From Comamonadaceae bacterium (GTDB lineage Bacteria > Pseudomonadota > Gammaproteobacteria > Burkholderiales > Burkholderiaceae_C), in NCBI GenBank assembly GCA_013297925.1, contig JAAFJC010000001.1, forward strand, positions 1 to 64,000: a stretch of 64,000 nucleotides of DNA. The letters run 5' to 3'. Position numbers and translations under genes: made by a program. Shown piece after piece: positions 1 through 64,000 of the stretch. Within the stretch, counting starts at the first letter, position 1; each line of letters opens with the position of its first letter. The notes under the pieces are model-generated. The model made no database searches, was not told the origin of the DNA, and saw only the letters and a program-made list of their open reading frames with translations.

Positions 1-39
1 TGCGTCTTTTGCGTAACCTTTGCGTCTTCTGCGTCCGGT
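1..39 (+). repeat. GCGTCTTCTGCG-type repeat, copy 1
   Basis: This stretch is built from tandem GCGTCTT(C/T)TGCG words and ends in TGCGTCCGG. The same composition recurs as an inverted pair at 59842-59873 and 59948-59985. It lies just past the stop codon of the SPFH gene. It runs off the left edge, so its full extent is unknown. Confidence 0.6.
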
Positions 40-57
40 ATTTGTATTTTCAGCCCG

Positions 58-1098
58 TCAAACCAACTTTTTAAGCAACTCAGCTTTCTTCGCGCTGAAT
101 TCTTCCTCAGTGAGAATGCCCTTGGCCTTCAAATCGCCGAGCTTTTCCAGCATGCCCATCACATCATCCGGCTTCACGCCCACCGCAGCAGCAGCGGCTT
201 GAGCAGATGCTGCGCCTGCGCCTTGCAGCCCAGCCTGCATGTTCTGCGCCATGATTTGCCCCATGGCCAAGCCTGCGCCCATGCCCATGGCATCACCCGC
301 AATGCCCGAGCCGCCGCCAGAGTTTTCTGCAAACTTTGGAATGGCCTGCGCGGTTTGGTATTGCATGAATTTACCCATGTCGTTGCCGACCATGCCCATG
401 CCGATTTTTTGATCGAGGATTTTTTGCAGCTCTTCAGGCAGGGAGACGTTTTGCACCGTCATGCCGTCGAGCTTGAGGCCAATCTTGGCAAACTCGCCTT
501 CCAGTGCTTTCACCAAAGCCTGCGCAAACATTTGCTGATTGGCGGCCAGATCGAGGAAAGGAATGCCACTCGATGCAATCGCATTGCTGATGTTTTGCAG
601 CACCAAGCCACGCAACTGGCCATCTAGCTCTTCAGCCGCATAGCTCTCGCGCGTGCCCGAGATTTCGGTGTGAAACAGCTTCGGATCGGCTAAGCGGAAG
701 TTGTAGTTGCCAAAAGCACGCAGGCGCACTGCGCCAAAATCTTTGTCGCGCACGGTAATCGGCTGCGGCGTGCCCCATTTCGCATCCAGCTGCTGGCGCG
801 TGGAGAAGAAATACACATCGGTCTTGAACGGTGATTCAAACAGCTTGTCCCAATTCTTCAAATTGGTCAGCAGCGGAATATTTTGCGTGGTGAGCTTGTG
901 CAAACCGGGGCCAAATACGTCAAGCGCCTTGCCTTCGTTCACGATAAGCGCCATCTGCGATTCACGCACGGTGAGCATCGCGCCGTTTTGGATCTCCATG
1001 TCTTGCATGGGGAAGCGCCAAGCGAGCACGCCATCGCCCTCCTCCGTCCATTGAATAACGTCAATAAACTGCTTCTTGATGAAATCCATCAGTCCCAT
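58..1098 (-). CDS. SPFH-domain protein with C-terminal SHOCT domain (YdjI-like)
   Basis: The product is 346 aa. An SPFH/band-7-like domain covers roughly residues 20-230, a Gly/Met/Ala-rich low-complexity linker about 255-305, and a SHOCT-type tail (GILTEEEFSAKKAELLKKL) ends the protein. This is the architecture of proteins annotated 'SPFH domain/virion core protein'. They are thought to organise membrane-associated assemblies, but their biochemical role is not settled. The reading frame continues upstream to 1260. I placed the start at 1098 because AAGGAG lies just before that ATG and the upstream residues look non-coding. It is divergent from the MurU-like gene, with 41 bp between the starts. 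Confidence 0.85.
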   Translation of the reverse strand: MGLMDFIKKQFIDVIQWTEEGDGVLAWRFPMQDMEIQNGAMLTVRESQMALIVNEGKALDVFGPGLHKLTTQNIPLLTNLKNWDKLFESPFKTDVYFFSTRQQLDAKWGTPQPITVRDKDFGAVRLRAFGNYNFRLADPKLFHTEISGTRESYAAEELDGQLRGLVLQNISNAIASSGIPFLDLAANQQMFAQALVKALEGEFAKIGLKLDGMTVQNVSLPEELQKILDQKIGMGMVGNDMGKFMQYQTAQAIPKFAENSGGGSGIAGDAMGMGAGLAMGQIMAQNMQAGLQGAGAASAQAAAAAVGVKPDDVMGMLEKLGDLKAKGILTEEEFSAKKAELLKKLV

Positions 1099-1139
1099 GG
1101 CGAGCTCCTTATGTGCGTTGTGTGTAATATCACCGCAAC

Positions 1140-1934
1140 ATGATAGAACAAATTCCACATCTTGCCCAAGCCATGATCTTGGCCGCAGGCCGAGGCGAAC
1201 GCATGCGGCCTTTGACGGACACCACACCCAAGCCTTTGCTGCAAGTGCGCGGTAAGCCACTGATGCAGTGGCATATGGAAGCTCTCGTGCGCGAAGGCTT
1301 TACTCAGCAGCTCATCAACACCGCATGGCTGGGAGAACAGATTGAAGACTATTTTTTAAGCAAAAATGGCCAGTTGCCGGCAAGAATACTGCGCGAGCAG
1401 CTATCAAATCAAGAGCAAATAGGTTCATCTTGGCAATTGCAGTTCTCCCATGAAGGCCGCGATTTCGGCGGCGCGCTAGAGACCGCAGGCGGTATTTGCC
1501 GCGCTTTGCCGCGTTTGGCTGATGTGTTCTGGGTTGTGGCAGGCGATGTATTCATGCCGCAATTCCAATTCAGCCGCGCAGCCTACGAGCAATTCACTCA
1601 AAGCAGCGCCTTAGCCCACCTCTGGCTCGTCCCCAACCCACCGCACAACCCACGCGGCGATTTCGGCATCTCCGCCGATGGCCAAGCGCTCAACCTCCCC
1701 AAAGACGCAGGCCACACCCACTACACCTTCAGCACAGTCGCCCTCTACAAACGCGCCTTCTTCGCGCCACCCATGTGCGACATCCAAGCAGGCAACCCCC
1801 AAGGCATCAAAACCGCTCTTGCGCCCTTGTTACGCGCTGCGATGGACGCAGGCCGAGTAACGGCTTCTCTTTACGAAGGAGAATGGGTGGACGTAGGAAC
1901 GCCCGAGCGCCTCGCGCAGCTCAACGCCACCTGA
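1140..1934 (+). CDS. murU: MurU-like nucleotidyltransferase (probable MurNAc-1-P uridylyltransferase)
   Basis: The product is 264 aa and belongs to the sugar-1-phosphate nucleotidyltransferase family. The signature LAAGRGERMRPLTDTTPKPL starts near residue 14, and the metal-binding Asp of VAGDVF lies near residue 136. In Pseudomonas, MurU converts MurNAc-1-phosphate to UDP-MurNAc in cell-wall recycling. The usual partner kinase AmgK is not beside it here, so the substrate is inferred from family similarity. A family A repeat (1371-1416) lies in frame near residues 78-93, where related proteins have a short loop. The start at 1140 has no clear Shine-Dalgarno sequence; the internal Met just before LAAGRG is an alternative. 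Confidence 0.75.
   Translation: MIEQIPHLAQAMILAAGRGERMRPLTDTTPKPLLQVRGKPLMQWHMEALVREGFTQQLINTAWLGEQIEDYFLSKNGQLPARILREQLSNQEQIGSSWQLQFSHEGRDFGGALETAGGICRALPRLADVFWVVAGDVFMPQFQFSRAAYEQFTQSSALAHLWLVPNPPHNPRGDFGISADGQALNLPKDAGHTHYTFSTVALYKRAFFAPPMCDIQAGNPQGIKTALAPLLRAAMDAGRVTASLYEGEWVDVGTPERLAQLNAT
1371..1416 (+). repeat. Family A repeat, in frame inside murU
   Basis: It carries the family A signature: GCCGGCAAGAATACTGCGCG, then GCAGCTATCAAAT. It is read through as an added peptide (QLPARILREQLSNQ) without disturbing the frame. Confidence 0.75.
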
Positions 1935-1937
1935 GAT

Positions 1938-2041
1938 TGGCTGCTTAAACCCAGATTTCCCATTAAGCGGCACTGCGTGCCTACGCAGGTGCTCGCGAGC
2001 GGTTATCCTGCGTCCTAATGGGAAATCTGGGTTAAAACAGC
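1938..2041. repeat. 104-bp MITE-like element with 27-bp terminal inverted repeats
   Basis: The two ends are inverted repeats of 27 bp with 25 matches, including an unbroken AACCCAGATTTCCCATTA. The interior holds a CTGCGT/ACGCAG hairpin and the palindrome GCTCGCGAGC. It lies between the 3' ends of two convergent genes. Its right arm supplies the last two codons and the stop of the DUF1501 gene. It could also act as a bidirectional terminator, although neither side has a long T-run. Confidence 0.7.
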
Positions 2042-3414
2042 CCCAAGTCGCTACGCGAGAACGCGCCAATTCTTGGCACCACATCCGTCAGGTTTTGCGC
2101 GGGCACGCCCATCCACAGTGCTAAGTTAGATGCAAGTTGGTCAACGGCGGTGGTTGGAATCAAGTTGCCGTGGCCAGAGTCTTCGGCGCTGCCCAGCGCC
2201 ACCGTTGGGAAGGCGCCAACGATACGCTGCCCTTTCACTGCGCCGCCCACAACGAATTGATGGCTACCCCAGCCATGATCCGAGCCACGCCCGTTGGACT
2301 GCAAGGCCCGGCCAAAATCGCTGGCGGTAAACGTGGTGACTTGGTTTTCAATGCCTTGCTCCACGGTTGCCGCATAAAAGCTGGCAATCGCTGCATCCAG
2401 AGCGCGCAAGCGCTGATCTTGCTCGTCGAGCAAATTGTCATGAAAATCCCAGCCACCGGAAGCCACAAAGTAAATCTGCCGGCGCTGCCCAAAACTGGCT
2501 CGCGCCTTGATCATGCGGGCCACAAGCTTGAGCTGCTGGGCAACAGGTGTGGCGGGGAAGACGGTATTGAGCGTGCTACCTGACAATGCCCCGTTGACCA
2601 ACACTTCATTGTCAACCGCGCGCGAGATGATTTGGCTGTATTGAGATTGCATCGCATCGCTACTGGATGCGGTGAGGATGTTTCTCAGCGACTGTGCCCC
2701 CGTTGCACTGCCGAAAAGACTACCGAGCTGGTTAACCTTGACCGCCCCATTGGTGGTTAGTTGGTATTGCACGACCTGCTCGCCCACTTGGATCATGTTG
2801 TCACCGCCCAGTGACATACAAATCGACAAAGGGCTGTTAGGTTGCATGGCCGGCACGAGTGCATCGCCCATTCGGCCGAGCCAGCCGGTTGGCGAAGAGC
2901 CAATCGGCACGCAGGTTTGCCAGATGTTTTGCTGATCTGAATGAGAAAACAATTGCTGCGGCACGGGTACGGTAGGGCTGCCATCGTTCCATTGCGCTTT
3001 GGTGGTGGGCTGCACCAAGGGGCCGATGTTGGCCAGCACCGCGCAGCGCTGGCTGTCAAACAAGTTTTTCAGGCCTGGCAATTGCGGCGCAAAGCCCAAG
3101 GCCGCGCCGCTGTAGCCCTGCGGCGTGATGCCTAAGAGCGATGATGCAGGCAAAGCCAGAGATGGCCGCGCCGCGCTGTACGAAGCATAGGCGCTGCCCT
3201 CGCGCGGCACGATGGTGTTGGATTGATCGTTGCCGCCATAGAGGAAAACGCAGACCAAGGCTTTGAAATCGCCCGCGCTTTGCGCATGCGCTCCCAAGCT
3301 CGCCAAGCTTGCAAGCAAAGGCGTGCCCGATAGAGCGGTGAGCAAGCCAGCGCGCTTGAGGAATTCGCGGCGGCCAGCGGCGTTGGGCGCTCTTGTGTTG
3401 GTAGGATGAATCAT
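2032..3414 (-). CDS. DUF1501 domain protein, Tat-exported
   Basis: The product is 460 aa. Its N-terminus has a twin-arginine signal (RREFLKRAG, then a hydrophobic run to AHAQ near residue 45). The body matches DUF1501, an alkaline-phosphatase-superfamily-related family, with FLYGGNDQSNTIVP near the N-terminus and a GGWDFHDN segment in the second half. DUF1501 genes usually sit next to DUF1800 genes, as here with 10 bp between them. The pair is probably co-transcribed and acts in the periplasm or at the cell surface. No biochemical function is established. The final Leu-Phe and stop come from the neighbouring inverted-repeat element. Confidence 0.85.
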   Translation of the reverse strand: MIHPTNTRAPNAAGRREFLKRAGLLTALSGTPLLASLASLGAHAQSAGDFKALVCVFLYGGNDQSNTIVPREGSAYASYSAARPSLALPASSLLGITPQGYSGAALGFAPQLPGLKNLFDSQRCAVLANIGPLVQPTTKAQWNDGSPTVPVPQQLFSHSDQQNIWQTCVPIGSSPTGWLGRMGDALVPAMQPNSPLSICMSLGGDNMIQVGEQVVQYQLTTNGAVKVNQLGSLFGSATGAQSLRNILTASSSDAMQSQYSQIISRAVDNEVLVNGALSGSTLNTVFPATPVAQQLKLVARMIKARASFGQRRQIYFVASGGWDFHDNLLDEQDQRLRALDAAIASFYAATVEQGIENQVTTFTASDFGRALQSNGRGSDHGWGSHQFVVGGAVKGQRIVGAFPTVALGSAEDSGHGNLIPTTAVDQLASNLALWMGVPAQNLTDVVPRIGAFSRSDLGLF

Positions 3415-3424
3415 GATGTCTGCC

Positions 3425-5335
3425 TTATTTCAAAACCACATACTCGGGCGAGACCATGATCAGGCCGACCGCTGTAGAGACGCGTGTAAAACGATCGTTG
3501 TCTGAGTTATTGGGCAGTGCCTGCACTGCAGCCAGCACATTGCCACGCAGCGCTGGCGACATGCGATTGCCCAGCAAAAGCAGATTCAAATGGTCGATCA
3601 GCTGCGCAGGCGAGCCCGCGAGAGCGCGCTCTGGCGTGTAATCGGTGGCCAAGAAATCCCTTCCAGAGTTAAAACTCCTTTTGTTTCTTGTGGTGGTGCG
3701 GTCAGCTTCGTTCAAGATGAAATTGGTGTAGCCCGTGACCGTGGTCTCGTGCGTGATTTGAAACTCTGGTGCCAGGATGCCGGCTCGCCGCAATGCGCCG
3801 GGCGGCGAATAATCTGGTCGATACCAGTTAAACACGCTTGGCGAGCGCAGAGGGTTTTGCCCGAGGCTGCTGCTTTGATCCTCCAGATTCCAAATTTGAT
3901 ACTTGGTGGAATCAGATTTCACTTGAAAGCTGCGCAGGAATTGGCCGTAGCGCAGCATGGGCTCGCGCAGCTTGGCTGTTTGCGGCTGGCCTGGCAAACC
4001 CCTGGCTTCTGCATCGAGCAGCACAGCGCGCCAAACGGCTTTCATATCGCCCCGCACGCCTTGGCCGTTATCGTTAAATGCAGCCGCGACACGTGCCACA
4101 TATTGCGGCGAGGGATTGCTCGTGACCAAACGCTTGATGAGCTGCGAGCCGATGAAAGGGCCGGTGTTGGGGTGATTGAACAGCGCATCCAGCGCAATCC
4201 TTAGAGACTCTTGCGCATTGGTGTTGGGAGGGATCACGATGTTGTTGATGATCTGCTTGGCGCTCGTCGAGTGAAAATCTTTGTAGGGCTGCATGAGCAG
4301 ATCAAACTTGCTGCCCGAGATGCCATCGTCAGCAATCCAGCCATGCCAGCGCTCTTCGCGCGCATCGGGCCCGCCCCAGCTCCAGCCGGTGAAAACACGC
4401 GACATGCCGGTGATTTCCTTTTGGCTGTAGGTGGGAATCGGTTTGCCTGAGCCATCCAGTTTGCGCGAGCCATCGTTATTGAGCTGCCACAAGCCAATAC
4501 TGAAGAGCTGCATCACTTCGCGCGCAAAATTTTGATCCGGAATCCGGCCGGTAGCGGGATCTTCTTTTTGGTTTCGCATGTGCGAGAGATAAATGCCCAT
4601 CGTGGGATGCAGGGATACCTCTTCGAGCAACTTGCGGAAATTCCCAAACGCATTGCGCGAGAGCATGTCTAAGTAAGCGGCATGGGCATCGGCTTGAATA
4701 TCCACCGCACTGTTGACCGCCGACACCACAAAGATTTGAGACAAGGCAAAAACAGCGCGTTGGCGAAGCTGATCCTCTCCCAAAACGGCTTGCCGCCAGA
4801 ATGATTCCATCGTCGCGTTGATGTAGTTGGAATCGCAGGGGTTACAGCCGGGCGGGCCTTTTCTGGCGATGTAGGCGGCATGGCTGTCAATCGAAGGTTT
4901 GGCAAATTGGTCATCGAGCCAAGCGGCATAGCCCATCTGCACAACCTTTTCAATCTCTGGCAAAGTCGCGCCATAGCTGGCCTGCGCCAAATAGCGGCTC
5001 GCGTCTGCTGGCGTGGGTTTGGGCAAGTTGGCCACGCCCGTGCCTGCGGAGCCCGTGGTCGGTGGCGTGCCTGCGGTTGGGGTTGTCGATGTCGGCGTGC
5101 CAGTGCTTGGGGTCGTTCCTGTGCTAACTGGTGTGCTGCTGCCTGAGCTGCCCGCCGCGCTTGGTGTACTGTTGCTTGCGCCTCCGCCTCCACCTCCGCC
5201 GCAACCAACCAGCAGCGTGGCCAATACAACCACAACGGCCGCGGCAGTTGCGTGCAACCCGAGGCGCGGGCTTAGTCTCTTTGGCCTTGCTGATAGATGT
5301 GATGCTTGCAATGGTGCGGCTTGAGTTGTGGGCAT
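3425..5335 (-). CDS. DUF1800 domain lipoprotein
   Basis: The product is 636 aa. An N-terminal hydrophobic stretch ends in the lipobox LLVGC (Cys45), followed by a poly-Gly run and a Ser/Thr/Pro-rich linker to about residue 105, which suggests a tethered surface or periplasmic lipoprotein. The remainder is DUF1800, beginning near ADASRYLAQASYG and containing DQNFAREVMQLFSIG and SPSVFNWYRPDYSPPG. The gene is upstream of and probably co-transcribed with the DUF1501 gene. Some DUF1800/DUF1501 pairs have been linked to surface or extracellular matrix material, but nothing here fixes the role. Confidence 0.85.
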   Translation of the reverse strand: MPTTQAAPLQASHLSARPKRLSPRLGLHATAAAVVVVLATLLVGCGGGGGGGASNSTPSAAGSSGSSTPVSTGTTPSTGTPTSTTPTAGTPPTTGSAGTGVANLPKPTPADASRYLAQASYGATLPEIEKVVQMGYAAWLDDQFAKPSIDSHAAYIARKGPPGCNPCDSNYINATMESFWRQAVLGEDQLRQRAVFALSQIFVVSAVNSAVDIQADAHAAYLDMLSRNAFGNFRKLLEEVSLHPTMGIYLSHMRNQKEDPATGRIPDQNFAREVMQLFSIGLWQLNNDGSRKLDGSGKPIPTYSQKEITGMSRVFTGWSWGGPDAREERWHGWIADDGISGSKFDLLMQPYKDFHSTSAKQIINNIVIPPNTNAQESLRIALDALFNHPNTGPFIGSQLIKRLVTSNPSPQYVARVAAAFNDNGQGVRGDMKAVWRAVLLDAEARGLPGQPQTAKLREPMLRYGQFLRSFQVKSDSTKYQIWNLEDQSSSLGQNPLRSPSVFNWYRPDYSPPGALRRAGILAPEFQITHETTVTGYTNFILNEADRTTTRNKRSFNSGRDFLATDYTPERALAGSPAQLIDHLNLLLLGNRMSPALRGNVLAAVQALPNNSDNDRFTRVSTAVGLIMVSPEYVVLK

Positions 5336-5511
5336 AGTGATTAAACTTAAGATCGGTGTCTCATCCTAAAGTCGTACACAATCTCTGATGTAACTGATTC
5401 ACCTTCATCTACTGCGACTAACGCGGCGTGCATGAGTGAATCGGCGGGTGTTTTAGTTACCAAATAAGCGGCGTTAGATACACGGATCACATCTTTTTTC
5501 TTCGACTCAGC

Positions 5512-6918
5512 ATGAATACCATCCCACAACACGCCCCAAACGCACAGATCTACGCCCAGCGCCGCGCTCGCGTGGCTGCCGCTCTCGGCAAAGACGCGAT
5601 TGCCATCATCCCCACTGCCCCCGAGCAAGCGCGCAATCGCGATACCGGCTACCTCTATCGCCACGACAGCTATTTTTACTACCTCACCGGCTTCAAAGAG
5701 CCCGGCGCGACCCTGCTGATTGAATCCGATGGCACGAGCACTTTGTTTTGCCAGCCGAAAGATATGGAGCGCGAGATCTGGGATGGCTATCGCCTCGGGC
5801 CTGAGGCCGCCCCCGGCTTCCTCGGCCTGAAAGCTGCGCATGCCAACACCGATCTGGCCACCCAGCTCCCCAAGCTGCTAGAAAACCGCGCCACCGTTTG
5901 GTATCCCTTCGCCATCCATCCCGGCTTAGAGACGCAGGTGGACGGTTGGCTCAAGCAAGTGCGCGCCCGCGTGCGCTACGGCGCGCTCTGCCCCGAGAGC
6001 CAGCGCGATTTGTGCAGCATCTTGGATGAAATGCGCCTCGTGAAAGACGCGCATGAGATCGACATCATGCGCGCCGCCGCGCAGATCAGCGCGAAGGCTC
6101 ACATCCGCGCTATGCAACTCTCCGCGCGTATGTTGAAAGATGGCCAAGACCTGCGCGAATACCATCTCGATGCTGAGCTCCTGCACGAATTCCGCCGCCA
6201 TGGCAGCGAATACCCAGCCTATGGCAGCATCGTCGCCGCCGGAGCCAATGCCTGCGTGTTGCACTACCAAGCCGGCGACGCAAAAATCAACAGCGGCGAT
6301 CTCGTCTTGATCGACGCCGGCTGCGAGCTGCACGGGTATGCTTCCGACATCACCCGCACCTTCCCCGCCAACGGCAAATTCACCGCAGCGCAACGCGAAA
6401 TGTATGAGATCGTGCTCGCCGCGCAAGAAGCCGCAGTGGCCGCCACCAAGCCCGGCATGCGCTTCATCGATCCGCACGAAGCCGCCGTCAAAGTGCTCGC
6501 CCAAGGCATGCTCGACACCGGCCTGCTCACGCACGACAAACACGGCAGCCTGGAAGACGTGATCGAAAAACGCGCCTACTTTCCCTACTACATGCACCGC
6601 ACCGGCCACTGGCTCGGCATGGACGTGCACGACTGCGCTGGCTACAACGAACTCTCCGAGCTCGACAAAACGACAGAACGCAAAGACCCGCTCTCAGGGG
6701 AGACAATCAAAAACCGCCCCAGCCGAATCCTCCGCGAAGGTATGGTTCTCACGATAGAGCCCGGCATCTACATCCGTCCCGCAGCCGGCGTGCCCGAAAA
6801 GTTTCACAACATCGGGATCAGGATTGAGGATGATGCGGTGGTGAATGCGAAGGGATGCGAGTTGATATCGCGGGGTGTCCCTGTTCACTCAAACGCTATA
6901 GAAGAACTAATGATTTGA
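5512..6918 (+). CDS. pepP: Xaa-Pro aminopeptidase
   Basis: The product is 468 aa, the usual length for PepP. An N-terminal aminopeptidase P domain begins with YAQRRARVAAAL and contains HDSYFYYLTGFKEPGA. A pita-bread M24B domain follows. The dinuclear metal ligands are visible: two Asp in LIDAGCELHGYASDITRTFP, His in HRTGHWLGMDVHD, and Glu in LTIEPGIYI and IGIRIEDD. It removes N-terminal residues preceding proline in the cytoplasm. It stands alone, with no strong Shine-Dalgarno before the ATG. Confidence 0.93.
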   Translation: MNTIPQHAPNAQIYAQRRARVAAALGKDAIAIIPTAPEQARNRDTGYLYRHDSYFYYLTGFKEPGATLLIESDGTSTLFCQPKDMEREIWDGYRLGPEAAPGFLGLKAAHANTDLATQLPKLLENRATVWYPFAIHPGLETQVDGWLKQVRARVRYGALCPESQRDLCSILDEMRLVKDAHEIDIMRAAAQISAKAHIRAMQLSARMLKDGQDLREYHLDAELLHEFRRHGSEYPAYGSIVAAGANACVLHYQAGDAKINSGDLVLIDAGCELHGYASDITRTFPANGKFTAAQREMYEIVLAAQEAAVAATKPGMRFIDPHEAAVKVLAQGMLDTGLLTHDKHGSLEDVIEKRAYFPYYMHRTGHWLGMDVHDCAGYNELSELDKTTERKDPLSGETIKNRPSRILREGMVLTIEPGIYIRPAAGVPEKFHNIGIRIEDDAVVNAKGCELISRGVPVHSNAIEELMI

Positions 6919-6949
6919 AGCTGCCGTTGTCGCGATCATCGTTCGACGT

Positions 6950-7735
6950 ATGGCTTACGACACCGCTCAATGCGCGGAGCTTCTAAAGGAGCTACAGACA
7001 ACCCTGGCTGCGCTAGATGAGTTGCTTTTGCAGTCCCTTCGAGCAAGCGGCTCTATTGCAAACGAAAAGTCTAAGGTCTATTTGAACGAAGGCTTTGGCA
7101 GAAGGGTTGGAATACTTAAGCATTGTTTGACCAACATTTTTCGCCAATTTCCCCCTAACACGTCCGAATTACTTACGAAAGAAGAACTGCATGATGTGCA
7201 AATCGCGCTGCATGCATTCGTCATGAACCTTTATGGCGCTTTTGAGAATCTGGCTTGGGCTTTTGTGATTCGTCACGACCTGATGTCAAAGTTCAAGACT
7301 GCCAACAGAGTTGGCATGTTTTCTAAAGATTTACGGACATGCATGCCAGAACCGATTGCAACTCATTTGACGAGCGAAACATTTTCATCTTGGAGCAAGC
7401 TCTATCTTAAGAACTATCGAGATTCTCTTGCACATCGAATCTCTCCTTATATTCCGTTCGCTGTATTCTCAAATCAGCAAGCAAACAGGCTTATTGAACT
7501 TGATGGCCTTGAGATAACGAATCTACGCTCGCGTGATTGGGCTGAGCTGGAGAAAAATCAGGCTGAGCGTGATTCGCTGGGCAGTCCTAGTTTTGTATTT
7601 CTGACATCGTTATTGGATATTGATGGCGTGTCGCCGAAGCCTATTTGGTTGCATCCTCAACTACTTTGTGACTCGATGACTTTGATCGAGTTCTCACTTG
7701 TCTTTTTTGATCATTGGCATGAAGTGCGAACTTAG
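6950..7735 (+). CDS. Uncharacterised protein with HEPN-like Rx4H motif
   Basis: The product is 261 aa with no signal peptide or membrane segment. I do not recognise a named family. The segment NYRDSLAHRI (from Asn155) contains Arg157-x4-His162, which matches the Rx4-6H catalytic motif of HEPN RNases. The surrounding sequence looks helical (MNLYGAFENLAWAFVIRHDL before it), as in HEPN folds. The gene is visibly more AT-rich than its neighbours, which suggests transfer. It converges on the PIN toxin gene and the two ends overlap by a few bases. HEPN assignment is an inference from one motif; the protein could equally be a non-enzymatic helical protein. Confidence 0.6.
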   Translation: MAYDTAQCAELLKELQTTLAALDELLLQSLRASGSIANEKSKVYLNEGFGRRVGILKHCLTNIFRQFPPNTSELLTKEELHDVQIALHAFVMNLYGAFENLAWAFVIRHDLMSKFKTANRVGMFSKDLRTCMPEPIATHLTSETFSSWSKLYLKNYRDSLAHRISPYIPFAVFSNQQANRLIELDGLEITNLRSRDWAELEKNQAERDSLGSPSFVFLTSLLDIDGVSPKPIWLHPQLLCDSMTLIEFSLVFFDHWHEVRT

Positions 7736-8154
7736 TTAGTACTTGAAAACGGATTCACCAACTTCACCCCACCAACAATTTCGCCTGTATTCATATCCTC
7801 CGAATACAACACCGCACAATTCGCAATCTGCGCACTGGCACGGATGAGAGAATCGTAAAAGCCTAGGCGGCGGATTTGGTGTATGTCTAGCGCGGTGTGG
7901 ATGATTGTGGGCGTGATTTGTACGACTTCAAAGCGCTCCCAAAACAATAGCTGCTCGCGCACATTCTGTGCCGGCAAACCAAGCTTTTTGATCGCAATAT
8001 TGGCAAACTCTTGTAGCACTTGGGTGGAAATCACACCAGTGGCCGTTTTGTGCAGCTCGTGCAAAAGATCTAGGGCTTGGCGTTGTTTGGTGGGCTCGTC
8101 TGGGCTTTGGGCGTAGACGAGGATGTTGGTGTCGATGAAGCTGCGTTGCGGCAT
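7732..8154 (-). CDS. PIN-domain toxin, VapC-like
   Basis: The product is 140 aa, typical for a PIN toxin. Acidic residues of the active site are visible: Asp8 in FIDTNILVY, Glu in QVLQEFANIA, Asp in GFYDSLIRA and Asp in LYSEDMNTG. PIN proteins are Mg-dependent RNases. The gene follows the small ribbon-helix-helix-like gene by 6 bp, the usual antitoxin-toxin order, so the pair is most likely a VapBC-type module. Confidence 0.88.
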   Translation of the reverse strand: MPQRSFIDTNILVYAQSPDEPTKQRQALDLLHELHKTATGVISTQVLQEFANIAIKKLGLPAQNVREQLLFWERFEVVQITPTIIHTALDIHQIRRLGFYDSLIRASAQIANCAVLYSEDMNTGEIVGGVKLVNPFSSTN

Positions 8155-8160
8155 ATGTTT

Positions 8161-8385
8161 TTACCGCTCGTTGGCTTCTTCGCGGTTGAATTTCCAGCCG
8201 TTTAAGCGGCCTGGGCTGCTGAGGCAGCGCTGTTCGAAGGCTTTCCACTCTTCTTCTTGGCGAGCTTGGCCGCCTAGTTGCTCCAAATAATCGCGCACAG
8301 CTTGATTGAGGCTTTTGCCCATTTTTCTGGCAGCCTCGCGGGCGTTTTCGGCAACGCGTTCATCGACTGATAAGGTAATGTTCAT
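8161..8385 (-). CDS. Antitoxin, ribbon-helix-helix type (VapB-like)
   Basis: The product is 74 aa. It starts with a short beta-strand-like segment (MNITLSVDERVAENAREAARKMG is its beginning, abbreviated here to the first residues), followed by SLNQAVRDYLEQL, as in ribbon-helix-helix antitoxins that dimerise and bind their own promoter. The charged C-terminal tail (about residues 45-74) would wrap the PIN toxin. It is the first gene of the pair. Confidence 0.8.
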   Translation of the reverse strand: MNITLSVDERVAENAREAARKMGKSLNQAVRDYLEQLGGQARQEEEWKAFEQRCLSSPGRLNGWKFNREEANER

Positions 8386-8433
8386 GGCTTTGACCTCAGT
8401 TTATCCTCAAAAGGCTTAAAATTCACACATATT

Positions 8434-9018
8434 ATGTGCGCACAACTTGTTTCTGTCAATCTGGCTCAAGCCAAGCCCCTCCTTGCCTCTGGCCGCAAAG
8501 TGCTTTCTGCGATTGGCAAGCGCGCTATGTCTGGCGCTGTGCCTGTGATGCCGATGGGTTTGCTGGGCGATGAGCAGGCGGATTTGTCTGTGCATGGGGG
8601 CTTGGAGAAGGCGGTGTATGCCTATCCGCTGGAGCACTATGCGTTTTGGCGGGCGGCGCGGCGGGAGGTTGGCGTTTCGATGTTTGACGAAGATTTGCCG
8701 CATGGCTTCATGGGGGAGAACTTGGGCGTTTCTGGGCTGCTGGAGGCGGATGTGTTTGTGGGGGATGAGCTGGTGTTTGAGCATTGCCAGTTGCGGGTGG
8801 AGGCGCCGCGTGAGCCGTGTTTTAAGTTTGCGGCGGTGATGGGCTTTGCGCAGGCTGGAAAGCTGATGGTGCAAGAGGCGCGTTGTGGGTTTTATCTCTC
8901 GGTGGTGGAGACGGGAACGTTAGAAGCGGGCGAGAGCTTCACGCTCGTGACGGGTGCGCGGCGGCTATCGATTGCGGACGCGATTCGGGGGAAGATGGCT
9001 AAGCATCGACGAGATTGA
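8434..9018 (+). CDS. MOSC domain protein, YiiM-like
   Basis: The product is 194 aa and consists of a single MOSC domain. SVHGGLEKAVYAYPLEHY lies near residues 50-67, and the conserved Cys is in REPCFKFA near residue 129. MOSC domains handle molybdenum cofactor sulfur. YiiM-type proteins are linked to detoxification of N-hydroxylated bases with molybdoenzyme partners. No partner gene is adjacent. No Shine-Dalgarno sequence precedes the ATG. Confidence 0.85.
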   Translation: MCAQLVSVNLAQAKPLLASGRKVLSAIGKRAMSGAVPVMPMGLLGDEQADLSVHGGLEKAVYAYPLEHYAFWRAARREVGVSMFDEDLPHGFMGENLGVSGLLEADVFVGDELVFEHCQLRVEAPREPCFKFAAVMGFAQAGKLMVQEARCGFYLSVVETGTLEAGESFTLVTGARRLSIADAIRGKMAKHRRD

Positions 9019-9066
9019 AGTGGCCTAAAAACCACTTTTTTACTCAGATTCAGAGCAAAAACGGTA

Positions 9067-9111
9067 CATCGCCGGCATAAATACTGCGCGGCATGCTATC
9101 TAATTCGTAGC
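9067..9111 (+). repeat. Family A repeat between MOSC and EVE genes
   Basis: The signature GCCGGCATAAATACTGCGCG is followed by GCTATCTAATTCGTAGC. Its 3' end provides the stop and the last codons of the EVE gene, which is read on the other strand. Confidence 0.8.
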
Positions 9112-9594
9112 AACTAGTTGAAGCACCTGATCCCAATGCACGGGATCAACAGGTGTGATGGAGAGGCGGTTGCCGCGTTGCAGGATGGTGAGATCAGCAA
9201 GAGCAGGCGTTTCGCGCAATGTGGCCAGCGAGATCAAAGGCAGCTTGCGCACGAGCTGCACATCGACATGCTCCCAGCGCGGGGCTTCTGGCTTGGATTT
9301 CGCATCAAAGTATTTGCTTTGCGGATCAAACTGCGTGGCATCGGGGTAGGCCAAGCGGCTGATCTGCACAATGCCGGCAATACCTGGTTCTGGGCAAGAG
9401 GAATGATAGAAAAACGCTAGATCCCCTAGGCGCATCTCGCGCATGAAATTGCGGGCTTGGTGATTGCGCACGCCTGTCCACGGCACGGTCTGATTGGGCA
9501 GGCGGGCGAGATCGTCGATGGAGCATTCATCGGGCTCGCCTTTCATGAGCCAGAAGTTAGGAGCAGTGGGTGGGGAGGATACTGCGGCTGTCAT
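9100..9594 (-). CDS. EVE domain protein
   Basis: The product is 164 aa, essentially one EVE (PUA-like) domain. FWLMKGEPDECSIDDLA is at the N-terminus, WTGVRNHQARNFMREM near residue 40 and GDLAFFYHSS near residue 57. EVE domains bind modified bases in nucleic acids, and proteins of this type are common stand-alone genes in Proteobacteria. The last codons fall inside a family A repeat, so the natural C-terminus may have been altered by the insertion. Confidence 0.9.
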   Translation of the reverse strand: MTAAVSSPPTAPNFWLMKGEPDECSIDDLARLPNQTVPWTGVRNHQARNFMREMRLGDLAFFYHSSCPEPGIAGIVQISRLAYPDATQFDPQSKYFDAKSKPEAPRWEHVDVQLVRKLPLISLATLRETPALADLTILQRGNRLSITPVDPVHWDQVLQLVATN

Positions 9595-9628
9595 GCCGCC
9601 AGATTATCACTTTTGAGAGCCTTGGACC

Positions 9629-10132
9629 TTAGCGAAACCAACCGCCGTGGCCGCCGTAGCCGCGATGGCCGCCACCTTCGCCGCGTTGCTTCATTTTGTC
9701 AGCCACGATCACGCGCTGCGCGGGCGTGAGCACTTCGGCAGCGTCCATCATGTGCGCGCTCATGCGGCGGCTGATACCATCCATGAGTTGGACTTGTTCG
9801 CCACGCAGCTTGTCAACCGCGCTGCGATCAATGCTGGCAGCCGCGAGCAACTCCATGCCACGTTTGCGAGCGCCTGAGAGCTGTTCGCGCAGGGGCTTCA
9901 TATCCGTCATGGCGGCTTGGGCTAGGGCAAGCAGCTTGGTTTTTTGCTCGGGTGTGCCGTTGACGAGCTTGATCAGATGATCGACGCGACGCTCCGCCAT
10001 AGCAGCCGGATCGCCCCGACCGGGCATGCCTTGAGCCACGGCTTTACCGAGAAAGCCGAGGGTGGCGACAGCGGCGATGGCTTTGAAGGCGCGGCGTTTG
10101 TTGGTGGGTTGAGTGGAAGAGTTTTCAGACAT
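9629..10132 (-). CDS. Periplasmic Spy/CpxP-like protein
   Basis: The product is 167 aa. After a short polar start comes a signal peptide-like region (FKAIAAVATLGFLGKAVAQ). The mature part is helical, with an LTPAQR motif (EVLTPAQRVIVADKM) typical of the Spy/CpxP LTXXQ family, and a Gly/His-rich tail that could bind metal. Family members are periplasmic chaperones or metal-stress sensors. The frame runs further upstream, but AAGGAAAC precedes the ATG at 10132, which I chose. Confidence 0.75.
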   Translation of the reverse strand: MSENSSTQPTNKRRAFKAIAAVATLGFLGKAVAQGMPGRGDPAAMAERRVDHLIKLVNGTPEQKTKLLALAQAAMTDMKPLREQLSGARKRGMELLAAASIDRSAVDKLRGEQVQLMDGISRRMSAHMMDAAEVLTPAQRVIVADKMKQRGEGGGHRGYGGHGGWFR

Positions 10133-10215
10133 GGTGTTTCCTTGAAGGTCGATGAATGGATGTACTTTGCGCCGCTCATGCAAAGTAACAGCGGATGCAC
10201 GGTAAAGTTAGGTAA

Positions 10216-11709
10216 ATGCAAACGCTTCCTTCCCCCACGCTTTGGCAGATGCTGCTCACACAGAGCGAGCGGCGCGGCAGCTCGCCTGCTTTGCGCTTTG
10301 TGGGGCAGGAGACGAGCTATGCGCAGCTGGCCGAGCAATCGCGCGCTATGGCTGCGGCTTTGCTGCTTCGAGGCATTCAGCATGGCGACCGGATTGCTTG
10401 GCTGGGCTTGAACCATCCTTTGCAGATTGCGCTGCTATTTGCCTGCGCGGGCATCGGCGCAATCGCAATGCCACTCAACTATCGTCTCGCTGCGCCTGAG
10501 CTTGAGCGCATCTTGCGCGATGGCCAGCCTAGCTTATTGATTCATGACACGGCTTGGGCAAACGCTGCTCAGGGTTTGAAAGCAGGCTGCGGCATACCGT
10601 TGCACAGCTTTCATGGCTTGCTGGATGACGGATTGAAGCTGCCAACCGCGAATATGCAGCAAGGCCAAGCTGATGATGCCGCACTACTCGTGTACACCTC
10701 AGGCACCACAGGCTTGCTCAAAGGCGCAGTGCATACGCAGCGCAATTTAAGTGCAAATATGCTGATCGCCGGCAAGAATATTGCGCTGGCAGCTACTGAT
10801 TTAGTAGCAAGCATGTTGCCGCTCTTTCATGTAGGCGGCCTGTGCATTCAAACGCTGCCTGCGCTCGCTGCGGGCGCTTGCGTGAGTTTGCATGCGCGCT
10901 TTGATCCAATCGCCGCGCTGCAATGCTTCGCGCAAGAGCGCCCCACGCTCACGCTGCAAGTGCCGACCACTATGCGTGCCTTGATCGAGCATCCAGACTG
11001 GGCGAGCACGGATCTGAGCAGCTTACGCGCAGTGTGGGCGGGCTCATCGGTGCTGCCGGCGAACTTAATCGAAGCTTTTCATGCGCGCGGGATCCCGGTA
11101 TGCAATGTGTATGGCAGCACGGAGACGGGGCCTTTCTCGATCAGCTTGCCTCCCGCGCATGCACGCACGCATGTGGGCAGCTGCGGCTGGCCAGCGCGTG
11201 ATGATGTGCACGTGAAGCTGCTGAATGCGCAACACGGCGTGGGTGAGATTTGCATTCGCGCGCCCAATGTGGCCGAGCGCTATTGGCCTGATTTGCCGCT
11301 CAAAGACGAGGAAGGCTGGTTTCACACCGGCGATCTGGCGCGGCAAGATGCCGATGGAAGCTACTGGGTCGTTGGCCGCGCGAAAGACATGCTGATCTCT
11401 GGCGGGGAAAATATCTACCCCGCTGAGATAGAAAACCTGCTCGCCGCGCAGCCCGGTGTGCTGGAATGTGCGGTGATCGGCTTGCCTGATGCGAAATGGG
11501 GCGAAGTGGTAGCCGCATGTGTGGTGCTCGCGCCAAACGCTGATCCAGCGCAAATGCAAGAGCAACTCAGCCAAGCCCTCAGCGGCCAACTCGCTCGCTA
11601 CAAACTCCCAAGCCAATGGCATTTTCTGCGCGAGCTGCCCAAAACAGCTTTGGGGAAAGTGCAAAAAGCGCAGCTGCTTGCCCAGTTGATCGCCAAGCAA
11701 GAGTCTTGA
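10216..11709 (+). CDS. Class I adenylate-forming acyl-CoA ligase
   Basis: The product is 497 aa. The P-loop-like motif YTSGTTGLLKGAVHTQRN lies near residue 160. NVYGSTETGPFS, GWFHTGDLARQDADG and the hinge GRAKDMLISGGENIYPAEIE follow, with the C-terminal catalytic Lys in LPKTALGKVQK. These are hallmarks of AMP-forming CoA ligases. The acyl substrate cannot be read from the sequence; medium- to long-chain fatty acids or aromatic acids are possible. The last codons contain the promoter proposed for metX. Confidence 0.9.
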   Translation: MQTLPSPTLWQMLLTQSERRGSSPALRFVGQETSYAQLAEQSRAMAAALLLRGIQHGDRIAWLGLNHPLQIALLFACAGIGAIAMPLNYRLAAPELERILRDGQPSLLIHDTAWANAAQGLKAGCGIPLHSFHGLLDDGLKLPTANMQQGQADDAALLVYTSGTTGLLKGAVHTQRNLSANMLIAGKNIALAATDLVASMLPLFHVGGLCIQTLPALAAGACVSLHARFDPIAALQCFAQERPTLTLQVPTTMRALIEHPDWASTDLSSLRAVWAGSSVLPANLIEAFHARGIPVCNVYGSTETGPFSISLPPAHARTHVGSCGWPARDDVHVKLLNAQHGVGEICIRAPNVAERYWPDLPLKDEEGWFHTGDLARQDADGSYWVVGRAKDMLISGGENIYPAEIENLLAAQPGVLECAVIGLPDAKWGEVVAACVVLAPNADPAQMQEQLSQALSGQLARYKLPSQWHFLRELPKTALGKVQKAQLLAQLIAKQES

Positions 11710-11715
11710 TATACT
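11686..11715 (+). promoter_or_regulatory. Sigma-70-like promoter for metX leader
   Basis: TTGATC (11686-11691) and TATACT (11710-11715) are separated by 18 bp. Transcription would start near 11722, at the first bases of the riboswitch aptamer, which supports the assignment. Confidence 0.65.
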
Positions 11716-11718
11716 TCA

Positions 11719-11775
11719 CTTAGCGCCGATTTGCTTCAGCTTGCGGGCGCTTAAGAAATACTGCTAAATACGAGC
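11719..11775 (+). promoter_or_regulatory. SAM-II-type riboswitch upstream of metX
   Basis: The motif has stem AGCGCC/GGGCGCT, the loop GATTTG, then GCTTGC, and the 3' pseudoknot strand TGCTAAATACG. The order and identity of GATTT, CTTGC and GCTAAA match the SAM-II (SAM-alpha) aptamer as I recall it. That aptamer binds S-adenosylmethionine and typically controls metX or metA. Its position directly ahead of metX agrees. SAM-V shares this core and remains possible. Confidence 0.82.
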
Positions 11776-11792
11776 CCGATTCTCAAACAGTC

Positions 11793-11827
11793 ACCCGGTT
11801 TCGCATTTAGCAAAACCGGGTTTTTTT
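11793..11827 (+). terminator. Intrinsic terminator, expression platform of the metX riboswitch
   Basis: The perfect stem ACCCGGTTT/AAACCGGGT encloses an 11-nt loop (11802-11812) and is followed by a T-run. The loop is complementary over 10 of 11 positions to 11762-11772, the 3' strand of the aptamer. Aptamer folding and terminator folding are therefore likely to compete or cooperate. Confidence 0.85.
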
Positions 11828-11834
11828 GTTGCTT

Positions 11835-13055
11835 ATGAGTTTTGTTGCTACGCCTTTGTCAATGCATTTTGAAACCGCCTTGCCTTTGCAAAGCGGTGCA
11901 AGCATTCGCGGGTATGACGTGGCCTATGAAACCTATGGCACGCTTAACGCAGGCAAAAGCAACGCGGTGCTGATCTGCCATGCGCTGAATGCTTCGCACC
12001 ATGTGGCCGGCGTGTATGCAGGCCAAGAGAAATCCGAAGGCTGGTGGGACAACATGATTGGCCCCGGCAAGCCGGTAGATACCAACCGCTTTTTCGTCAT
12101 CGGCGTGAACAATCTCGGCTCTTGCTTTGGCTCCACCGGGCCAATGCACAAGAACCCCGATAGCGGCGAAGTGTATGGCGCAGATTTCCCCGTCGTCACC
12201 GTAGAAGATTGGGTCAACGCACAAGCGCGTTTGCTCGATGCGCTGGGCATTCAAACGCTGGCCGCTGTGATGGGCGGGAGCTTGGGCGGCATGCAGGCGC
12301 TCAGCTGGACGCTGCAATACCCCGAACGCGTGAAACATGCAGTGGTGGTGGCCAGCGCACCAAATTTAAATGCAGAGAATATTGCGTTCAACGAAGTGGC
12401 ACGCCGCGCGATTGCCACCGATCCAGATTTTCATGGCGGGCATTTTTACAAGCATGGCGTGATCCCGAAGCGCGGCTTACGGATTGCGCGGATGATTGGG
12501 CACATCACGTATTTGAGCGATGACGTGATGAACGAAAAATTCGGAAGACGACTACAAGCCCCCACGCTCCCTGCTGCGCATGGTGCGCTGCCCCCCGAGG
12601 GGGCGCTAGCGGCTAGAGGCGGCTCGTCGTCGCTCCGTGACGGCGTTGATCTCAAATACTCCACACAAGACGTGGAATTCCAAATCGAAAGCTATCTGCG
12701 CTACCAAGGCGACAAATTCGCCGAGTACTTTGATGCCAACACTTATTTGCTCATCACCCGCGCTTTGGATTACTTCGATCCAGCCAAGAAATTCGGCGGT
12801 AACTTAAGTGCCGCGCTGGCCGAAGCCACGGCGAAGTTTCTGCTTGTGAGCTTCACCACCGATTGGCGTTTCTCTCCCGCCCGCTCACGAGAAATCGTGC
12901 GCGCCTTGCTCGACAATGGTCGCGATGTGAGCTATGCCGAAATTGACGCGCCGCACGGTCACGATGCCTTTTTGCTCGAAGACGCCCGATATTTGCGCGC
13001 CGTGCGCTCCTACTTTGAGAGCATTGCCTCGTCCCTAGAAGGGAGCAAAGCATGA
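11835..13055 (+). CDS. metX: Homoserine O-acetyl/succinyltransferase
   Basis: The product is 406 aa, an alpha/beta-hydrolase-fold acyltransferase that activates homoserine for methionine synthesis. The nucleophile Ser is in [13 protein letters not shown], the Asp in FTTDWRFSP and the His in [12 protein letters not shown]. It is longer than most MetX proteins because about 30 residues between GRRLQAP and [10 protein letters not shown] are encoded by an inserted GC-rich repeat. An upstream TTG at 11826 lies inside the terminator T-run, so I chose the ATG at 11835. No Shine-Dalgarno is visible. It overlaps metW by 4 bases. Confidence 0.93.
12555..12650 (+). repeat. GC-rich palindromic repeat in frame inside metX (family B)
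   Basis: The segment contains CCCCCACGCTCCCTGCTGCG, a GTGCGC spacer and the hairpin CCCCCGAGGGGGCG. It resembles a dispersed repeat I know from Comamonadaceae intergenic regions. It is translated as an Ala/Gly/Ser-rich loop with no stop or frameshift. Its right boundary is approximate. Confidence 0.7.
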
Positions 13056-13633
13056 GCAATTTAGCTTTGCATCAGCGCATCGCGCAAATGATCCCCCAAG
13101 GCGCGCATTTGCTTGATCTGGGCTGCGGCGATGGTGCGCTGCTCGCGCATTTGAAGCAGACCCGCGGCTGCACAGGCTATGGCGTAGAAATCAGCGACGA
13201 TGGCGTGCATGCCTGCATCGCGCGCGGTGTGAACGTGATTCAGGCCAACTTGGATGCAGGCCTCTCCATGTTCCGCGACAAGAGCTTTGATGTGGTGCTG
13301 CAAATCGATACGCTGCAACACTTGCGAAATGCCGAAGTGATGCTGCGCGAGACGGCGCGCGTCGGCCAACTGGGCATCGTCGCCTTCCCTAATTTCGCAC
13401 ATTGGCCCAACCGCATGCAAGTGCTACAAGGCCAAATGCCCGTGACGAAAACGCTGCCGTACCAGTGGTATGACACACCCAACATCCGCGTGGGCACCTT
13501 CAAGGACTTTGAGCAACTCGCCCAGAAAAACGGCCTGCGTATTCAAGACGGCTTCGGCTGGCAAGACGGCAAAGAAGTGCGCTTCGCCCCGAACGCGCGT
13601 GCGAGCATGGCGGTTTTTGCTTTTAAAAGTTGA
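13052..13633 (+). CDS. metW: MetW methyltransferase-fold protein
   Basis: The product is 193 aa with a class I SAM-binding motif ([12 protein letters not shown], residues 20-31) and [15 protein letters not shown] further on. MetW is required together with MetX for O-acyl-homoserine formation in many Proteobacteria. The ATG overlaps the metX stop (ATGA), which implies translational coupling under the same riboswitch. Confidence 0.92.
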
Positions 13634-13661
13634 TTGCCAATACTGTTCGCTTCGATCTATT

Positions 13662-13720
13662 CCGTTCGGGCTGAGCTTGTCGAAGCCCAAAGAGCCCTTC
13701 GACAAGCTCAGCGCGAACGG
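13662..13720. repeat. REP-like palindrome, family C, after metW
   Basis: CCGTTCGGGCTGAGCTTGTC and its mirror GACAAGCTCAGCGCGAACGG flank a short CGAAGCCCAAAGAGCCCTTC core. It could fold into a long hairpin after the metXW transcript. Related copies are at 31961-32020 and 45045-45103. Confidence 0.85.
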
Positions 13721-13803
13721 TATCGACATTGATTACGTGTAAACTTTGCCCATCGGGACTCACGGCCTCCCGAATCTTCTTGAGGAAGTTTGAGACGATA
13801 GAC

Positions 13804-13860
13804 GGTGTCCCGTCCAAGTGCTGGTCAGCCTGATTGCTCAGGCTATTATTCTTGGACACC
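13804..13860 (+). other. Structured leader ahead of the rhodanese-chrA genes
   Basis: GTCCAAG (13812-13818) pairs with CTTGGAC (13851-13857). GGT/ACC extends the stem at its base, and it encloses the perfect hairpin AGCCTGA-TTGC-TCAGGCT (13827-13844). The structure ends 3 bp before the proposed start codon, so it could limit ribosome access. I cannot name an RNA family for it. Confidence 0.45.
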
Positions 13861-13863
13861 GCT

Positions 13864-14250
13864 ATGACATCTCCGTTTTCAATCTCCCCCTCCGATCTGC
13901 TGCCACGCCTAGGCACAGCGCAAGCGCCCGTACTGCTTGACGTGCGACGCGATGCCGCTTTTGAAGCCAGCCCGCAAATGATTGTGGGTGCACAGCGCTG
14001 CGCACCGCGAGATGTGGCGGCTTGGGCGGCGGCTAACGCAGCGTTACGCGAACGCGAGATCGTGGTGTATTGCGTCTACGGGCATAACGTGAGTGCAGAT
14101 GCTTGTAGTCAGCTTCGCGATTTGGGTTTCAATGCTATGGCACTGGCTGGTGGCATCCAAGGCGGAGAAGATGGCGTGGATTCGCTGGCCCAAATCGCCG
14201 CATGGCGAGCCACTGCTTTGCCATGTAGCCCAAAAACTTCAGCTTCGTGA
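13864..14250 (+). CDS. Rhodanese-domain protein linked to chrA
   Basis: The product is 128 aa, a single rhodanese domain with LLDVRRDAAFEAS near the N-terminus and the active-site loop CVYGHNVSADA near residue 68. Rhodanese proteins next to chromate transporters are common and are usually described as accessory chromate-resistance proteins. chrA follows after 9 bp. An in-frame ATG at 13834 is possible, but it would place the start inside the leader hairpin. Confidence 0.8.
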   Translation: MTSPFSISPSDLLPRLGTAQAPVLLDVRRDAAFEASPQMIVGAQRCAPRDVAAWAAANAALREREIVVYCVYGHNVSADACSQLRDLGFNAMALAGGIQGGEDGVDSLAQIAAWRATALPCSPKTSAS

Positions 14251-14259
14251 AAGAGCGCC

Positions 14260-15609
14260 ATGCAAAGCAATGCCGCACCAACAGTTTCCTTTAAAAAAGC
14301 CCTGCTCTTCTGGCTGAAGCTCGGCTTCATCAGCTTTGGTGGCCCGGCGGGGCAGATCGCCATCATGCAGCGCGAGCTGGTGGATGAGCGGCGCTGGATT
14401 TCGCAGGCACGCTTTAACCATGCGCTGAATTACTGCATGTTGCTGCCCGGCCCGGAAGCCCAACAGCTGGCGACGTACATCGGCTGGTTGATGCACCGCA
14501 TGCCGGGGGCGCTCATTGCGGGCGGGCTGTTTGTGTTGCCCTCGCTTTTCATTTTGATTGCGCTGAGCTGGGTGTATGTCGTCTATGGCCAAGTGCCAGC
14601 GGTAGCTTCCGTGCTATGGGGTGTGCAATGCGCCGTGGCAGCGATTGTGGTGCATGCATTGCATCGTGTGGCCAGCCGTACTATGCCAAATCCCAAAGTC
14701 GCCGGCATATTGATTGCGCTGGCAGCTATGAGTTTTATAGCAATTGCTTTCTTCAATGTGAGCTTCTTGTGGATCGTGCTCATTGCTGGCATCGTCGGCT
14801 GGCTCGGCGCGAAGCGGTATCCAGCGCAGTTTGCAGGGGGCGGGCACGGCGGCGCGGCCAAGGCGGGCGGCGATGGCTATTTGATTGGCGACGACACGCC
14901 AACGCCCGCGCATGCGAAGTTTTCTAAAGCGAAGATGCTGCGCGTGTTGCTCATCGGCATCGCCCTGTGGGCAGCCAGCATGGGCGCGCTGATCGCATGG
15001 CAAGGCTGGAACGCGAGCCTCACGCAGATGGGTTGGTTTTTCAGCAAAGCGGCGATGGTGACATTCGGCGGCGCGTATGCCGTGTTGCCCTACGTGACGC
15101 AAACCGCGGTGGCCAACCAATGGCTCACGCCCGATCAGATGATGGCGGGCTTGGCGCTAGGTGAGACAACGCCAGGGCCATTAATTATGATCGTGGCCTT
15201 TGTGGGCTATGTCGGGCAAGCTTTCGAAGTGCAGCGCATGGGCGCAGGCGCAAACCTCATCGGCGCAGCCATGTTCATCATGGGTTGCTTGGGCGCTTTG
15301 ATCGCCACTTGGTTTACTTTTCTACCAAGCTTCGTCTTCATCCTCGCAGGCGGCCCGTTTGTGGAGTCAACACACGGCAAACTGGGCTTCACCGCGCCAC
15401 TCAAAGCCATCAGCGCAGCAGTGGTTGGGGCGATTGCTTCCTTGGCTTTGCTCTTTATTCAGCACACCTTGATGGGCAACAGTGGCGTGGACTGGGCGGC
15501 ATTGGCTTTGATGTTGTTGGCCGCGTTTGCTCTGTTCAAGTTGCAGTGGGGCATCGTGCGGGTGATTGCTTTGTGCGCTTGCGTAGGACTGCTACGAAGT
15601 TTTTTATAG
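14260..15609 (+). CDS. chrA: Chromate efflux transporter, CHR family
   Basis: The product is 449 aa with two homologous CHR halves. The first has FGGPAGQIAIMQRELVDERRW near residue 27; the second has TFGGAYAVLPYVTQTAV near residue 270 and LGETTPGPLIMIVAFVGY. About ten hydrophobic segments are visible. The family exports chromate across the inner membrane. A GCTAT-N7-ATAGC palindrome (14725-14741) lies in the region coding for a hydrophobic segment. Confidence 0.9.
   Translation: MQSNAAPTVSFKKALLFWLKLGFISFGGPAGQIAIMQRELVDERRWISQARFNHALNYCMLLPGPEAQQLATYIGWLMHRMPGALIAGGLFVLPSLFILIALSWVYVVYGQVPAVASVLWGVQCAVAAIVVHALHRVASRTMPNPKVAGILIALAAMSFIAIAFFNVSFLWIVLIAGIVGWLGAKRYPAQFAGGGHGGAAKAGGDGYLIGDDTPTPAHAKFSKAKMLRVLLIGIALWAASMGALIAWQGWNASLTQMGWFFSKAAMVTFGGAYAVLPYVTQTAVANQWLTPDQMMAGLALGETTPGPLIMIVAFVGYVGQAFEVQRMGAGANLIGAAMFIMGCLGALIATWFTFLPSFVFILAGGPFVESTHGKLGFTAPLKAISAAVVGAIASLALLFIQHTLMGNSGVDWAALALMLLAAFALFKLQWGIVRVIALCACVGLLRSFL
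14725..14741. repeat. GCTAT-N7-ATAGC palindrome (family D) in chrA
   Basis: GCTATGAGTTTTATAGC is read in frame as part of a hydrophobic stretch. Similar palindromes occur in leuS and in the coding or intergenic DNA around 43200, 47518 and 60239. Confidence 0.5.
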
Positions 15610-15635
15610 TCCAATCCGTCTCGTAAAATTCGACC

Positions 15636-16037
15636 ATGAATTTCAAGAGCATTGTTTTGTGGATTGTTGGCGCAGCTTTCATCGCATTGGGCTATCAAAA
15701 ATACGGCTGGCCAGGCGTGGCTGTTGTGATCGGCGGCATCGTGTTTTGGATGCTTCTGCATTTCACCCGGATGATGACCGTCCTCAAGCGAGCCTCGAAC
15801 GCACCTATGGGCTATGTAGGCAGCGCCGTGATGCTCAATGCTAAGCTCAAAAAGGGCGTCAATTTACTACATGTGATGGCACTCACACGCAGCATCGGCT
15901 TGCTTCAAACGGAAAAAGACGTTCAGCCGGAAATCTACCGCTGGCAAGACGGTGGTGGCTCCCATGTGACCTGCACATTTACCAACGGGAAATTGGCAAG
16001 CTGGGAGCTTTGCAGACCAGCGCCTTCAGAACAATAG
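15636..16037 (+). CDS. Small membrane protein of unknown function
   Basis: The product is 133 aa with two N-terminal membrane segments (IVLWIVGAAFIALGY and VAVVIGGIVFWMLLHF) and a soluble C-terminal half. Proteins like this are common in Comamonadaceae and are sometimes mislabelled 'glycerate kinase'; nothing here resembles a kinase. A TAAAAT hexamer (15624-15629) lies 6 bp before the ATG with no Shine-Dalgarno, which would fit a leaderless transcript. Confidence 0.75.
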   Translation: MNFKSIVLWIVGAAFIALGYQKYGWPGVAVVIGGIVFWMLLHFTRMMTVLKRASNAPMGYVGSAVMLNAKLKKGVNLLHVMALTRSIGLLQTEKDVQPEIYRWQDGGGSHVTCTFTNGKLASWELCRPAPSEQ

Positions 16038-16039
16038 CT

Positions 16040-17596
16040 TTACTTTTGTCCGCGCCAGGGCGCGCATTGCGTGAAGCCATAACGTTCGCAGAATGGGCTA
16101 CCCAGCACTGGCAGCCACTTTGGAACTTGGTGGAATGATTGCGCAATATCTGTCAGGACGTTGTTCCGGAAGGGCTCAAATTTAAAGCCTGCGCCATCCA
16201 GAATGTAATAGCGTACGCCTTGCACATTGATCTCACGTGCTTGTACAGATTGAAAATACTTTTTGTATTCGTTGGGCTCAAAAGCAGAGTAAGAAAAGAT
16301 TCGAATGCTACGGCCTTCGTACTGCCGAAAGTCAATCTGCAAATCGTCCTGGCGGGAGTGATGCCGCCCCACACCAAACACAGGCACATACTCACCCGAA
16401 TAATAGGCCAACATAGAAGCCGGGCTGTAGGCTACTGCCATCAAGGTGCTGTCTGAAGGCATGTCTCGCTTAGCTTCTTTGACGACATTGATGGTTTCCT
16501 TCAGAAAAACTGCGCGATCAAACAGAGAGGTAGATCGCCACACAGACGTCGGAGCGAATGCAATCAAGAAAGCTAAGAACAAATGAAGGCTGCCGAATAC
16601 GACGGTCCATTGGTAGCATCTGCGCAATTGAATCGCATCAAGCCGCCATGCGACCCAGACCATGTACATCGGCACAAAACCCAACACCCAATGCAGCCCG
16701 ACTTGCCGCAGGAATGACACCGCCAAGAAAACTGCAAAAGGGGTGGCAAAAAGCACAAATGTGAGCGATTGCGTTTTTTCATGACGCATCAGGCTCGCAG
16801 CTCTATTGCGCCATAGCTCAAAAATTAGCCAAGGCATGAGCAAGTAAATCATCATCGCAATATAAATGGCTGTATGCTTGAGTTGAAAACCTGCACGCTC
16901 GTGGCGGTTGAACACGTTGAACATCACATTCGTCCATCCGTGCGTTGCGTTGTAGATGATGTTGATCGACGCACAGGCCAAAGAAAGCGAGGCAAGCGGC
17001 AAAGCGGCCCAAACACGATCTCTTCGATACACGATCAAATGAACCATGTAAGCCACTGCCAACAACACAGAAAAGTATTTAGACAAACCCGCGAAACCTA
17101 GCGCAAGCCCACTGGCTGCATACCAAAGCAGTGCATTACGATTGCTTTTACAGTCATCTGCACGGCAATATAGCCACGCTGAAAGCGCCATAAAAATCAG
17201 CAAAGGCGTATCTGTCGTCACCAAGACGAATAGAACACTAAACGGCATCCAGAGATAAATACTCCCCGCCAACCACGCAGATGCCCTGCGTTCAACAGGA
17301 AGGCTCCTCTTGAGAATATCAACGATGCCGAGCGCGATTAAAGGAGTCAGCAAAACAGTGATGCTTCGCAACACCCATGGCGCATCGCTGATTGCCGACA
17401 AAATGCCAAGCATCCAACCGACCATGGGCGGATGATCGGAGTATCCCCAAGCAGGTATCAAGCCCCATTGGTAGAAAAAAGCTTCGTCACTGGTGAACGG
17501 AAATCCCCAAGCCAACAAAAATTTCAGCGCAACAACAGCTCCCACAGATCGCATAAAAATGCGCTTGGCATCATTCTCTGTGGGCATGTGCACCAT
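16040..17596 (-). CDS. ArnT-like glycosyltransferase, GT39/PMT_2 family
   Basis: The product is 518 aa with about eleven membrane segments. The N-terminal periplasmic loop carries the acidic motif FPFTSDEAFFYQWG and YSDHPPMVGWML, characteristic of enzymes that transfer sugars from undecaprenyl-phosphate carriers to lipid A or other acceptors. It is the last gene of a minus-strand set with an SMR-like protein (23 bp upstream) and a HAD-UbiA fusion. A glycosyl transfer in the periplasm using a lipid-linked donor made by its neighbours is inferred. Confidence 0.85.
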   Translation of the reverse strand: MVHMPTENDAKRIFMRSVGAVVALKFLLAWGFPFTSDEAFFYQWGLIPAWGYSDHPPMVGWMLGILSAISDAPWVLRSITVLLTPLIALGIVDILKRSLPVERRASAWLAGSIYLWMPFSVLFVLVTTDTPLLIFMALSAWLYCRADDCKSNRNALLWYAASGLALGFAGLSKYFSVLLAVAYMVHLIVYRRDRVWAALPLASLSLACASINIIYNATHGWTNVMFNVFNRHERAGFQLKHTAIYIAMMIYLLMPWLIFELWRNRAASLMRHEKTQSLTFVLFATPFAVFLAVSFLRQVGLHWVLGFVPMYMVWVAWRLDAIQLRRCYQWTVVFGSLHLFLAFLIAFAPTSVWRSTSLFDRAVFLKETINVVKEAKRDMPSDSTLMAVAYSPASMLAYYSGEYVPVFGVGRHHSRQDDLQIDFRQYEGRSIRIFSYSAFEPNEYKKYFQSVQAREINVQGVRYYILDGAGFKFEPFRNNVLTDIAQSFHQVPKWLPVLGSPFCERYGFTQCAPWRGQK

Positions 17597-17619
17597 TATT
17601 TTTTACCTTTTCTGTAATG

Positions 17620-18018
17620 TCATCTGGCATGGCCAACGTTCGACTGCCAGTCTATGCACAGCAACACAACACCCAATACGATGAACAGACAGCCCAGCGC
17701 TTTGGTCCAAGAAAAAGGCTCTCCGAGCAGCCAAATACCGCCCACCATCGTTAACACAAATCCAAACGCGACCAATGGATACGCGGTGCTGACTGGCACT
17801 CGTGACAACACCCAGAGCCAAATGATGGCGCTCAACCCATACAGGCCTAAGCCTACCCAAACCCAAGGTTGAAAGAGCGCGGCAGCATAGAGCGCTATGG
17901 CTTGATCATTTGACGCGGTCTGTACAGCTTTAAGCATGCCATGGCGCATGACCAATTGCGCAAGGCATGACATGACGATACATCCAAAGGCCAATATCAG
18001 AGCGGGTGAAAGCATCAT
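17620..18018 (-). CDS. SMR/EamA-like four-helix membrane protein
   Basis: The product is 132 aa with four hydrophobic segments. WLWVLSRVPVSTAYPLVAFGFVLT and LGEPFSWTKALGCLFIVLGVV (abbreviated ends) resemble ArnE/SMR-type proteins. In this setting, between a polyprenyl-phosphate prenyltransferase and a GT39 enzyme, it would plausibly flip a lipid-linked sugar across the inner membrane. A drug-efflux function is less likely. It overlaps the HAD-UbiA stop codon by 4 bases. Confidence 0.78.
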   Translation of the reverse strand: MMLSPALILAFGCIVMSCLAQLVMRHGMLKAVQTASNDQAIALYAAALFQPWVWVGLGLYGLSAIIWLWVLSRVPVSTAYPLVAFGFVLTMVGGIWLLGEPFSWTKALGCLFIVLGVVLLCIDWQSNVGHAR

Positions 18019-19499
18019 AGCCAGACTCCTTTAGCCATAAAGACCGAGGCAGCCATCGCCGCCAAAATATACCAGCTCCACACATCAGACAAGGCGTGCT
18101 GCAAGGGATCTTCGCCTTGTAACTGCCTTCTGCCCACCTGCTGCCAGATGCGCATGATCCACAACATCATGAGCGGACATAAGCCCCACAACCAAGCTGG
18201 CTGTGCATACAACGCGCGTCCGTTGTTGCTATCGATGTACAGGGACAACACCAACACAGAAAGAAGCCCGCTTGCAACGCCCATCGAGCGCAATGAGGCC
18301 AAATCCTCGACCAGATAACCTCGCCCAGGGCTCAGGGATTGGGATTTTTCGGTAGCCTCTTCAAGTTCAGCGCAGCGTTTGGCAAGCGCCAGACTCAAGA
18401 ATATGAACGCGGAGAATGCGACCAGCCAGTTAGAAAGTGGCAGCATCACAGCAGCTGCGCCTGCAAAAAGCCGCAATGAATACAAGCTGGCCAAAATCAC
18501 GACATCGACCAGAGCAATGCGCTTCAAATGAAGTGAGTACGAGAGGGTTACAACACAATACAGGCATAGCAGCGCCAAGAAATCCAAGCGAATCGCCGAT
18601 GCCAACCAAAGCCCCGCAGTCAAAAGAACGACTGCTGCACCTAAAGCGTGAGGTATAGAAATTTTTCCTGCAGCCAATGGCCTACTACGCTTCACGCGAT
18701 GCTGCCGATCACTACCCAAATCTAACAAATCATTGATCAAGTAGGTCGCAGAAGCACACAGCCCAAGCGCAATAAATCCGAGCCCCGCAGCAAGCCAGCG
18801 ATCTGGTGCGCTGGTATGGCTGGCCAACAGCGGAACAAAGATCAAGAAGTTTTTTGCCCATTGCACTAAGCGCAGCGAACGAATCCACGTGCGAAAACTG
18901 AAGGCATACCCAGGAAACGAGCGCAAAGGTTTGCCCAAGTTGGAGACGGCGCGCATCACGGAGGCATTGGCTGCAACTGCCACTATTTCATGGCTAGCCT
19001 GCCAAATGGGAATATCCACCTTGCTATCCCCAGCATAGGCCCATTGTGTATGGCCAGCATCCTTCGCATGCTGCTGGATAGCCGACAATTTTGCAGCGCC
19101 CCGCAGGTTGTTCCCAGTCGAGCGCGTCCCTAAGTAACCGTCAAACAGGCCTAAGTATTGGCTCACTGTGGCCACGATGCGTTCATCGGCTGCACTGTAG
19201 AGATACATCAAACGACCTGCGCTTTTTTGCTCTCGCAGAAAAGCCACAAAGTCTTCATGGTACGCCAGTGCTGCGGGCTCGGGAATCATCCGATTGGCAA
19301 GTTGAGTTTTGAAATAGGTTTTACCTCGAAGCAGCCAACCCAACATGCAAAGCAATAGCAGGGGCTTTCGGCGCAGAATCTGAAGCGCAGACTCCAGCAG
19401 CGTATCCCCTCGAACAACGGTTCCATCTAAATCGACATACAAAGGAAGCTGTGAGCTGATATTCACGGGAACGTTATAGAGCAAGGGCGAATAGTACAA
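18015..19499 (-). CDS. HAD phosphatase-UbiA prenyltransferase fusion (DPPR synthase-like)
   Basis: The product is 494 aa with two domains. Residues about 10-205 form a HAD hydrolase with the nucleophile motif YVDLDGTVVRGDTLL and a later GDSKVDIPIW. Residues about 210-494 form a UbiA prenyltransferase of about eight membrane segments with NDLLDLGSDRQHRVKRSRP. The latter resembles decaprenyl-phosphate phosphoribosyltransferases. Making a polyprenyl-phosphoryl phosphopentose and dephosphorylating it in one polypeptide is a reasonable inference, parallel to separate enzymes in the arabinogalactan pathway. It heads a three-gene minus-strand operon and is divergent from ilvE. Confidence 0.82.
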   Translation of the reverse strand: MYYSPLLYNVPVNISSQLPLYVDLDGTVVRGDTLLESALQILRRKPLLLLCMLGWLLRGKTYFKTQLANRMIPEPAALAYHEDFVAFLREQKSAGRLMYLYSAADERIVATVSQYLGLFDGYLGTRSTGNNLRGAAKLSAIQQHAKDAGHTQWAYAGDSKVDIPIWQASHEIVAVAANASVMRAVSNLGKPLRSFPGYAFSFRTWIRSLRLVQWAKNFLIFVPLLASHTSAPDRWLAAGLGFIALGLCASATYLINDLLDLGSDRQHRVKRSRPLAAGKISIPHALGAAVVLLTAGLWLASAIRLDFLALLCLYCVVTLSYSLHLKRIALVDVVILASLYSLRLFAGAAAVMLPLSNWLVAFSAFIFLSLALAKRCAELEEATEKSQSLSPGRGYLVEDLASLRSMGVASGLLSVLVLSLYIDSNNGRALYAQPAWLWGLCPLMMLWIMRIWQQVGRRQLQGEDPLQHALSDVWSWYILAAMAASVFMAKGVWL

Positions 19500-19537
19500 T
19501 TGTATGGAGTTTATTACCTAGCTTTTGATTGAAATTT

Positions 19538-20488
19538 ATGATGCAAGCACCTTCCAGCATGTCAGATCGCGACGGCAAAATTTGGATGGACGGCCAAATG
19601 GTCGAATGGCGCGATGCCAAGATTCACGTCCTTACACATACTCTGCACTACGGCTGCGGCGCGTTTGAAGGCGTGCGTGCATACAACACCGTCAACGGCA
19701 CAGCGATTTTCCGCCTGCAGGAGCACACCGAGCGCTTGTTCAACAGCGCCAAGATTTTGCGCATGGCGATCCCGTTCACGAAAGCAGAGGTCAGCGCCGC
19801 GCAGTGCGAGGTGGTGCGCGCCAACAAATTGGAAAGCTGCTACCTGCGTCCACTCACTTGGATTGGGGACAAGAAACTGGGCGTATCGCCAAAGGGCAAC
19901 ACGATTCATTTGATGGTCGCCGCTTGGGCATGGGGTGCTTATCTAGGCGAAGAAGGCTTGAAGCGCGGCATCCGCGTCAAGACCAGCAGCTACACCCGCC
20001 ACCACGTCAACATCACGATGACTCAGGCCAAGGCCGTCAGCAACTACACCAACTCCATCCTCGCCAACATGGAGGCCACCGACGAAGGCTATGATGAAGC
20101 CCTGTTGCTGGACAGCTCAGGCTTCGTGAGCGAAGGCGCCGGCGAAAACCTCTTCGTCATCAAAGGCGGCGTGATTTATACGCCCGATCTCTCCGCTGGC
20201 GCATTAAACGGCATCACCCGCAACACCGTTTTCCACATCGCCAAAGACTTAGGGCTTGAGATCGTGCAAAAGCGCATCACGCGCGACGAAGTCTATATCT
20301 GCGACGAAGCGTTCTTCACCGGCACAGCAGCAGAAGTCACCCCGATCCGCGAACTCGACCGCATCGAACTCGGCGAAGGCGAATACGCTGGCCGCCGTGG
20401 CCCGATCACGGAAAAAATCCAAAGCGCGTTCTTCGACATCGTCAATGGCCGCAATCCAAAATACGCACATTGGCTGACCAAGGTTTGA
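19538..20488 (+). CDS. ilvE: Branched-chain amino acid aminotransferase
   Basis: The product is about 316 aa, a fold-type IV PLP aminotransferase. GKIWMDGQMVEWRDAKIH is near the N-terminus, followed by LHYGCGAFEGVRAY. The PLP Lys lies in TQAKAVSNYTNS, and EGAGENLFVIKGG comes later. It catalyses the last step of Leu, Ile and Val synthesis. A frame-compatible TTG at 19529 and ATGs at 19541 and 19559 leave the exact start open; no Shine-Dalgarno is clear. The zf-CHCC gene follows after 3 bp. Confidence 0.92.
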   Translation: MMQAPSSMSDRDGKIWMDGQMVEWRDAKIHVLTHTLHYGCGAFEGVRAYNTVNGTAIFRLQEHTERLFNSAKILRMAIPFTKAEVSAAQCEVVRANKLESCYLRPLTWIGDKKLGVSPKGNTIHLMVAAWAWGAYLGEEGLKRGIRVKTSSYTRHHVNITMTQAKAVSNYTNSILANMEATDEGYDEALLLDSSGFVSEGAGENLFVIKGGVIYTPDLSAGALNGITRNTVFHIAKDLGLEIVQKRITRDEVYICDEAFFTGTAAEVTPIRELDRIELGEGEYAGRRGPITEKIQSAFFDIVNGRNPKYAHWLTKV

Positions 20489-20491
20489 ACC

Positions 20492-20692
20492 ATGAAGACA
20501 GCTATCCAACTCAGCGCTAAAGACTTGAACCCACAGGGTGGTATTTTTTGCCCGAGCAAGCAAGCGGGAATGGAACTGTGGAACAGCCACCCGAGAGTGT
20601 TTCTCGATGTTGCTAAAAATGGGCTAGCGAAATGCCCTTATTGCGGAACTGAGTACAAACTCAAGGCTGGCGATCACTTTCACGCGCACTGA
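20492..20692 (+). CDS. Small zinc-finger protein, zf-CHCC
   Basis: The product is 66 aa. IFCPSKQ, HPRVFLDV and KCPYCGTEYKL supply the Cys, His, Cys, Cys ligands of the zf-CHCC domain, which is also found in a mitochondrial complex I subunit. Bacterial members are uncharacterised and often encoded beside ilvE in betaproteobacteria. AAGG precedes the ATG, and the close spacing suggests co-transcription with ilvE. Confidence 0.85.
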   Translation: MKTAIQLSAKDLNPQGGIFCPSKQAGMELWNSHPRVFLDVAKNGLAKCPYCGTEYKLKAGDHFHAH

Positions 20693-20715
20693 AGCCGCGC
20701 CAGCCTTGCATGCTC

Positions 20716-21495
20716 ATGACGCACAGCCCCAAGCTCACCATCAGCGTGCTCACGAAAAATGACACACATCAGATCCGGCGATGCCTGCAAAGCGCCAGTT
20801 TTGCTGATGAAATCTTGGTGATCGATAACGGCAGTACAGACGATACAGTTGCGATCGCAAAGAGCATGGGGGCAGTCGTCCATGTTTATCCACAATGGCA
20901 AGGCTTTGCTGTGCAGCGTAATTATCAGTTGCAGCATGCAGCCGGTGAGTATTTGATGCTGCTCGATTCAGACGAGGAAATCACCCCTGCACTTCGCGAA
21001 GAAATTCTCTCGGTGGTGCAACAGGGCAGCAATAAGTTACATGGTTTTCCGGCGTTGGAAGTGGCCTATGGTAATGAGCTGAAATACATGCTGCCCCGTA
21101 CCCTTGGCCACAGACTCTTTAAACGTAGCTTGGTCACTCAATTTGAAGGCATCGTCCATGAACGGCCCATCACCGAGCAGCCATGTGATTCCGCTATCTT
21201 TAAGAATCGCTTGCGTCATTACTCTCGTACCACGGTTTATGGCAGCCTGCGCAAGCTAGCTCAATATGCGAAGCTTGGCGCCACCAAGCGAAGTGGGCAA
21301 AGTGCGTCAGGAGGCGTATTGCGAGGCTTGGTTTCTGCGAGCGCCTCTTTTCTCCAAACCTATATTTTCAAACTGGGTTTTACTGGTGGAGGCGCAGGCT
21401 TTTTGTTTTGCCTGTTTATAGCACTCGAGGCTTTCTTTCGTTATGCCGTGTTGCACTACGATCAAAGTGCAACTATTGATATCGCTGAGCGCTGA
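20716..21495 (+). CDS. GT2 glycosyltransferase, WaaE/KdtX-like
   Basis: The product is 259 aa. The GT-A fold start LTISVLTKNDTHQIRRCLQS is followed by ILVIDNGSTDDTVAIA and the DxD-like LLDSDEEITP. A hydrophobic segment near residue 225 may anchor it. Sequence style fits the LPS inner-core beta-1,4-glucosyltransferase group. It opens a three-gene set with another GT2 gene and an O-antigen ligase, so a role in LPS assembly is likely. Another ATG 6 bp upstream is equally possible. Confidence 0.82.
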   Translation: MTHSPKLTISVLTKNDTHQIRRCLQSASFADEILVIDNGSTDDTVAIAKSMGAVVHVYPQWQGFAVQRNYQLQHAAGEYLMLLDSDEEITPALREEILSVVQQGSNKLHGFPALEVAYGNELKYMLPRTLGHRLFKRSLVTQFEGIVHERPITEQPCDSAIFKNRLRHYSRTTVYGSLRKLAQYAKLGATKRSGQSASGGVLRGLVSASASFLQTYIFKLGFTGGGAGFLFCLFIALEAFFRYAVLHYDQSATIDIAER

Positions 21496-22379
21496 TGCAG
21501 ACGACCGGGCTTGAGCTAATCACGGTGATCATCGTCACCTACAACAGTGCATCCTGCCTCCAGCAAGCGGCATCAAATCTATCAAAATTTCCCAACATCA
21601 TATTGGTCGACAATGCGAGTCAGGATGATATTAGGGTAGTGCATCAGCAAAGTCTGCCACACGCAAAGCTCATACGTCTTTCTGAAAATCGAGGATTTGG
21701 TGCGGCAAACAACGCCGCTCTTATGCAGCTGCAAACACCTTTTGCGCTACTTTTGAATCCGGATTGCACACTCAGCGTATGCAGCGTACTTAAGCTGCTC
21801 GAAGTTGCAACTGTTTTTCCGCAGGCTGCGATCGTAGCACCACAGGTATCGCGGCCTGATGGCACCGCCGAAATCAGCTACCGTTGGCCTGCACGTGTTT
21901 GGATGAGCAAAGGACCGGCCGCAGATGCACTTTGTAGCGTCGGCTTCGTTACGGGAGCCGTCATGCTGTTGCGAATTTCGTCATTTCGAGATGTTGGTTT
22001 CTTTGATGAGGCCTTCTTCTTGTACTACGAGGATGAAGATTTATGTTATCGCCTGTTCAAAGCCAAGCGAAGTATTCTGCTAACGCCTGAGGCGCAGGCC
22101 GTGCATGCTTCGCGCAGCTCGGTAAAAGACGGCTTTCCCTGGCGTTCTGAATACATTCGCGGCTTTCATCATGCCCAATCCAAGCTCATTTTCGAAGCTA
22201 AACACGGCTCGAGATCAGTTGTTCAAGGGTTACGTCTGCGCGTCTTGATTTTGGCAATGCTGAGCTTGCCGCTGCGTATCCTGTGGCCACAGCCTCGCTA
22301 TCTCGTGCGGCTCAGCGGCCGCATTGGAGGTATGCTGGCATGGTCCTCCAAGGCTACCCCATCTAACACCGAGTCATGA
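21495..22379 (+). CDS. GT2 glycosyltransferase, rhamnosyltransferase-like
   Basis: The product is 294 aa. VIIVTYNSASCLQQA and IILVDNASQDD are at the N-terminus, NRGFGAANNAAL near residue 58, the DxD-like LLLNPDCTLS near residue 80, and FDEAFFLYYEDEDLCYRL near residue 170. This is the pattern of GT2 enzymes adding rhamnose or similar sugars to cell-surface glycans. Its ATG overlaps the previous stop (TGATG). Confidence 0.82.
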   Translation: MQTTGLELITVIIVTYNSASCLQQAASNLSKFPNIILVDNASQDDIRVVHQQSLPHAKLIRLSENRGFGAANNAALMQLQTPFALLLNPDCTLSVCSVLKLLEVATVFPQAAIVAPQVSRPDGTAEISYRWPARVWMSKGPAADALCSVGFVTGAVMLLRISSFRDVGFFDEAFFLYYEDEDLCYRLFKAKRSILLTPEAQAVHASRSSVKDGFPWRSEYIRGFHHAQSKLIFEAKHGSRSVVQGLRLRVLILAMLSLPLRILWPQPRYLVRLSGRIGGMLAWSSKATPSNTES

Positions 22380-23641
22380 CTTTCCAAACGTACTGCGAAA
22401 AAATCACACTGTGGCTAACGGTTGGAATATTTCTTTCCTTTCCCTTAGCGTTGGGCTTAGCTAATGTTTTGATGCTCTTGGTTGTCTTGGGGTGGTTAAT
22501 CTCGGGCAACTACCAAAGCATGGGCTGTAAAGTGGTTAGCAGCCCAGCTGCCTTGAGCTTGATAGCTCTTTTTGTTTTGATCGTCTTAGGCTGTTTTTGG
22601 GGAAATGTGCCGATTGAAGATCGACTACTGCATGTTGCCAAGTATTCGAAGCTGGTATTTGCGGCATTATTGATAGGAGCCTTGGGTGAGCCGGTTTGGC
22701 AGCGTCGCTGTCTCAGCGCGTTTTGTCTGGCGATGTTCTTTGTCATGGTGAGCACTTGGCTCAATGTATGGGTAAGGCTGCCTTGGTCAGTTACGCAAAC
22801 TCCTGGCTGGGGCGTGACGCATCACGTGATCGGGGACTACATCACTCAAAACATCATGATGGCGTTTTTTGTTTTGATTGTTCTCGCATCCTTCTGGAAG
22901 AAATATCAAGCCCCTAAAACAAAAGCGAGGAGCATTGCGCTTCTTGGCCTTGGTTGTCTTGTTGTACTGAGCAGCATCAGCATCACACATTTGTCTGTCG
23001 GGCGCTCTGGTTATGTGCTTTTGGCGCTAGCTTGGGTAGTTACTGCATTGGTTTTACTGAATGGCAGAAAACTCCTTTTGGCAGGTCTTCTGATTCTCTG
23101 TCTCCTGAGCGCTATGGTCGCCAGCTCTCCGACAATGCGAGATCGTTTCATACTGGGTTACTCGGAAATCACTGCTTCACAGACAGATCGTAGTTCCTCA
23201 ATGGGCGCTCGCTCATATATATATATAACCGCACCAAAAATGATTGCGGATAGCCCATGGATTGGGCATGGCACAGGAAGTTATCACACGGCTATTTGTC
23301 GATATGTTCAGCCCGCCAGTTTTTGTCCAAGGATTAACTGGCATCCGGAGAACCAGTATATCGCCTTCGCTACAGCGCAGGGTTTGATTGGCTTATTCAT
23401 GTACTTAGGTGTTCTTATCAGTTTGTTGCTCTGTGCCAAGAAGTGCGCTGATCCTGCAATCAAATTGTTGTTGTTTGGGATCACTGCATTTTTGATGGTG
23501 AATAGCTTGTTTAACACCCCGTTATTCAGTTCACGAGAAAGTCATTTTTTCATGATGATGGTGGCATTGGCAGTAGCTATGTCATACCAAACAAAAGCGG
23601 TCAGCGCCTACAGCACAAAAGATCCTTTGTCATTCGTCTGA
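22376..23641 (+). CDS. O-antigen ligase family protein, WaaL-like
   Basis: The product is 421 aa with about eleven hydrophobic segments. The large periplasmic loop contains HGTGSYHTAICRYV and the conserved NWHPENQYIAFATAQGLIG, as in the Wzy_C domain of O-antigen ligases. Such proteins join a polyprenyl-linked glycan to lipid A-core or to another acceptor. It overlaps the GT2 stop by 4 bases and ends the set. Confidence 0.82.
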   Translation: MTFQTYCEKITLWLTVGIFLSFPLALGLANVLMLLVVLGWLISGNYQSMGCKVVSSPAALSLIALFVLIVLGCFWGNVPIEDRLLHVAKYSKLVFAALLIGALGEPVWQRRCLSAFCLAMFFVMVSTWLNVWVRLPWSVTQTPGWGVTHHVIGDYITQNIMMAFFVLIVLASFWKKYQAPKTKARSIALLGLGCLVVLSSISITHLSVGRSGYVLLALAWVVTALVLLNGRKLLLAGLLILCLLSAMVASSPTMRDRFILGYSEITASQTDRSSSMGARSYIYITAPKMIADSPWIGHGTGSYHTAICRYVQPASFCPRINWHPENQYIAFATAQGLIGLFMYLGVLISLLLCAKKCADPAIKLLLFGITAFLMVNSLFNTPLFSSRESHFFMMMVALAVAMSYQTKAVSAYSTKDPLSFV

Positions 23642-23656
23642 ATCCACTGCTATTAT
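23627..23656 (+). promoter_or_regulatory. Promoter for the AmpG-like gene
   Basis: TTGTCA (23627-23632) and TATTAT (23651-23656) are separated by 18 bp. Initiation about 7 bp downstream would fall on or next to the ATG at 23663, which implies a leaderless or nearly leaderless mRNA. Confidence 0.55.
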
Positions 23657-23662
23657 GTTCTG

Positions 23663-25000
23663 ATGGCAGATTCAAAACAACAGCAACACCAGCATTTCAG
23701 CTGGCTTCAATCCCTCAAAGTCTATCTCGAAGCGCCGACGCTTCGCATGCTAGCTTTGGGATTTTCGGCTGGCTTGCCCTTGTTACTCGTCTTGGGTACA
23801 TTGAGCTTCCGTTTGCGAGAAGCAGGCATTGATCGTGCCACCATCGGCTTCTTAACCTGGGTAGGTTTAGCTTATGGTTTCAAGTGGTGCTGGGCCCCAT
23901 TGGTGGATCGGCTCCCCATCCCGCTACTAACTCGCTGGCTGGGGCGCAGGCGCTCATGGTTGCTGCTCTCACAAGCGGCGATCATTGGCGGCTTGGTAGG
24001 CATGGCATGGGTGGATCCGAAGCTCACACTGATGCCGATGGTTTGGTGCGCGCTCGTGGTAGCGTTTGGCTCAGCGACGCAAGATATTGCCTTGGATGCC
24101 TATCGCATCGAATCTGCCGATGCCGATCGCCAAGCCGCATTGGCTGCGGCTTATCAAACGGGCTATCGTTTGGCAATGATCTGGGCTGGTGCGGGCGTGC
24201 TCTGGATTGCTGCACGCGCAGAAGTGGCCAGCGCTGCGAATTACGATGCGCTGGCTTGGCGCACTGCGTATCTATGGATGGCTGCCTCCATGGGTGTGGG
24301 CGTGCTCACCGTGTTGCTTTCTCCGGAGCCAATGGCTAAAGCCATTGTGCCAGCGAAGAATATCCAAGAGTGGCTTCTTACCACCCTGATCGAGCCTTTC
24401 GCGGATTTCTTCAAACGATATCAATGGCAAGCTGCTTTGATCCTTGCTTTGATCGCCGTTTATCGCATTAGCGATATTGTCATGGGTGTGATGGCCAATC
24501 CGTTTTATGTGGATATGGGCTTCACCAAAGATCAGGTGGCTGGTGTCACGAAAGTTTATGGCGTGATCATGACCCTGGTGGGCGCATTTATAGGTGGAGT
24601 TTTGTCAATGCGCTGGGGTGTAATGCGCGTTTTGATGCTGGGAGCCGTACTCAGTGCGGTCAGTAATTTGCTCTTTGCATGGCTGAGCACCCAGGGCCCG
24701 AGTGTCAATGCATTGATTTGGGTTATCTCTGCTGATAATCTCTCGAGCGGTATCGCTTCTGCTGCATTTATTGCTTACTTATCAAGCCTAACCAATATTC
24801 AGTACTCTGCGACGCAATACGCTTTGTTTAGTTCACTGATGCTCTTATTGCCCAAATTTTTGGCCGGATTCTCGGGTCAAATGGTAAACAACATTGGTTA
24901 CGCACAGTTCTTTACGGGAACGGCTGTATTGGGTCTGCCGGTCATTATTCTGGTCGCGTTGGCAAGTCGCTACACAGTCGTCAAATCTCATCAAAACTGA
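23663..25000 (+). CDS. ampG: AmpG-type muropeptide permease (MFS)
   Basis: The product is 445 aa with 12-14 membrane segments. The N-terminal LRMLALGFSAGLPLLLVLGT and FKWCWAPLVDRLPIP, then SATQDIALDAYRIE near residue 135, fit AmpG. AmpG imports anhydro-muropeptides for cell-wall recycling, which links it in function to the MurU-like gene at 1140. No Shine-Dalgarno precedes the ATG. Confidence 0.87.
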   Translation: MADSKQQQHQHFSWLQSLKVYLEAPTLRMLALGFSAGLPLLLVLGTLSFRLREAGIDRATIGFLTWVGLAYGFKWCWAPLVDRLPIPLLTRWLGRRRSWLLLSQAAIIGGLVGMAWVDPKLTLMPMVWCALVVAFGSATQDIALDAYRIESADADRQAALAAAYQTGYRLAMIWAGAGVLWIAARAEVASAANYDALAWRTAYLWMAASMGVGVLTVLLSPEPMAKAIVPAKNIQEWLLTTLIEPFADFFKRYQWQAALILALIAVYRISDIVMGVMANPFYVDMGFTKDQVAGVTKVYGVIMTLVGAFIGGVLSMRWGVMRVLMLGAVLSAVSNLLFAWLSTQGPSVNALIWVISADNLSSGIASAAFIAYLSSLTNIQYSATQYALFSSLMLLLPKFLAGFSGQMVNNIGYAQFFTGTAVLGLPVIILVALASRYTVVKSHQN

Positions 25001-25074
25001 TGGGGCGTGTGCTTGCGGTTAAGCCCAAATTGCTTTAGATTTGACGGATTAACGCATGTATCCTACATAAAACA

Positions 25075-26103
25075 ATGCAGTCTACCCTGTTGTTCTTGGG
25101 TTTAGTAGGTTTTGATAGCTCGGCTGAAGCAGCTGTGCGCCGGCTATTGGCTGCAATTTCTCAAGCCAGAGGCAAAGTTGGGGCGTCTGAAGATCAGCGC
25201 CCGATTTGGCAGATCGCTGATGTTTTAGAAGCTGATGCATTTTTAGTACGTGGGGCTGGTGTTGTGCAAGTCAGCGGCACACAACTGCAATTCTTACCCG
25301 CCCTGTATCGTTCAGCCTCCGGCACGCCTTGTGGCGTTGATTTGGGTCATTTGAAATCACCTTTTGCGATCAGTGATGCCGCTCACTTGAAATCTTTGGG
25401 GCTGTCTACGGATGGACTCTCCGTATTCAACCTTGATCACGAAACCAGCTTGCTCAGAGCACTGCAGATGTTTGAGCAGCTGCTGCGTACCGAGCGCTCC
25501 TTGTATGCACTCGCAGCTGAGCTAACCGAGCGCAGGGATGAGTTTGATGCCAACCACACTTATCACCTTGAGCGTGAAGGCGTGATGGATGCCATCGTTG
25601 ATTTTCCTAGGCGTCGAGTCTTGCTGCGCCCCGGCATCCGTCCTGCAGATGTGAGCGCAGATGCTTGGCTTCGCAGACCTGGGTCTGCCAATTTTGCACC
25701 CGCTCATTTTGTAGAGTGCAGTTTGATCGAGCTGGGTTGGTTGTTTGCCATGCGCTGCCCAGAAGTTACGCTGCCAGAACGCTACCAAAGCAAGCCTATT
25801 CATATCAAAGCTAATCCCAAGGTGCGCGGGTCGCTGCTGTATCCCCGTCACAGCCTTTTGATCGACTTGTTGTGGGAAAGCCCTCATACCATGGCGCGCT
25901 TGAGCAAAGAGTGCCCGGAGCTCAAGCCGTGGCTTACGCGCGATATTTATGCGCTGTACCTCACCCGCTGCATTTCTACACAAAAACCCGTCAGCTCCAA
26001 AGAGCCAGCCTCATCATTACCCCCACCCTTAGACAACGCGTCACCTTCATTGCTGAATCGCTTAGGGCGGAACATGCACACCATCTCTGCAGACTTGACG
26101 TAG
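25075..26103 (+). CDS. Uncharacterised soluble protein
   Basis: The product is 342 aa with no signal peptide or membrane segment, and I do not recognise a family. The first third (LLFLGLVGFDSSAEAAVRRLL and following) looks like an alpha/beta fold. A central part has FDFPRRRVLLRPG-like charged text, with DAIVDFPRRRVLLRPGIRP at residues 172-190. The Pro/Ser-rich tail after about residue 300 looks disordered. It stands between AmpG and a convergent FMN oxidoreductase gene. Composition resembles the neighbours, so it is probably a lineage-specific resident gene. Confidence 0.7.
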   Translation: MQSTLLFLGLVGFDSSAEAAVRRLLAAISQARGKVGASEDQRPIWQIADVLEADAFLVRGAGVVQVSGTQLQFLPALYRSASGTPCGVDLGHLKSPFAISDAAHLKSLGLSTDGLSVFNLDHETSLLRALQMFEQLLRTERSLYALAAELTERRDEFDANHTYHLEREGVMDAIVDFPRRRVLLRPGIRPADVSADAWLRRPGSANFAPAHFVECSLIELGWLFAMRCPEVTLPERYQSKPIHIKANPKVRGSLLYPRHSLLIDLLWESPHTMARLSKECPELKPWLTRDIYALYLTRCISTQKPVSSKEPASSLPPPLDNASPSLLNRLGRNMHTISADLT

Positions 26104-26111
26104 CGATTTAC

Positions 26112-27746
26112 TCATGCCGGCAGCATTGAAAAGCTGCTCTCACGCGCTCTGGGCCAATACATGCGAAACACATTGTGCACAGCGCTTATATCGCTTTGCA
26201 GCAAACTGCCTGCCGGCACTTGCGGCACCAGATTTGCAAGCAAGCGCACCTCGTTATCGTTCACCCTGCGCACAATGTGATGCGCCGTGATATCGCCCGG
26301 ATGCTGTAGGCCCGCTGCTTGCACAATTTCGGCCAATGCGTGCAGTGTCTGTGTATGAAAATGATGCACCCGTTCAGCCTTGCTCGGCACATGTAGCGCC
26401 TTCATGCGATGCGCATCTTGCGTAGTCACTCCTGTGGGGCAATGGCCGGTATGGCAGGCCTGCGCTTGAATGCAGCCCAGCGCAAACATGAAGCCGCGCG
26501 CTGAATTGCACCAATCCGCACCCAGGGCCATCATGCGCGCCATATCAAAAGCGCTCACCACTTTGCCGGCGCAGCCAATGCGGATGCGATCACGCAAGCC
26601 TGCACCTTTGAGCGTGTTGTGCACGAGCAGCAGGCCCTCTTGCAGCGGCGCGCCCACATGATCGGTAAATTCCACAGGCGCTGCGCCGGTGCCGCCCTCA
26701 GCGCCATCGACCACGATGAAATCCGGCACGATATTGGTGGCCAGCATGGCTTTAACCATTGCAAACCATTCCCAGGGATGCCCAATACACAGCTTGAAGC
26801 CCACAGGTTTGCCACCCGAAAGCTCACGCAATTGCGCGATGAACGCCATCATGTCGAGCGGGGTTGAAAACGCACTGTGAGAGGCGGGGGAGACGCAATC
26901 GATACCTTCAGGTACGCCGCGAGCAGCGGAGATCTCAGCCGTTACCTTGGGGCCTGGAAGCAAACCACCATGCCCAGGTTTGGCGCCTTGGCTGAGCTTG
27001 AGCTCAATCATCTTGACCTGCGGATCAAGCGCATTCGCTTTGAATTTTTCAGGGCTGAATGAACCATCAGCATTGCGACAACCAAAATAGCCCGATCCAA
27101 TTTCCCAGATCAAATCGCCGCCGTGCTGGCGATGGTGCACACTGATCGAGCCCTCGCCTGTATCGTGCGCAAAGCCGCCCGCTTTGGCGCCTTGATTCAG
27201 CGCCAAAATTGCATTGGCGCTGAGTGCACCAAAGCTCATCGCAGAGATGTTAAAAACACTGGCTGAGTAAGGCTGCGCGCAGCCATTAGCCTGCGCGCCA
27301 ATCGTGATCCGGAAATCATGGGTGGCTACTTTTGTGGGGGCAACAGAGTGATTGATCCATTCGTAGCCATCCGCGCTCACATCCAACTGTGTGCCAAAAG
27401 GCCGCTTGTCGCTATCGCCTTTGGCTCTGGCATAAACGAGCGAGCGCTGCGCGCGAGAAAAAGGCGCGGCTTCATTGTCGCCTTCCAAAAAATACTGGCG
27501 GATTTCAGGCCGAATGAATTCGAGCAGAAAGCGCATGTGCCCAATCACTGGATAGTTGCGTAGCACGGCGTGGCGCTCCTGCCGCAGATCGCGGATACCC
27601 AAAGCGCTCAAGGCTGTAAAAACCAAGGTCCAAAGCCAACCCACATCAAATGCGATGATGCAAAACAGGCCCAATAGTGCAAGCGCAACACAAGCAAGAA
27701 ATGCGCTGTACCGTACCGGCAATTGAGCTTCTAGCTTTGTGAACAT
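26112..27746 (-). CDS. Membrane-anchored FMN-binding glutamate synthase family protein
   Basis: The product is 544 aa. Two N-terminal membrane segments lie within residues 15-50. The rest is the FMN-binding domain of glutamate synthase large subunits, with SFGALSANAILALNQGAK, GGTGAAPVEF and the iron-sulfur cluster signature CIQAQACHTGHCPTGV. It lacks the glutamine amidotransferase domain. These stand-alone proteins are common in Proteobacteria and their reaction is uncertain. GGAAG precedes the ATG. Confidence 0.87.
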   Translation of the reverse strand: MFTKLEAQLPVRYSAFLACVALALLGLFCIIAFDVGWLWTLVFTALSALGIRDLRQERHAVLRNYPVIGHMRFLLEFIRPEIRQYFLEGDNEAAPFSRAQRSLVYARAKGDSDKRPFGTQLDVSADGYEWINHSVAPTKVATHDFRITIGAQANGCAQPYSASVFNISAMSFGALSANAILALNQGAKAGGFAHDTGEGSISVHHRQHGGDLIWEIGSGYFGCRNADGSFSPEKFKANALDPQVKMIELKLSQGAKPGHGGLLPGPKVTAEISAARGVPEGIDCVSPASHSAFSTPLDMMAFIAQLRELSGGKPVGFKLCIGHPWEWFAMVKAMLATNIVPDFIVVDGAEGGTGAAPVEFTDHVGAPLQEGLLLVHNTLKGAGLRDRIRIGCAGKVVSAFDMARMMALGADWCNSARGFMFALGCIQAQACHTGHCPTGVTTQDAHRMKALHVPSKAERVHHFHTQTLHALAEIVQAAGLQHPGDITAHHIVRRVNDNEVRLLANLVPQVPAGSLLQSDISAVHNVFRMYWPRARESSFSMLPA

Positions 27747-27803
27747 GATGCTTCCATTTATTCAAAGGGTGTTCGGATTGTCGCGTTTGCTGAGACTTTA
27801 AAC

Positions 27804-28316
27804 CTACCGATCCGCTAACAAAAGTCCCAGAACCCGCTGAAACGCATGTGTCACCGTCTGCGACCGAACCGCGGCGCGATCACCATCAAAGCACATCGTC
27901 TCGCTGTGCAACTGGCCTCGCACCGAGAAACCAAACCACACTGTGCCCACGGGTTTGGCAGCGCTGCCGCCGCTGGGGCCTGCGATGCCTGTCACCGCAA
28001 TGCTGACCTGAGCGGCGCTGTGACGAATCGCACCGAAGGCCATTGCACGGGCGACGGGTTCGCTCACTGCGCCATGCACTTCAATCAAGGCCGCATCCAC
28101 GCCCAGCTGCTCGGTTTTCGCTGCATTGGAATACGTGACAAAGCCACGCTCAAACCAATCGGATGAACCTGCTAAATCGGTGCACGCCGCGGAAATCATG
28201 CCGCCTGTGCAGCTTTCTGCTGTGACCAGCTTGAGCTCGTTTTTAACAAGGGAATCGGCCAATCGCCGGCATAGAATCTGCGCAGCTTGCTCACTATTTT
28301 GTAGTGCCTGAGTCAT
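27804..28316 (-). CDS. pncC: Nicotinamide-nucleotide amidohydrolase, PncC/CinA C-terminal family
   Basis: The product is 170 aa, the CinA C-terminal domain alone. The catalytic core TAESCTGGMISAACTDLAGSS starts near residue 32, followed by VSIAVTGIAGPSGGS. It deamidates NMN to NaMN. The first 20 or so residues (QNSEQAAQILCRRLAD) are encoded by a family A repeat read on its reverse strand, so the insertion has rebuilt the N-terminus. pgpA lies 10 bp upstream. Confidence 0.9.
   Translation of the reverse strand: MTQALQNSEQAAQILCRRLADSLVKNELKLVTAESCTGGMISAACTDLAGSSDWFERGFVTYSNAAKTEQLGVDAALIEVHGAVSEPVARAMAFGAIRHSAAQVSIAVTGIAGPSGGSAAKPVGTVWFGFSVRGQLHSETMCFDGDRAAVRSQTVTHAFQRVLGLLLADR
28262..28307 (+). 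repeat. Family A repeat at the 5' end of pncC
   Basis: GCCGGCATAGAATCTGCGCA is followed by GCTCACTATTTTGTAGTGC. It codes, on the opposite strand, for the pncC N-terminus. Confidence 0.8.
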
Positions 28317-28326
28317 TCATCAATCC

Positions 28327-28878
28327 TCAAAACAGCCACAACGCAATCACCAGCAAAGTGCAAGCCGCAGCCACCAAATCATCGAGCATGATGCCTAGGC
28401 CAGCCCTCCAGCCGAAGCCATGAAACAACTCGTCTGCCCAAGCTACCGGGCCGGGCTTCACAGCATCAAAGAAGCGAAACAGTGCAAACGCCGCGAGCTG
28501 TGCCCAAAATCCTGCGGGTGTGAGCAGCCAAAGGATAATCCAAAACGCCACCACCTCATCCCACACAATCGCGCCAGGGTCGAGTACGCGCAGATGCGCA
28601 GCCGTCACCGTGCAGGCCCACCAGCCAACGAAGAGCGAGACCAAGATCAGGCCACCGATTTGCGCCTCGGAGAGATACAACTGCATCACGGCAAACGCCG
28701 CCCAAGCCCACAAAGTGCCCACCGTACCGGGCGCTATCCGCGAAAGGCCTGAGCCTGCGCCCAAAGCGATGAAATGCGCGACGTGAGACAGCAAAAACTT
28801 CACGCCTGGCCGCAGCACGCTAGGGCGCAAAGGAGGCGAAAGTGGGGGTGACAGGGGAGCTGAGGAATCTGAACTCAA
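28327..28878 (-). CDS. pgpA: Phosphatidylglycerophosphatase A
   Basis: The product is up to 183 aa. The PgpA signature is clear: ALGAGSGLSRIAPGTVGTLW near residue 36, then DPGAIVWDEVVAFW, and PGPVAWADELFHGFGWRAG, with four membrane segments. It removes phosphate from phosphatidylglycerol-phosphate. The only early start in frame is a TTG without a Shine-Dalgarno, ahead of an odd Pro/Ser-rich leader, so the true start may be a GTG nearer VKFLLSHVAHF. Confidence 0.9.
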   Translation of the reverse strand: MSSDSSAPLSPPLSPPLRPSVLRPGVKFLLSHVAHFIALGAGSGLSRIAPGTVGTLWAWAAFAVMQLYLSEAQIGGLILVSLFVGWWACTVTAAHLRVLDPGAIVWDEVVAFWIILWLLTPAGFWAQLAAFALFRFFDAVKPGPVAWADELFHGFGWRAGLGIMLDDLVAAACTLLVIALWLF

Positions 28879-28951
28879 GATACAAACGCTATGAAAAAGT
28901 GAGCGCCTTCCGCACGTTCTATGCCGGCCAGAGCCCTAAAACACCTCAAAA

Positions 28952-29395
28952 TCAAGCCGTTTTACCTGCTGTAGGACGATGCGGGCAAGCGGTCTTGGTG
29001 CAACGTGCATACAGCGAGAGCGCATGCTCTTCCAGGGCAAAGCCCTTGGCCTTGGCAACAGCCGTTTGGCGCTTTTCAATCTCAGGATCGTGAAATTCTT
29101 CCACCCTGCCGCAATCGAGGCACACCAAATGATCATGGTGCGTGCCTTCGTTGAGCTCATAAACCGCCTTGCCGCTCTCAAAATTGCTCCGTGTGAGCAA
29201 GCCCGCTTGCTCAAACTGCGTGAGCACGCGATACACCGTGGCGAGGCCAATATCGGTACGCTCGCCAAGCAGCACGCGATACACATCCTCGGCCGTCATG
29301 TGGCGTTGCGCGCCCGCCTGAAAAATCTGCATGATCTTCAGGCGTGGCAAAGTGGCTTTGAGGCCCGTATTTTTTAGTTCATCAAGCGTGGTCAT
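28952..29395 (-). CDS. fur: Ferric uptake regulator
   Basis: The product is 147 aa, the usual Fur length. The winged-helix region runs to about residue 85 ([20 protein letters not shown], abbreviated). The metal site [11 protein letters not shown] is near residue 87, and a C-terminal Cys pair ([10 protein letters not shown]) may bind structural zinc. Fur represses iron-uptake genes when bound to Fe(II). It is divergent from bamE, an arrangement often seen in betaproteobacteria. Confidence 0.93.
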
Positions 29396-29402
29396 GGCGC
29401 AA

Positions 29403-29430
29403 TTAAAGGGTAGAGATGAGCCGCTACAAT
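29403..29430 (+). promoter_or_regulatory. Putative promoter for bamE
   Basis: TTAAAG (29403-29408) and TACAAT (29425-29430) are 16 bp apart. If used, transcription starts near 29437, which would exclude the ATG at 29416 and support the later one at 29491. Confidence 0.4.
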
Positions 29431-29490
29431 GGATTGATCATAACCCTCCTGCCGCTGGTGCGCACCTTCCGCGCCCGCGCCCTGTTTGCA

Positions 29491-30036
29491 ATGCCTGCCT
29501 CTTTTGCTTTTCGTCTTAGTTTTTTAGCTCTCGCCGGCCTGTGTCTCACGGCTTGTTCAAGTTTCAACAACGCCTCAGGGCGCGTTGCAGGCTTGGTCAC
29601 GCCCTACCGCGCCGAAGTCGTCCAAGGTAACTTCATCTCTAAAGAACAAAAAGAGGCGCTGCAGTTAGGAATGACCCGCACGCAGGTCAAGGATATTTTG
29701 GGCTCTCCTTTGGTCACCAGCGCTTTTCATGCCGATCGCTGGGAATACGTCTTCACCATCCGCCGCCAGGGCCAAGAGCCTCAGCAGCGCAAGCTCACGG
29801 TGTTGTTCAAAGGCGATGAGATGGCCAAAGTAGAAAGCGATGAGCTGATCACTGAAGACGCGTTTGTTACATCGCTCTCTGCGGGCCGCAAGCTGGGCAA
29901 AGTGCCTGTGCTGGAAGTGGCGGCTGATAAGTTGCCAGCGCCCTCGACAGCAGCTCCTTCGGCCACGAGCAACAACGCAGCCAGCAGCAATGCGCCAGCG
30001 CGTGTCTATCCACCCTTAGAGTCCGCCGTTCGCTAA
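29491..30036 (+). CDS. bamE: Outer-membrane assembly lipoprotein BamE
   Basis: The product is about 181 aa. A lipoprotein signal ends in LCLTACSSF (Cys about 22). The SmpA/OmlA domain follows, with [21 protein letters not shown] (abbreviated ends) and [12 protein letters not shown] Ser/Ala/Pro-rich tail ends the protein. BamE is a subunit of the BAM complex inserting outer-membrane proteins. The ATG at 29416 is in frame but would put 25 residues before the signal peptide. Its stop overlaps the dapB start (TAATG). Confidence 0.88.
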
Positions 30037-30866
30037 TGAGCAAGCCGCACAAAATTTGCATTGCTGGTGCAGGTGGCCGTATGGGGCGCATGCTGATTGA
30101 GGCCGTAACGAATTCAGAGGATTGCATGCTCGGCGGCGCTTTGGATGTGCCCAACAGTCCCGGCATTGGGCTGGATGCCAGTGGCTTCCTCGGCACAGCC
30201 AGCGGCATCACGATCACCTCTGATGTGGCGCATGCCTTGAAAGGCTGCCATGCTTTGATCGATTTCACCCGCCCTGAAGGCACGATGGCCCATTTGGCGC
30301 AATGCCGCAAGCAAGGCGTGAACATGGTGATTGGCACCACGGGCTTTTCCGATGCGCAAAAGCAGCAATTGCAAGAAGCCTCTAAAGACATTTCTATCTT
30401 GCTTGCGCCCAATATGAGCGTGGGTGTGAACGTCACTTTGAAGCTGCTACAGATGGCCGCAAAAGCACTGGCCACCGGCTACGACATTGAGATCATTGAA
30501 GCGCACCATCGCCACAAGGTGGATGCGCCTTCGGGCACGGCGCTGAAGATGGGCGAAGTGATCGCTGACTCAATTGGTCGAGATTTGAAAGATTGCGCCG
30601 TCTATGAGCGCTATGGCCACACGGGCGAACGCGATCCTTCCACGATCGGCTTTTCCACCATTCGCGGTGGCGATATCGTGGGCGACCACACCGTGCTCTT
30701 TGCTGGTATCGGCGAGCGGATTGAAATCACCCACAAATCATCCAGCCGAGCCACGTATTCGGCCGGTGCGCTTCGCGCCGTGCGCTACCTTGCGGGCAAG
30801 AAAAGCGGCATGTACGATATGTTTGATGTGCTTGGACTCAACGACAAAGCCAATGGAAAACACTAA
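30036..30866 (+). CDS. dapB: 4-hydroxy-tetrahydrodipicolinate reductase
   Basis: The product is 276 aa. The nucleotide-binding motif [15 protein letters not shown] is at the N-terminus. [20 protein letters not shown] and the catalytic [20 protein letters not shown] follow, all diagnostic for DapB. It carries out the second committed step of lysine and diaminopimelate synthesis. Confidence 0.96.
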
Positions 30867-30868
30867 AA

Positions 30869-31516
30869 ATGGATGCACTGGATTTCCTCAAGCAAAGTGA
30901 TGGCGTCGGCAAATTCATTGCCGTGTTGATTCTGCTCATGTCGATCGCCAGTTGGGTGGTGATTTTTTGGAAAGCCTGGATCATCAAGCGCGCTGTACCT
31001 GATGTCACCAAATCAGTGGCTAGCTTTTGGCAGGCTGCTGATGTGAGCCAAGGTCGCGCCAGCGTTGCCGCGCTGGATCGAGAGCTTTTGGTGCTGCCGC
31101 TGATCGATGCTGCACAGGTCAATTCAACAGGCACGCTTGCCGGAGCGGGCGACAAAGCCCAGCAGCTGACCCGCCTCTTGCGCGATGCCTTGCATGGGGT
31201 GCTGCTCAAGCTCCAATTTGGCCAAATTTTGCTCGCCACTGTGGGCTCCACAGCGCCCTTCGTCGGCCTGCTTGGCACCGTCTGGGGCATCTATCACGCC
31301 CTCGTCGGCTTGGTCGGCGCAGGCCAAGTGACGATCGACAAAATCGCCGGCCCCGTGGGCGAAGCACTGATCATGACGGCCGCTGGCTTGGCAGTCGCCA
31401 TCCCCGCCGTACTCGCCTACAACCTCTTTGGCCGCTACATCGGCCGCATCGAAGCCGATCTGGAAGGCTTCGCGCGAGATTTGCGCGAGCTGCTGGCGCA
31501 TCACTCGGTGAAGTAA
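30869..31516 (+). CDS. exbB: ExbB/TolQ-family proton channel subunit
   Basis: The product is 215 aa with three membrane segments. One is near residues 18-38, and two flank STAPFVGLLGTVWGIYHAL and ALIMTAAGLAVAIPAVLAYN. It forms the proton-driven motor with the ExbD gene 3 bp downstream. TolQ cannot be excluded, but no TolR/TolA/TolB genes follow. No tonB lies in this window. Confidence 0.85.
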   Translation: MDALDFLKQSDGVGKFIAVLILLMSIASWVVIFWKAWIIKRAVPDVTKSVASFWQAADVSQGRASVAALDRELLVLPLIDAAQVNSTGTLAGAGDKAQQLTRLLRDALHGVLLKLQFGQILLATVGSTAPFVGLLGTVWGIYHALVGLVGAGQVTIDKIAGPVGEALIMTAAGLAVAIPAVLAYNLFGRYIGRIEADLEGFARDLRELLAHHSVK

Positions 31517-31519
31517 GCC

Positions 31520-31951
31520 ATGAGCTTTGGCAAACTCGAGCGCAGCAAGGGCAGCCAGCCGATGAGCGAGATCAACGTCACGCCCTTAGTGGACGTGATG
31601 CTCGTGCTCTTGGTGATCTTCATCATTACCGCGCCGCTGCTTGCCAGCTCGATCAAGCTTGATCTGCCCAGCAGTGAAGCCGCCAAGCCCACAGAAGCCC
31701 CCAAATTCGTGACGGTGGTGATCGACAAATCTGCCAAAGTCTTCCTCGGCGATCAAGCCATCGAGCTGCCCGCGCTGGCCACCAGCCTGCAACAAACCGC
31801 CAAGCAAAACAAGGACACCGAAGTCCAGCTGCGCAGCGACGAATCCGTGCCCTACGGAAAAGTGATTGAAGTGATCGGCATCGCGCAAAAAGCCGGCCTC
31901 ACGCGCATTGGCTTTGTGGCAAATCCTCAAGCGCCCACCACAAAGCCCTGA
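31520..31951 (+). CDS. exbD: ExbD/TolR-family protein
   Basis: The product is 143 aa. A short cytoplasmic N-terminus leads to MSEINVTPLVDVMLVLLVIF, whose Asp in the membrane segment carries protons. The periplasmic domain follows. It pairs with the preceding ExbB-like gene. The stop is followed by a family C palindrome that could end the transcript. Confidence 0.88.
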   Translation: MSFGKLERSKGSQPMSEINVTPLVDVMLVLLVIFIITAPLLASSIKLDLPSSEAAKPTEAPKFVTVVIDKSAKVFLGDQAIELPALATSLQQTAKQNKDTEVQLRSDESVPYGKVIEVIGIAQKAGLTRIGFVANPQAPTTKP

Positions 31952-31960
31952 TGAGCTCAT

Positions 31961-32020
31961 CCGTTCGGGCTGAGCTTGTCGAAGCCCTTGAGAGCCCTTC
32001 GACGGGCTCAGGGCGAACGG
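31961..32020. repeat. REP-like palindrome, family C, between exbD and leuS
   Basis: CCGTTCGGGCTGAGCTTGTC and the mirror GACGGGCTCAGGGCGAACGG flank a GAAGCCCTTGAGAGCCCTTC core. It sits exactly between two operons. Confidence 0.85.
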
Positions 32021-32061
32021 TTTAAGGCGAACTAAAGTGTCATCCCCCGTAAAATCAGGGG

Positions 32062-34845
32062 ATGCAAGAAAAATACGATCACACTGCGGTTGAAACGGCC
32101 GCGCAAAGCCATTGGAAGGCGCTGGATGCCTATCGCGTGAGTGAAAAGGCGAAAAACAAGCAAGGCCAGCTCAAGCCCAAATACTATGCCTGCTCCATGC
32201 TGCCTTATCCCAGCGGCAAGCTGCACATGGGCCATGTGCGCAACTACACCATCAACGACATGCTCGCACGCCAGCTGCGCATGAAGGGCTACAACGTGCT
32301 CATGCCCATGGGCTGGGATGCGTTTGGCCTGCCGGCAGAGAATGCCGCGATGAAAAACAGCGTGCCACCCGCGAAGTGGACGTATTCCAACATCGAGCAC
32401 ATGAAAGGCCAAATGCAGGCCATGGGGCTAGCGATTGATTGGAGCCGCGAGATGGCGGCTTGCGATCCGGCGTATTACAAATGGAATCAGTGGCTGTTCA
32501 TCAAGATGCTGGAAAAGGGCATCGCTTATCGCAAAACGCAAGTTGTCAATTGGGATCCAGTCGATCAAACCGTGCTGGCCAATGAGCAAGTGATTGACGG
32601 CAAGGGCTGGCGCACAGGCGCGACTGTCGAGAAGCGCGAGATTCCTGGCTACTACCTCAAGATTACTGACTACGCGCAAGAGCTGCTCGATCATGTGCAG
32701 ATCGGAAACCCAAATGCAACGCTCACAGGCTGGCCAGACAAAGTGCGCCTGATGCAGGAAAACTGGCTCGGCAAATCCGAAGGCGTGCGCTTTGCGTTTC
32801 CGCATCAAATCAAGGATGCGCAAGGGCATTTGATTCAAGACGGCAAGATGTACGTCTTCACCACGCGTGCAGACACCATCATGGGCGTGACCTTCGTGGC
32901 GGTGGCACCTGAGCACCCAATAGCAGTGAGAGCCGGCGAATTGTCTGCGCAGCTTGCTACGAAAATTGAAGCGCTCAAGGCGGGCGGCACGACAGAAGCC
33001 GAGCTTGCGTTGAAAGAAAAAGAAGGTGTGGGCACGGGTCTCTTCGTCTCGCATCCTTTGACGGGTGAGCAGGTTGAAGTCTGGGTGGGCAACTATGTGC
33101 TGATCAGCTATGGCGACGGCGCGGTGATGGGTGTGCCCGCGCATGATGAACGGGATTTTGCGTTTGCGAAGAAGTACAGCTTGGGCATCAAGCAAGTGGT
33201 GCAAGTTGCCCAGCAGAGTTTCTCCACTGATGCATGGCAAGAGCACTACGCCGAAAAAGGCGAAGGCACAGCGGTCAATTCCGGCAAGTACGATGGCTTG
33301 AAATTCAAAACCTGCGTAGATGCAGTCGCTGCTGATCTCACCGCCAAACACCTCGGAGAGAAAAAAACCACTTGGCGTTTGCGCGATTGGGGCATCAGCC
33401 GCCAGCGCTACTGGGGCACGCCGATTCCCATTGTGCATTGCCCAGAGCATGGTGCGCAGCCCGTGCCCTTTGATCAGCTCCCGGTGAAGCTGCCTGAAGA
33501 TTGCATCCCCGATGGCTCAGGCAATCCGCTGCATAAGCACGAAGGCTTCCATGCCGGCGCGACCTGCCCGATCTGCGGCAAAGCGGCCAAGCGCGAGACC
33601 GACACGATGGATACCTTCGTCGATTCGAGCTGGTATTTCATCCGCTACTGTTTGCCTGAAGCGGATCAGAAAGCCAGCGCTTCGATGACTAACAGCGCTG
33701 TGGATTACTGGATGCCTCGCACTGCCACGCCTGGTGGCGGAGCGGCGATGGACCAGTACATCGGCGGCATCGAACACGCCATTCTGCATTTGCTCTATGC
33801 CCGCTTCTGGACGAAAGTCATGCGCGACATGGGCTTGATGCAAGCCGATGAGCCGTTTACCAAACTGCTCTGCCAAGGCATGGTGCTCAATCACATCTAC
33901 TCGCGTAAAAACGAGAAAGGCGGCAAAGAGTATTTCTGGCCGCATGATGTAGAGCATGTGCATGACGATGCTGGCAAGATCATCGGCGCGAAGCTGAAGC
34001 ACGCCGTTCAGTACGCTGGCGAGCCGCTGCCTGCCGGCACAGCCATCACCTACGAAGGCGTAGGCACGATGAGCAAGAGCAAAAACAATGGCATCGACCC
34101 GCAAGAGCTGATCGACAAATACGGCGCAGACACAGCGCGCCTATACACCATGTTTACCGCGCCACCCGAGGCCACGCTGGAATGGAACGATGGAGCAGTC
34201 GAAGGCAGCTACCGCTTCTTGCGCCGCGTTTGGCAATTTGGCGGCAAGTTAAGCGCTATTAATTCCATAGCATCTGGCGCAGGTTTTATTAGGGCAGATG
34301 GTGCATTAGATGCACAAAATCTGAGCAAATCCGCCAAGGCGCTGCGCTTAGAAATTCACACCGTGCTCAAGCAAGTGAGTTATGACTACGAGCGCATGCA
34401 ATACAACACCGTCGTCTCCGGTGCGATGAAATTGCTCAATGCGCTCGAAGGCTTCAAGGTGGAAGACGGCACGCAAATCGCCGCCAGCAGTGATATGGCC
34501 GTGTTGTTTGAAGGCTTCGGCATTTTGCTGCGCGTGCTCTATCCCGCCACGCCGCATTTGACGCATGCGCTCTGGCAAGAGTTGGGCTTTGTAAAAATGC
34601 ATGGCGATCTGCTTGATTCGCCTTGGCCGCAGGTCAACGCGCAGGCCTTGGTGCAAGATGAGATTGAGCTGATGCTGCAAGTAGGCGGCAAATTGCGCGG
34701 TTCGATTCGCGTGGCTGCCGGTGCGAGCAAAGAGCAAATCGAAGCGGCAGCAGTGGCCAGCGAGGCCTTCCAAAAAGCAGCGGCTGGCGCTGCACCGAAG
34801 AAAATCATCGTTGTGCCCGGTCGATTGGTTAACATCGTGGTGTGA
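32062..34845 (+). CDS. leuS: Leucyl-tRNA synthetase
   Basis: The product is 927 aa, somewhat longer than the roughly 860-880 usual for bacterial Leu[17 protein letters not shown] carries the HIGH motif near residue 51, and [13 protein letters not shown] the KMSKS motif near residue 670; the CP1 editing domain lies between. Two repeat-derived segments appear to account for extra length: a family A repeat near residue 290 and a family D palindrome near residue 733. TAAAAT lies 6 bp before the ATG without a Shine-Dalgarno. The stop overlaps a GTG that could start lptE. Confidence 0.96.
32930..32969 (+). repeat. Family A repeat in frame inside leuS
   Basis: GAGCCGGCGAATTGTCTGCG is followed by CAGCTTGCTACGAAAATTG. 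It is read as [14 protein letters not shown] within the editing-domain region. Confidence 0.6.
34255..34271. repeat. GCTAT-N7-ATAGC palindrome (family D) in leuS
   Basis: GCTATTAATTCCATAGC followed by CATCTGGCGCAGG is read in frame as [11 protein letters not shown], in a surface-loop region before [13 protein letters not shown]. Confidence 0.5.
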
Positions 34846-34850
34846 GCACA

Positions 34851-35372
34851 ATGACATCGCAAGCTTATTCCCGCCGTTTGATTCTGACTGCCTCCTCTGT
34901 GCCAATGCTCGCCGCGGGCTTATCGGCCTGCGGCTTCCAGTTGCGCCAAGCAGCCAATTTACCATTCAACACGCTGTTTGCAGGCTTCGCCGAAAGCTCC
35001 AGCTTGGGTCAAGAGCTACGCCGCGCGCTAGAGTCCAGCGGTGTTCGCGTGATCACAGACAACCGCCAGCTGGATGCCGCCCAGGTCATCCTTGAAGTGA
35101 TCCAAGATCAGCGCGAAAAAACGGTCGTTGGCGTAAACGCCACGGGGCTGGTGCGCGAATTCCAGCTTCGCGTGCGCTTCAAGTTCCGCTTACGCGATAA
35201 AGCCGGCAACGAGGTCATTGCCGAAACAGAACTGCTCCAGCAGCGCGACATAAGCTATAGCGAAAGCGGTGCGCTTGCTAAAGAGGCGGAAGAATCTCTG
35301 ATTTATCGCAGCATGCAAAGCGATGTGGTGCAGCAAGCGCTGCGCAGATTGTCTACTGTCAAAACGCTCTAA
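34851..35372 (+). CDS. lptE: LPS-assembly lipoprotein LptE
   Basis: The product is 173 aa. A lipoprotein signal ends in AAGLSACGFQLRQ, the characteristic start of mature LptE. FNTLFAGFAESSSLGQELRR and VREFQLRVRFKFRL fit the family. LptE plugs LptD in the outer membrane. A GTG overlapping the leuS stop (34842) is an alternative start. In Burkholderiales holA usually follows; here a convergent RpiR gene overlaps the 3' end instead. Confidence 0.88.
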   Translation: MTSQAYSRRLILTASSVPMLAAGLSACGFQLRQAANLPFNTLFAGFAESSSLGQELRRALESSGVRVITDNRQLDAAQVILEVIQDQREKTVVGVNATGLVREFQLRVRFKFRLRDKAGNEVIAETELLQQRDISYSESGALAKEAEESLIYRSMQSDVVQQALRRLSTVKTL

Positions 35373-36298
35373 CGCTTTTTGCTGACTGGCGAAATCAGAT
35401 AGCTGGCAATCGCTTCAGTGAGCTTGCCCGCTTGCTGCACATGCCCTTTGCGGCTGACCATCAAGCTCGTCACTAGCGCCTCAATCAGCAGCACAGCAGC
35501 CACCGAGCTGCTGGAAATCACAGGATGGTGTGCGGTGGCGAGCAACACCTCATCGGCTTGCGCCACCAAGGGCGAAGCCATGGCGTCCGTCAGGGCCACC
35601 ACATGCGCACCGCGGTCACGTGCGTAGCTGGTAAGCTGAATGGCATCGCGAGCATAGCGCGGAAAGCTCAGCACGATGAGCACATCGTTTTTATCAATGT
35701 TCATCAAGCGGCCGGCCGCCACTTCCGTGCCGCCGAATTCCACCACATTGATCAGCGTTTTGCAAAAAGGCTGTAAATCCAAAGCAAGCATCGCAGCCAA
35801 ATGCGAGCTGATGCCAAAGCCCATCACATACACCGTGCCCGCCGTGGCCAGCCGCGCGCTGATGCGCGTGAGTTGCGCGGCATCCAAAGCCTGAGCAGCG
35901 GAGCGCGCGTTGTTTAGGCCCGCCTCCAAGCTTTGCGTGACCGCGCCTTGCTTAGCGCCCGGCTGCACGGCGTCGCGCAGCTTCTCCATGGGCTGGAGCA
36001 TGCTTTGCAGCACCTGCGCCATCGCGTCACGCATGGCGGCAAAGCCCGTGAAACCCATGCTGCGGGCAAAGCGGCTGAGCGTGGCGGCAGACGTGTTGGC
36101 ATGCGCGGCCAGCTCTTCAATGCCCCAAGCCGTGGCGCGCACTGGGTTGCGCAGCAATTGCTCGGCCACGGCCTTGTTGGCGGCGCTAGCTTTGGCATCT
36201 GAGAGTATCAGTAGCAATTTGCGCCCCAAATCAGACTGAGCAAAGGCGGTGTCTGCTGAGCTATCAGCAGATTGATGTGAAAGACTGGGTTTTTTCAT
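35369..36298 (-). CDS. MurR/RpiR-family transcriptional regulator
   Basis: The product is 309 aa. An N-terminal helix-turn-helix (ELAAHANTSAATLSRFARSMGF, abbreviated ends) lies near residues 60-80, and a C-terminal SIS sugar-phosphate-type domain covers about residues 140-280 (VYVMGFGISSHLAAML). It is divergent from the amino-acid ABC transporter genes, so it probably controls them. RpiR members near amino-acid genes are known, so a non-sugar effector is possible. The stop overlaps the lptE stop on the other strand. Confidence 0.85.
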   Translation of the reverse strand: MKKPSLSHQSADSSADTAFAQSDLGRKLLLILSDAKASAANKAVAEQLLRNPVRATAWGIEELAAHANTSAATLSRFARSMGFTGFAAMRDAMAQVLQSMLQPMEKLRDAVQPGAKQGAVTQSLEAGLNNARSAAQALDAAQLTRISARLATAGTVYVMGFGISSHLAAMLALDLQPFCKTLINVVEFGGTEVAAGRLMNIDKNDVLIVLSFPRYARDAIQLTSYARDRGAHVVALTDAMASPLVAQADEVLLATAHHPVISSSSVAAVLLIEALVTSLMVSRKGHVQQAGKLTEAIASYLISPVSKKR

Positions 36299-36315
36299 AT
36301 TCTCATTTTATGAAA
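36293..36315. promoter_or_regulatory. Putative operator palindrome between rpiR-like gene and ABC transporter
   Basis: TTTCAT and ATGAAA are separated by 11 bp, overlapping the regulator's own start codon. The position fits autoregulation and control of the divergent transporter, but the half-sites are short. Confidence 0.35.
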
Positions 36316-36388
36316 ATTATGGTACAAATAGGATTCTGACAAATTGCAGCAATTTCATCAGCATATCCTTTCATTTTTGGAGAAACCC

Positions 36389-37180
36389 ATGATCCGTAAA
36401 ATTCTTGGCGCTTCCGCGCTCTTGGCCAGCCTTTTAATTGCCACCGCTGTGCAAGCCCAAGCCCCCGGCTGGGCAAAAATCCGCATTGGTGTGGAAGCCA
36501 ATTACCCACCGTTTTCCCAAATGTCGCCCGACGGCAAATTCTCCGGCTTTGACATTGACATCGCCAATGCCCTCTGCGCCCAAATGAAGGCTGAATGCAC
36601 GATGGTCGCGCAAGAGTGGGATGGCATGATGCCCGCGCTCAACGCCAAGAAATTCGACATGATCGTGGCATCGATGTCGATCACCGAAGAGCGCAAGAAG
36701 AACGCCGATTTCAGCGATTCCTATTACGACATTCCTTCCACCTTCGTTGCCAAAACAGGCGCGTTTACGGCTGTGACCCCCGCTGCATTGAAGGGCAAGA
36801 AAATCATCGTCACGCGCAACACACCGCGCGCCAAATACTTGGCAGATAACTACAAAGACAGCGAAATCTTGCAAGTTGCCAAAGAATCCGAAGTGACGAT
36901 GGAGCTGGCCGCAGGGCGTGGCGATATCGGCTTTGGTTCTTCCCTCGCTGCCACCGCTGCATTCTTGAAATCTCCAGCCGGCGCGGGCTTCACCAAAGTC
37001 GGTCCTGGCATCTATCCATCAGGCGGCGCAAGTCAAGGTGGTGGTGTAGGTATCGCGATGCGAAAAGGCGAGACCGAGCTGCGCACCAAGATCAACGCAG
37101 CGCTCAAAACCATCACCGCCAACGGCACCTACAAAACCATCAATGACAAGTACTTTGATGTGAACATTCGCGGCGAATAA
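36389..37180 (+). CDS. Amino-acid ABC transporter substrate-binding protein, family 3
   Basis: The product is 263 aa. A signal peptide (IRKILGASALLASLLIATAV, cleaved near AQA) precedes the binding domain with IRIGVEANYPPFSQMSPDGK and FDIDIANALC. DMIVASMSITEERKKNADFS follows. It resembles Lys/Arg/ornithine/His binding proteins. TGGAGA precedes this ATG; upstream in-frame residues are ignored. It heads a transporter operon and is separated from its permease genes by a family A repeat. Confidence 0.88.
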   Translation: MIRKILGASALLASLLIATAVQAQAPGWAKIRIGVEANYPPFSQMSPDGKFSGFDIDIANALCAQMKAECTMVAQEWDGMMPALNAKKFDMIVASMSITEERKKNADFSDSYYDIPSTFVAKTGAFTAVTPAALKGKKIIVTRNTPRAKYLADNYKDSEILQVAKESEVTMELAAGRGDIGFGSSLAATAAFLKSPAGAGFTKVGPGIYPSGGASQGGGVGIAMRKGETELRTKINAALKTITANGTYKTINDKYFDVNIRGE

Positions 37181-37217
37181 ATCGCATTTTTATTGCTGAA
37201 TTCAAAGCGTTTTGAGC

Positions 37218-37263
37218 AGTTCGCCGGCATAAACACTGCGCGAGCTGCTCTTATTTTCATAGT
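37218..37263 (+). repeat. Family A repeat between binding-protein and permease genes
   Basis: GCCGGCATAAACACTGCGCG is followed by AGCTGCTCTTATTTTCATAGT. It lies in the 95-bp gap of an operon, a position where palindromic repeats elsewhere damp downstream expression. Confidence 0.8.
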
Positions 37264-37275
37264 AAATAAAACCCC

Positions 37276-37962
37276 ATGCTCTACGGCTACCTGCCCGCCA
37301 TCCTCGAAGGCTTGGTGCTCACGCTGCAAGTGTCCGCCACTTCGCTGGCCATTGCGTGTGTGTTCGGCCTGATTGGCGCAGCGGCCAAGCTGTCTGGCTC
37401 GCGGGGTGCGCGTTGGGCAGCAGATGTGTACACCACGCTGATTCGCGGCTTGCCTGAGCTGGTGTTGATGCTGCTGATTTTCTATGGCGGGCAGATTGCC
37501 ATCAACAAAATTGCGGATGCACGAGGCTGGGGCTACATCGATATTCCGCCCTTTCTCGCTGGCGTGCTTACAGTGGGCTTCATTTTTGGTGCCTACCTTA
37601 CCGAGACTTTTCGCGGCGCGATTCTCGCCATTCCCAAAGGCCAGTCTGAAGCCGCCATGGCCTTCGGCCTCTCGCGCTGGCAAGTGTGGCGGCGCATCAT
37701 CTTGCCGCAGATGGTTCGGCATGCGATTCCCGGCTTTTCCAACAATTGGCTCATCATGATCAAGGCCTCGGCCTTGGTCTCGATCATCGGCTTGGATGAC
37801 ATGATTCACCGCGCTGGCTTGGCCGCGGCTACGACGCGAGCACCGTTCACCTTCTACATGGCCGTGGCGCTGATTTATCTCGCGCTCACAACGATCTCCA
37901 TCATCATTCTTTCGCAGATCGAAAAACGCTACAGCTTGGGCGTGAAGAAAGTGAACTTTTGA
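37276..37962 (+). CDS. Amino-acid ABC transporter permease, HisQ-like
   Basis: The product is 228 aa with five membrane segments. The EAA loop is visible as SEAAMAFGLSRWQVWRRIILP. It pairs with the next permease in the polar amino-acid uptake family (HisQM type). Its stop overlaps the following ATG (TGATG). Confidence 0.9.
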   Translation: MLYGYLPAILEGLVLTLQVSATSLAIACVFGLIGAAAKLSGSRGARWAADVYTTLIRGLPELVLMLLIFYGGQIAINKIADARGWGYIDIPPFLAGVLTVGFIFGAYLTETFRGAILAIPKGQSEAAMAFGLSRWQVWRRIILPQMVRHAIPGFSNNWLIMIKASALVSIIGLDDMIHRAGLAAATTRAPFTFYMAVALIYLALTTISIIILSQIEKRYSLGVKKVNF

Positions 37963-38672
37963 TGCTTGACTGGCAAGTTATTTCGAACAGCCTGCCGCTT
38001 TACGTCGAAGGCATCCGAACCACGCTCGTGTTGCTGGCCATCAGTTTGGCCAGCTCCTTTGTGATTTCCGTACCGCTGGCGGTAGCGCGTGTGTCGGATC
38101 GGCATTGGCTCTCCAAGCCGGTGTGGCTCTTCACCTATGTGCTGCGCGGCACGCCGCTCTTAGTGCAGCTCTTCATCATCTATCACGGCCTCGCGCAATT
38201 TGAAGCCGTGCGCAACAGCCCGGCGTGGTTTCTGCTGAAAAACGCTTGGTTTTGTGCCTGGCTGGCCTTCACGCTCAATTCCGCCGCCTACACCACGGAA
38301 ATTTTTGCAGGTGCTTTAAAGGCAACCAACCATGGCGAGATTGAAGCAGCGCGCAGCTATGGTCTCTCTGGCATCAAGCTGTATGCCCGCATCCTGCTGC
38401 CCAGCGCCTTGCGCCGCGCGCTGCCGCAATACAGCAATGAAGTGGTCGGCCTGATGCATGCCACCGCGATTGCCAGCACCGTGACCTTGGTGGACATCAC
38501 CCGCGTGGCGCGCGATGTGAATTCCAACCATTTGCTTGTTACGGAATCGTTCGGCGTGGCAGCGGTGATTTATTTCATCCTCACCTTCAGCTTGGTCGGC
38601 ATCTTCAAGCTGATTGAGAAAAAGTATATGAAGCATTTGCAGCCGCAAAAGAATGTGGCCGTCGCACATTAA
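37962..38672 (+). CDS. Amino-acid ABC transporter permease, HisM-like
   Basis: The product is 236 aa with about five membrane segments and the EAA loop GEIEAARSYGLSGIKLYARI. FTYVLRGTPLLVQLFIIYHG is typical of HisM/ArtM permeases. It is translationally coupled to the upstream permease. The deacylase gene begins 8 bp downstream. Confidence 0.9.
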   Translation: MLDWQVISNSLPLYVEGIRTTLVLLAISLASSFVISVPLAVARVSDRHWLSKPVWLFTYVLRGTPLLVQLFIIYHGLAQFEAVRNSPAWFLLKNAWFCAWLAFTLNSAAYTTEIFAGALKATNHGEIEAARSYGLSGIKLYARILLPSALRRALPQYSNEVVGLMHATAIASTVTLVDITRVARDVNSNHLLVTESFGVAAVIYFILTFSLVGIFKLIEKKYMKHLQPQKNVAVAH

Positions 38673-38680
38673 AGAACAAT

Positions 38681-39784
38681 ATGCAGACTGAATACATTGA
38701 CTTGATCGCGCCTGCGCCCGGCCAAACTTGCCGCTTGCAAGTGCTTCGTTTTGGCGCAGTTGGCGCTGGGCGCAAGGCCTACATCCAAGCCGCCCTGCAT
38801 GCCGATGAAGTGCCGGCCATGCTCACCGCGCTGCATCTGAAAACACTGCTGCAAGAGCTCGAAACACAAGGCCAATTGTTCGGCGAGATCGTGCTCGTGC
38901 CCTATGCCAATCCGCTGGGTTTGTCGCAACACATCCATGGCCAGCACCATGGGCGTTTTAATCTCAGCGATGGCATCAATTTCAACCGAGGCTTTCCCGA
39001 ACTGTCACAAGCGGTGGTGCAGCAGTTGACATCTGGCTTGGGCAAAGATGTGGTGGGCACGATCCGCGCTGCACTCCAAGCCGCTGCTGATGCCTTGCCC
39101 GCGCTGACATCAGCGCAAGATTTGAAGCGCCGCCTGCTCCAACTGGCGATTGACGCCGATATCGTGATCGATCTGCATTGCGACAGCGATGCCGTGGTGC
39201 ATCTTTACGGCCTCACGCCACAAGCATCTCAGCTCAATCAGTTGAGCGCACAACTGGGCGCGCGTGCTGTGCTGCTCGCCACAGAATCGGGTGATTCACC
39301 GTTTGATGAAGCCTGCAGCCGCCCTTGGCTCGATATGCAGCGCCTAATGCCCGAGGCCAACATTCCGCTGGCTTGCTTTTCCACAACGGTGGAGCTGCGC
39401 GGCGAAGCGGATGTGAGTCATGCCTTGGCTCATCAAGACGCACAAGCCTTGATCGGCTTTTTGCAAACCCAAGGCTTTGTTGCAGGCACAGCGCCAGAGA
39501 AAAAAGCGCTGTGCGAACCCACGCCCTTATCAGGCTCGGAGCCCATCGCCGCGCCAAGCGCAGGCGTGATCGTCTTCCATCGCCAAAGCGGCGAAGCGGT
39601 ACAGGCCGGCGATGCGATTGCAGATATCGTCGATCCAGACACTGGCGCGATCACCACCTTGCGCTGCGCCTCTGGTGGCGTGCTCTACGCCCGCTGCAGC
39701 ACGCGCTGGGCGCACGCGGGCAAACGCCTCGCCAAAATCGCTGGCACATCGCTGGCACGCACCGGCAAGCTACTGAGCCCCTAA
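38681..39784 (+). CDS. Succinylglutamate desuccinylase/aspartoacylase-family deacylase
   Basis: The product is 367 aa, an M14-type zinc hydrolase. Zinc ligands are probably His and Glu of LHADEVPAM (near residue 40) and His of [12 protein letters not shown] (near residue 165). A C-terminal barrel ([20 protein letters not shown]) resembles the beta-barrel seen in related enzymes. Members remove acyl groups from N-acylated amino acids. Being encoded inside the transporter operon, it probably acts on the imported compound, which may therefore be an N-acyl or otherwise conjugated amino acid. The exact substrate is unknown. Confidence 0.82.
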
Positions 39785-39794
39785 GGATTTTCGA

Positions 39795-40568
39795 ATGACT
39801 GCGACACCCGTTTTACAAGCTGAGAACATCCACAAGCGCTTTGGCAGCAACGAAGTCTTGAAAGGCTTGAGCGTGCAAGCTCATGCGGGCGATGTGATCT
39901 CCATGATCGGCTCCAGTGGTTCAGGCAAGAGCACGTTTTTGCGTTGCCTGAATCTGTTGGAGCAACCCAACAGTGGCCGCATCGTGCTGGGTGGCGAAGA
40001 GCTGCAGCTCAAAGCGGGCAAGGATGGCGCTTTGCAAGCAGCGGATGCCGCGCAACTGCAGCGCCTGCGCAGCCAAGTGGCGATGGTGTTTCAGCATTTC
40101 AATTTGTGGGCGCACATGACGGCGCTGGACAATGTGATGGAAGCGCCCGTGCATGTTTTGGGGCTGACTAGGGCAGAGGCGCGTGAGCGTGCCGAGCGCT
40201 ATTTGCAGCGCGTGGGCGTGCATCACCGCAAAGATGCGTTCCCAGCCCATCTCTCAGGCGGCGAGCAGCAGCGCGTGGCCATTGCACGTGCGCTGGCGAT
40301 GGAGCCCAAGGTGATGCTGTTTGACGAGCCCACTTCCGCGCTCGATCCTGAGCTGGTGGGCGAAGTGTTGCGCGTGATGCGATCGGTGGCTGAAGAAGGC
40401 CGCACGATGATTGTCGTCACCCATGAGATGAGCTTCGCTCGTGAGGTGAGCAATCATGTGGTCTTCTTGCACAAGGGCTGCATTGAAGAGCAAGGCGATC
40501 CGAAAGAGGTGCTGCTCAAACCTCAGACGGAGCGCTTACAGGCGTTCCTGGCCAACAGCTTGAAGTAA
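39795..40568 (+). CDS. Amino-acid ABC transporter ATP-binding protein, HisP-like
   Basis: The product is 257 aa. Walker A is GSSGSGKST near residue 37, the signature [15 protein letters not shown] near residue 155 and Walker [15 protein letters not shown] near residue 173. Its closest style is HisP/ArtP. It completes the transporter operon begun at 36389. Confidence 0.93.
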
Positions 40569-40593
40569 ATCAGGTGGGCATCAGCCTACGCAC

Positions 40594-41532
40594 TTAAGCG
40601 CGCATCAAGGTGCTTTTGCCAAACAAGCTTTCTACCAAATCTACAGCCAGCTCCGCTGTGCGATTGCGAATATCAAACGCCGGGTTGAGCTCAACGATAT
40701 CGAGCGAGGCTAAGCGGCCAGTGTCAGCAATCATTTCCATGCACAGCTGGGCTTCGCGATAAGTGGGGCCGCCGCGCACTGTGGTGCCCACGCCGGGTGC
40801 GATGTCAGGATCGAGAAAATCGACATCTAGGCTCACATGCAGATGGGTGTTGGCATCCATCAACGCGAGCGCGAGCTCCATCGCATGCCGCATGCCCATC
40901 TCGTCGATGTAGCGCATGTCGAATACTTCGATGCCCATGTCGTGTACAAGTTTTTTCTCGCCTGCATCGACGCTGCGGATGCCGATTTGGCGAATCTCTT
41001 TCGGATGCAGTGCAGGCTTTTCTTTCGAGAAGCCACCGATGCTCACTAGCTCCGCTGGCCCTTGGCCACACAAGCAAGCTACCGGCATGCCATGAATATT
41101 GCCACTCGGTGTGAGCGTAGCGGTGTTGAAATCCGCATGCGCATCCAGCCAGAGCACGCGCAACTTTTTGTCACGCGCTTTGCAATGCTTGGCCACGGCG
41201 CTGATCGAGCCGATGCCTAAACAGTGATCGCCGCCGAGCATGATGGGCAGTTGGCCTGCGGAAAGCTCGGCCAGCATCGCGTCATGGAGCACAGCACTCC
41301 ATTGCACGACCTCTTGAAGATGCCGAAAGCCGTTGACCGCAGGCAACCACGGATTGGCAGGCCCTTGCAGATTGCCGCAATCTTTCACGGGCATGCCCAG
41401 CCCTTGCAAGGCTTCGCGGAGGCCCGCCACGCGCAAGGCTTCTGGCCCCATGCTTGCGCCGCGCGCGCCTGCGCCAATGTCGGTGGGGGCTCCGATCAAG
41501 CTGATGGAGGGAGAAGAGTTGGCTTTGCTCAT
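40594..41532 (-). CDS. rocF: Arginase
   Basis: The product is 312 aa. Manganese-binding motifs GGDHCLGIG, WLDAHADFNT and VSLDVDFLDPDIAPG are all present and in order. It converts arginine to ornithine and urea in the cytoplasm. It overlaps the ornithine cyclodeaminase gene by 4 bases, so the two enzymes are made together, and it converges on the transporter operon. Confidence 0.94.
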   Translation of the reverse strand: MSKANSSPSISLIGAPTDIGAGARGASMGPEALRVAGLREALQGLGMPVKDCGNLQGPANPWLPAVNGFRHLQEVVQWSAVLHDAMLAELSAGQLPIMLGGDHCLGIGSISAVAKHCKARDKKLRVLWLDAHADFNTATLTPSGNIHGMPVACLCGQGPAELVSIGGFSKEKPALHPKEIRQIGIRSVDAGEKKLVHDMGIEVFDMRYIDEMGMRHAMELALALMDANTHLHVSLDVDFLDPDIAPGVGTTVRGGPTYREAQLCMEMIADTGRLASLDIVELNPAFDIRNRTAELAVDLVESLFGKSTLMRA

Positions 41533-42620
41533 GCTGCCACTGTAGCCGCAGATTTGGCGGCGGCGTTGCGCATGATGGCTTGGGGCTTGATCAGTTGGTA
41601 GAGATTTTTAGGATCATCCAAATGCGGAATCAGATCAAGCGGCTGCGTGAGGCCTTGTGCCGTGGCGCTGCTCTGCAAAAAGCGCAATGCAGAAAAATCT
41701 TCGATTGCGAAACCGACGGAATCAAACATCGTGATTTGGTCGTCGCTCACGCGCCCCAGTTGTTTGCCAGCAAGCACTTGCCACAGCTCGGTCACGGCAA
41801 AGTCTGCTGGCATGTGCTGCAAATCACCTTCGATACGGGTTTGTGGCTCAAACTCGACGAAGACGCTAGCCATGCGCAGCACTTCAGGTGGAATCTCTGT
41901 TTTGCCGGGACAATCGCCGCCTATGCCGTTGATGTGCATGCCGGGCTCGATCATGTCGGCTGTCAAGATGGCGGCATTGGTTTTGTCGGCTGTGACGGTG
42001 GTGATGATGTCCACGCCGCGCACGGCTTCGCGTGTGCTGGCGTAGGCGCTGATGCGCAAACCACGTGCATCGGGATTGGCCTGTAGGTTGCTCATGAGCT
42101 TGGCGGTGGCTTCCACGTCGGTGTCGTAGAGATGAATCTCGTCGATGCCGAGCAGATGATGAAACGCCAACGCTTGGAATTCGCTTTGCGCACCATTGCC
42201 GATCAAGGCCATGCTGCGGCTGTTGTGCCGGGCAAGCGCTCGCGCCGCCACCACGCTGGTGGCCGCAGTGCGGATAGCGGTGGTGAGCGTGAGCTCGCTG
42301 ATCAAGAGCGGCATGCCGGTGGCCACATCGGCGAGCACGCCAAAGGCCATCACGGTGGGCAGGCCGTGTTGCGTGTTTTTCGGGTGGCCGTTGACGTATT
42401 TGAAGCTGAATATGCGGTCATCCGCAATCGGCATGAGCTCGATCACGCCGTCTTTGGAATGCGCGGCGAGGCGCGCGTTTTTGTCGAAGGCTCTCCAGCG
42501 CAGAAAGTCTTGATGAATATTGGCAGCAATGCCTTGCAGGGCTTGCGGCAGGCCGATTTGGCGCACGAGTTTGGCCGCATTTTGCGCGCTTAAGAATTGG
42601 GTTTGGAGGGCTGTTTTCAT
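41529..42620 (-). CDS. Ornithine cyclodeaminase
   Basis: The product is 363 aa of the OCD/mu-crystallin family. SFKYVNGHPKNTQHGLPTV is in the N-terminal half, the NAD motif ALIGNGAQSEFQALAFHH near residue 142, and NGIGGDCPGKTEIPPEVL near residue 230. It deaminates ornithine to proline plus ammonia, the logical step after arginase. The frame extends to 42665, but I chose the Met at 42620, which starts the conserved region. Neither start has a clear Shine-Dalgarno. Confidence 0.9.
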   Translation of the reverse strand: MKTALQTQFLSAQNAAKLVRQIGLPQALQGIAANIHQDFLRWRAFDKNARLAAHSKDGVIELMPIADDRIFSFKYVNGHPKNTQHGLPTVMAFGVLADVATGMPLLISELTLTTAIRTAATSVVAARALARHNSRSMALIGNGAQSEFQALAFHHLLGIDEIHLYDTDVEATAKLMSNLQANPDARGLRISAYASTREAVRGVDIITTVTADKTNAAILTADMIEPGMHINGIGGDCPGKTEIPPEVLRMASVFVEFEPQTRIEGDLQHMPADFAVTELWQVLAGKQLGRVSDDQITMFDSVGFAIEDFSALRFLQSSATAQGLTQPLDLIPHLDDPKNLYQLIKPQAIMRNAAAKSAATVAA

Positions 42621-42673
42621 GATGAAAGAGAGTTTGCCGCTCTGTGCAATCAATGAAAATAGCAATAAATGCG

Positions 42674-42717
42674 TTAAAAATGATATTTATCTATCAAATC
42701 GCTAATTAAAAATGACA
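42674..42717. promoter_or_regulatory. Direct repeat, possible Lrp-family binding sites
   Basis: TTAAAAATGATA (42674) and TTAAAAATGACA (42706) start 32 bp apart, close to three helical turns, in an AT-rich gap between the divergent ornithine cyclodeaminase and Lrp genes. This is a plausible site for cooperative binding by the adjacent regulator. Confidence 0.45.
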
Positions 42718-42727
42718 TAATAGCAAA

Positions 42728-43153
42728 ATGGATGAAACTGATCGCCAATTGCTCTCGCTGCTGCGCCAAGACGCGCGGCTCTCGATTGCCGATTTAGCGC
42801 ACAAGCTAGTCGTCTCGCGCGGCACGGTAACGAACCGCATCACCAAGCTGGAAAATGCCGGCATCATCGTGGGCTATACAGTACGCGTGCGCCCGGATGT
42901 GCAGCGCAACGACATCAAGGCGTGGATGAGCATTGCCGTAGAAGGCAACCAAACCCGCACCGTGATCGCAAGCCTACTGGGGGAGCCGAACGTAGCCACA
43001 CTGCACGACACCAACGGCCGCTGGGATCTGTTGGCGGAATTACGCGCCGAGAATTTGCAAGAGCTGGGCAAGACGTTGGAGCGGATTCGGCTGATCAAGG
43101 GGATCAGTAATACCGAGACGAGCATTCATCTGGAAACGTATCGCTTGTCTTGA
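42728..43153 (+). CDS. Lrp/AsnC-family regulator
   Basis: The product is 141 aa. A short N-terminal helix-turn-helix (LSIADLAHKLVVSRGTVTNR) precedes a RAM effector domain. Being divergent from arginase and ornithine cyclodeaminase, it most likely activates them in response to ornithine or arginine. CATAAT-like sequence lies about 7 bp before the ATG, with no Shine-Dalgarno. Confidence 0.88.
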   Translation: MDETDRQLLSLLRQDARLSIADLAHKLVVSRGTVTNRITKLENAGIIVGYTVRVRPDVQRNDIKAWMSIAVEGNQTRTVIASLLGEPNVATLHDTNGRWDLLAELRAENLQELGKTLERIRLIKGISNTETSIHLETYRLS

Positions 43154-43199
43154 TTCAGAGCTTTTTAACCTGATAGCTGGGATGTTTATTGCACATTGT

Positions 43200-43216
43200 G
43201 CTATTGAATTTATAGT
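43200..43216. repeat. Family D-like palindrome downstream of the Lrp gene
   Basis: GCTATTGAATTTATAG followed by TGC lies in the 148-bp gap before the oxidoreductase gene's 3' end. I see no other feature in that gap. Confidence 0.4.
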
Positions 43217-43301
43217 GCTCTGGGTTTTTCAACTTAGAAGAAGGAATCGACTCTCAGGCAGGTTGCGAAACGGGCGAGCGAGCGACGTGGTCCTTAGAGA
43301 A

Positions 43302-46300
43302 TCAAGCAGCTTTGGCCAGTGGGGACAGGAACTCTTCTTCCAGCTTGCTCCACTTCGCACGCGCAGCAACGACATTGCGCTCTTTCACATGGCCGAAGCC
43401 TTTGATTAGCTCGGGGATGCGGGCGATTTCCACGGCGGTTGATGCATTAGCAACATTGAGAGCAGGCAAAAGCTTTTCAATGCTGGCGCGGTATTCGGTG
43501 ATCAGGGCGCGCTCCATTTTTCGCTCTTCGGTTTTGCCAAAGATATCGAAGGCTGTGCCGCGCAGGCCTTTTAGTTTGGCGAGGAGTTTGAATGCTGTGA
43601 GCATCCATGCACCGTAGGCTTGCTTTTGTAATTCGCCTTTGCTGTTCTTCTTGCTGAGCAGGGGTGGAGCGAGGTGGTAGCTGAGTTTGACGTTACCTTC
43701 GAAGAGGTTCTTCACTCTGTCGTGGAAGCCGGTGTCGGTGTGCAGGCGGGCGACCTCGTATTCGTCTTTGTAGGCCATGAGCTTGAAGAGGTATTTGGTG
43801 ACGGCCTCGGTAAGCTGTGCGTTACCTGCACTGCTCACTTTTTCAACGAAGGCTTTGTACTCGTTCGCGTAGGCGGCGTTTTGATAGTTGGTTAAGAACT
43901 CAACGCGCTTGGCGACCATGTCTTGCGCGCTATCGCGCTTTTTGAATTCGATGGTTTGCGCGGGCGTGAGCAGCTGCTCGACACTGGCCCAATCGTGGGC
44001 GGCGCGGCGGCCCCATTCGAAGGCGGCTTTGTTGTTGTCGATGGCGACGTTGTTGAGCTCCATCGCGCGGATTAGCGAGGCTTTTTCCAGCGGAATCCAG
44101 CCCTTTTGCCACGCGAAGCCGAGCATCATGGGGTTGGTGTAGAGCGTATCGCCCATGAGCTTGCTCGCTGCGGCATCGGCGTTGAACATGCCTACGCCTT
44201 CGCTGCCCACGGCTTCGACGATGGCTGCGGCGCAGCGCTCGGATGGGTTTTGCCAATTGCCGCCTTTGAGGCCATCTAGCACGAAGGTGGCGGTGGGCGA
44301 GCCGTGGGAATTGAGCGCTACGTGGGTGCGGCCGGCGTGCATGCGCGCCATGGTTTCTTTGCTGGCGGCAACCATTGGGTCGCAGCCGATGATGAGATCG
44401 GCGCTGGCCATGGCCACACGGGTGGTGGCGATGTCGTTTTGGCTGTTGGCCAAAAGCACATGGCTCCAGGTGTTGCCGCCTTTTTGCGCGAGGCCGGCGG
44501 CATCTTGCGTGACGATGCCCTTGCCTTCCATGTGCGCGGCCATGCCCAGGAGCTGGCCAATGGTGATCACGCCTGTGCCGCCGACGCCGGCGACGATGAT
44601 GCCCCAGGCGTGGCCTTGCGGAATCTGTGCAATCGTTGGTTCAGGCAATGCACCCAATTCGAATGGGTTGGCTTTGCCTGTTTTGGATTTTTTCTTGAGC
44701 TCACCTTCAACCGTGACAAAGCTGGGGCAGAAGCCTTTGACGCAGGAGAAATCTTTGTTGCAAGTGCTTTGGTTGATCGTGCGTTTGCGGCCAAATTCTG
44801 TTTCGAGCGGCTCGACGCTCATGCAATTGGATTGCACGCCGCAATCACCGCAGCCTTCGCATACCAATTCGTTGATCAGCACGCGCTTGCTGGGATCAAC
44901 CATCGTGCCGCGTTTGCGGCGGCGGCGCTTTTCTGTGGCGCAGGTTTGGTCGTAGATGATGGCTGTGGTGCCTTTGATCTCTCTGAACTCGCGTTGGATA
45001 TCGTCTAGCAAGTCGCGATGTTTGACTTCTACGTCGCTTGGTAACCGTTCGGGCTGAGCTTGTCGAAGCCCTGAGAGCCCTTCGACAGGCTCAGGGCGAA
45101 CGGAATTGTATTTCTCAGGCTCGTCAGTCACGACGACGAGTTTTTGCACGCCTTCTGCCGTGAGCGAATGCGCGATTTGAATCACGCTGTGCCCTTCAGG
45201 CCGCTCACCAATTTGCTGCCCGCCCGTCATGGCCACGGCATCGTTGTAGAGCACTTTGTAGGTGATGTTTACGCCGGCGGCAATGGCTTGGCGAATCGCG
45301 AGCAAGCCGCTGTGGAAGTAGGTGCCATCGCCGAGATTGGCGAAGATATGCGCATCGTTGGTGAACGGCTGCTGGCCAACCCAGGGCACGCCTTCGCCGC
45401 CCATTTGTGTGAAGCCAACGGTCGCGCGATCCATCCAGACCGACATGAAGTGGCAGCCAATGCCAGCCATAGCGCGCGAGCCTTCGGGCACTTTGGTGGA
45501 GGTGTTGTGCGGGCAGCCGGAGCAGAACCATGGCGTGCGATCGGCTTTTAAATCGATGACTTGCAGCGAGCGCTCTTTGGCTTCGATGATGGCCAAGCGT
45601 GATTCGATGCGGGCGAGTGTGTCGTCATCGACGCCGAGCTTTTTCACACGCGCGGCAACGGCTTTGGCGATAACAGCTGGCGACAAATCGGCATTGGCGC
45701 GCAGCAGTGTGTTCGCCGTGGGATTAGGCATGCTCCATTCGCCACCTTCACCAGTGTCATCAAACTTGCCGAGCACGGTCGGGCGCACATCTGAGCGCCA
45801 GTTGTAAAGCTCTTCTTTGAGCTGATATTCGATCACTTGACGCTTTTCTTCGACCACCAAGATTTCTTTGAGCCCCGTGGCGAATTCTCGCGTGATTTGT
45901 GCTTCCAATGGCCAGACAACGGCAACTTTATGCACGCGAATGCCTAGGCGCTGACACGTCTCCGTATCAAGCCCCAGATCGACCAAGGCTTGCCGCAAAT
46001 CGTTGTACGCCTTGCCACTCGCAATCAGACCCAAGCGATCATTTTTGCCTTCGATCACATTGCGGTTCAAGCGATTCGCGCGCACATAAGCGAGCGCCGC
46101 ATACCATTTGAAATCAAACAAGCGCTGTTCTTGGTCGAGCGCCGCATCTGGCCAGCGAATATGCAGGCCGCCCTTGGGCATCTCAAAATCGGTGGGGATC
46201 ACAATGTTCACGCGATCAGGATCAATCTGCGTGCTCATGGAGGATTCAACGATTTCCTGAATCGTCTTCATGCCCGTCCACACACCGGCATAGCGGCTCA

Positions 46301-46901
46301 TGGCGAAAGCATGCAAGCCGAGATCGAGAATGTCTTGCACATCAGTGGGGAAAAACACTGGTAGGCCGCAGGCTTTGAAGATGTGATCGCTCTGATGCGC
46401 AGCGGTGGAGCTCTTAGCCACATGATCATCGCCAGCGACGGCGATCACACCGCCCAGTGGCGTGGTGCCGGCCATATTGGCATGCTTAAACACATCCGAG
46501 CAACGATCCACACCGGGGCCTTTGCCATACCAAATGCCAAACACACCATCGTATTTGTTGGAGCCCTGCGGCGCAAAGCCCAGCTGCTGCGTGCCCCACA
46601 CGGCTGTGGCGGCCAATTCTTCATTCACGCCGGGCTGGAAGACGACATGCTTTTCTTGCAGATATTTTTTGGCTTTCCACAAGGCTTGGTCGTACCCGCC
46701 CAGCGGTGAGCCGCGATAGCCACTGATGAAGCCCGCGGTGTTTTTACCGATCTGCTGATCACGCAAACGCTGGAGCATCGGGAGCTTCACCAGGGCTTGC
46801 ACGCCGCTCATGAAAGCTCTGCCGTAATCTAAAGAATACTTGTCGTCTAGCGTGACGGTCTCTAGCGCTTTGCGGATGTGTTCTGGCAGCGGTGCGTTCA
46901 T
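43302..46901 (-). CDS. Fused indolepyruvate:ferredoxin oxidoreductase family protein
   Basis: The product is 1,199 aa, fusing IorA-like and IorB-like parts. The N-terminal pyrimidine-binding region contains FISGYRGSPLGGYDQALW. The thiamine-diphosphate site is in FANLGDGTYFHSGLLA with VLYNDAVAMTGGQ. Cysteine clusters (ELVCEGCGDCGVQSNCMS and CNKDFSCVKGFCPSF) should bind iron-sulfur centres. The gamma-type domain begins near WGIIVAGVGGTGVITIGQLL. It oxidatively decarboxylates aryl or branched 2-oxoacids to acyl-CoA. GGAGA precedes the ATG at 46901. A family C palindrome (45045-45103) is translated within the protein without breaking the frame. Confidence 0.9.
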   Translation of the reverse strand: MNAPLPEHIRKALETVTLDDKYSLDYGRAFMSGVQALVKLPMLQRLRDQQIGKNTAGFISGYRGSPLGGYDQALWKAKKYLQEKHVVFQPGVNEELAATAVWGTQQLGFAPQGSNKYDGVFGIWYGKGPGVDRCSDVFKHANMAGTTPLGGVIAVAGDDHVAKSSTAAHQSDHIFKACGLPVFFPTDVQDILDLGLHAFAMSRYAGVWTGMKTIQEIVESSMSTQIDPDRVNIVIPTDFEMPKGGLHIRWPDAALDQEQRLFDFKWYAALAYVRANRLNRNVIEGKNDRLGLIASGKAYNDLRQALVDLGLDTETCQRLGIRVHKVAVVWPLEAQITREFATGLKEILVVEEKRQVIEYQLKEELYNWRSDVRPTVLGKFDDTGEGGEWSMPNPTANTLLRANADLSPAVIAKAVAARVKKLGVDDDTLARIESRLAIIEAKERSLQVIDLKADRTPWFCSGCPHNTSTKVPEGSRAMAGIGCHFMSVWMDRATVGFTQMGGEGVPWVGQQPFTNDAHIFANLGDGTYFHSGLLAIRQAIAAGVNITYKVLYNDAVAMTGGQQIGERPEGHSVIQIAHSLTAEGVQKLVVVTDEPEKYNSVRPEPVEGLSGLRQAQPERLPSDVEVKHRDLLDDIQREFREIKGTTAIIYDQTCATEKRRRRKRGTMVDPSKRVLINELVCEGCGDCGVQSNCMSVEPLETEFGRKRTINQSTCNKDFSCVKGFCPSFVTVEGELKKKSKTGKANPFELGALPEPTIAQIPQGHAWGIIVAGVGGTGVITIGQLLGMAAHMEGKGIVTQDAAGLAQKGGNTWSHVLLANSQNDIATTRVAMASADLIIGCDPMVAASKETMARMHAGRTHVALNSHGSPTATFVLDGLKGGNWQNPSERCAAAIVEAVGSEGVGMFNADAAASKLMGDTLYTNPMMLGFAWQKGWIPLEKASLIRAMELNNVAIDNNKAAFEWGRRAAHDWASVEQLLTPAQTIEFKKRDSAQDMVAKRVEFLTNYQNAAYANEYKAFVEKVSSAGNAQLTEAVTKYLFKLMAYKDEYEVARLHTDTGFHDRVKNLFEGNVKLSYHLAPPLLSKKNSKGELQKQAYGAWMLTAFKLLAKLKGLRGTAFDIFGKTEERKMERALITEYRASIEKLLPALNVANASTAVEIARIPELIKGFGHVKERNVVAARAKWSKLEEEFLSPLAKAA
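45045..45103. repeat. REP-like palindrome, family C, in frame inside the oxidoreductase
   Basis: It is read on the minus strand as VRPEPVEGLSGLRQAQPER, between the thiamine-diphosphate domain and the iron-sulfur region. The length keeps the frame, and flanking residues continue normally. Confidence 0.88.
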
Positions 46902-46915
46902 TCGGCTTGTCTCCG

Positions 46916-47076
46916 GGGATGCTCTGAACAAGTCACTGCGATGAAGCAGGCTTGATTTCGGGATGGGATGCTAGGCGAAAAACGTAGCTTTAGCGGTGCT
47001 AAAGCGAGGCTTTTCAACGACGCAGACCGCCCGAAAGCTAGTCTGATTCGCGCAGATGACTTATTCAGAGCATCCC
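46916..47076. mobile_element. MITE-like element, copy 1 (161 bp)
   Basis: The ends are inverted repeats: GGGGATGCTCTGAACAAGTC on the left and its near-complement ending TTCAGAGCATCCCC on the right, 14 bp perfect and about 26 bp with one mismatch and one gap. The interior has a TTTAGC-GGT-GCTAAA hairpin. No reading frame of note lies inside. A related copy lies inverted at about 56183-56341. The left end overlaps the upstream region of the oxidoreductase gene. Confidence 0.75.
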
Positions 47077-47193
47077 CTCGCCGATAAGTTTAGGGCGTAT
47101 TAACGGCTTTGTGTTTTCTTTTATCGCTTGAAAAACTGCGTTGTCAGCAATTTTATTTTATTAATGTGCTATTTCAAGCAATGAATAGGCCAT

Positions 47194-47547
47194 TTAGCGA
47201 TCTTTCACGCAACGCACAGCGAGTGGCAACAGGGGATAGCGCAACAAAGCCTCATTGCCATCTTTGCCGAGCTGAAATTCGGCGCTCATGCGTGGGTTGC
47301 GGTATTCATTAGGCCTAGGTGGGCCAGGCAAGGGCTTGGCATCTTTGAACAGCATCTCGTAGCCGCGCGTGGTATCCAGCGATACAGATTCACCTGAGAA
47401 GCTGGCGCTGAATTCGATGCCGAGCTCGCAGCGATAACGCTGCGCTGGACTCGCGCCCGAGGGCGCGCTCGCACAGGCGCTGAGCAGCGCAATTGCAGTG
47501 GCTATGACCACCAATTTGCTATAGAAAGAGTAGCTGCTTGCGCACAT
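47194..47547 (-). CDS. Small lipoprotein, possibly MliC-like
   Basis: The product is 117 aa. A lipoprotein signal ends in ALLSACASAP (Cys25). The mature part has YRCELGIEFSASFSGESVSL with two Cys overall, somewhat like the MliC lysozyme-inhibitor fold, but the match is weak. It follows mltA on the same strand by 18 bp. The region coding for its first residues contains a family D palindrome (47518-47534), so the N-terminus may be repeat-derived. Confidence 0.65.
   Translation of the reverse strand: MCASSYSFYSKLVVIATAIALLSACASAPSGASPAQRYRCELGIEFSASFSGESVSLDTTRGYEMLFKDAKPLPGPPRPNEYRNPRMSAEFQLGKDGNEALLRYPLLPLAVRCVKDR
47518..47534. repeat. Family D-like palindrome in the small lipoprotein gene
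   Basis: GCTATAGAAAGAGTAGC followed by TGCTTGCGCAC encodes, on the minus strand, the residues just before the signal-peptide hydrophobic core. Confidence 0.45.
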
Positions 47548-47565
47548 CTTGTAAGCTCAAACTGC

Positions 47566-48756
47566 CTATTTTGGCCATAAAACCCAAAGCTGCAAACCTT
47601 GCTTAAGCCGCCCAGCAAGCTCGCCGGCCGCATCGCCAGAGCCCGCGTAATAATCCGCGCGTACTGCGCCAAGGATCGCACTGCCCACATCTTGTGCGAT
47701 CACAAGCCGCTGCGTGTTCAGTGCATCGCCTCGCGTTTGCATCCACACGGGCGCGCCCAGTGGAATGCTGTCTCGATCAACTGCAATCGAGCGGCCTGCT
47801 GTGAGCGACACCCCTTGTGCGCCTCTTGGGCCCTGACTGGCTGTTGCGGGATCGATCCCCTCCTCACGGAAAAACACCATGCGCGGATTGCTCCAGAGCA
47901 TCTCCTGCACGCGTTGTGGGTTAGCAGCGATCCAAGCTTTGATGCCTGGCCAGCTCGCATCACGAATCAAGTTTTGATCAAGCAGCCATCTGCCCACCGA
48001 GCGATAAGGTTGATCGTTCGTGCCTGCAAAAGCCACGCGCACGAGGCGTTGGCTGCCATCAGCCTCTGAGATGCGCAAACGACCTGAGCCTTGAATTTGA
48101 AGGATGAGCACATCAATCGGATCTGCTAGATACGCAATCTCACGACCACGCAGGGCGGCTTGTGCTTCAGGCAGCGTATCAATCTCTTTGCGGGTGAACC
48201 AAGGTTTGCGCTGCGCGAGGCTGGCAGGTGGCTGCCATAAGGCGACGGTGTGCCTGGCAGTGACGCGCCGGCTGGCTTCGAAGATGGGTTCGTAATAGCT
48301 GGTGAGCAGGCCTTCTGTTGTGCCCGTCAGAGGTTCAACCCGATAAGGCTGCAGGCGTGCGCGCATCCATTCGCGCTGCTGCGCGCCATCTGCAATCGAG
48401 AGGCGGCGAATCTCCGGGCAGAGCGCGCTCCATGGCGCTGTCGGGCGCTCGCAGCTGCGCACCCAAGCATTCCAAGCCTCATTGAGCGCATCGCTCTCGA
48501 AGCCCGGCACATCGGCCCAGCGCACAGGCTGCCAGCGGCTCTTGGCTTGCAAAATGGGCGCTGCGCTGGGCAGCGGGCCATCATCGGGCGGCAAGGGCTG
48601 CGCTATGGGGGGCACTGGCCTTGGCAAACCTTGGCTTGTCTGTGGGTTTGCAGGTGGCGGCGAGCCGCAAGCGGCCAGCATTCCTACAATGCCAAGCAAG
48701 AGCACAAAGCGCGCTAGGCGTGTTGGCTCATCGTGCAATGGGTGGAGAATTCTCAT
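47566..48756 (-). CDS. mltA: Membrane-bound lytic murein transglycosylase A
   Basis: The product is 396 aa. A lipoprotein signal ends in GIVGMLAACGSPPP. The MltA domain contains LLTSYYEPIFEASRR, ILQIQGSGRLRI and a 3D domain with AQDVGSAILGAVRADYYAGSG, whose Asp residues form the catalytic site. It cleaves peptidoglycan glycan strands from the outer membrane. The frame extends to 48858, but I placed the start at 48756, which gives a normal signal peptide. That start overlaps the start of a small gene on the other strand. Confidence 0.9.
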   Translation of the reverse strand: MRILHPLHDEPTRLARFVLLLGIVGMLAACGSPPPANPQTSQGLPRPVPPIAQPLPPDDGPLPSAAPILQAKSRWQPVRWADVPGFESDALNEAWNAWVRSCERPTAPWSALCPEIRRLSIADGAQQREWMRARLQPYRVEPLTGTTEGLLTSYYEPIFEASRRVTARHTVALWQPPASLAQRKPWFTRKEIDTLPEAQAALRGREIAYLADPIDVLILQIQGSGRLRISEADGSQRLVRVAFAGTNDQPYRSVGRWLLDQNLIRDASWPGIKAWIAANPQRVQEMLWSNPRMVFFREEGIDPATASQGPRGAQGVSLTAGRSIAVDRDSIPLGAPVWMQTRGDALNTQRLVIAQDVGSAILGAVRADYYAGSGDAAGELAGRLKQGLQLWVLWPK

Positions 48757-48889
48757 GTGGCTTATTTTGCTTGAAGCGCTGGGCGCGTTGTTACTGCTTG
48801 TGCTGATCGTCTGGTGGACGATGTTCTCTGGGCGCAAGAAGGGTGAACTGCCGAACAAAGAAACTACTGATAAAGATCAAAAAAGCTGA
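48755..48889 (+). CDS. 44-residue single-pass membrane protein
   Basis: The product is 44 aa. A hydrophobic segment at residues 2-22 (WLILLEALGALLLLVLIVWW) is followed by a charged tail (SGRKKGELPNKETTDKDQKS). A strong Shine-Dalgarno GGTGGAG lies 8 bp before the ATG. The start codon shares bases with that of mltA on the opposite strand, so the two genes are transcribed apart from a shared point. No function can be assigned. Short membrane proteins of this form are easily missed by annotation. Confidence 0.65.
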   Translation: MWLILLEALGALLLLVLIVWWTMFSGRKKGELPNKETTDKDQKS

Positions 48890-48906
48890 TTTTCAATGCT
48901 TTTTAG

Positions 48907-48954
48907 CTTGCTAGCCCGCGTCAAACGTGCGGAAGCCGCTATCAAAAAATGAGC
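48907..48954 (+). repeat. Variant family A repeat after the small membrane gene
   Basis: TAGCCCGCGTCAAACGTGCG, then GAAGCCGCTATCAAAAAATG, has the family A layout (GCC-rich box, TGCG, GCTATC) with several substitutions. It ends 3 bp before the DUF1631 stop codon. Confidence 0.5.
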
Positions 48955-48956
48955 GT

Positions 48957-51743
48957 TTAAGCAGCGGCCAAGAGCCGATCTGGCTGCGCATCAATCTTGT
49001 TGATCGCAGCGCGTGTGGCGCGAACCGTCAGCGTTTCGTCTTCAACAGGCGCCATCAAGCCAGCTTGCAAGTAGGCAGCCAAGCGCTTGTGCTGGAAGAG
49101 ATAGGTCAGCCCCACTGCATCGGCAAAGAGGAAAAGCTGACCCTGCTTACTGCGCCATGCATACTGCACGCGCACCATCTTGCCTTTGTGATCCAGATGA
49201 AACCAGCTGCCGCGCTCCAGCTCAGCGGCCCAAGCGCGCATGGCTTGCGTGGGATCGGTGCCGCCTTCGCTGATGATTTCCACGCCTGTCATGTCGATGC
49301 CGAGCATCAGCTCAATGCTCTCGGCATCCAGTGGTAAATCGCCCACATCTTCCTCTGAGACAAAATCTTCCAGATGCTTGATACGCTGCGCAACTTCGGC
49401 CACCTGAGCTTGATCCATTGCTGCGGATTTGTTCATAAACACTTCGGCCAGCGTGTCGCTGAGCACCTTGATGTGCTCATCTTGCTTGGCTGCTGGCAAG
49501 CCGAGCAATGCCATGCCAGCGCGCAGGCGCTTGATCAGATCAGGCAAATCAGCAATCACCTTGGCGCGTTCAGCGCGATTGGATTTGGCACTTGCCGCCC
49601 AGAGCAAATCGGAAGCAACCGTTTTGAGCGCCAAAGTCTGCTCATGTTGACCACCATGTTTCATGGCAGCGAGAGCCAACACCTCGGCCCACACCTTAAA
49701 GAGGAAATCACGTATGCCATCTTTGAGCGGCAAATTGCCCAGCATCTTGCGCAACTCGATCGTGTATTGAATCGCGGCCGTTTCCTTTTGCTCGACTTGC
49801 TGCGCTAGCGAGACGACCTTGGCGGCCGTTTTGTTTTCAGTGAGGAACTTGGTGAGGAACTTTTCAAATTCGTCAAACACCAGCTGGAACACACGCCGCC
49901 CAGTTTCGGGATATTGCTCAATCGTCTGCACAATCCGCTTGATCTCGGCCTCGAGCTCGGCACTGCCAATATTCGCATCAAAGCCGAGCACGCATGAGCC
50001 CATGCGATCAATCAGTTTGCGAGCTGGGTGCTGCATCGTGCCAAAAAATTCCGCTTCCGCCAAAGCCAATCGCAACACCGGCATTTGCAAGCGCGCAAAC
50101 CAGACGCGCACGCCCGTAGGAATGCGCTCTTCCGATAAGATGCTTTGAAACATCAGCGCCACGATTTCGATGGTGGCTTTTTCGCCATCGGTATTCGCTA
50201 CCTTTTTGAGCTCTTTGGTCTGCTCGCGCAATGCTGTGCTAACTTGCGCAGGCTGCATGCCTTCGACGATTTGCGCGCCCACGCCGGCATACATCGGCGA
50301 GCCTTGCATGCTTTGCGCGCCACCTTGCTGTGTTCGTTGGTAGCCAGGTGTGCGCATCACAGGCCGTGGGCTCATGGCAGCTGCCAATTGCGGAGAGATT
50401 TGCACGCCGCGCGTATCTTCGTAATCTGCCACGCGCTGCACCAACAAACTCTTGAGCTGCCCCATCACGCCTTGTGCGCGCATGCGTGCGCGCGCCAAAG
50501 GCGTGGCTGCTGTTTGCATGCGCGTCTCTTCGGCTTCGGATTGAGCATGGTAATTCGCCACCGCACCGCGCCCAGGGCGTGCTTGAGCGCCGCCAGGGTA
50601 AGCGGCACCGCCACCAGCGCCGCCGCCAGATGCGAAGCCACTAAAACCAGTCGTGCCCTGTGAAGGCACTTGTGTCGCACCAACTGCCCCGCGGCGGCCG
50701 CCAGCTGCGCCCGCAGGTGCGCTAGCACCACCGATACCGCCAGCATTTCCGCCACCGCCTTGCGCGGCGAACTGCGCCGCTTTCGCGCGCAGCTTGGCAA
50801 TGTGGTCTGCGATTTGGTTGGATGCATTGCCTGCACGGCTCATCGCGCCACGCGCTGCGCGCATGACACCGCCTGCAGCGCTGCTGCCATCCATCAGCGG
50901 CGCGTCACCCGACGTGCCGCCATAGCCACCCAATTGCCCACCGGATGGGCTCGCGCCATATCCACCGCTGTAGCTGGTAGCCGCGTAAGAGGTATCGGAT
51001 GGCAAGGTGGCGCTTTGCGAGGTAGGCAATGCACCGCTGCCTGAAGGGCCACCCACCGAGCCAGCTGCACCGCCAGCTTTCGCGCTTGGCGTGCGCTTCA
51101 CATTGGAGCGCAAATCAATCTCTTTCATCACGCCTTGCGCAATGAGGTATTCATTCGTCGCCTTGTAGGCGTTCACAATCTTGTCACCAAATGATTGCTG
51201 GATCACATCCTGCACCGATTGCCAAGCGTCTTGCGAAAGGTCTGCAGCAAGCCACTGCTCCAACACAGTTTGCGCAAAATTCTCTGGGCGCAAGATGTCG
51301 CTTTTATCCAGTTCTTCTTTGCCGTCCAGCGTGCGAATTCGTACTTGCAAATCGTTGAATTCCCAACTCGATTTGTCCAGAATACGCATCGACAAACGAG
51401 AAGAGAGAATCTTCGTCTCAACCACTTCATTGCCGATCAGTTCCAAATTGAGCGAAGGCAAGCGCGTGCTGGTGGAGGAGAATTCTGTTTGCGAAATGGT
51501 TTTCCAAACGCGACCCGTGCCATCGACCCACTTGGTTTGGCCGCGCTGGTATGCGATCAAAATATCGCGTCGGTCTTGGGCTTCGCGCGCATTGGTCGAT
51601 TGCTCAAACAGCGTCGTAAACCGCGTACCCACAGCTGCTGACAATTCGCTCAGCAGCTTGGTCGATTGCTCCACAAACACTGCACGCGCCTGCCTAGCAA
51701 TGGCAGCTTGTTGGGCTGGCGACTGAACGGTACTGCTGTTCAC
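48957..51743 (-). CDS. DUF1631 domain protein
   Basis: The product is 928 aa. The family is common in gammaproteobacteria and betaproteobacteria, and its function is unknown. The first 200 residues and the last 420 are charged and helical. Between about residues 215 and 400 is a long Gly/Ala/Ser-rich low-complexity region likely to be disordered. No membrane segment or signal peptide is visible. Translation starts at GTG without a Shine-Dalgarno, so the start is tentative, though no later Met is close. Confidence 0.85.
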   Translation of the reverse strand: MNSSTVQSPAQQAAIARQARAVFVEQSTKLLSELSAAVGTRFTTLFEQSTNAREAQDRRDILIAYQRGQTKWVDGTGRVWKTISQTEFSSTSTRLPSLNLELIGNEVVETKILSSRLSMRILDKSSWEFNDLQVRIRTLDGKEELDKSDILRPENFAQTVLEQWLAADLSQDAWQSVQDVIQQSFGDKIVNAYKATNEYLIAQGVMKEIDLRSNVKRTPSAKAGGAAGSVGGPSGSGALPTSQSATLPSDTSYAATSYSGGYGASPSGGQLGGYGGTSGDAPLMDGSSAAGGVMRAARGAMSRAGNASNQIADHIAKLRAKAAQFAAQGGGGNAGGIGGASAPAGAAGGRRGAVGATQVPSQGTTGFSGFASGGGAGGGAAYPGGAQARPGRGAVANYHAQSEAEETRMQTAATPLARARMRAQGVMGQLKSLLVQRVADYEDTRGVQISPQLAAAMSPRPVMRTPGYQRTQQGGAQSMQGSPMYAGVGAQIVEGMQPAQVSTALREQTKELKKVANTDGEKATIEIVALMFQSILSEERIPTGVRVWFARLQMPVLRLALAEAEFFGTMQHPARKLIDRMGSCVLGFDANIGSAELEAEIKRIVQTIEQYPETGRRVFQLVFDEFEKFLTKFLTENKTAAKVVSLAQQVEQKETAAIQYTIELRKMLGNLPLKDGIRDFLFKVWAEVLALAAMKHGGQHEQTLALKTVASDLLWAASAKSNRAERAKVIADLPDLIKRLRAGMALLGLPAAKQDEHIKVLSDTLAEVFMNKSAAMDQAQVAEVAQRIKHLEDFVSEEDVGDLPLDAESIELMLGIDMTGVEIISEGGTDPTQAMRAWAAELERGSWFHLDHKGKMVRVQYAWRSKQGQLFLFADAVGLTYLFQHKRLAAYLQAGLMAPVEDETLTVRATRAAINKIDAQPDRLLAAA

Positions 51744-51936
51744 AAAGTTTGATCAAAAAAATGAAGATAGCGCGCTAAGTGCGCGTAGTGAAAGATATGT
51801 TACAGGAAAGTCCGTCTCCTGCCCAAATCAACCAAATAAGCACACACAGGCTAAGGCGCTAGTTACACTTGTCTACATTTGCTGTATCAGATTTGCCACA
51901 ACCCATTTACAACCGTAATTATTTCGTATTACTTGA

Positions 51937-53037
51937 TCAAACGACTGCGCCGGAATTGGGGTCGTTCGGATCGGTCGGGCCTTCGCCTTCTTTCTTGATG
52001 GGTGTTTTGATCAAATCTTCGCGCTTCACGCCCAGCCACATCGCAATCGCTGCTGCCACAAAGACCGAAGAATAGATACCAAACAAGATACCAATCGTGA
52101 GCGCCAAGGCAAAGTAAAACAGGGTCGGGCCGCCAAAGATCAACATCGAGAGCACCATCACCTCGGTGGAGCCGTGCGTGATGATCGTGCGGCTGATGGT
52201 GGAGGTGATCGCATGATCAATCACTTCGCGTGTAGTCATCTTGCGGAATTTGCGGAAGGATTCGCGAATTCGGTCAAAGATCACCACCGATTCGTTCACC
52301 GAGTAGCCGAGCACGGCAAGAACAGCGGCCAACACGGCGAGGGAAAACTCCCACTGGAAGAAGGCGAAAAAGCCCAAGATGATCACGACGTCATGCAAAT
52401 TGGCGATGATGCCGGCCACAGCAAATTTCCACTCGAAGCGGAAGGCCAGATAAATCATGATGCCCAGCACCGTCATGCCCAAAGCGATCAAGCCATTCGT
52501 CACCAACTCAGCACCCACCGAAGGGCCCACGAATTCGCTGCGCTGCAGCGTCACAGGCTCTTTGCCTTCAGGCGTTTTACAGAGCAATTTTTGAAGGGTT
52601 TCGCCTTGTTGCGTAACCACGGTGCTAGATTGCACCGCACCGCCTTCGGCCTTACACACGCCGTCAAACACTTTGAGCACAGTGTCTGACTGGGCAGAGG
52701 CGGCTGTAGGCGCAGTAATGGTGGCTGTGCCAGCTGCTTTGCTCGCCGGCAAGGCCTTGTTGGCCACACGAATCAGCACATCAGAGGCGGAGCCAAAAAG
52801 CTGCACCTGCACTTCGCCAAAGCCTAGCGCCTCGACTGACTCACGGGTTTTGGCGATTTGCGCTGCCTGCGGATACTTCACTTCAACCAGCGTGCCGCCC
52901 GTGAATTCAATCGACAAATGCAGGCCACGCGTTACCAAGAAAAACACGGCGAGCGCGAAGGTGATGAACGAAATCGCATTGAGCACGAGTGCGTGCTTCA
53001 TGAAAGGGATATCGCGTTTGATCCTAAAGAATTCCAT
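51937..53037 (-). CDS. secF: Protein translocase subunit SecF
   Basis: The product is 366 aa with six membrane segments. SIEFTGGTLVEVKYP marks the start of the first periplasmic domain, and VNESVVIFDRIRESFRKFRK the conserved cytoplasmic segment. It is longer than typical SecF (about 310-325). The extra residues sit in the periplasmic domain as an Ala/Thr-rich stretch and a Cys-containing segment (about 95-175). It works with SecD in proton-driven protein export. Confidence 0.94.
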   Translation of the reverse strand: MEFFRIKRDIPFMKHALVLNAISFITFALAVFFLVTRGLHLSIEFTGGTLVEVKYPQAAQIAKTRESVEALGFGEVQVQLFGSASDVLIRVANKALPASKAAGTATITAPTAASAQSDTVLKVFDGVCKAEGGAVQSSTVVTQQGETLQKLLCKTPEGKEPVTLQRSEFVGPSVGAELVTNGLIALGMTVLGIMIYLAFRFEWKFAVAGIIANLHDVVIILGFFAFFQWEFSLAVLAAVLAVLGYSVNESVVIFDRIRESFRKFRKMTTREVIDHAITSTISRTIITHGSTEVMVLSMLIFGGPTLFYFALALTIGILFGIYSSVFVAAAIAMWLGVKREDLIKTPIKKEGEGPTDPNDPNSGAVV

Positions 53038-53049
53038 GATGCCTCTCCC

Positions 53050-55023
53050 TTATTTCTTCGCGCCAGACCCGGCAGTCGCTATATTTTTAGTAGCGCTCTG
53101 CGCAGGTTTTATGCCTGCCGACTGCATATCTTCTTCTAAATCTTCTTGAGCAGGCTTCACCGTGCCATCAGGTCGCCACACTGCGCCAATGCTGATGTCT
53201 TTGAGTTTTTTCTTGCCGCCATACCAAAGATTGACCAAACCGCGCGAAAACAGCACAGCGGAGAACATGCTCGTCAATATGCCCAAGCAGTGGACCACGG
53301 CAAAACCGCGCACAGGGCCTGAGCCGAAGATCAACAGGGCGATGCCTGCGATCAAGGTGGTGATGTTGGAGTCCAAAATCGTCGCCCATGCATTTTCATA
53401 GCCAGCATGAATCGCTTGCTGGGGCGATTTGCCAGCGCGCAGCTCTTCGCGCACGCGCTCGTTGATCAGCACGTTCGAGTCAATCGCCATACCGAGCGCC
53501 AGCGCGATAGCGGCCATGCCGGGCAGGGTGAGCGTGGCTTGGATCATCGAGAGTATGGAAACCAGCATGAGCAAGTTCACCGAGAGCGCAATCGAGGAGA
53601 TCAGGCCAAAGAAGCGGTAGTAAACGCACATGAAGGCCACGATCACCAGAAAACCGTAGATCACACTGTTGAAGCCTTTGGCGATGTTGTCTGCGCCCAA
53701 GGTGGGGCCAATCGTGCGCTCTTCGATGATTTCCATCGGCGCGGCCAGCGAGCCTGCGCGCAGCAAGAGAGCTGTGTCGCTGGCTTCCATGGTGCTCATG
53801 CGACCCGAGATCTGCACACGGCCACCGCCGATTTCGCTGCGAATCACAGGCGCCGTGACCACTTCGCCTTTGCCTTTTTCAAACAGCAAAATCGCCATGC
53901 GTTTGCCCACGTTGTCGCGCGTGATGTCTTTGAAAATTCGCGAGCCTTTGGCGTCCAGCGATAAATTCACAGTGGGTTCTTGGGTTTGGCTGTCAAAGCC
54001 AGCTTGCGCATCGGTGAGGTTTTCACCCGACAAAATCACATCGCGCTTGACGATCACCGCCTGGCCATTGCGATCCAGATAGCGCTCCGCACCAAACGGC
54101 ACCGCCCCTTGGCCACGCTCAGCAGCGAGGCCTTCCGAGCTTTCATCCACCATACGCACTTGCAGCGTAGCGATGCGGCCAATGATCTTTTTCACGGTGG
54201 CGGTGTCTTGCACACCTGGCAACTGCACCACGATCCGATCTGCGCCCTGCTGCTGAATCACGGGCTCGGCCACGCCGAGTTCGTTGACGCGGTTGTTGAG
54301 TGTAGAAATATTTTGCTTGAGTGCAGCCTCCTGGATGCGTTTGATCGCATCGGGCTTGATCGTGGCTGTCACCAAATAATCGGTGCCTTGGGTGCTCTCT
54401 ACAGCAGCCAGATCAGCACCAAACTCATCGCTCACCAGATTTCTGGCAGCAAGTTGGGCCTGCGCGCTGGAAAAGCGCATCACGATGGCACTGCCTTCGC
54501 GCGCTGTGCGACCGCGAATGTCTTTGCCGCGCAAGCTGGTGCGGATATCGCTGGTGAGCGTGTCGATGCGTTTATCAATCGCGCCAGCCATATCCACTTG
54601 CAGCATCAAATGAATGCCTCCGCGCAGATCCAAACCCAAATACATGGGATTGGCATGCAGGCTGCGCAGCCATTGCGGCGTTTGTGGCACCAGATTCAGC
54701 GCGACCACATAAGAGGGATCGTTTTTATCTGGGTTGAGTGCCGCGGATATGGCGGCTTGAGCCTGCTTTTGCACTTCAGTCGTGCTGAACCGCGCGCGAA
54801 CCGAGTTACCTTCGAGCTCCACTTTGCCATCTGCCGTCACCTTTGCGGCCTCTAGTGCGTCTTGCACGCGAGTGCGCGTGGTGGCATCCACCTTGATCGT
54901 GGCTTTGCCTCCCGAGACCTGCACTGCAGGCGCCTCGCCAAAGAAGTTAGGCAGGGTATAGAGCGTGGAGATCACCACCACAAAGGCGATGAGAATGTAT
55001 TTCCACAGCGGATAACGATTCAT
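53050..55023 (-). CDS. secD: Protein translocase subunit SecD
   Basis: The product is 657 aa. After the first membrane segment and a large periplasmic region comes LGLDLRGGIHLMLQVDM. GRVQISGRM lies further on, and a five-segment membrane domain contains ALGMAIDSNVLINERVREEL. It is co-transcribed with secF (12 bp downstream) and probably yajC. Confidence 0.95.
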   Translation of the reverse strand: MNRYPLWKYILIAFVVVISTLYTLPNFFGEAPAVQVSGGKATIKVDATTRTRVQDALEAAKVTADGKVELEGNSVRARFSTTEVQKQAQAAISAALNPDKNDPSYVVALNLVPQTPQWLRSLHANPMYLGLDLRGGIHLMLQVDMAGAIDKRIDTLTSDIRTSLRGKDIRGRTAREGSAIVMRFSSAQAQLAARNLVSDEFGADLAAVESTQGTDYLVTATIKPDAIKRIQEAALKQNISTLNNRVNELGVAEPVIQQQGADRIVVQLPGVQDTATVKKIIGRIATLQVRMVDESSEGLAAERGQGAVPFGAERYLDRNGQAVIVKRDVILSGENLTDAQAGFDSQTQEPTVNLSLDAKGSRIFKDITRDNVGKRMAILLFEKGKGEVVTAPVIRSEIGGGRVQISGRMSTMEASDTALLLRAGSLAAPMEIIEERTIGPTLGADNIAKGFNSVIYGFLVIVAFMCVYYRFFGLISSIALSVNLLMLVSILSMIQATLTLPGMAAIALALGMAIDSNVLINERVREELRAGKSPQQAIHAGYENAWATILDSNITTLIAGIALLIFGSGPVRGFAVVHCLGILTSMFSAVLFSRGLVNLWYGGKKKLKDISIGAVWRPDGTVKPAQEDLEEDMQSAGIKPAQSATKNIATAGSGAKK

Positions 55024-55075
55024 AGCGAGTACTCACAAAACAATAGCGCTTCCCGCGTATTCCACGCGGAAAATC

Positions 55076-55109
55076 GCTGCATTTGATACTTAAAACGATC
55101 AAATGCAGC
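55076..55109 (-). terminator. Hairpin between yajC and secD
   Basis: GCTGCATTTGAT and ATCAAATGCAGC form a perfect 12-bp stem with a 10-nt loop. On the transcribed strand it is followed by GATTTT, too short for a strong terminator. It may reduce read-through or protect the yajC message. Confidence 0.5.
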
Positions 55110-55118
55110 ATCAAAGGC

Positions 55119-55442
55119 TTACTTGATCGTGCCTTTAGGCAGCACGCGCGCCACAGCAGCACGCTCGATCTGCATCTGGCCTTCGCTCACAGCCAAGGTC
55201 ATGTAGGTATCGCTGATTGCTTCGATCTTGCCAAGCACGCCACCGATGGTGACAACCTCATCGCCTTTTTGCAGCGCATCAATCATCGCGCGCTGCTCTT
55301 TTTGGCGCTTCATCTGAGGGCGAATCATCAGGAAATACAAGACCACGAACATCAGCACCAAGGGCAGCATGCTCAGGAGGGCGGAATCACCACCGCCAGC
55401 AGCGGCAGGAGCGGTTTGGGCAAAAGCAGAAGAAATCAACAC
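55119..55442 (-). CDS. yajC: Preprotein translocase accessory protein YajC
   Basis: The product is 107 aa. One membrane segment (LPLVLMFVVLYFLMIRPQMK) is followed by the conserved KEQRAMIDALQKGDEVVTIG and a beta-rich tail. YajC associates with SecDF. The frame runs far upstream, but CGGAGA lies 6 bp before a GTG at 55442, which begins the conserved protein; the upstream extension is spurious. Its leader contains a terminator-like hairpin. Confidence 0.92.
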   Translation of the reverse strand: MLISSAFAQTAPAAAGGGDSALLSMLPLVLMFVVLYFLMIRPQMKRQKEQRAMIDALQKGDEVVTIGGVLGKIEAISDTYMTLAVSEGQMQIERAAVARVLPKGTIK

Positions 55443-55453
55443 ATCAGTCTCCG

Positions 55454-55482
55454 AAAAAACGTAAAAACGCCCCGGTCGGGGC
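55454..55482 (-). terminator. Terminator-like hairpin in the yajC leader
   Basis: Read on the minus strand, GCCCC-GACC-GGGGC is followed by GTTTTTACGTTTTTT, a classical intrinsic terminator. It lies between a TACAAT hexamer (55491-55496) and the yajC start, so it could attenuate yajC-secDF or end a transcript from upstream. Confidence 0.65.
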
Positions 55483-55490
55483 AACCCGCC

Positions 55491-55520
55491 ATTGTAGGGT
55501 GTGACCACGCACCCGGTTAA
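55491..55520 (-). promoter_or_regulatory. Putative promoter of yajC-secD-secF
   Basis: On the minus strand TTAACC (55515-55520) and TACAAT (55491-55496) are 18 bp apart. The -10 is good and the -35 weak. Confidence 0.4.
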
Positions 55521-55556
55521 ACTTGGGGCGTTCTTGGGAACAACAAGGAGCTGAGC

Positions 55557-56183
55557 ATGCTGGCATTCACCGACGGAATTCGCGATTACTGGGCTTTTGT
55601 GGTCGCCGTGGTGGTGTTTTTGGCGATTCCAGGCCCCGGCAATCTGGCCATCATCACTTCCACCAGCAAAGGCCGCATTTTGGGTGGTTTGGCTGCGACT
55701 TTCGGCGTGATCGCTGGCGATCAGGTGCTGATGTGGCTGGCTGTGGCCGGCGTGGCGGCGCTGCTGGCGGCACATCCCAGCGTTTTCGCGGTCGTGCAAT
55801 ACGTGGGAGCGGCTTATTTGGCCTTTCTGGGCGTAAAAATGATCCTCGCCAAGCCGGGAGACGCGCCGATTTTGAAGATGGAAGCGCGCCAGTATTTCAA
55901 GCAAAGCATGCTGATTACCTTGCTCAACCCCAAAGCCATCGTGTTTTACATGGCCTTTTTCCCGCTGTTCGTCGATCCCGCCAAACACCAAGGCTTCATC
56001 ACCTTCGCGGTGATGGCCGCAACGATTGCTTTCCTCACCTTTTTGTATTGTTTCAGCGTGACTTTGATCACCCACTTTGCCGCTGAACGCATGCGCTCCA
56101 ACCCTCGCGTGACCAGCTGGCTGAACAAGATTGCCGGCACGATGCTGGTTGCCTTCGGTGTGAAATTGGCGGTGGGGAAATGA
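55557..56183 (+). CDS. LysE-family amino-acid exporter
   Basis: The product is 208 aa with six membrane segments. AIPGPGNLAIITSTSKGRI near residue 23 is the LysE/RhtB signature, and ITLLNPKAIVFYMAFFPLFV occurs in the middle. The family exports amino acids such as lysine, threonine or homoserine; the substrate is not evident. AAGGAG precedes the ATG. A MITE-like copy begins right after the stop. Confidence 0.9.
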   Translation: MLAFTDGIRDYWAFVVAVVVFLAIPGPGNLAIITSTSKGRILGGLAATFGVIAGDQVLMWLAVAGVAALLAAHPSVFAVVQYVGAAYLAFLGVKMILAKPGDAPILKMEARQYFKQSMLITLLNPKAIVFYMAFFPLFVDPAKHQGFITFAVMAATIAFLTFLYCFSVTLITHFAAERMRSNPRVTSWLNKIAGTMLVAFGVKLAVGK

Positions 56184-56341
56184 GCGCACTGAACAGGCCA
56201 TCCGCGCGAATCAGGCCTGCTTCCGGGCGGTCTGCGTTGTTGAAAAGCCTCGCTTTAGCACCGCTAAAGCTACGTTTTTCGCCTAGCATCCCATCCCGAA
56301 ATCAAGCCTGCTTCATCGCGGCGGCCCATTCAGCGTGCTCA
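56183..56341. mobile_element. MITE-like element, copy 2, inverted relative to copy 1
   Basis: From about 56204 to 56320 it is the near-exact reverse complement of 46938-47053. Similarity continues more weakly to both ends, where GAGCGCACTGAACAGGCC and its mirror GGCCCATTCAGCGTGCTC form terminal inverted repeats. It contains the same GCTAAA/TTTAGC hairpin. Its right end reaches the parA start codon. Boundaries are approximate. Confidence 0.75.
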
Positions 56342-56343
56342 AA

Positions 56344-57111
56344 ATGAAAATCTTCTGTGTGGCCAACCAAAAGGGTGGCGTTGGCAAGACCACGACGACT
56401 GTGAATCTCGCTGCGGGGCTTGCAAAAATAGGCCAACGCGTGCTGATGGTCGATCTCGACCCGCAAGGCAATGCCACCATGGGCTCGGGCGTGGATAAGC
56501 GAAAGCTGGAGCTCTCGGTCTATGACGTGTTGCTCGAATCGGCCAGCATCAAAGAAGCGGCAGTGAACAGCGAAAAAGTGGGCTACCACGTGCTCGGCGC
56601 GAATCGGGATCTGGCCGGCGCAGAGGTCGAATTGGTGGCCTTGGAGCACCGAGACCAACGCCTGAGAACGGCTTTGAAAGAAGTGAGCGAAGACTACGAT
56701 TTCGTTTTGATCGATTGTCCGCCGAGTTTGAGCATGCTCACTTTGAACGGCCTGTGCAGCGCCCACGGCGTGATCGTGCCGATGCAATGCGAGTATTTCG
56801 CTTTGGAGGGCCTCACCGATTTGGTCAACACCATCAAGCAGGTGCATGCCAACCTCAACAAAGATCTGCAAATCATTGGCCTGCTGCGGGTGATGTTTGA
56901 TCCGCGCATCACGCTGCAGCAGCAGGTGAGCGACCAGCTCAAAGCGCATTTTTCTGACAAAGTGTTCAACGCCGTGATCCCCCGCAACGTGCGCCTGGCC
57001 GAAGCCCCCAGCTACGGCCTGCCCGGCGTGGTGTTTGATCCCTCAGCCAAGGGCAGCCTTGCCTTCGTCGAGTTTGCGGCCGAGATGGTCGAGCGCATCA
57101 AAAAGATGTGA
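56344..57111 (+). CDS. parA: ParA/Soj-family ATPase
   Basis: The product is 255 aa. The deviant Walker A is [19 protein letters not shown] at the N-terminus, Walker A' follows as [14 protein letters not shown] and Walker B as [13 protein letters not shown]. This is the chromosomal Soj type. A parB gene does not follow here, unlike in many genomes. A GTG 9 bp upstream is an alternative start. The upstream region, including any ribosome-binding site, lies inside the MITE-like copy. Confidence 0.9.
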
Positions 57112-57129
57112 ATTTGAAGCAATAAGCCC

Positions 57130-57175
57130 TTGTCGCCGGCATAGAATCTGCGCAAACAGCTCATTAATTGATAGC
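57130..57175 (+). repeat. Family A repeat immediately upstream of hisF
   Basis: GCCGGCATAGAATCTGCGCA is followed by AACAGCTCATTAATTGATAGC. It ends 3 bp before the hisF start codon and so occupies the ribosome-binding region. Confidence 0.85.
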
Positions 57176-57178
57176 ACC

Positions 57179-57979
57179 ATGCTTGCCAAACGTATCATCC
57201 CCTGCCTCGACGTAACCGGTGGCCGCGTCGTCAAAGGCGTGAATTTCGTGGAGCTGCGCGATGCCGGCGATCCGGTGGAAATCGCCGCGCGCTACAACGA
57301 GCAGGGCGCCGATGAGCTCACCTTCCTAGACATCACCGCCACCAGCGATGGCCGCGATTTGATCTTGCCGATCATCGAAGCCGTTGCTTCTCAGGTGTTC
57401 ATCCCACTCACCGTGGGCGGCGGTGTGCGCACGGTCGATGACGTGCGCCGCTTGCTCAATGCGGGGGCGGACAAAACCTCGTTCAACTCTGCGGCGATTG
57501 CCAATCCGCAAGTGATTTTTGAGGCGTCGCAGAAATACGGCTCGCAATGTATCGTGGTGGCGATTGATGCGAAAAAGCGCAATGCGGAAGATGAAGCGCG
57601 CTTAGATGCCAATGGCAAAGCAGTAGGCCCTGGCTGGGATGTGTACAGCCACGGTGGCCGCAAGAATACGGGGCTGGATGCCGTGCAATGGGCGACGCGC
57701 ATGGCAAGCCAAGGCGCAGGCGAGATTTTGCTCACCAGCATGGATAAAGACGGCACAAAATCTGGCTTTGATTTGGCTTTGACGCGCGCTGTGAGCGATG
57801 CAGTGTCAGTGCCCGTGATTGCTTCAGGCGGTGTCGGCAGCTTGGCGCATTTGGCCGATGGTATTCAGACTGGTGGGGCAGATGCCGTGCTCGCGGCCAG
57901 CATCTTCCACTATGGCGAATTCACGGTGCAGCAAGCCAAGGCGTTTATGGCCGAGCGCGGTATTCCTGTGAGGGTCTGA
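57179..57979 (+). CDS. hisF: Imidazole glycerol phosphate synthase cyclase subunit
   Basis: The product is 266 aa, a TIM barrel. The catalytic Asp residues lie in [18 protein letters not shown] and [10 protein letters not shown]; the phosphate site [13 protein letters not shown] is near the C-terminus. It makes imidazole glycerol phosphate and AICAR with HisH. The rest of the his operon is not next to it in this window. No Shine-Dalgarno is visible because a family A repeat abuts the ATG. Confidence 0.95.
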
Positions 57980-57997
57980 TTTCTAAGCGTTTCGGCA

Positions 57998-58043
57998 AGT
58001 GGCCGGCGTATTTATTGCGCGAGCCGCTACTGTTTTGATAGTG
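57998..58043 (+). repeat. Family A repeat downstream of hisF
   Basis: GGCCGGCGTATTTATTGCGC is followed by GAGCCGCTACTGTTTTGATAG. It begins 18 bp after the hisF stop, so hisF is flanked by two copies in the same orientation. Confidence 0.75.
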
Positions 58044-58050
58044 GATGTTG

Positions 58051-58351
58051 GCGTGCTGAAGAGTTCTCTTTGGAAAGAGCGGCTGAGAGGTAAAGGTATT
58101 TGCGCGCCTTCATGGTCGAGTACGACAAATCAGTCGGGCAAATGCCCTTAACTCTCGGCCTGTTAGCGACACAAAAGGTCTTCGCTCGCACTTGGTCGCG
58201 TTATACAAAACTGGCCTGTGTGAGGGCTCTTCGGGTTGGCGATTTGTTGGACGCAGGGTTAGGAAACGCATCGCGTTTCCATCATCGTTTCAGGCGACGG
58301 GTGTCGCCTAACTCCCGAGGTAAACCATGAGCCGGCCCGGAGAGCCCTCAC
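58051..58351 (+). ncRNA. Candidate structured RNA of unknown family between hisF and radA
   Basis: This is the only gap over 300 bp in the window, and it is full of pairings. CTCTT-TGGA-AAGAG is at 58066-58079. A 22-bp near-continuous stem pairs 58081-58103 with 58138-58160 (GGCTGAGAG/CTCTCGGCC and TAAAGGTATTTGC/GCAAATGCCCTTA) and is capped by GTCG-AGTA-CGAC. A 16-bp stem pairs 58220-58235 with 58336-58351 (one G-U pair). Inside it, GGAAACGC/GCGTTTCC (58262-58280) and AGGCGAC/GTCGCCT (58292-58309) compete with GTTAGG/CCTAAC (58258-58263 with 58307-58312). A weak 76-codon frame (58100-58330) crosses it and is probably not coding. Strand is unknown; a degenerate mobile element is the main alternative. 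Confidence 0.4.
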
Positions 58352-58384
58352 GCAAGCCAAAGCCCCACCAACAAAAGCAAGATT

Positions 58385-59782
58385 TCAAGAAGACCGCTGC
58401 AATTCCCGCATCAACTCCATCGCCTGCTCCACGCGCTCCACGGCATGAATCGTCATCCCTTCAAAATCTTTCATTTGCGATTTTTTCGGGGCGTTGGCTT
58501 TGGGGATGATGGCGGTGGAAAAGCCTAACTTTGCCGCTTCGCGCAAACGCTCCTGGCCGCGCGGGGCGGGACGCACTTCGCCGGCTAGGCCGACTTCGCC
58601 GAAGGCGATGAAGCCTTTGGGCAGAGGTTTGCCGCGCAGGCTGCTCGTGATACTCAGCATCACGGCCAAATCGGCCGCGGGCTCAGTGATGCGGACGCCG
58701 CCTACTGCATTCACGAACACATCTTGATCGGCGCAGGCGATGCCGGCATGGCGGTGGAGCACCGCCAGCAGCATGGCGAGGCGATCACGGTCTAGGCCGA
58801 CGGACAAGCGGCGCGGCGACGGCCCGCCGCCATCGACCAAGGCTTGGATTTCTACCAGCATCGGGCGCGTACCCTCCAGCGTGACCATCACGCAGCTGCC
58901 GGGCACGGGCTCGCTGTGTTGGCTGAGAAAAATCGCACTCGGGTTGCTCACGCCCTTCAAGCCCTGCTGCGTCATGGCGAACACGCCGATTTCATTCACT
59001 GCGCCGAAGCGATTTTTGATCGCGCGCACGAGGCGAAAATTGGAATGCGTATCGCCCTCGAAATAGAGTACGGTATCGACCATGTGCTCCAGCACACGCG
59101 GCCCGGCGAGTGCGCCTTCTTTCGTGACGTGGCCAACCAACACAATTGCCGTGCCGCTGCTTTTGGCAAAGCGCGTGAGATGCGCCGCGCATTCGCGCAC
59201 CTGCGCCACCGAACCGGGGGCGCTGGTGAGCTGCTCGGAATACACCGTTTGGATGGAGTCAATCACCGCGATACGGGGCTGCTGATCGGCGAGCGTGGAG
59301 ATGATCTTCTCCAGCTGCGTTTCGGCTTGGACTTGCACTTGGCTGTTATCAAGCCCCAAACGTCTCGCCCTAAGTGCGACTTGTGCCGAGCTTTCTTCAC
59401 CTGTCACATATAGAGCCGATGTGCCCGCGCGTTGTAGCGAATCCAGCGCTTGAAGCAACAGCGTTGATTTGCCAATCCCCGGATCGCCACCGATCAACAC
59501 CACGCCACCTTCCACAATGCCGCCGCCGAGTACGCGATCAAGCTCCTCATGGCCAGTGGGCGTGCGTTCAACATCCGAGGCTTCAATCTCGCCGAGCTTT
59601 TGCACAGGGGAGCTGCCGGCAAGCGATAGAGGTGCAGCAAACCGGTTTTTCCCCGTGCCGACGCTTTCGGCCACGCCTTCAATCAAGGTGTTCCAAGCCC
59701 CACAGCTGGGGCACTTGCCCAGCCATTTGGCGGAGCTGCCGCCGCATTCGGTGCACGTGAAAAGTGTTTTGTCTTTGGCCAT
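58385..59782 (-). CDS. radA: DNA repair protein RadA
   Basis: The product is 465 aa. The N-terminal zinc finger is CTECGGSSAKWLGKCPSCGAW. Walker A is GGDPGIGKSTLL near residue 98, and the RadA-specific KNRFG motif follows. The C-terminal Lon-like domain contains FIAFGEVGLAGEVRPAPRG. RadA drives branch migration in recombination. It stands alone, converging on hisF across the structured gap. Confidence 0.95.
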   Translation of the reverse strand: MAKDKTLFTCTECGGSSAKWLGKCPSCGAWNTLIEGVAESVGTGKNRFAAPLSLAGSSPVQKLGEIEASDVERTPTGHEELDRVLGGGIVEGGVVLIGGDPGIGKSTLLLQALDSLQRAGTSALYVTGEESSAQVALRARRLGLDNSQVQVQAETQLEKIISTLADQQPRIAVIDSIQTVYSEQLTSAPGSVAQVRECAAHLTRFAKSSGTAIVLVGHVTKEGALAGPRVLEHMVDTVLYFEGDTHSNFRLVRAIKNRFGAVNEIGVFAMTQQGLKGVSNPSAIFLSQHSEPVPGSCVMVTLEGTRPMLVEIQALVDGGGPSPRRLSVGLDRDRLAMLLAVLHRHAGIACADQDVFVNAVGGVRITEPAADLAVMLSITSSLRGKPLPKGFIAFGEVGLAGEVRPAPRGQERLREAAKLGFSTAIIPKANAPKKSQMKDFEGMTIHAVERVEQAMELMRELQRSS

Positions 59783-59841
59783 GGGGTAATGATACTGTTT
59801 TTATAGCCAGCTCAGTGCTATTGCCGAAAGAAAACGAACAG

Positions 59842-59985
59842 CCGGACGCAGAAGACGCAAAGGTTGCGCAGAAGAAATACCAAAAAGAAGAATGCCAGCA
59901 AAGGTTTTTTGAGCTGCTTTTCTTGGCTGTTTTCCCGCGGTTTTTTCTGCGTCTTCTGCGTAACCTTCGCGCCCTCTGCGTCCGG
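59842..59985. repeat. Inverted pair of GCGTCTTCTGCG-type repeats
   Basis: GCCGGACGCAGAAGACGCAA (59841-59860 and on) and its mirror near TGCGTCTTCTGCGTAACC (59948-59985) enclose about 75 bp rich in AAG and TTT. The arms match the window's first 39 bases. The whole sits in the gap between lipB and radA, with no other feature. Confidence 0.65.
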
Positions 59986-60002
59986 AAGTTTGTCTTTGGT
60001 CT

Positions 60003-60731
60003 TTATTCCAAATGCACGACTAGTTTAGAAGCCAACACCTTCGCCACGTCATCCCAAGAAGCATTCACCCCGCAGAAAGCCATATCCACCGTCCGCAGCC
60101 CCGCATAGCCGCAGGGGTTGATGCGTTCATACGGTGAGAGATCCATCGCCACATTCAAAGCCAGGCCGTGATAGGTGATATGGCGGCTGACTTTGATGCC
60201 TAAAGCGGCTATTTTCCCAATATCCATGAGCGCAGGCAGCTCTGATTCTGATAGCGGCATGCCATCCGCGTCAAGCAGCCGCGCATGCGAAGCAGGCTCA
60301 TCGAGCCGCACATAAATCCCTGGCGCGCCACGCACGCGATGGCCCGTGAGCCCGAAATGCGCCAACGTGCGAATCGTCGCCTCTTCCAGCCGATGCACAT
60401 ATTCCTTAACGAAATAGCCGCGCGCTTTCAGATCAATCATCGGATACGCCACCACCTGCCCTGGCCCGTGATACGTCACTTGCCCGCCGCGATTGGTTTG
60501 CACCACGGGAATATCACCCGCTGCAATCACATGCTCCGCTTTGCCTGCCAGCCCTTGGGTGAAAACTGGAGAATGCTCACAAATCCATAGCGCGTCGCGT
60601 AGATTCTCTGCCGGCGAACTGCCGTTTTCTTCTTTAAACTGACTTAAAAATTCAGCTCTACGCGCTACCAGCGCCTGCATCGCTTCATATGTGGGCGCAT
60701 AAGGCTGAAGACCTTTGAATTCGACTTGCAT
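60003..60731 (-). CDS. lipB: Octanoyltransferase
   Basis: The product is 242 aa. [20 protein letters not shown] is in the middle, the catalytic Lys lies in [18 protein letters not shown] and the Cys in [14 protein letters not shown]. It transfers octanoate from ACP to lipoyl domains. The region between [12 protein letters not shown] and LMDIGKIA carries an extra segment ([14 protein letters not shown]) overlapping a family D-like palindrome, and the N-terminal part overlaps a degenerate reverse family A copy. A GTG overlapping the upstream stop (60743) is an alternative start. Confidence 0.92.
60239..60255. repeat. Family D-like palindrome in lipB
   Basis: GCTCTGATTCTGATAGC, on the other strand GCTATCAGAATCAGAGC followed by TGCC, is read in frame within an insertion between conserved LipB blocks. 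Confidence 0.4.
60585..60621 (-). repeat. Degenerate family A repeat in lipB, reverse orientation
   Basis: On the minus strand, TTCGCCGGCAGAGAATCTAC is followed by GCGACGCGCTATGG. It matches the family A core with several differences and is the only reverse copy I found. It encodes [11 protein letters not shown] at the start of a conserved LipB block, so chance similarity is possible. Confidence 0.4.
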
Positions 60732-60739
60732 CGCGTGAT

Positions 60740-61912
60740 TCACCCGCCCGCCGCCTTGCGGAATTTGTCCATGCGCTCTTCGTCGAGCGGGTGACTGGAG
60801 ATGATGGAAAAGCCCAGCGGCGTTTTCTTCACTTCTTTGGGTTGGTCGGCTTTTTCTGCTGGTGGTTCAGCGCTGGGCGGCAGTTCGTTGCCGTCTTTGT
60901 CTTTCTTCGGTGGTTTGTAGCTTCGCGCAGCTTGGAAGAATTTGACCATCACGAGCGGGCTGATGTTTGCGGCGCGCATGTAGGTGATCGAATCATCATC
61001 GGCCTCGCGCTCATGGGCGCGGCTGTAGGCCATGCTGCCTAGGATGAGGGGGGCGGCGGTAATCAGGCTGCCGTAATCACCGAAGGCCACGGAGAGCACG
61101 CCTTGCAACACGCCAACCTGCACGAGCTGGCGCATGCCGTGGCGGCGGGTGATGTGGCCTAGCTCGTGACCGAGGACTCCGAGCACCACCTCATCGTCTT
61201 TCACCAGCTGCACGAGCTCATCCGTCATCACCATGATGCCGCCGGGTAGGGCGAAAGCGTTGGGGCCGATGTCGGATTTGCGGAATTCGAGTTGGATGGG
61301 TGGTGTGTCTTTCGGGTATTGCGCTTTCACGCCAGCCAGAAAGCGCTCGCGGATGCGGATTTGGTCTTCGAGCGGAAGTTTGCTGGGCTTCGTAAAGCGG
61401 CCGTCGATCTGCTGCAAGGCATTGCGGCCAATGGCTTGGTCTGCGGCTTGCGGCACGAGCGCTGTGATGCCGCGCGCAGCAACCGGCAGGCCATACAAAT
61501 ACATGCCCCAAAGCACGCCAACAAGCAGCACGAAAGCCGCAGCCACGCCACGCCAACTTTGCTGGGCGCGCACAACGAGGCCAGCGGACGGGTTGACTCG
61601 CGAAGGCACATGCTGAGCAACCCAATCATCAAAGGTTTTTGGATCGAGGTCTGACGGCCAATGCAATTGCGCACCTTCCCATTCGGGCGGGGCTTTGTCT
61701 GTGAGCTCAATAATGCGCGCGCCGCGCGCCGTGGCTTCTGGCCAGCGCATTTGTTTGCGCATGTCTTTGATGGGGATTTCTAACAGCAAATCTCCACTTG
61801 GCCGGCGAAGAATCTGCGCGGAGTGCTCCGTTATTTGTAGCAATACAGGCTGCGCGCTGGCGCTGCGGCCATCAAGCAAATTCAGCGCTAAGCGCGGCGC
61901 TTGCGTGTTCAC
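60740..61912 (-). CDS. M48-family metalloprotease
   Basis: The product is 390 aa. One membrane segment lies near residues 118-140. The zinc motif [11 protein letters not shown] is near residue 248, and the third ligand lies in [11 protein letters not shown]. The N-terminal 100 residues form a small separate domain of the kind found before M48 peptidases in Proteobacteria. A family A repeat (61798-61843) codes in reverse for [12 protein letters not shown] inside that domain. The start is GTG, 3 bp after the DUF898 stop, so the two genes are coupled. Confidence 0.88.
61798..61843 (+). repeat. Family A repeat in frame inside the M48 protease gene
   Basis: GCCGGCGAAGAATCTGCGCG is followed by GAGTGCTCCGTTATTTGTAGC. 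The opposite strand is translated in the same frame as in pncC (AQILRR here, AQILCRR there). Confidence 0.8.
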
Positions 61913-61915
61913 TGC

Positions 61916-63163
61916 TTACATGCCCACATCAAAACCAAAGATGTCTGCCGCCATATCGCCAGCTGCATCGTTTTCTCGGGCACGCGCCGCATCGGTGAGT
62001 TTGTCGAGCGCGACACGGGTTTTCAGACTGACGGCCTCCAGCTTCATCCGCTGCGTCGCGATCACTGCAAATGGCCAATACAGGCCAAAGGTAATCAAGA
62101 TCAGAAAATAGTTTTTAAATTGCAGGCCGATAAATTTGCCCACGCCCAGCTCGCTCTTGAAGCGAAAGTGATTATTGCCTGTGCGCGACCAGAGCAGGTT
62201 TTGCATCTTGGCGGTGAAGTAGGCGCGGGGCAAAATATTGATCAAGACGACGAACAAGATAAACAACGGGAAAAACAGACTCAACAAAACGGCAAGATTG
62301 CGCGACCATGAGCGCGTGCTGCCTATCTGGCTGGGCAGCATGCCGAACATCACGGCAACAAAAGCGGCCGCAATGATCAGCCCCACCAAGAGCGTCATGC
62401 CAAAGACTTTATAGGTCTCCAACACCGGGCTTCTGTATTCCGTCTTGAGCGGGCCCCAGGCGTAATGGTTGTGCTGGAAGCGCTTGATGCGCCAGAAGAA
62501 ATAGGGCAACACGATGGCCAGCAGCAAAAACATCGCGCCAACCGTTGTCGCCAGCGCATTGCCTGCTGCCGCTTTGCTTTGCGGATCACCATCGGCCAGC
62601 AAACCAATCAACACGCCCGGCAAAAACACCAACACCATAGGCAAAGCCACGCAGGCATAGGCCTCGCGATAGCCCTCCGCGGTGAACCGCATCCGCATGC
62701 CTCGCCAGCTGGAATTGGCCAGACGAAAGCGCATCGAGGCTTGAAACAGCACCGGCGCAATCGCAATCAACAGTGCCAAGGCGATCACGCCCGCTGTGGC
62801 TGAAAAGTCTGCGGCAACGCTGTATATCGAAAACAGCACGCCCGCAATCAGCGTGCCGCGCAGCATCTTTTTGGGCTCGCCATGAAACTCCATCGCGTGA
62901 TCATCAATGCGCGTGTTGTTGTAGAAATACTTGAGCTTGCGCACCTTGGCCCACGGGTAATAAATACCAAAAGTGACCAAAATCAGCAGCAGATTCACGA
63001 TCCAGATGCGGAAATACTCGCCGCCTGTGCCACTGAACTCCACCGGCGTGCTCTCAATATGTTGGCTAGGCGCAGGCATGCCGCGCCGCTCACCTGAAAT
63101 AGCCATCACACCCGCTTTTTCTAACGGAATCGGGTTGCTCAGACTGCTGTTTTGGCTGATCAA
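61916..63163 (-). CDS. DUF898/YjgN-family membrane protein
   Basis: The product is 415 aa. VEFSGTGGEYFRIWIVNLLL and the repeat-like segment FKSELGVGKFIGLQFKNYFL show the duplicated DUF898 motif; about eight membrane segments are visible. Function is unknown. Translation starts at TTG, supported by AAGGAG 7 bp upstream. It is coupled to the M48 protease gene downstream, so the two may work together at the inner membrane. Confidence 0.88.
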   Translation of the reverse strand: MISQNSSLSNPIPLEKAGVMAISGERRGMPAPSQHIESTPVEFSGTGGEYFRIWIVNLLLILVTFGIYYPWAKVRKLKYFYNNTRIDDHAMEFHGEPKKMLRGTLIAGVLFSIYSVAADFSATAGVIALALLIAIAPVLFQASMRFRLANSSWRGMRMRFTAEGYREAYACVALPMVLVFLPGVLIGLLADGDPQSKAAAGNALATTVGAMFLLLAIVLPYFFWRIKRFQHNHYAWGPLKTEYRSPVLETYKVFGMTLLVGLIIAAAFVAVMFGMLPSQIGSTRSWSRNLAVLLSLFFPLFILFVVLINILPRAYFTAKMQNLLWSRTGNNHFRFKSELGVGKFIGLQFKNYFLILITFGLYWPFAVIATQRMKLEAVSLKTRVALDKLTDAARARENDAAGDMAADIFGFDVGM

Positions 63164-63266
63164 ATTCTTTCTCCTTGCCCGGCTTAGCGATATGCGTGTT
63201 GTTTATTCGGCAGATTATGGCTTGTCGCATCGTTAAAATGGATTTTTAAGCACAAAGAGAATTCGC

Positions 63267-63881
63267 ATGAAACTGATCGGCGCTGTGACCAGCCCTTATG
63301 CCCGCAAGGTGCGCATTGTGATGGCTGAGAAAAAGCTGGATTACCAATTCATTTTGGAAGACGTGTGGTCTGCCACCACGCAGATCGGCGATTCCAATCC
63401 GCTGGGCAAGGTGCCATGCCTCGTGATGGAAGGCGGCGAGGCGCTGTTTGATTCGCGCGTGATCGTCGAGTATCTGGACACTCTCTCCCCCGTTGGCAAA
63501 CTCATTCCGAGCATGGGGCGTGAGAAGGCAGAGGTAAAAACCTGGGAAGCGCTGGCTGATGGCTTATGCGATGCAGCGATTCTTGCGCGCCTGGAAGCCA
63601 CTTGGGCAGGCCGCACCGACAAGCAGCGCTCACAAGCTTGGATTGATCGCCAAATGGGCAAGATCCATGCAAGCCTGAAGTCCATGAGCCAAGGCTTGGG
63701 CGAGCGCCCGTTTTGCACCGGCATTCATTTCAGCCTGGCCGATGTGGCCGTGGGCTGCGCTTTGGGTTACCTTGATTTCCGCTTTGCGCAAATTGATTGG
63801 CGCGGAGATTATGCGAATCTGGCCAAGCTCAGCGAGAAGCTGGCGGCGCGGCAGAGTTTTGTGGATACCAAGCCGGCTTGA
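63267..63881 (+). CDS. Glutathione S-transferase family protein
   Basis: The product is 204 aa. The thioredoxin-like N-terminal domain has TSPYARKVRIVMAEK and NPLGKVPCLV with the glutathione contact DSRVIVEYLDTLSP. A helical C-terminal domain follows with FSLADVAVGCALGYLD. Substrate unknown. It is divergent from the DUF898 gene. Confidence 0.9.
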   Translation: MKLIGAVTSPYARKVRIVMAEKKLDYQFILEDVWSATTQIGDSNPLGKVPCLVMEGGEALFDSRVIVEYLDTLSPVGKLIPSMGREKAEVKTWEALADGLCDAAILARLEATWAGRTDKQRSQAWIDRQMGKIHASLKSMSQGLGERPFCTGIHFSLADVAVGCALGYLDFRFAQIDWRGDYANLAKLSEKLAARQSFVDTKPA

Positions 63882-63918
63882 TGCCTGCGTATTAATCTAA
63901 TCTCATCAGGGGGCTTTT

Positions 63919-64000
63919 TTGAGCAAGATCATCGCCATTGTTTTGGCGCTTTCAGGTGCTGGCTACTATTACTTCGTGCTCGGCTCTCAAGTCTCTGAGC
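63919..64000 (+). CDS. Partial gene, small membrane or secreted protein
   Basis: Only the first 27 codons are in the window. They encode a hydrophobic N-terminus (KIIAIVLALSGAGYYYFVLG) that could be a signal anchor. The likely start is TTG at 63919, with CAGGGGG just upstream as a ribosome-binding site. Nothing more can be said from this fragment. Confidence 0.55.
   Translation, partial: MSKIIAIVLALSGAGYYYFVLGSQVSE

Follow-up and report, generated by a model that had tools for sequence, protein, structure and literature searches.

A dispersed family of paired hairpins with a conserved tip in Comamonadaceae

The gap between hisF and radA in a Comamonadaceae genome (GCA_013297925.1, contig JAAFJC010000001.1) raises the question of what a densely folded stretch of some 300 bp between two genes may be. 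It lies in a window of 64,000 nucleotides, by which we mean the whole stretch of DNA analysed, and is flanked by hisF (+ strand, ending at 57979) and radA (- strand, low end at 58385), named from an earlier reading and from the translations. The two genes lie on separate contigs or about 90 kb apart in the two genomes of the same genus that were searched. The initial annotation took the gap for a selected RNA at this locus, because of its long stems with G-U pairs.

Fold and parts of the window copy

The dense folding was confirmed. On the + strand, 58051-58371 folds with -149 kcal/mol (z -7.0), and on the - strand the z value is -5.9; 0 of 100 shuffles were equal in either case. The fold holds two long stems, 58081-58118/58123-58160 (38-nt arms, 74% complementary) and 58212-58240/58331-58359 (29-nt arms, 83% complementary), and two small hairpins, the first with arms 58262-58269/58273-58280 and the second with arms AGGCGAC (58292-58298) and GTCGCCT (58303-58309). 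The element as a whole reaches about 58360-58378, and its parts are as follows.

58080..58161, - strand (the wobble-rich strand over the family): hairpin B, with standard tip; model R1 matches 58080-58160 (-) and 58081-58161 (+), covariation in 11 copies
58108..58132, + strand: hairpin B tip, CTTCATGGTCGAGTACGACAAATCA, with paired changes in its apical stem (GTCG/CGAC); found by pattern at 2 mismatches
58162..58210, no strand: linker between the hairpins, lying between the R1 and R2 matches
58211..58360, + strand: hairpin C, inverted relative to B, with enlarged head; model R2, 152.2 bits, 20/49 pairs changed on both sides in some copy
58240..58250, + strand: 5' side of the C tip core, CGATTTGTTGG, read from the sequence; reverse complement of the AAATCG side of the tip
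58262..58280, + strand: first small hairpin of the C head (helix 5, 3/8 pairs changed on both sides)
58292..58309, + strand: second small hairpin of the C head (helix 6, 2/7 pairs changed on both sides)
58325..58333, + strand: 3' side of the C tip core, CCATGAGCC, read from the sequence; reverse complement of the CTCATGG side of the tip
57973..58043, no strand: module A, a separate short repeat often found beside the element and outside the hairpins; matches to this stretch alone in G000, G001 and G002

Read backwards, hairpin C in the window gives CTCATGG..CCAACAAATCG, a stretch of about 75 nt taking the place of the apical hairpin. Both small hairpins of this head are present in 23 of the 25 C hairpins aligned from G000 and G001, the first being absent from L279 and L005. 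The pairing of GTTAGG (58258-58263) with CCTAAC (58307-58312), which was noted initially as competing with the small hairpins, does exist in the window copy. Over eight homologues, however, it pairs 80.4% of the cells and is equalled by 55 of 500 shuffles; the fold that has the two small hairpins pairs 97.4%, a value that 0 of 500 shuffles attain. Thus the alternative fold is real in the window copy and is not a conserved feature. The resemblance of GTTAGG/CCTAAC to attC core sites led us to consider an integron attC site, which was set aside on the order of such sites.

The view that the gap matches no known RNA family was borne out by comparison with Rfam: at the gathering cut-off no family matches the element in the window, nor were any found at 18 loci under a permissive search, where matches to miRNA families stayed below their own cut-offs and were taken as look-alikes. 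The sole Rfam match of the window at gathering score is a chrB-b RNA at 13753-13824 (+), with 39.7 bits. Open reading frames of 50-76 aa run across the hairpins, and a coding reading was set aside because the stems covary as pairs.

Dispersal, pairing and age

The initial annotation suggested looking for the same element at other loci, and its presence there was decisive for reading the gap as a repeat. The own genome holds 13 matches to 58040-58360, including the window copy, the others being partial and 68-90% identical. With the same query, 3 of 60 genomes gave a match: the own genome and two genus mates. In the copy alignments, modules B and C occur in mosaic combinations and the short module A is separate. 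The window gap is one copy of a dispersed repeat, and the idea of an RNA specific to this locus found no support; the gap belongs to a real, structured and apparently undescribed repeat family. Five short tip strings gave no relevant match in a text search of the literature library used, where the one paper returned, PMC4521451, is concerned with a human enzyme in yeast. Module A (GCCGGCGTATTTATTGCGCG..GCTATTG-type elsewhere) was found at 22 or more further places in the three genomes of the genus, often adjoining the hairpin element.

Covariance models were built from 11 B copies (R1) and 8 C copies (R2). The B model gave 18 rows in G000, 62 in G090 and 20 in G106, and the C model 26 in G000 and 37 in G001; these rows outnumber the copies, since both strands of one place are often listed. 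Neither model gave rows in G003 and G004, both tip-less genomes. The pattern of the B apex was found in 70 stretches of named genomes, 68 of them with beta-proteobacterial titles (among others Rhodoferax lacus, Limnohabitans, Malikia granosa, Hylemonella, Variovorax sp. PCZ-1 and Brachymonas sp. CRU_1_3). The remaining two are from a Chloroflexi MAG, a match missed by the B profile, and a 'Chitinophaga' MAG. The latter contig, titled Chitinophaga pinensis, carries the element and flanks that are the same as in family genome G077 (L088, L114) and is probably misassigned.

Within the bacterial family, a census with two mismatches allowed detected the B tip in 31 of 399 genomes and 14 of 141 genera, the reversed-pattern control giving 0 in every row. 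In an order-wide sample with at most one mismatch, 3 of 399 genomes had the tip, all three among the 12 own-family genomes drawn, so that 0 of the 387 genomes outside the family had it. Degenerate tips escape the tip expression, as do C-type heads, which were scored apart. An origin from phages is ruled against by the 0 tip matches among viral contigs.

The order of the hairpins is convergent. Among the tip pairs listed, 32 are convergent (two of these repeat another record), with the members 105-303 nt apart, and no divergent pair occurs within 350 nt. In G090, 28 tip pairs lie at 153-155 nt, with a central stem-loop in the copies inspected, and the C hairpins of G001 are paired convergently, with their starts about 300 nt from each other. 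Single hairpins show a random orientation towards the neighbouring genes (29 against 28), and pairs occupy 11 convergent, 19 tandem and 4 divergent gaps; these counts rest on gene calls by a crude ORF script, which allowed 93 of the 127 tip clusters to be assigned. Certain copies have long resided in gene leaders, for example before nrdR-like and pyrC-like starts, names that were assigned by reading the protein starts. In three different MAGs (L048, L065, L070), a tip hairpin follows the same glmS-like gene at 62-64 nt.

Persistence at orthologous sites was followed in 17 stretches fetched from G106, G209, G346 and G284, of which 13 fall into six orthologous sets with flanks 75-91% identical; the remaining four (L215, L218, L219 and L225) found no counterpart among the others. 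Eight comparisons, which cover seven sites and include one from the window's genus, show the hairpins to be 89.7% identical with 4 gap columns, against 76.6% and 364 gap columns for the rest of the gap. An exception is L214/L227, where the hairpins are less conserved than the rest (82.5 against 86.4%). As counted on the fold of one member per comparison, with L216 entered twice, 329 pairs are unchanged; one-sided changes kept pairing in 28 cases and broke it in 11, two-sided changes kept it in 26 and broke it in none, and 2 pairs fall in gaps. A tip hairpin or pair is also found at ten loci (L022, L028, L046, L066, L067, L075, L079, L089, L094, L110) in one gene gap, between genes that we take to be an aldehyde dehydrogenase gene and a DUF779-like gene. 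The loci belong to several species, and the gap may be an old position or else a hot spot.

Constant tip, variable stem and strand bias

The tip, which can be generalised as CCTCAT-R-NYGG-RGTA-CCRN-AAATCG, is nearly constant across copies, and its apical stem varies in pairs (GTGG/CCAC, CTGG/CCAG and GCGG/CCGC; GTCG/CGAC in the window). Most tip hairpins elsewhere have stems that are unrelated to those of the window, yet these are near-perfect inverted repeats around the same apex, with a median of 27 Watson-Crick pairs (range 13-38) in 156 of 157 scored hairpins. In hairpin B, 15 of 33 pairs changed on both sides among 11 copies, against 4.1 +/- 1.4 in shuffles and at most 2 in slid structures; for hairpin C the numbers are 20 of 49 pairs among 8 copies, 7.7 +/- 1.9 in shuffles and 3-10 in slid structures. 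The earlier proposal of a maintained structure is thus upheld by covariation, with 0 of 500 shuffles as good. That the stems change and stay paired, with a tip that hardly changes, suggests that something reads the hairpin as a single strand.

The wobble pairs are distributed unequally over the two strands. In stem positions 1-22 of 176 out of 177 hairpins, the tip-forward strand has 217 A.C against 35 G.T, so that the opposite strand (CGATTT..ATGAGG) is wobble-rich, with 217 G.T against 35 A.C. The arms were aligned by a method of our own in which G.T and A.C are scored alike. By cluster, 11 of 15 show the bias in the same direction, none against it and 4 are tied, and since the two largest clusters hold 162 of the 176 hairpins, the bias rests on few independent lineages. 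Beyond position 22 it is gone (103 G.T, 81 A.C). An earlier grouping into 46 clusters, covering positions 9-40, gave the same direction more weakly, with 142 against 87 distinct events and 28 clusters for, 11 against and 7 tied. The C-type hairpins, a separate set, agree with the bias, their core strand having 38 G.T and 18 A.C.

In the window, the strand that is wobble-rich across the family is the - strand in hairpin B and the + strand in hairpin C. Window C follows the bias, with 4 G.T and 2 A.C on the core strand, and window B has no lean (1 G.T and 1 A.C in positions 1-22); 7 of the 11 B copies in its genus share a C.A at one stem position of the favoured strand. As the members of a pair are inverted and their favoured strands are opposite, a mutation bias of the replication or transcription strand is not a likely cause. 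The bias is also alike in all gene contexts, with ratios of 48:6 for sense, 43:4 for antisense, 45:11 for convergent and 27:5 for divergent positions among 138 hairpins. From this equality we infer that the folding single strand is not the local mRNA, and would be either ssDNA or a transcript of the element itself. The G-U pairs, initially read as the mark of a selected RNA, indicate folding as a single strand, without pointing to RNA in particular.

Relation to known repeats and possible function

Among the closest known repeats are REPINs and BIMEs, which are inverted doublets of REP sequences whose spacers show compensatory changes and predicted hairpins in ssDNA or mRNA (relevant passages of PMC3116915). 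The present element is REPIN/BIME-like in its scale, intergenic dispersal and inverted pairing, has no gene of its own, and shows the inverted doublet of a conserved motif (32 convergent and 0 divergent pairs, 28 pairs in G090). Its layout is reversed: in REPINs, as described there, the REP at the foot is conserved and the spacer varies, whereas here the tip is constant and the stem and foot vary, and two separate hairpins with their own tips take the place of one. REPs tagged with GTAG have stems of 5-13 bp and those tagged with CGTC stems of 8-9 bp, with an unpaired tag at one end (relevant passages of PMC3733652). According to the same passages, these are likewise palindromic and often inverted dimers, the CGTC type likewise having no known transposase; the stems of the present element are much longer, with the median of 27 pairs given above, and CGTC occurs beside the tip (AAATCGTC). 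Outside the tip, the words most frequent in 172 hairpins are other ones, GCTCGC being present in 28 and GGGGTCAG in 17.

A further group to be considered are the MITE-type repeats such as ERIC, RUP and Correia/NEMIS, which are non-autonomous, intergenic and able to fold. These properties are shared by the present element, but inspection of the G090 and G001 alignments by eye revealed neither of the MITE hallmarks, a shared terminal inverted repeat and a target duplication. Repeats of the ERIC, RUP and Correia/NEMIS types are named in PMC3110155, which in the relevant passages also describes the Beta-proteobacterial repeat element BRE (about 75-91 bp), dispersed in Comamonadaceae including Rhodoferax and Polaromonas. 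BRE is described there as forming tandem arrays in the same direction, in contrast to the convergent pairs found here.

With respect to a partner protein, no gene travelling with the element was found in the neighbourhoods examined. The window element is also no insertion sequence as far as its content goes, since it holds no transposase, its largest ORF being 76 aa, and consists of the hairpin pair throughout. Genes for TctC solute-binding proteins near several copies were taken to reflect an abundant family and not a specific partner, and large ORFs beside pairs in L069, L073 and L081 have ends that, by eye, are not transposase-like. A RAYT-like gene (Y1_Tnp) occurs in 57 of 62 family genomes, mostly as a single copy; it is found in 31 of 31 tip-bearing and 26 of 31 tip-less genomes and does not separate the carriers. 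At least 21 of the 30 RAYT loci fetched (L119-L148) hold GGGGTCAG, 11 of them within an exact flanking inverted repeat. The own RAYT copy (L139) lies between the arms of a perfect 30-nt inverted repeat, which includes GGGGTCAGATCAC.

These RAYT genes bring up the possibility that the copies are ordinary REPINs moved by a RAYT (Y1) transposase and that the tip is merely the REPIN loop. Besides the wide occurrence of RAYT, it is favoured by the RAYT-adjacent repeat GGGGTCAG at the foot of 17 of 172 tip hairpins, mainly at Limnohabitans-type loci. For this reason RAYT may move the element in the genomes concerned. The other 155 hairpins lack GGGGTCAG at the foot, the tip pattern is found at 0 of the 30 RAYT loci and so RAYT is not flanked by the same repeat as in REPINs, and RAYT is common in tip-less genomes, which together make this explanation distinctly improbable for the family. 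Somewhat easier to entertain, and still unlikely, is that the copies are selectively neutral palindromes, old repeats without function whose arms are kept complementary by template switching during replication. Template switching is reported to create and maintain RNA hairpins (PMC8794818), and it accounts for stems that are long and near-perfect yet unlike from copy to copy, and for the double changes seen at orthologous sites. It could mimic part of the ortholog pattern, but hardly the tip or the strand bias, and it leaves the convergent order, the tie of the bias to orientation and the few gaps in the hairpins (4 against 364 gap columns) unexplained.

A small RNA made from each strand of the element, either self-contained or acting in trans, would fit the strong folding and the wobble-rich strand, and a promoter of its own would make the element independent of neighbouring genes. 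We nevertheless consider it quite unlikely, given that no promoter-like site was found in the window copy (57950-58450, sigma-70 consensus only), that Rfam gave no match, and that two inverted copies per element would need two promoters. The position of the window copy between convergent genes and the long residence of some copies in gene leaders would suit a cis-acting mRNA element, such as a bidirectional terminator, a 3'-end stabiliser or a leader element. This is very unlikely in view of the random orientation of single hairpins, the placement of pairs (11 in convergent, 19 in tandem and 4 in divergent gaps) and the strand bias that is equal in sense and antisense positions. Moreover, no T-run follows the stems in 57950-58450, where the single terminator-like site, at 57992-58006, lies outside the hairpins and 0.9 are expected by chance.

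Our preferred reading, to which we give a probability of about 0.5, is that 58080-58360 is a BIME/REPIN-like, non-autonomous element working as a single-stranded hairpin via its tip, more likely as ssDNA than in mRNA. It consists of two long convergent hairpins, each with a variable, compensating stem and a conserved tip core that on the wobble-rich strand reads 5'-CGATTT..apical hairpin..ATGAGG-3'. Each hairpin would function once its own strand becomes single, most probably in the form of ssDNA, and a putative protein of this bacterial family would recognise it through the tip. The element would be copied in trans, as REPINs are thought to be, and afterwards be kept as a structure. In the window copy, the tip of B is of the standard kind, and C carries the head typical of the genus, about 75 nt larger and with two small hairpins. 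Going further, one may tentatively suppose an element kind distinct from REP/RAYT, in which convergent long hairpins act strand-specifically as ssDNA, a dedicated putative protein of this bacterial family recognises the tip core (CGATTT..ATGAGG), any pairing stem will do and an enlarged head can take the place of the apex; this we find doubtful.

The customary REP layout is here turned round, with a constant tip on a variable stem, and the element holds a natural record of the folding strand, in which G.T is tolerated and A.C avoided whatever the direction of the neighbouring gene. If the strand bias holds on a proper tree, ssDNA hairpins that are active in living cells may be recognisable from sequence alone, and the tip would lend itself as bait for the protein that underlies this overlooked family of repeats in freshwater Comamonadaceae.

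A third hairpin type, which lacks the tip and has a GGGCTATC..GATAGCCC stem, replaces B or C at seven loci (L003, L006, L008, L009, L011, L015, L018). At the orthologous site L009 versus L017, one species has this third type and the other species a tip hairpin.
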